32,498 nucleotides of DNA from NCBI GenBank assembly GCA_000310025.1, contig FN649753.1, positions 548,624-581,121 of the forward strand, in the 5' to 3' direction. The notes beneath the pieces were generated by a model. The model was not told where the DNA came from. It was given only the letters and a program-made list of their open reading frames with translations, and made no database searches. Below, one piece after another: positions 1 to 32,498 of this stretch. Origin of the DNA: Ectocarpus siliculosus (lineage: Eukaryota > Sar > Phaeophyceae > Ectocarpales > Ectocarpaceae). Position 1 is the stretch's first letter. Each line of letters begins with the position of its first letter. Position numbers and translations under genes: made by a program.

Positions 1-541
1 TTTTTTGGGTTTTGTATAATTTACCAAATTTGTCCATGTCACACCTTTTTTTTTTCATTTCTTCTTGGAGTTCTTTTTTTTCTTTCTTGTAAAATTCACA
101 TTCCCCAATTATGTGGGTTTTATTTTCTTCGGTTTTGCCACATGGACAGCGCGCGGGGGGGGGGGGGGGGGATGTGCCAAACAATAGCTTAACCCTCTAC
201 GCACAGTTTTTTCGAGGAACCACTCTTTCTTTTGTTAATGGAGTCTCGTTTTGTCCTTTGTTCGCGACATGTAGTCGTGTCAATCAATCATCATGCGCAC
301 GCGCACACGGCGGCAGAGAAAACGAAACATTTTAAGAGGGAGAACGAGAGACAGGGAGGAAATGGGGGAAGGGCGGTGGTGGAGGTGAACACAGGAAAAG
401 GCAACATGCCGGGCACACGTATGCATGTAAACAAGAGGAAGCAATGGCAGAAGGGAGAAGAAGGGAACAAGAGGTGGAAAACATGATACAAAAAAAGAAG
501 GAAAAAAAACAGGAAAAAAAATAGGATAAAAGGAAAATGTA
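1..541. other. Low-complexity non-coding stretch
   Basis: This stretch holds T-rich sequence at the start, a run of about 15 G near 157-171, and purine-rich AAG/GGA sequence around 330-530. I see no exon with convincing codon structure or family resemblance. Small ORFs here overlap on both strands and have low-complexity composition. Confidence 0.5.
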
Positions 542-613
542 CTCCCCTGCCGGGAATTGAACCCGGGTCTCATCGGTGAAAGCGATATATCCTAACCATT
601 GGACTACAGAGGA
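542..613 (-). tRNA. tRNA-Glu (anticodon UUC)
   Basis: On the minus strand a 72-nt cloverleaf can be folded. The acceptor stem TCCTCTG pairs with CAGGGGA (one G-U), with G as discriminator. The D arm carries AATGGTTA, the anticodon stem TATCG pairs with CGATG, and the 7-nt loop CTTTCAC gives anticodon TTC. The T arm CCGGG-TTCAATT-CCCGG is perfect. Both internal promoter boxes look normal, there is no intron and CCA is not encoded. It decodes GAA/GAG. It stands alone, about 1.5 kb beyond the 3' end of the nearest protein gene. Confidence 0.96.
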
Positions 614-2122
614 TGATACATAAGTCAACAAAATTCACGTGATATAATTAGGTAAATGAAGAGATTTGCCCTTGCTATTATCATGTACTGCTGTTGTAGG
701 CGCTCGGCCAGAATCCATCCAGCACCCATGCTCGCTCTATCGTGAGATTGGTCTTACAACCTCGTGAGGGCAAACTACGAGAGTTCTCTTGGGAACGATT
801 CCACAACACAGAGGTGTGCACAGCAGCACTACGGGCGCTAGGTGTATTTCGACTTCCTTCTTGAGAAACCTTTTTGCCGGCGTCGGAGCCCCTCCCTGAC
901 TACAGCATCAGTACACTACTGTATACAGTACGCTGTCTTTGGTTGGATCCTCGTTCTTATCCGGAAACAATGCCATAGGAGTGATGTATGGTGCAGCAAG
1001 ATCCTCTGAAGTATCCCCCAGCCCCCAGTAAGGCTGAAAAGGGCTGCTGAAGAAACGTCGACACCTACTTCCTCGACTACTTCTCTGTACCAATACGTAC
1101 AGCAGGCCGGTGGATTGTGATCTTTCTTTTGCCGCAAAACTCGTCCCCCGCCGGAGCGAGCGCAAGCGCACACAACACGACGTGAGTACGGCACGTCCTT
1201 GCGGTAGGTGAAAACTGTTGTTACACAACTTGTTGCAGAACGCGCCACCACCGTCTTGTTTTGGGGCTACTGTTGTACTCCCGTGGCCTTTTGTCCTCTT
1301 TTTGAGGACACCAACGATGATGTAGGGTTTTTAGACTACCGTGAGGTCGAGTCCTTCCATCCAACAACGCGTTTGAGAACCAACTCGAAGGTCAACGCGT
1401 TTTGAGAGCCTCCAAGGTCTTCGTTCGGTACTTCTTCAGTAGAGTCTAAATATACTTTTCTATTATACTTTTGAAACATGAAAAAACTCTCGAGTTCAAT
1501 CAATCAACTACCAAGCACGCACGCGTGCCGTGGACTATACTGTATGTCATTGTGTCTGTTGTTTCGGGTGACAGTGGGCGACGAGATTTTCCTCGTCACG
1601 TCATGTGGCTGTGTACGCGTTGTAGCTGCTGGTGGTCTAGTCTTATACAGTACATACTGTTGTCTGTGTTATGTGAGTTTCTTTTTCCAATCCCAGGGAG
1701 ACGCTATGTCTTTTTTCCCCGAGGAAGGTCGCCCCCCCACTTACATGTAGTCTAGACTTTTGACTATCTCGCGGGGAGATGGATGTACTTTTGTAGGGTT
1801 TCGCAGAAGAAACTAGTGTACATACCGCCCGCCGTTCTTCCCCCGGAGTGTTTCAAATCTTACTGTACAGTAGTGCTATGAATTGTAGAGAACAAACGAC
1901 GATCGACCTGATGCTGATGATCCATTTTCTTTCGGCGTAAAATCACCAGTCAGTAAGTCAGTGCATCGACTCTTTCCTTTTATTACGGAACAACATTGAT
2001 TGGCAACCTGACTGAGTAGAGTATATTTATGTTCGAATCTTCGTCGCTTTCTACGCGATACATTTTTAATGGCCGAAGCAGCAGCCGGTTGCCCTATTTC
2101 TTCCTGCACGCACGGATCGCAC
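614..2122. other. Intergenic stretch, no gene recognised
   Basis: About 1.5 kb between the tRNA and the 3' end of the JmjC-FN3 gene. Short ORFs occur on both strands, but none shows a recognisable domain or consistent splice structure. A terminal exon of the gene to the right could be hidden here, because its last recognised exon ends at a strong donor-like site at 2127/2126. The string TCTAGACTTTTGACTA near 1753 recurs near 26285, so a minor dispersed repeat may be present. Confidence 0.45.
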
Positions 2123-2135
2123 CTACCTGTACAGG
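2123..2135 (-). other. Overlapping stop codon and 5' splice donor
   Basis: Exon 7 ends CTG TAC AG|GTAGGT. If spliced, AG continues into an unidentified exon. If not spliced, the next in-frame codons are AGG TAG, an immediate stop. The FN3-like domain would then lack its last strand. I cannot decide between the two readings. The same CTGTACAG|GTAGGT string is a working donor in the FBXO9-like gene at 11806. Confidence 0.45.
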
Positions 2136-3431
2136 GTGTCCGGTGCTAGATTGGTGTCCACCACAATTGTGTACCGCTTTCCTTCCGTGATGCCCAGGTT
2201 CAGCAAGTCCCTGTCCCGCGCATGTTCGGACTTCAGCCTCGAGTCCCCTACGAACACCTGATAGACACAGGCAACGGATGACCAATGTTTTCTTTATAGG
2301 CCATTGGCATCATCGTCCGTAAATCACTACAACTGTTGTTGTTGCTGCTGCAATCTTGGCAATCATACGTCGTTTTACGGGCGCCAACCGAACGTGACAG
2401 TGTGCGCAAACGATACACGGAAGTGGTTTGTACTCAGAGCATTGCTTGGACGCCTCAAGGGGCTGCCCAAGTTCTTTGAAAACCGATATCAACGCAAACT
2501 ATGACGTGATCACTTTCTATCTCCGCACGTTACCGACCATTCTTTACCTCGGCCTTGTTCTGAATTTCTTTCCTTCGCACACACCCAGCCAAGCACTTCA
2601 AACGTACGCTTCTTATTTCTGTGATTTCGGGTCCTCAATTGAACCGCCCTCGTGCTAAACGGATACCGACAAGGGCGTGTTGATGCCAATAACAGCAGTA
2701 TTTTTAGTCTTCCCTCGGGGCAAACACCCCTCGTCCACTCGCCTCCATGTACCCGCCGCCCCCGCTGCCGTGGCCGGCAGCTTGGCTCGAGGCGTTGGTC
2801 GTCGCCGCCGGGACGAAGGACAAGTTAAACCCGAGCCTCGTCTGGTCTTGGCCTTGCTTGACGAAGCTGTTCGTCCACTCCACGGTGCATGCCGTGCGCT
2901 CGCAAGCCGTCACTCTCGGTTTGTCGAGGGTGGGCAACGTGAGACCGAGGATCTTGCGTACGGCGAAGATTGCGTTGACATCAACGTGGAAAAGACGCGG
3001 ACGCCAAAGGTAAGGGGAACCCTCTAGGTACGTAGGCCAGGATCGACACCTTGTAGGTACGTGTGACGAGTACTATCGACGCGAGGTGGGTAGATCGATA
3101 TCGACTGCTCGTCGCGTATTCCGCAGGGCAATCATCACCTACGTGCAGGCAGGCTAACTGTGCTGTAGCAGGCACGAAAAGAAGGCCAAGGCCATGAGGC
3201 GTACATACATGCAAACATGAATATCCTTGGAAAGAGCAAAAAATGGCGACTGCAACAACAACGACGACGTCCATGACGACGACAACAACAACAACAACAA
3301 CAACGAATAGCCAACGAGAACGCCAATCCACCTTGAGGTCCCAGCGGCTGTCGTCCTGCCACTCCTTGAAAGACTTTCGGCCTCGCCTGCCGGCCTTCCT
3401 CCCCGACTCCGATGTCCACGAGGAAGACGCG

Positions 3432-3462
<31 letters not shown>

Positions 3463-6400
3463 CGGTACCACTCCCGGACGAGGACTCCGACGCAGTCGCA
3501 CCTGCGGAGAGAGAAAGAGAGAAAGAGCTGAACAACTTATCACCCAGGGTACTCTCGCTCGGGTTCGAAATGTAAGTATCAGTTGCGACGAGCGTCGTCC
3601 AACGGGTGGCCATTGGATGCGACGGTTGCTGAGTCGGTTCTCCCTCCATTGCTACATCTCGACCGACACTGATCACCCCACGATGATTTTTTGCTGGCTC
3701 CTTGTGTGTAGGGCCGATCTTCCTCTTTGCTTCCTCTTTGCTTCCTCTTTGTCCGGAGGGTGACAGCTATTTACACTCTCGATACAAACACAGCACGTAC
3801 ACGAAACTCGGAGGGGCCTGGGTATAACCTCGTCCTGTTCCAAAGTCAACAACACTCTATGACACAGCGTTAAGCCAGAGAGAGGTCTTCGAAACAGAAG
3901 CCGATAAGAACAACCAAGGGATAATAATACTTTGTCCTTTTCAGGTGTCGACAAACACGAGGGATGAGGCCGGGCACACGAGCGATATAACGGTACCTAC
4001 TTCTAGATATTGAATTCGAGAATGCACCTTCTTCCGTAGAGCTCAGTCGCCTTCGTTTCCGCCCCGCGTTTTCCCCGGCGGTCGCACTACTGTCACCATC
4101 CGCATCAAGGCCGGCTTCGCCGCTATCAGCATCCGTCGATGATGATGCTGATGGGTTCACGCTGGTGGCTTTTCGACCACCCTCGAAAAATTCGGACGCG
4201 GACACGGTCGACGGGTTCCTAGACATGGAGGTGTCGAACACAGGGGATCGGAAGGCCTGGAGAAGACCGTTGGCTCCGGCCTGTTTGTGGAGGAGGGGGG
4301 CGTACTCTTATGTTTTGCATGCCTTAGCGGTTATAGACCATTGACCACGCGTCCTCGAGAGGACGGAGCATTGTTCCCACAGGACCGATCACCGATGGCC
4401 AATCGTTCCTTCCTACTGTGTTTGTGGAGGAAACAATACAATGGTAACTCGTACTATCGCCTGATGTTAAATTGAAATATTGTTAGGCTTCCCCCGCGCA
4501 GTTCATTGGGACGGAGAGCCTGGCACAATCAGTGGTCGTACAGTAACGTGCTTCTTCGTTCTCTGGTGGGTCTTTGCTGCCCACATGCCGTGCAATCGTA
4601 CCTCGACTGCCGCGTACAGTGGGAGCTGACTCTTCACGGAGTTGAAGTTGCTGGCGTCGACGTAGCAGAAACGCACGGCTGTAGCTCCTTCGTCCTCTGC
4701 GCCACCACCCGCCTTTGCCCGCCAGGACACGGCGCCCCCCGACGGCACGAACAGGTTGTCGCCGGCGGACACGTCCTGGGCGTTGGTCCTGCGGCAAGTT
4801 GCGCACGTTCGGGAAACAAAGAAGGGAAGGGCGTCACCCTAAAGGATAGGCATACAAGGCAGGACAGACGGCTCAAGATAAAGGAGTCTAGCTAACTTAC
4901 AGTCCCGGACCGTTGGGGTCGACCTTTTGCGCCGATCGTTCCGAGTCTCACTATCTACGAGTGGCAACGCTACTGCTGCGCCAAGAAAAAACAAGAATAG
5001 ATGAAACTCTTCGACATACATACCTTGTGACAATGCTGTTGTCTTCGCTGTCTTCCCGCCAGACGTCGGCGCAGTATTTAGGCTCGTGGGGCCAGTGATG
5101 GCTCTCCGAAGGGTGATGAGAGTATCGTCTGTGGCCGTTCGACGTACTGTCGGAAGCGTCAAGTGTTCGGGGCTCCTCCTTCTTCTCGCTAGTGCTCGTA
5201 TCCTCCGTCTCGTCCTTGACCCGTGCTCCGTCCAACGAGCTCATCATGGAGAAGTTCTGCTTCTGTTGATCTGCCGTTGTCCTCTCCAGCCCAAACCCCT
5301 CCTCTAGCGGCTCACGAGTAGGATTCGACGCGGTGCTTGTGATAGTTTCCTCTGCGTGCCCCGAACCACTGCGGTGCTCTTCCCGTTCCCTCTCCTCGCC
5401 GGTACCGTTGTCGACATCAAACTGCTCTTCTTCGCCGGTGTTCTCGTGTCCATCGCCTTCGGACTTGCTGGACTTTGAATCACCATCGTCCCCGGCAGAC
5501 GTACGAGACGGAACAGGAGAGCACGGCGCGTTGCCAAACGTTGGTTTGAGGCTGGGCAACTCGTCGGCCGACGAGTAGACCAACACCTGGAGAGTTCCTG
5601 ACATGACGGTGATCAGGGTGTTGGCCCCCGCGGGACAAGCGGTCGGTGGGGTGTACGCGCCTGGACGGGTACGGTGTAGGCGCTGCCAGCTGCGAAACAA
5701 GGGCGAGAGGGGGGGGTGATGGACTTGAGGTTGCCGGTCTAGACATGCATGGTTTGGCGTTGGCAGTGCGGTTAATCGCGATGCACTTTGCATAGAACGT
5801 TGTTGTACACATGCAAAGCCTTGTGGGAACACCGTGCTTGTAAAATTGTCTTGGTGCTTGTTCCATCGCCTCACGAACACAGCAGCTGCTCCCTCGCATG
5901 TGGTATGTGTCCAAACTTTTGGCGTTGTGGGCGGTACAGCATGGGTGCTTCTGTACAACAACTATTGGCAGCATCGGAGATCCAATATCACCTACCTTAC
6001 GAAGGATGTTGCATCAGATAGATACCACGATCCTGATATTCACAGAGTTCTGTATCTGTCCCCCAACAACATCAAAGGTATACATGCCAAAAGGGGTGGT
6101 CAAGGGAACACTCTAGAGAGGACTTTTAAGATATCGTGGCGTTGGCAAGGCGTTTGGTTTAAAGTGGAGGTCATAACGCAGTATACATGCGGGTACAACA
6201 GTGTGGGTACCCCGTGCTAGTGATTGTAGGCGGCATCAACGTGAAAGCACTGCTCAGAGGCCCAAGTAAATACGGAAATGTCGACCTGCAGAAAATTCAT
6301 CCACGATGCGAGCATGAGGTACGCCTGTAGCGCACAGCACAGATGGAAGACCTACCCAGACACGAAGCGCTCAACCTCGGCATGTTCCCCGACCGGAAGC

Positions 6401-7152
6401 ACGTCCTGTCCCCGAAACCTCTGCACGAAGTCCTCGGAAGCGTAGCGTGGGACTGGCAAGCTCTCCAGCAACGAGTCGTGGCACGCACGCAGGGGTCCAT
6501 CCGCCGTCCCCAACGCTGGATCCACCGAGTGTGCCAAGCAAGATTCTATCCCGCTCAAGATTAGATCCTGGACGCGTTGTTGCCCGTTCTCCTCCTCCCC
6601 GTCCTGTTGAGCGGTATTCATGGCTTGGTCGCCGAGGTCGCCTTGTTCTTCGCCATCCGTAGCATCTGCCGGCTTGCCGCTGCCGCCGGCCCCACCGCCT
6701 CCCGAGAGTATCGCCACCGGGCGTCGGGGCACTGCGTACTCATGGAAGAAAGCCGAGAAAGGGAGCTCCGCTTCAGAAACCACGGCGATCTCATTGGCAG
6801 CCGAATCCAGCGCCACCTGCTGCTGGTGCTGCTGCGTGTCCTCAGCAGCCGCACCAGCGCCTGTAGCGAAAGTTGAACCCGCACTGCTGCTGCTATCGAT
6901 CTTCTTGAGCACGGACTCCAGATACAACGCGCGGTCACACTCCGCCCCCCAGCCCTCGCTCTTGCGGCCATGGCAGTCCGCTAGCATCGTGTCCACGATC
7001 TCCCTCGCCCCCCCTCCGCCGCTGCTGGTGCTATTGCTACTGCTACTGCCTGCACTCAATAGAGCGGTCCACGCTTCCTTCATGTTTGTCTCAAAGAACA
7101 CCGTGCGGGTCGCGAGGGCGAAGTGTGAGTGTACGAGGAACAGCATCGTCAT
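2123..7152 (-). CDS. Secreted JmjC/cupin-like protein with acidic insert and C-terminal FN3-like domain
   Basis: I assembled seven exons by splice signals and phase: 7152-6356, 5689-5024, 4788-4602, 4280-4001, 3501-3332, 3021-2728 and 2257-2127. All junction phases agree, giving about 842 residues if translation stops at the in-frame TAG directly after exon 7. The start at 7152 gives a hydrophobic N-terminus (MTMLFLVHSHFALA) like a signal peptide. Exon 1 has the lead-in of cupin_8/JmjC proteins (FFHEYAVPRRPVAIL; PVPRYASEDFVQRF). Exons 2-3 hold the two cupin halves (ANTLITVMSGTLQVLVY; SAGDNLFVPSGGAVSW), separated by an acidic, Ser/Glu-rich insert of about 165 residues. The expected Fe(II) ligands look replaced. 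Exon 5 encodes a polyserine run from CAG/GCT repeats. Exons 6-7 resemble a fibronectin type III domain (ACTVEW; TNLAPDTLYR). The function is unknown. An alternative is that it ends at 4503, as a JmjC-only protein, with a second gene below. The JmjC part is firmer than the FN3 part. Confidence 0.66.
3252..3305. repeat. (CAA/CGA)n trinucleotide repeat
   Basis: A run of CAA and CGA triplets on the plus strand (GTT/GTC on the sense strand), just inside the intron that follows exon 5 (3332) of the JmjC-FN3 gene. It produces long spurious Val or Thr ORFs. Confidence 0.9.
4282..4431 (-). mobile_element. Short dispersed element, copy 1, with 13-bp target duplication
   Basis: The element (about 4295-4418) is nearly identical over about 118 bp to 31126-31241. 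Exact 13-bp direct repeats TGTTTGTGGAGGA flank it at 4282-4294 and 4419-4431, which is evidence of insertion. It contains the palindromic CGTCCTCGAGAGGACG core. It lies in the intron 4601-4281 of the JmjC-FN3 gene, and its conserved end is 19 nt from the last base of that intron. On the gene strand its ends read GTAGGAAGG at the start and a pyrimidine tract at the end. The family is unknown; it may be a MITE, SINE or introner-like element. Confidence 0.8.
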
Positions 7153-9662
7153 CCATGGCACTATTGATGCTGTCCCTCTGCCAGTTGTCGCCCCCGACAA
7201 GAAGCCACCATAATGATGTTGCTGGCCCCTAGTTCGATGCATGGCCTTTTGAGGGAGATAAGTAGCGCGGTCCCTCAGTTCTGCAGGGACAGGCTGCCTT
7301 TGTTTCACGCGGTAGGCAAAGATACCAAAGATATCGCGCGCATACGCGTGCCCGGGTTTGCTTGCTGGTTTCGAAGCGTTCTGGATCTTGACGAGAAAAA
7401 AACTGAAACCGTCGTTTCGTGTGATTTTGTGTGGAGGCCCCAAAGGGGGGCGGAGAGGTCGGTGTAAATGGGGTCAGATGTACGGCGAGAACTGATGAGT
7501 ATGTGGCGGATTCGAAGCCCTGCATTGGCCAACGCGGCTTGGATAGAGGTTTCAAAGGAGCGTTTGCAGTTGCACAATGCAAATTCTATAGTTACCTCCC
7601 GAACGTCTGAGTCGTCGTTATTTCGAGCGCACTGCTGTGGAAAAGGAGTTTTTCCGATGTGCAAAATTTTGTTTGTACGCCTCTTGCTTTCAAGGACGAT
7701 TCCCTGATTTCGCAAAGTGGCAGCAGGTTTCCCTTCATTTGAACATGACAGCAGTTGCACATCCAGTTTTACGATATTTTGGGTGATGGACGTCTGGATT
7801 TAGCACGGAAATGCCTACTTCTTTCCAATCTTTCCTATCAACGCCATGAAACTTCGTTGAAATTTGTCTCATGTCAAGATGTGACCGATTGTAGTAGAGC
7901 CACCAGTGACAATAGATGGGGACATTGAGCAAAGATCTCGGGAGATATCGCTGTGTATGGCGCACGCCACAGACCTAGAAAGTGCTGCTTTTAAGTCCGT
8001 GGACTTGTCACGAAAGTTGCAGAAACTAGCAGTAGTTGCGGGATGGTCGCACTACACAAACTCCTACTTGCTATCTACAAGCTACAAGTTTCCCCATACG
8101 GCATCCACGTAGGACAAGACGGCACGCACGCGCTTTCAGAGGCCCTTGCAATACATCGCATGGCGGAACCGTCCGGGAAAGCACTCGGATCTTTGATTTA
8201 CACTACAGCGCGGCCGCCCTGCCTGCGAGCCACGGCGATCGAAGCGTAACAATAAAAAATTATCACAACGCGTCGCCGACAATTGCTCACAACTCACCGA
8301 GAGTTTTGGAACTGCTTTCTTCCGGATACTCAAAATGAACACGATGGAAGGATACGAGTGTTACTTTGCTGGAAGCCGCCGTAATACTGTTGCTTTGCAA
8401 CGCGGTTTTCGTCCAACAGTCTCTTCACGAGGCCTATTTGGAGTTCCTCTTCCTCAGAGCACTCACCCTATCGGCAAAACTGCACAACAAACACGGCATC
8501 CAGGAACGGCAACATTACCACGACATTGGGAGGGGCTTCAAAAGTCGCTCCATTCAACAGAAGAGCGACAGAAAACCGGACCCAAGACGCGTCGCTTACG
8601 ATAGAGCCTACAGTTCCTCATCTTCTCTCGAAAAAAACGCAAAAAACAAAATCCTGTCGCTATGGGAAACGGCAACTACATACCGCGACATTTGGGAGGG
8701 GCTTCAAGTCTCTCGATTCCAACAGAAGAGCCACAGAACCGGACCCACGACACGTCGTCAGCGATCAAGCCTATTGCAGTTCCTCCTCACAGCACCAATC
8801 CTCAAGAAAAAAACACATGCTTCGAAGTACACAACAACAGCTAGGAACCGGCTCTAAATAGAGGGGCGCAAAGTCTCTCTAGGCACTAAATAGAGAGCCA
8901 GAGAAGCCGGATTCAAGAATCGTTGTTCACGGTTCCACGACGCCGATGCGGGACACACCCTAACCCGCCTCTCAACAAAATCCGACAACTATTGTACTAC
9001 CCAGAAAATACACTATACACGTCGGCCCGACGTCGACACCGACGAGCGGTTCTTCTTGCCGAGTCTCCGAAGAAAATAACAAAGGAAAGAATGTTTACCT
9101 TCGACAAATTCCAATATTGCTCGCGCAGAGTCTGCTCTCAAGGCGGGTCCTTTGTCGATCAAACACACCCAGCAGTGCTTAGGGCGCGCGGGTTCTACGT
9201 AGCTAGAGTGGTCTTGGGAAAGCGCGCTAGTGTTGTCGGTAGCACACGATGTGCCCCCAGCCCTGACCCAGCACGTACATAGTCGTACCGCATTAGCAGC
9301 ACGACACACCGCACGCCACCACAACGACAACAGCGACGTCTCTTCCCCGTCTCTTCCCTTGGGGACGCTGGAGAGAGGGCTCACACCCTAGGAGCTACCC
9401 CCCCCCGCGCCCCCTGGCCATGCGAACGTGACGAACCCACGGTGCTGCTTGATGTTTGATTTCCGCAAGCCCCCGTTCAAAACTGCCAGACTCGTCGAAA
9501 CTGCACAAGAGGAAAAGAGAGCGACGGAAGGACGGCGATACAATCCACCAGCGTGCGAAAAGGAGGGCAAGGGAGGGAGGGAGCTAACAACATTACCACC
9601 GGGCAGTTCTGGACGCAGGCTACACGATTCTTTCCTTGCTTGAATACGCCGGGTTGCCGTTG
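7153..9662. other. Intergenic region between two minus-strand genes
   Basis: This 2.5 kb separates the 5' end of the JmjC-FN3 gene from the 3' end of the FBXO9-like gene. It should contain the promoter of the former, but I see no clear TATA or other element. The only structure I can support is the diverged tandem duplication at 8505-8825. ORFs here lack recognisable domains. Confidence 0.5.
8505..8825. repeat. Diverged tandem duplication, about 158-bp unit
   Basis: Two copies begin near 8508 and 8665. Each starts with an ACGGCAAC-type motif, then an ACATT-GGGAGGGGCTTCAA segment, CAACAGAAGAG, ACCGGACCCA, and ends in an A-rich run. The copies differ by many substitutions and small indels, so the duplication is old. 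A 163-codon plus-strand ORF crosses it, but I see no family resemblance in it. Confidence 0.75.
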
Positions 9663-12600
9663 TCAGCGACCAAGGCAGCGCCAAGAAGTGCATGCAAGGG
9701 GCATCTTTGAACGGCGCTGAAGTGTTCGGTTTTGAATTGGCAGCTGGGATTGGCAAAAGAGTACAAAAACAACGCACAGCAGCAGATTCCGCAGCAGCAG
9801 AAACATGGTAGACGCGACGTACCCTATACGCCCAACCGAAACACACACAAAAAAAAAAAACACGCGCAAACGATCGTCGTAACGCTGCAAACCAAAAACG
9901 CCTGCCAAGGACACAGCAACACCAATGACGTACTGCTGTACCGGCCATCCTCACCGTGAAGAAGTCGGTGCTCTTCACCGAGTGGTGGCAGCGGCCGGCC
10001 CGGGCGTCGTTCCGCGAGACGGAGCTGTGGCGGAGCATCACCAGGTGGGTGAACCGTCCCCTCTCCCCGTTGGCCAGCTGCAGCGTGAAGCTCACCCAGG
10101 ACCAGGGGTTGGGGATCTCCACGTTGACTTCCCACTTGCTTATGGTGTAGGTGCCGAACACCACCTTCGGAGACCCTTCCTGCTCGTGTGCGTTCGTTTC
10201 GCCGAGAAAATCGCAGCGTGAACAGGAACAGAACCGTCGGTTCGGCCGAGAGAGAGAGAGAGAAAAAAGAGTTGGGATGCCACAGAAATTCTCCTTTCTG
10301 GTGGTTTCCCCGAAGGTATGTTCGGTGTGTGTGGGCCCTCACTGGCCGGGCGGCGGGAATGCAAGCGCATCCTTTTCCACGAAACCAGAAAGATCTCCAC
10401 CGTGTGCACAACGAACGTCGTTGCTGGGAGTCCTTAATCACAGGCATCAATGAAACACGCGAACGGACAACAAAGCATCCTTGCAGCCTCCTCTGTGCAC
10501 AAGCAACAACGTTGTTCGGAATCTTGATAATACAGGCATCAATGCAACACGTGAGAGAACAACAAAGTATCCTTGTAGTCACTAAAAAACAATGCAAACG
10601 AAGCCCCCCCCCCCCCACATACACACAATACTTTTCCACTGCCTGCCCACACCTGCAGCATGCGGACGAAATCTTTGGGAGGCTCGTGGGTCAACGCATA
10701 CGCCACCCGCCCGTCTCCGAAGAATTTAAAGTATCGGTAGTAGGTCACCTGTGCTCGGGGGGAGAAGACACAGGCAAAAGCGAGTCGAGAGTGTGGGTAG
10801 CGGGGGGGGGGGGCAGGGTCAGACCGTCTTACAAAGTGCTGTGTAGCGACGAAGCCATTGCATGGGTGTCTTTTCAAAAGGAAGTCCAGCAACGACAAGA
10901 ACTGTGCAGCTCGGCGGGAGCTTTGAGCGCATGACAAGCACCACCTTCCTGTGGTCCACCAGCACAACAACAAAACCTCAGGACACCAAGGTCAATAAAA
11001 AAAGCAAAGCGCACGGAAACAAAAAATCCTCCTGTCCTGGGTTCATTCCCTATTGGCGTTCTTGCAAGCAATCTTCGATCGATCAAACGAACAGGTTAGA
11101 TTAGCTCACTTGAACAGCCCACCCACTCACCCTGAGAATCTTTCCAGGGGTCCATTCGGTACTCATGTCCCTTACAGGCTTCTTGAAGTACGTCGTCTTG
11201 AGGCTGCCCAAGTGCAACAGCCAGAGAGGTGCAATAGAAGGGGGCGGGGTAAGGGTCAGCAGCGGCACAGCAGCATACCCCCGTGTTTGGCTTGAGAGTG
11301 TTCCTGAGGCGGGGTTTATACAGATGTTGCAGCATCACTGACGAAGTTCGGCCGTTGTCCCGTACTGCCCCTCCTTTTCTTTGAAACGCTATGGCAGCAG
11401 CAGCTACACGGTCTGCTTGCCGTGCATGCTTGTACGGCATTGCGGCTGGAATGAAGAAGCCTCCAGGACTAAGCAAGTACAAGCACAACCCAATCAAATG
11501 TCAATTTTGAAACAAGTCGCCCCTCCCCCCCCACCCCTCGTTGTCGTTGACCCTTCTCCAAAAAGCCGGGTGGCAAAATGAACGTGCGTCTTCCTCAGTC
11601 TTTCCGCGCATTCCTCTCGAGGCTGAGCATCAAAATCTACAGCAAATGGATCCTCTCCCCACAGCTGAACCACCAACGAGGGTTTCCCATTTTCCCCAGC
11701 AGCTCGCTCTTTCATGGCACTTGCGTTCTCTCTCTCTAGGGAACCAGCGGAAAATCACCTAGGCCGTGGCAAGACAGGAACACGGGCAAACGGATCCCGA
11801 CCTACCTGTACAGGCCGGTGTCGCGGAGGCGCGGGCGGAACTTGAACATGCGCTGCCACGAGCGCCAGCGCTTGACGTTCAGCATCTTCTTGGCGGACTG
11901 CGAGCGGACGGCACGAGTCGCGTCGGCAAAACAGGCGGGGGAGGAGGCTAGATTTGAGTCTCGTCCGGCAGCGGACACAACGGACGGATGCCAACAACAA
12001 GACGCGGGCATTCAAAAGGAAAGGGTCGGATGAAAGAAGACAAGCTACGTACGTGCTTTCGTGTGCGGGGGGGTAATGGAAGGGCAGAAAGGGGAGGACG
12101 ACACATCAAGTCTTAGATGGTGTAAGGGAGAAGCTCCCACGATGCTATTTCCGTCTTTTGCTAGACCGTCTGCGAGTATCAGACGAAAAGTGGGCTACCT
12201 TTCCTTATTCTGGCCGCTAAAACGACATCCACGTGCTTGTCACCCGCTGTCATCGCAAAAGGCTACTGTTCTCACCCGACTGCAACCTCTCCTGGTGTTT
12301 CTTCGAATCATCTAATTTCCCGTCATCCCTCGCAGTTTGTACGTCGCACCCTTGGTATGAATAGCTGCGATGCGTGATTTCGAACAGACTTAAAATCTCT
12401 TTGCGATGCGGGCCTTAACAATCAAAGCGACAAGAATAGGGCGAATGCTTCCGCTATTGACCAACTTCTATCAATACATGTACGAATTCTAGGCGAATGT
12501 TCCAACACCAAACACGGGGGGGGGCGACTAGCGTTCGCTGGGACTCGAAGTCTCGATCCACCCGCTAGGAGGATTCGAGGTCTCCTCCTCAACCACTACG

Positions 12601-14197
12601 GAGGGGAAACTGTCACTCTAGTCGCGTTCCAAGCACTTTCTTACCTCTAAAAAATGACCCACTCGTTCTGTTGGCAGCGACATAAAATCCCAACCAAAAG
12701 AACATGTGTCTCTAAAACCGGGATCGCTGCTCAAGAGCTGACAAGGTCAACAAAAAGAAGACAAAAAAACACGCGGTAAACACATGCAGGTACCTGCGCC
12801 AGGTAAGTCCTTCGGCACAGCCCCTCGTACACGTTCTCGTGTCCCGGGAAGCTCCACCGAGAGCTCACGGCCCGGCACTCGAAGATGTCTTCCGGGTTCA
12901 GGAAGAGCATCGTGCGGTGCAGGATGTCGTCCGGCATCGTCAGGACGATGTCTGGCGGGAGCGGCGTCACCTCTTCCCCCTGTTCCTCATCCATCGCCGT
13001 TGCGATCTTCGGCAAGTGTTCGTTGTCGGCGGCGGCGGCGCCGACGTCCTCCTTTGCGACCCCCACCCTTACCCCGCCCTCGTACGCCTTCTTCGCCAGC
13101 TTATGGTCGTGTTCCTCCTCCTCCTCCTCCGCCGGCGTTTCCTGCGCACGATCGGTGGCGGCAGACCCATCACCGACGGCCCCCGTTGCAACCGGTATGA
13201 TCCCCCCGTCCTGAGTGACTACGAGCTCGACGTCGCCGTAGTCTTCCTCCTCTTCTACCTCACGGTCCTCCTCTTCCTGGGCAGTGGTAGAGCCGTCTCC
13301 GGCTGTCGCACCCGCGGCGGCAGCGCTCGATCCGCCGATAGGCTGCTGTCCAAGCGAGGACGCCGCCTCGTTATCCGCGGCAGCAGCGGCTTCGCCCTCT
13401 CCCTCCTCTCCCTCCACCGCGTTCGTCGCGAGGGCGTGGAAGCCGGTGTCAACGAAGCTTGCCTCGTCATCCTCCCTACCGCTACCTTCTAGGCTGGACG
13501 CGACACCGACAGGGCCACCGTCCTAAGCATAAGAGAGCAGACGGGGACCGGGGAACACGGGGAGGGAGGGAGATGTTCATCGTGCAGCCTCCAAACTGTG
13601 CCATGACATCGAACTGAAAAGAAGGCAGGACCTCGCCCACAGCACGTTAACCGTGGGACATGAAAAACGAAGACGAAACGGGGGTATATCACGACACACC
13701 CCTTGAGGGGGGCCGAAGCACACGCCGTTCCGGAAGCACACACCGACAACTTCGCGCACCCAACAAAACCGATCAAAAATAATCTCCTCGCTGCCGTACC
13801 CAATTCCATCGAGCTAAGCTTGCTGAGTAGAACAAAACAACAAAAGAATGGACTGCGAGTAGAACACGCGGTTAAAAATTGCTCACACCTGTCGGCTCTC
13901 TCGGAGGGCCTCTTGCAGCTGCCTCTCCGCCTGCCAGTCTCCCGCTCTCATGCCCGCAAGGCGAGCGGCGTCTTTCCCTTCGCGGGCGGTCATCTGCTCC
14001 CACAGGGTGTTGCCCACACCACTGCCGTCGCCGAGGTTGCCGTCGTCCGCTACCTGGCTGCTGGTTGCTGTGTCGTCGTTGCCGGCGGCCTTTGCGGTGC
14101 CTTCGGCGCCTGCGTTGGGTCGGCCACGTACATGGGCGCCGTGAGACCTTTGTAGCTCCCACCACATCCCATGAGCATTCTTACTTCTCGGGGTCAT
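9663..14197 (-). CDS. FBXO9: F-box protein of the FBXO9/Hrt3 family
   Basis: Exons by phase and splice signals: 14197-13889, 13522-12794, 11897-11806, 11203-11131, 10748-10653, 10179-9955, and a tentative last exon 9743-9663. The F-box sits at the end of exon 2 (MPDDILHRTMLFLNPEDIF). After it come the conserved FBXO9 elements: WRSWQRMFKFRPRLRDTGLY, LKTTYFKKPVRDM, VTYYRYFKFFGDGRVAYAL, and VFGTYTISKWEVNVEIP with FTHLVMLRHSSVS. FBXO9 proteins are substrate receptors of SCF (Skp1-Cullin1) ubiquitin ligases. Residues before the F-box are very acidic and Ala/Glu-rich; I do not see the N-terminal TPR of the animal protein. The start is uncertain (ATG at 14197 or 14167, or an upstream exon), and the C-terminal exon is uncertain. 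The core from exon 2 to exon 6 is secure. Confidence 0.85.
12525..12606 (-). pseudogene. tRNA-Ser(CGA)-like relic
   Basis: On the minus strand a D-arm-like GTAGTGGTTGAGG is followed by GAGGA-GACCTCGAA-TCCTC, which resembles a Ser(CGA) anticodon arm but has a 9-nt loop. A B-box-like ACTTCGAGTCCC comes next. I could not close a proper acceptor stem. It lies inside intron 2 of the FBXO9-like gene. It may be a decayed tRNA or the head of a tRNA-derived SINE. Confidence 0.35.
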
Positions 14198-16204
14198 CAA
14201 TGGTGCAGGCACATAATTGTTCTCGAAAGTCTACGTCATGTGCACCGTTACGGTTACGTGCCTCAGACACGGTAACGGTTTGCGAGAGAGCGCGGGGTTG
14301 TTGGTCGAGAGGGGCGCGACACATCACGATAGGTTACACAGCGGGTCCCGCAAGTTGAGGCGTTGACCTGTGATCCAAATGTACCAAGGGGTTTTTACCG
14401 CCGTCAGGCGGTGTGCGGTACCGGTATACCGCCGTTTTACCACCGTTTTTTGGTTTCACCGCCACCGCCAAAGTCGATACCGCCGAAACAAGAAAACATG
14501 GCCAACCGCCAACACAATACCGCCGTATGGCGTTACCGCCAAAAAACGCATTACCGCCTACCGCCACAACAGTTACCGCAATATGGCAATACCGCCGAAA
14601 AGTTACCGCCATACAGTTACATCACCGCCTTGTCTCGCCTGTAATACAATCGAAGTGCAAGTCAGGGATTCGAGTCCAGGTGTGGACTTGTTTCCCCCCC
14701 CGTTTCTTTTTCATTAATTTGGTCTTTTTTTGGTTCTTCTGGAGTTACAGCAGTGTGGTTCGGGTTCGTTTTCGGGACAACCGTTCGATACAATGTTGAG
14801 TGGGCGGGGAGATGTGGACGCATGGGGCACGGGAGGCGTACACACCACAACCTGCTCCACGCCTAGCGTGGTCCAGCAGAACAATGAGCTCTACAGACGA
14901 GAAGACCAGCTACCATCTAACACCGGTGATGAGTTGGCTTTGCAGCAAAACCCGGTTCGGGGGATCCAGCAGATGAGAGCTCGCCGTCGGCGTTGCAAGC
15001 ACGTCGATTTTAAGACCTCCGCCAATAAGATGCCACGAATGATCGCGTAGATCGTGCCGCGCAGGCGACGTAATTTTCAATTTTCACGCAGTGTACTATC
15101 TGTGGGGTCACCAGTGCTCTGTAGATAACGCACATATTTAAAGACCTGGTATCTGCGGATCATTCCCGGCACGCGCGCACAAGGGTTTCCTCGGTAACGG
15201 TTTTTAGGCGGCCACGTTTTCGGTGGTGATGCTATTCGGCGGTAACTGTTTTGGCGGTAGGAGGTAATGCGCTCTTTGGTGGTTGTATCTACTTCGGCGG
15301 AGGCGGTAAAACGTGGCAAAACGGCGGATTACCGAAACCGCCGACAAACGGCGGTAACCAAAAAACGGTGGCAAAATTGCGGTAATTTCGGCAATATGTG
15401 TGTGGGGCAACACTTGTCTTCCCACGACCTCAGTAGTAGCGGTGACGCCTCCCGTTCTCCTACAGTGCCGTAGCAGACAGCGTGCGCTACGTGTTGACTC
15501 TCTCACACGAGTGGCGCGCTGCTGTAAATACTAACACTCCCTGCTTGCTTTCCCTGAGTCACGCGCGAGATGCCCGAGCAATCATGCTGACAGTCTCGAA
15601 AACAGCAGGTCCCTTGCGTTCTGGCGCGACTGACTATCAGCCTTCGTTTGAGCGAATTCAAGCGGTGTTGAAATTGATGTCGTTTATACCACGTACAAGG
15701 AGAATGAGGGCGCACACACAGCAGCATGCCCTCTCTCTCGTGAGGCCATTTGTCACGACCTGCAACACTGCTACACGTGCGTCGTACGTCGAACTTCATC
15801 TCCGAAGGTACTACAGCTGTAGGAAATAATCTCATTAGAGACAAGAACGTCTTGCCACAGACCCACCATTCTGCTTCGCTCCAGTCACCACGCCACCCTT
15901 TGGTATTCCATGGCTTCGCGAGGACCCCTTCTTGCTTTCTGCCATGTCTCTCGTGGTGATGTAGTGTGGGATTGGTCTCGAAGGTGGGTGAAGGTGGTCT
16001 CGACGTCTCGCTCGACTTGCCTCGGGGTGACGTGATTTGGTACGTTATGCATCTGCGTCGCCCCATTAGGTTCTGGGGTACCCGTTCGGGATAGTTTTAC
16101 ATCCTGAATTCACGCCGCAGTGTGAGACATCAGACTAATACTCTGCTGTTGTACATACACAACCACTTTTAGAGCTTTGGTATCGTCAGCGGTGTCGTTG
16201 CAGC
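14198..16204. other. Divergent intergenic region
   Basis: This lies between the starts of the FBXO9-like gene (minus) and ADAT1 (plus), so both promoters should be here. I see no clear TATA box. A short inverted repeat ACCGTTAC ... GTAACGGT lies near 14245-14279. A foldback repeat occupies about 14390-15395. The remainder, 15400-16204, shows nothing I can name. Confidence 0.5.
14390..15395. mobile_element. Foldback element rich in TACCGCC / GGCGGTA
   Basis: The left arm, about 14390-14640, carries a dozen or so TACCGCC-like heptamers. The right arm, about 15190-15395, is its diverged inverted copy. Shared blocks include CCACCGTTTTTTGGTT and GCATTACC-CCTACCGCCA-AACAGTTACCG. The centre of about 550 bp has no transposase-like ORF. 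A B-box-like GGATTCGAGTCC occurs at about 14669. I cannot define exact ends or a target duplication. It reads as an old non-autonomous foldback transposon. Confidence 0.65.
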
Positions 16205-19200
16205 ATGCTGCTGGGCGATCGCGTCGCCTCGGCTGTGGTTGAGCAGTTCGACAATCTCAAGTCTCGTGGGAAGCCCCAAGGGAAAGAGTGGACCGTTTTG
16301 GCTGGCATTGTGGCCCAGGACACGCGGGTGAGCTACACGACAGCAGTACAACTGCTGTTGCAGACACTTCGTGTGTAGCCCCAACAGCGCATGCCCAGAC
16401 AGGGAACGCGTTCAGGGCCAAGAAAAAGGAAACACGCCCACTGAACCTTTGCGCAACCCCAGCAGTACGTCCTCGTTCGAGCAGAGAAAATCCCGTGGTC
16501 TACGTAGTCTATGGTGGAGTGCCTCGAGACGACCTCTGCTGGTGTGGTTGGCGGCCTACTGCTGCTGTATTCCCGACCGCATGCCATCTCACGCATCTGA
16601 CACTTGTTGCTGGCTGAGATTGGTGCGGTGGACGCCCTTGCTATCCTGCTCGATCGTACGTCACCACCATGCCCAAACCCAAGCCTGCAACGTACGGGAT
16701 GGACGTCCATCCGAGGTTCAAACCCTTCCCAACCTCGCCCACCCGACCACACGCTCGTTACCAACACCACCAGACAGAGTGCTGCACCGCTGTGGCTGGG
16801 GCCAACTCTTCTCCTTGCTCTTGTCTGCGAGTAATCAGCCTCGCCACTGGGAATAAGTGCGTCGGGAGGGACAAGATTCCCGATGACGGGTCGGTCGTGC
16901 ACGACTCCCACGCAGAGGTATGCATGCACAGCAGCAGCGCTTGGTATCATGCTTGTACGTGCACCAAAATGCGTTCTAGGTTCTATGTAGGCCACCTCGC
17001 TCGACAGGGAGCCCTTTCAATCTTTTGGCGCTTGTTGAACTACTCGTCAGCGAAGGGCGAAGCGACATTTGCCGCGCGTGGGGGTTTTCGTTAAGGGAAA
17101 TGGACAAAAGTGGGTATACCCACGCCATTCTCGGACAAAAGTGGGTACTCGAAAATCCGGCGCGCGCGCCCTCCATAGGCGACCCCCAAACGACTCAAAA
17201 CCCCATTCTGACACCTGGGCGACACAGCCAGGGACCACATCGCTGTGGGTATACCCAGCGGCGTCAACTAATTTTTTCATGTACCCACTTGTGTCTATAG
17301 TTTGACCCACTTTTGTCCAAATTGTACCCACTTTTGTCCACTTACGGACAGCGGAAATCGAGCGGAAATCGACCTCCACGTCACCGTACGGTAGAACATC
17401 GACTGGCCTCGGAACGTCTCAGAATCTCCCAACACCGAATCCATGGCATCTCTCCTATCCATCGCTACTGACTGCGGACCGACCGCGGGATATCGGGTCG
17501 GATTTGCACTTCGTATGTACATGTCCAGGGTGTGATGTACATACATGTAGTGCATATGAATACCTTTAACATCACGTAGTAGTTGGGTGGTAAACTGCCT
17601 CGACCTGCTGCTGCTGCCCTCACGAGTCGGTGTGCACTCGTAGTGGTGGTCGGTGTTTTTTTGTGTGTGTGGCGCGTGTGTGTGTCTGTGTTGCTATATG
17701 CGCGTCTTTTTGTCCTGTATGTGCGCCCGTTGGTTTTGTTGTCCGTTGTGTGTCACGCATTTATTTGTGGCATGCCGTTAGTGCGCTGCTTGCCGGACTT
17801 GCGGCGGGTATCTTCCCGTGCCTGGTATCTTCCCGTGCCGGTACCGAAGGGGTCTGGCATGTTTCTGATATGTTCCTCCGCGGTCGGTCCGCAGTCGGCA
17901 GCCATGGATAGGAGAGATGCCATGGATTCGGTGTTGGGAGATTCTGAGACGTTCCGAGGCCAGTCGATGTTCTACCGTGCGGTGACGTGGAGGTCGATTT
18001 CCGCTCGATTTCCGCTGTCCGTAAGTGGACAAAAGTGGGTACAGTTTGGACAAAAGTGGGTCAAACTATAGACACAAGTGGGTACATGAAAAAATTAGTT
18101 GACGCCGCTGGGTATACCCACAGCGATGTCGGACAGAAGTGGGCACTCTGGTGAGGCCTTGCGCGCCTCGGCGGTATTAGGGCCAAAGGTGTGCCTGAAA
18201 GTGGGGAAAAATCGATGCCCGTGCTGTGTATGGTCCCTGGCTGTGTCGCCCAGGTGTCAGAATGGTGTTTTGAGTCGTTTGGGGGTCGCCTATGGAGGGC
18301 GCACGCGCCGGATTTTCGAGTACCCACTTTTGTCCGAGAATGGCGTGGGTGTACCCACTTTTTTCCATTTCCCTTTCGTTAATGTGTTGGCGGACACGCA
18401 AAACGCAACTGCTTGCGTGGGAGACAGGACATGTTCGGAACAAAGCAGCAACCTCAAGTGAAGTACAGCGCCTGCGTGACGTAGCGCATATTCTTACAAG
18501 CAACGACGGGTTCAATGTTACCATCCTTCGTTGCTCAGCATTTCTCTTGTTTATGTACTCCAGGATCTTTGCCGGACGAGGTTTCTCGTACGCAAATGAG
18601 TATACGTATATCTCTTCCTGTTCTCTTTTTCTCGCTCATGTGCGGGGCAATGTAGGTGCTCGCCCGACGTGCGCTTTTGCTGCGTCTTTGGAGAGAGCTG
18701 CACCTACGGGTATCATCCGCAGCTGGGCGGCAACAAGATGTCACGATCGACGAACGCAAGGGAGGAGGGACTCCATGTAACAGCGGCCGGTCCGACGGAC
18801 GTTCAACGCCATCATCGTCGACTACAGCTGCAACGGTGGATGCACACCCACAACCTCCGCTGTACGGCGGGGTCCTACCTGGAGAGGACGATGGGAGAAT
18901 CCTCCTGTTGGAGCGGAGCCCACAAGCTACAGATGCCGGAGCTTGCATCTCCTGGAGGTTAAAGCCTTACATCCGCCTGCACTTGTACATCAGCGATGCG
19001 CCCTGCGGGGACGCTTCCATCTACGAGCAGAAGAGGCAAGCGCCAAACGTTGGCGGCGGGGGTAGCGCTAGATGCGGGGGTGGTGACGGTGATCCTGGCA
19101 ACGACAGCAGTTGGGACGATGCGCCGCGCTCTACTCCTCTGGCAGGCAGTCGGAGCGATGGCGAGAGGCGGGGGCGGGGCGATGCCGACCGCGGCGATGC

Positions 19201-21938
19201 CAAACGAGCTCGTTGCGCGGTGGCGATTGCTGGCTTAAGTGATGCTGTCGCGCCATCACCCCGGCCTGATCTGCCACTGGATGAAGAACGGAGCTGCTCC
19301 GCGGCGAGCTTGAACCCGTTGGACTGCAAACCCCGGGAACCGGAGGTAAGAGTTGGCGAAAAACTCTCAGGACAAGGACAAAACATGGGTGCAGAAACGA
19401 TGACCTTTACCGGAGCCAAGATCATAGCCGCTGTGAAAGAAAGAGGGGCTCCAGACCGCAGCTTCAGTGCATACGGAAACGAAGAGGGGGGCAAAGCGGC
19501 GACGGCGGACCTCGTGCTGCGCATCGACCGGGAGCAGGAGCAACAGGTGGGCGCGCTGAGGATCAAGTCTAGCCGGAGCAACATTTCGGAGGAAGGGCGG
19601 ACGATGTCCATGTCCTGCAGCGACAAGCTGGCGAAGTGGGCCTTCCTGGGTGTGCAGGTGCGTGAGATGCTTGCTCTTGTCTTCTTGTCATGGTGAGCGA
19701 CTCGCAGTGTATGGATGCTGCCCTATTAAAACCCTTCAATATTGTATGCGCTTGTTGGTGCCTTTGTTCTGGGTGTTGCTTTTCGCGTCAATCCCCATCC
19801 TTTCCAGCAACGAAACTCGATGAACGTATCATGCCAACAATCCAACTCCTGTTCCTTGGTTCGACCAATAACTCAACCCTCAACGACGAACGCTCTCCCC
19901 CCCCTTTGCCCATCCCTAGTGTTCCGAACAATGCTGCGAACATCCTCTTCTTGGCGGTACGTCCCACCTCCCACTTGCTCGCCAATTCCATCCACCCCCA
20001 GCCAGGTGAAAAAAGTAGGTGATGGTGCTATCCCCCCCATTCTTCAATTTCCCGCGCTCACCCGGACGCTGTCCAACGTCATTGCGTTTCATGCTGAAAC
20101 GGTTGGAAATCACTCGCTCTTGTCTCGTCGGAAAATCTATCTGACAGGGAGGATTGTTGGCTTCGTGGGTGGAGCCGATCTTCCTTTCCTCCATCGTCAT
20201 CAGCGCGGACCCGCGCACGGACGGCCCAGCCCCGCTCGCATCGGCGCTGACGAGAGCGATTCCCGGCAGGGCGGCGTTGGCCAACCGCCGCTCGTCGTTC
20301 GACGGTACGACGGGGACGGTGGGCGGGGAGGAGCATCTTTCTCACCCACCGATGCCGCGGGAGGAGGAGGAGGAGAGGATGGCAGTCTTCGTATCCGAAG
20401 TCACGTTCGCGAGATCAAAGGCGCAGGTCTGTTCGCTGCATTGGCAGGCAGGGGCCGGGGTCGAAGTCAATGTCTTGTCTCGCCAACGTAGAATTTTGGC
20501 AGTCAACGGATTTTGTGAGGCAGGCTTGCCTTTCCGCGCATCGTTGCGGGAATCGTTTGTGTGTATCATGCATGAAGCGTATATTTTTCTCTCCCGGTTG
20601 GGTTGCGTTGTACACCGTGCAACTGAACAACACACAGCACATTGATTGCCTGTTCGGCTCCAGACGTGTTTCTGGGGAGGCTTATATGATGGAACGGTAG
20701 ATCGACACGCCAATAGCGATTTATGTCAGAGCAAGTGCTCTCTCTCTCCAGTTTGCCCCTGTCTGATGTCATTGCCTGCAGCAGGGTGGTATATCTTTTT
20801 CCCGCATGAAATCTCGGTAACCGTAACCCGCGCACCCGCACCGGTCGGTACGCTACACAGTCGGAGCAGCGAGTGTTCGACGACGAAGGGTCATGTTCTT
20901 CAACAAGCGGCGTTGGTTCACCCGGCTCTATTACCCCCGCGAAAGCAACGGTATCATCGGTTAAAGCATCCCCGTCGATCGCTGATGCCTCCATCGCTGC
21001 CGGTTCTGCTAGACAACGCATGCCGGGGGACAACGACAGGAGCGGTCGTGAGACCAGCCAGGGAACCAGGTCGGACAACAGCATCATCGGCAAGCGATCC
21101 CGTCGTGATCGCAAGCCGAAGAAGGTAGTGCCGAGCGGAACCTCCCTCAACTGGATCGAAGGGCTAGGTACAGGGAGAGGGACCGGGCCCGGCGGGGGAG
21201 ACACAGCTAGGATCCAGGCAGAGGTGACCTTATCCGCCACGGGAAGGATGCAGGGAGCGGTGTCAAAGGGCGTGCTGACGCTACGGACCAGGTATGCGCT
21301 GCTGCGGTTGATGTTGATGTTGATGTTGGTGGTGGTGGTGGTGGTGGTGGTGGTGATTGCGAGTGCATGGTTGTTTTTTGTTGTTGCTGTTCTTGATACT
21401 CCCGCCGTAAAACCTCTGTTTGCAAACACAACACGCCTGTCTGTGGGTGGGTGTCATGAGGCATGGGTGTTGACCTTGTTCTTGCTAGATCTCTGTCAAC
21501 TAGCTATCCCCGAACTATCTTCGACCATCTTCTCCGTTGCTCCTCTCGTCTTACATTTTTGACAGATCCCGCTTGTGCCGCGCACGGTTACTCGAGGCCG
21601 CCAATCTCGTCGCACGGGCGTACCTCCCTCAAAGAGCACCCATGTGTGACCACCACTACAGCGACATCGAAGGTACAGGAGAGGAGACGGAAACGGTACA
21701 AGCAGGGGAAGGCGCATCAGGGAGCGAGGGGCCAGAAAGCGGAGGACGCTCGTATTGGCGGCTGAAGCAGGCCAGTCGTGCCTACCGCGTGCGACGGGAG
21801 GCGATGCTGTCCACGCCGACTTTCAGGGCGTGGCTGGTCGGGGGGAAAGACAAGCAGAGATTCGCGGTCGACGAACGGACCGGCGTGGTGCTCCTCGCGA
21901 AGGCTCCCGCCTCCCGGCCGCCGCCGACCCGGTCTTGA
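16205..21938 (+). CDS. ADAT1: tRNA-specific adenosine deaminase 1 (Tad1/ADAT1)
   Basis: ADAT1 deaminates A37 of tRNA-Ala to inosine. Exons: 16205-16327; one ending at 16917; 18656-19657; 20148-20426; 20861 or 20870 to 21291; and 21566-21938 (stop TGA). The start region (RGKPQGKEWTVLAGIV) and ATGNKCVGRDKIP are typical of the family. Zinc and catalytic residues are all present: HAE in VHDSHAE, PCGDAS, and the cysteine of SMSCSDK; FTGAK also fits. Later blocks LSSIVISADP, VVPSGTSLNW and the C-terminal helices (YWRLKQASRAYRVRREAML) complete the A_deamin fold. A Gly/Asp/Arg-rich insert separates PCGD from FTGAK. The exon 1 to exon 2 junction is unresolved, because no canonical acceptor matches the phase; a small extra exon is likely. 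The intron 16918-18655 holds a 1.28-kb transposon. Confidence 0.9.
17086..18382. mobile_element. Mutator-like foldback element, copy 1, with 9-bp target duplication
   Basis: The element is 17095-18373 (1,279 bp). It begins GGGAAATGG and ends CCATTTCCC. Perfect 9-bp direct repeats TTTCGTTAA flank it at 17086-17094 and 18374-18382. Long inverted arms (about 17095-17488 and 17878-18373) contain several GACAAAAGTGGGT motifs and the palindrome GTGGGTATACCCAC. The left arm lacks about 115 bp present in the right arm, so the arms are asymmetric. The centre has no transposase. A 9-bp duplication with long terminal inverted repeats is typical of the Mutator (MULE) superfamily. It lies in the ADAT1 intron between the HAE exon and the following VLARR exon. 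Confidence 0.92.
21308..21353. repeat. (GTTGAT)n / (GGT)n microsatellite
   Basis: A run of GTTGAT followed by GGT units just downstream of the donor at 21291, within the last intron of ADAT1. Confidence 0.9.
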
Positions 21939-21947
21939 ACAAGTTGA

Positions 21948-21953
21948 AATAAA
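21948..21953 (+). promoter_or_regulatory. Possible poly(A) signal of ADAT1
   Basis: The hexamer AATAAA starts ten bases after the ADAT1 stop codon. That is close for a cleavage signal, and algal genes often lack AATAAA, so this is only suggestive. Confidence 0.3.
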
Positions 21954-24424
21954 TCAGAAAAAATCGTGTCGCGCGATTCTTTCGTTCTCCAAAATTGTAG
22001 ATAACCTTCGTTTCGGTGACCTCTACTGCTGGCTGCTGTTCTGCGGGGTCCCCGTGTTCGAACACCGGGTAGGTCTGATGGAGACTTCCCCCGCGATCCC
22101 AGTTTTGGAATACTCTTGGCCACATCAATATCTATAACCAAAGGCCTGTGTGTGTGTTTTTTTTTTTTCGTCCTATATATTATGGCGATAGTCCCCCCAT
22201 ATTTCGCGGTGAGACGTGTACTACACTTTTCGGTGTACGTAGAGCACTACTGGTACACTCTTTCAGTGTATTTATTGCCTGCAACGTGAAAAAGAACAGT
22301 TTCGTGTGCATCTCTGGATGCTCGGAGATACCGTGTTTTGGCAGTGAAAGCGCAGGTGGTTGTTCTTCGCTTGAAAGCGTGCCTGCAGTTGGACGTCTTT
22401 GTTGCTGGTGTAAATGATCGATGCAACATAGCATTAACGCGGGATTAGCCCCGGCCTCAACCGAAGCCCTGTTCCTCATGTTGCCAGCGGCTTCGCAAGG
22501 ACCGTCCCACGAAAACTTTCAATTTGGCAGGACCAGGAAAACCAGGCCACCTCGGCCAGTGGTCTGGTAGCTGTACTTTCTTCTTTCCATGAAACTAGGT
22601 TGAGACCTATACCTGTTGTGCGGTCTGCAGTTTGGGAGGGGAATTGTCCTCACCGCATGACGCCCTCGCATGCGGAACAAGAGAGCGAGGGCGCAAAATA
22701 AAGGCGACGCTACGATTGATATCGTCACCCGGCTCTGACGAACGAGACCTTGTGTCCAGCAAACGCTGGAAGGGATGATACGCAACGGGATACGTTGCGG
22801 ACGCGATTTTTTGCACGCATCCAACAGCAGACGATCCCTATAGAATCCCTTCATCGACCGCCAGCCAGCAACAAGCCAGAACGCTAGCCAACTTGTCGAA
22901 GAAGAGCAACGAGATGATGACGCGGCCGAAGTGGAGCGAGGTGTGGCGACGAGGCTAAGAGGGAGGGTTGTCACCGCTGCTGTGCGGCCTTCTGTGCATA
23001 TGCATGTTCTTCTACGCTGTTGCGAGAAACGGGAGTCCTAATTATCCTCGACAAAAGGCGGTGGGGAGATTTCGCCCTTTGTAAAGGGAATCTACACATT
23101 CTTAAGTCATGGAAGAGGCCCATACAGAGGGGGGTCGGTGTGCGTCTCGCCTGCATGCAAACACACGCACGCAAAATACCCCGATGATGATCAACCGTGT
23201 TCGCAATGATTTTATCCCGCTAGAAGACCGATCGTCTTTCGCTGGTTCAGCCGGTTAGCGCGGTCGATGCCAAACATAGAAACACACGCACACGAGCACA
23301 AAAGCGCTGGGACTGACGTCGTTTTTCTGGCTCATAACGCGGGCGAAATGCGATTTGAAGAAACACAGCAAAGACAAGACGAGAGGGGGTGTTCCCGAGT
23401 GCATGCCGACGCGCAAATTGGACATGGATCGAAATTACGCTCAACAGGCTTTAAAAACCGAACCTCGCGTCAAATTCCCCACTTCACACGACCAGCTCTA
23501 CCCACCTCTCACACACCAATCAACGCAGCAAATACTACTTCACATCCCTTTACGTGACGAGACAAGACAGGACAGAGACAAAAAATACGAACGCCCCGAA
23601 AAACAAAGCCAGCCGTTTCTTGAGAGCAAAACAGGCCGGCCGGGGTCTGCAAACAAACCCAATCGGAACGAACGACGATTTCCGTCGTTTCACACTCCCT
23701 TACGAAAGCCAGCCAAACCCAATCCAAGTCCCGATTTCCAAACAGCTAAACGCCGGAAGTGAAGATGCACAAGTGTTTGAGAGCCAGACACTCGGCGAGC
23801 GCTCACCAAGCCACGTGTGCTAAATGTGTGCGGGCCCTGGTGGCAAACACTTGCCATAGAGCAACACACGTGTACCTCGAGTCAGAATACCGATGAGGCT
23901 TGGGGTGCGAGGCGAGTGGATTAGCCACTCTCACGCCAAAAATCGAAAGGCGAAAACGGAACAAAGCGAGAACCAAGAGTCCATCCTCCCCCATCCGGCT
24001 TGGTTTGCCTTCTACACCTTCTCTCCTTGGTGTCGAAGAAAACAAAAGGCCTCTTCTCGCTTGCGTGCAACAGAAACACAACTATCCGCCGACATACTCG
24101 ACAACAAAAACGCTTGACTGGGGCGAACTTCTCTTCGACAGCCCTCGCGGTTACCTTCATATAATACCTCCATCGACATCCCTTGGAGACAATATTTCTC
24201 CCAGAAAAAAAAAAAAACAGACAAAAGAGTAACACGACAGTTCTAAAAGCACTACATATATCACAACAAAATACTGGCACTCTCTTTACCCTACCCACTT
24301 ACTCTATCGCTCGTTTACACGGTGGTGCACCGTCGCCATAAAGCAGAACCACCCCTTGCTTAGCCCCCAAGTACCGCCGAGGCAAACACCTGTGCCGTAT
24401 CTCCCTACAAAAACCTCACCACGC

Positions 24425-24905
24425 TCGCGATTTTTCTCTTGTAGGCTGTCGGCAGCAGTACCGGACCCAGGAGCCAAAATAGCGACAAAATATTAAGACC
24501 AGACCACAATCAACCGCGGGCACTTCAAACTTGACGACGTCGTGATTTCCGCGGAGAGACAGACTTCGCCTGGATGGCTGGAGAACGCTCGTGTTATAGC
24601 AACATCATCCATGCTCGCGGCATTTCTCTGTAGGCTGTGGGCTGCATCGGACACCGCATACGACCAAACAATTCAGATCAGACCACAGTCATTTGCGGCG
24701 CTCGCGATATATCTCTCTGTAGGATGCCCGCTGTATCGGACACCAGAGCCAAAATTCACGACGGCAAAACAATTCAGACCAGGCCACAATCAAATTGCGG
24801 CACTCGCTATATCTCTCTCTCTCTCTGTCGGCTGTCGGCCGTATCGGACACCAGAGCCAAAATTAATTCACGACGGCCAAACAATCAAGACCAGACCACA
24901 AGTCG
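24425..24905 (+). repeat. Imperfect tandem array, roughly 100-bp units
   Basis: At least three adjacent copies plus one more distant copy share the order CTCGCGATWTNTCTCT, GTAGGCTGTCGGC, TATCGGACACCAGAGCC, AAAATTCACGACGGC and AATTCAGACCAGACCACAA. Positions are about 24425-24515, 24615-24690, 24694-24790 and 24798-24900. Just after it, ACAGGCCTACCACA is also duplicated (about 24963 and 25015). It has no coding signature. Confidence 0.75.
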
Positions 24906-25166
24906 CTGCCAACTCGTCCCTGACACTACACAAACACCGCCGCTTGGCTACACTGACGGAAAACAGGCCTACCACAAATTCTTGGCGGGGTCTTCTGCGT
25001 GACACTCACGGGACACAGGCCTACCACACACTCTTAGCTGGCCCGCTGTGTTAACATGCACACAAACAACATCATCTCTCAACCCTGGCTTGTGTAAGAC
25101 GGTCGCGTGCTAAAAACACCACCGCCCCGAAACCCGGGGGGGGGGGGCAACAACAGCAGCCCAGGC

Positions 25167-32438
<7,272 letters not shown>

Positions 32439-32498
32439 CTGTCGGCAGCGGCGGAGGGGGTGGGATAGGGGGAGGGGGGGGGGGGGGGGGGGGTCTCA

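Follow-up and report, generated by a model that had tools for sequence, protein, structure and literature searches.

The window, by which we mean the whole 32,498-nucleotide stretch of Ectocarpus siliculosus DNA analysed here (contig FN649753.1 of assembly GCA_000310025.1), holds a minus-strand gene whose three exons are joined by GT-AG introns into a single open frame. Exon 1 (6356..7242, or 6356..7152 from a later Met codon), delimited by its open frame, its Met positions and a GT donor at 6355, encodes the hydrophobic start, a stretch that contains Cys, the N-terminal element of JmjC type considered below and a Gly-rich insert of 43 residues. Exon 2 (5024..5689), placed by splice signals and its open frame, carries the proximal cupin motif and an acidic insert, whilst exon 3 (4503..4788), placed by splice signals and profile blocks, carries the distal cupin motif GDNLFVPSGGAVSW, the stretch TAVRFCYVDASNF and the stop codon. 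Between them lie intron 1 (5690..6355, 666 nt) and intron 2 (4789..5023, 235 nt), each running GT...AG. The introns are of spliceosomal type, and the neighbours of the gene in the window are of eukaryotic type as well: an adenosine-deaminase editase domain, an F-box and WD40. Both features fit a eukaryote. The earlier note had the gene start at 7152, where there is indeed an in-frame Met, but since another stands earlier at 7242 (the in-frame Met codons being 7242, 7152, 7146 and 7083) and no stop interrupts the exon 1 frame between 7473 and 6356, that start is not settled. The two candidates give spliced proteins of 612 residues from Met 7242 and 582 from Met 7152.

The coding signature is even along the gene. 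Over the joined coding sequence the first, second and third codon positions have GC of.62/.51/.70, and the values for exons 1, 2 and 3 are.66/.49/.71,.58/.52/.69 and.63/.52/.72 respectively, the overall GC of the two introns being.50 and.51. The stop-to-stop frames of exon 1 (373 codons) and exon 2 (336 codons) both exceed the longest stop-free run, 296 codons, found in 300 shuffles of the region. Considering that splice sites and the codon-position GC signature are present in all three exons, we take the three-exon gene to be intact and coding on these sequence signals. The same features bear on the idea that the gene is a functionless copy, a paralogue of some active JmjC gene and now in decay, which we regard as unlikely. 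Such decay would fit the large distance from every JmjC profile tried, and the lack of an orthologue in the collections searched, where 18 stretches in viral contigs and 24 in bacterial and archaeal genome contigs fitted the pattern for relatives of the spliced protein and none was confirmed in either. Yet each exon is open, the GT-AG ends are kept and the codon-position bias does not falter from one exon to another; the missing orthologue, moreover, is weak evidence of decay, as collections of viral and prokaryotic sequences say little on algae.

The protein has a hydrophobic start (best 12-residue mean hydropathy 1.92, at SIVPWMTMLFLV), and the Ala-Leu-Ala that comes after it would suit cleavage. 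The stretch is broken by two His, and use of the upstream Met 7242 would place 30 further residues ahead of Met 7152. The 612-residue version contains eight Cys and has three N-x-S/T sites. The lumenal or secreted fate that the earlier note proposed is, in our judgement, an evenly balanced question. Structure prediction of exon 1 alone was of low confidence (mean pLDDT 54.4, pTM 0.35).

An acidic, Ser/Thr-rich insert (5024..5541, minus strand) separates the halves of the domain; we delimit it as running from after SLKP to before TNAQD, and it contains 23% Asp+Glu, 11% Lys+Arg and 23% Ser+Thr. An insert splitting the halves had been proposed at about 165 residues; it is there as described, but within our boundaries its size is 173 residues. 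At its C-terminal end, shortly ahead of the distal half, the translation contains the His-rich stretch HRRYSHHPSESHHWPHEPKYC (5071..5133, minus strand), of whose 21 residues six are His and one is Cys.

JMJD5-like domains start with an element of the form F...Y..P.RPV.I, and classical cupins are without it. Such an element, AFFHEYAVPRRPVAILS (6703..6753, minus strand), was spotted by eye in exon 1 before we built the profile that now places it, a JMJD5-like profile of 35 sequences made up of 20 mid-scoring Cupin_8 matches, 14 other loci and JMJD5 itself, the last taken from a PDB alignment and the other 34 being bacterial. The 17-column N-terminal block of this profile scores 21.2 at AFFHEYAVPRRPVAILS, a value reached by none of 5000 shuffles of exon 1 (best 14.4), and when the window is read in six frames no other match of at least 15 occurs in its 797 ORFs (54,579 residues). 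It is an ordinary member's score, since the 35 members themselves range from 2.8 to 35.0 and the highest score among 38 further Cupin_8/JmjC sequences that are not part of the model is 20.5. Smaller matrices for the element gave 134 of 2000 shuffles as good when built from 42 sequences, and 3 of 2000 when built from a subset picked after the match had been seen. The proximal-motif matrix failed to select GAYTPPT (1549 of 2000 shuffles equally good), and the distal motif was matched as well by a single shuffle in 2000, a count made once two misplaced rows had been removed. A regular-expression search found neither the proximal nor the distal motif.

The remainder of the domain can be followed by placing the 14 blocks of the 35-sequence profile freely on the window protein, with the ligand columns masked. 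Five of them find their best place where a JmjC domain would have them, and in order: EAELPFSAFFHE at residue 157, YAVPRRPVAILS at 169, RPGAYTP at 304 (narrowly ahead of the next-best place, 8.4 vs 8.3), TLITVMSGTLQVLVYSSAD at 320 and NAQDVSAGDNLFVPSGGAVSWRAKA at 520; the best placement of the other nine lies elsewhere. The last three of these positions correspond to the core motifs G..TP, V.G....L and GD.LF.P, all of them generic to cupins. The ordered-block total exceeds that of 1000 of 1000 shuffles when the inserts are cut, and of 992 of 1000 when they are not. By itself this test is not specific, because three of eight Cupin_1 proteins pass it too (each equalled by no more than 1 of 200 shuffles), and it is the N-terminal element that we take to be the JmjC-specific part of the profile evidence. 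Under three other profiles the protein did no better than shuffles or only slightly better: with a Cupin_8 profile of 13 sequences the trimmed protein scored 1.9 bits, and at least 5 of 1000 shuffles were as good; with one of 10 sequences it scored -0.9 bits vs 7.7 for the best shuffle; and with 18 JmjC sequences of mixed kind as the profile it was equalled by 8 of 2000 shuffles.

What stands at the active site can be read from the same placements (all on the minus strand, with residues numbered from Met 7242). The proximal motif GAYTPPTACP (5632..5661), located within exon 2 by the RPGAYTP block at residue 304, has Thr312 (5643-5641) at the position of the first His ligand and Cys314 (5637-5635) at that of the Asp. 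The distal motif PSGGAVSW (4745-4722), within exon 3, has Val538 (4730-4728) at the position of the second His. The earlier note had suggested that all three iron ligands are missing, and the 35-sequence profile alignment bears this out: the His-x-Asp...His triad is absent, with Thr, Cys and Val in its place. To this we add the loss of the 2-oxoglutarate-binding Lys, whose position is occupied by Leu329 (5590..5592) when the corresponding 19-column block is best placed, at TLITVMSGTLQVLVYSSAD. Among the 35 model sequences, the first and second His are each kept in 35, the Lys in 33 (Arg in the other two) and the Asp in 31 (His in three, Ala in one), and against these the ligand loss is exceptional. 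An artefact of splicing was considered and ruled out, each of the two motifs being contiguous in the genome; and because each sits within one exon, alternative splicing is unable to restore the ligands.

Searches with Pfam take the family question in another direction. The uncut protein has no match, nor does a construct that starts at Met 7152 and from which the Gly-rich insert alone has been removed. Four of five insert-cut constructs match Cupin_1 (PF00190), the family of germin and storage-globulin type cupins, at E 6e-5, 7.6e-4, 1.2e-4 and 1.1e-5; three of them stand above its cut-off of 22 bits (23.1, 22.1 and 25.5) and the remaining one under it (19.5), and the fifth construct, from which the distal motif is absent, has no Pfam match. 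Neither JmjC (PF02373) nor Cupin_8 (PF13621) is matched by the natural sequence, uncut or cut. Loss of the ligands alone does not explain this, because four real JmjC constructs (one of them a join of two loci), whose four active-site residues (both His, Asp and Lys) had been masked, still match JmjC/Cupin_8 strongly (best E 9.3e-26, 1.7e-27, 5e-13 and 1.7e-25), and none matches Cupin_1. Restoring the four residues in silico to the window protein left Cupin_1 the best match (1.3e-6), with Cupin_8 at 0.016, under the cut-off. In NCBIfam, EutQ alone was returned, at E 0.12, and sequence searches of the PDB found no JmjC relative and one unrelated match each (E 3.1 and E 1.3). Two tentative assignments made by eye, JMJD4-like and JMJD6-like, were also set aside. 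The distance that JMJD6 has ahead of its first ligand is not the one seen here, and a JMJD6-like search of viral contigs found none.

Could the protein then be a cupin of Cupin_1 type rather than a JmjC protein, a structural or ligand-binding barrel like the seed storage globulins, whose metal ligands have been lost? We consider this doubtful, though a real possibility. Cupin_1 is the only family to reach Pfam significance for the natural sequence with its inserts cut, and on the shortest construct a Cupin_1 profile of 20 loci scores 8.1, beating all 2000 shuffles (at most 7.1), a result which the JmjC profile set beside it did not match (4.3; 4 of 2000 shuffles as good). Metal-free, non-catalytic cupins are also known (PMC3765361). 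Against this, the Cupin_1 match spans only generic barrel motifs (profile positions 40 to about 121 of 151), and it leaves AFFHEYAVPRRPVAILS unexplained: for the N-terminal element, the top score among 820 ORFs (118,725 residues) from Cupin_1 loci and one E. coli locus was 15.3, and no ORF of a Cupin_1 locus exceeded that. Of the interpretation in the earlier note, the JmjC descent is supported by the N-terminal element and the ordered core motifs but not by Pfam, which gives no JmjC; on this evidence from beyond Pfam, we judge it more probably right than wrong. The loss of the site does not depend on the choice of family. The metal ligands of Cupin_1 are His, His, Glu and His, and reading the protein by eye against that motif pattern gives Thr, Cys, Asn and Val, of which the Thr, Cys and Val are the residues already named.

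Taken together, we consider it reasonably probable that the locus is an intact gene for a JMJD5-like (Cupin_8) pseudo-JmjC protein, in which the whole iron triad and the Lys have been replaced and which works as a binding module. We posit that the barrel would still fold despite its Thr, Cys, Val and Leu replacements and that, without iron and 2-oxoglutarate, it would carry out neither hydroxylation nor demethylation. The former substrate groove could instead hold a partner protein, which would make the barrel itself the binding module, whilst the insert between the halves, a long loop rich in acidic residues and in Ser/Thr, may offer a second contact surface, probably one that can be phosphorylated. 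Perhaps the hydrophobic start also allows entry into the secretory pathway, as in JMJD8, although we are less sure of this step. A very improbable alternative is that Cys314 and HRRYSHHPSESHHWPHEPKYC together form a new transition-metal site, such that the metal has moved and the barrel is not silent; were this so, a JmjC hydroxylase would have turned into a different kind of protein, one that binds metal or has a redox role.

Degraded sites have been described in other JmjC proteins, and those compared here retain part of theirs. If the pseudo-JmjC interpretation is right, the whole triad and the Lys would have been lost in a frame that is still open, providing a clean natural test of what the barrel does without its chemistry. 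The literature searched, on brown-algal or Ectocarpus JmjC proteins, JmjC pseudoenzymes and stramenopile JMJD5 (PMC3145265 included), yielded little on JmjC-only proteins from this eukaryotic lineage and no source naming such a protein, which does not prove its absence.

Among known systems, the Cupin_1 proteins share with the window protein the generic barrel motifs, and theirs is the sole Pfam family above cut-off for its natural sequence. They differ in having no N-terminal element of JmjC type, and what separates the two motifs in the Cupin_1 model is much shorter than the insert of the window protein. With JMJD5 (KDM8) there are other points of likeness: QFLVPGRPVIL in the N-terminal element of JMJD5 corresponds to FFHEYAVPRRPVAIL in the window protein, the G-x-x-T-P spacing ahead of the first ligand is the same, and the core motifs follow in the same order. 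However, the His, Asp, Lys and His of JMJD5 are Thr, Cys, Leu and Val in the window protein, which carries in addition the acidic insert of 173 residues and the Gly-rich insert.

Two further JmjC proteins offer points of comparison. JMJD8, a precedent for a lumenal JmjC protein with an altered site, has a signal peptide and resides in the ER lumen, and its Asp ligand is replaced by His (PMC5684140); the features compared are a possible secretory start and a changed iron site, but a single ligand is changed in JMJD8, as against three and the Lys in the window protein. Since JMJD8 has more recently been reported to demethylate AKT1 (PMC9820096), a protein may be active even though its site is altered. 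UTY, too, had been regarded as inactive and was later reported to be active (PMC4140284). JARID2 differs from the window protein in being nuclear and multi-domain, a member of the KDM5 branch with JmjN, ARID and zinc finger, none of which Pfam reported in the window protein. Even so, JARID2 is described as an essential JmjC protein whose catalytic residues are substituted and whose role is not a catalytic one (PMC11241480), and it is in this combination that it would offer a precedent for the non-catalytic role that we propose for the window protein.

Two fold-back elements lie in the window, the first at 28709-30039, with arms (28709-29286 and 29462-30039) of 578 nt that are 99% complementary and spaced 175 nt apart, and the second, a related copy, at 17093-18375, whose own arms are complementary at 97-98% of positions. 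Between the two copies, one arm of the first and one of the second are 94% alike. The pair has the look of a mobile element of the fold-back type. A minus-strand frame with a WD40 repeat (27931-28983; PF00400, E 1.7e-6) extends into the first copy. The plus-strand ORF at 18656-19696 carries an adenosine-deaminase (editase) domain, its match split into two stretches (PF02137, E 6.2e-18), and is perhaps a tRNA-editing deaminase gene. On the minus strand are also an ORF at 12731-13522, in which an acidic, Ala-rich stretch precedes an F-box (PF00646, E 2.7e-5), and a tRNA-Glu gene, anticodon ttc, at 542-613 (Rfam and ARAGORN).

An 87-nt repeat is present in two copies that are 97% identical, at 31158-31244 and at 4334-4420, the latter starting ~80 bases past the stop codon of the pseudo-JmjC candidate gene. 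As for the second iron ligand, the Asp of the JmjC triad, it is replaced in 4 of the 35 bacterial and human domains aligned, by His in three and by Ala in one; the Ala-bearing domain is probably L138, the row from genome G297, reading YHCANE. These non-Asp residues are natural partial ligand losses in bacteria.
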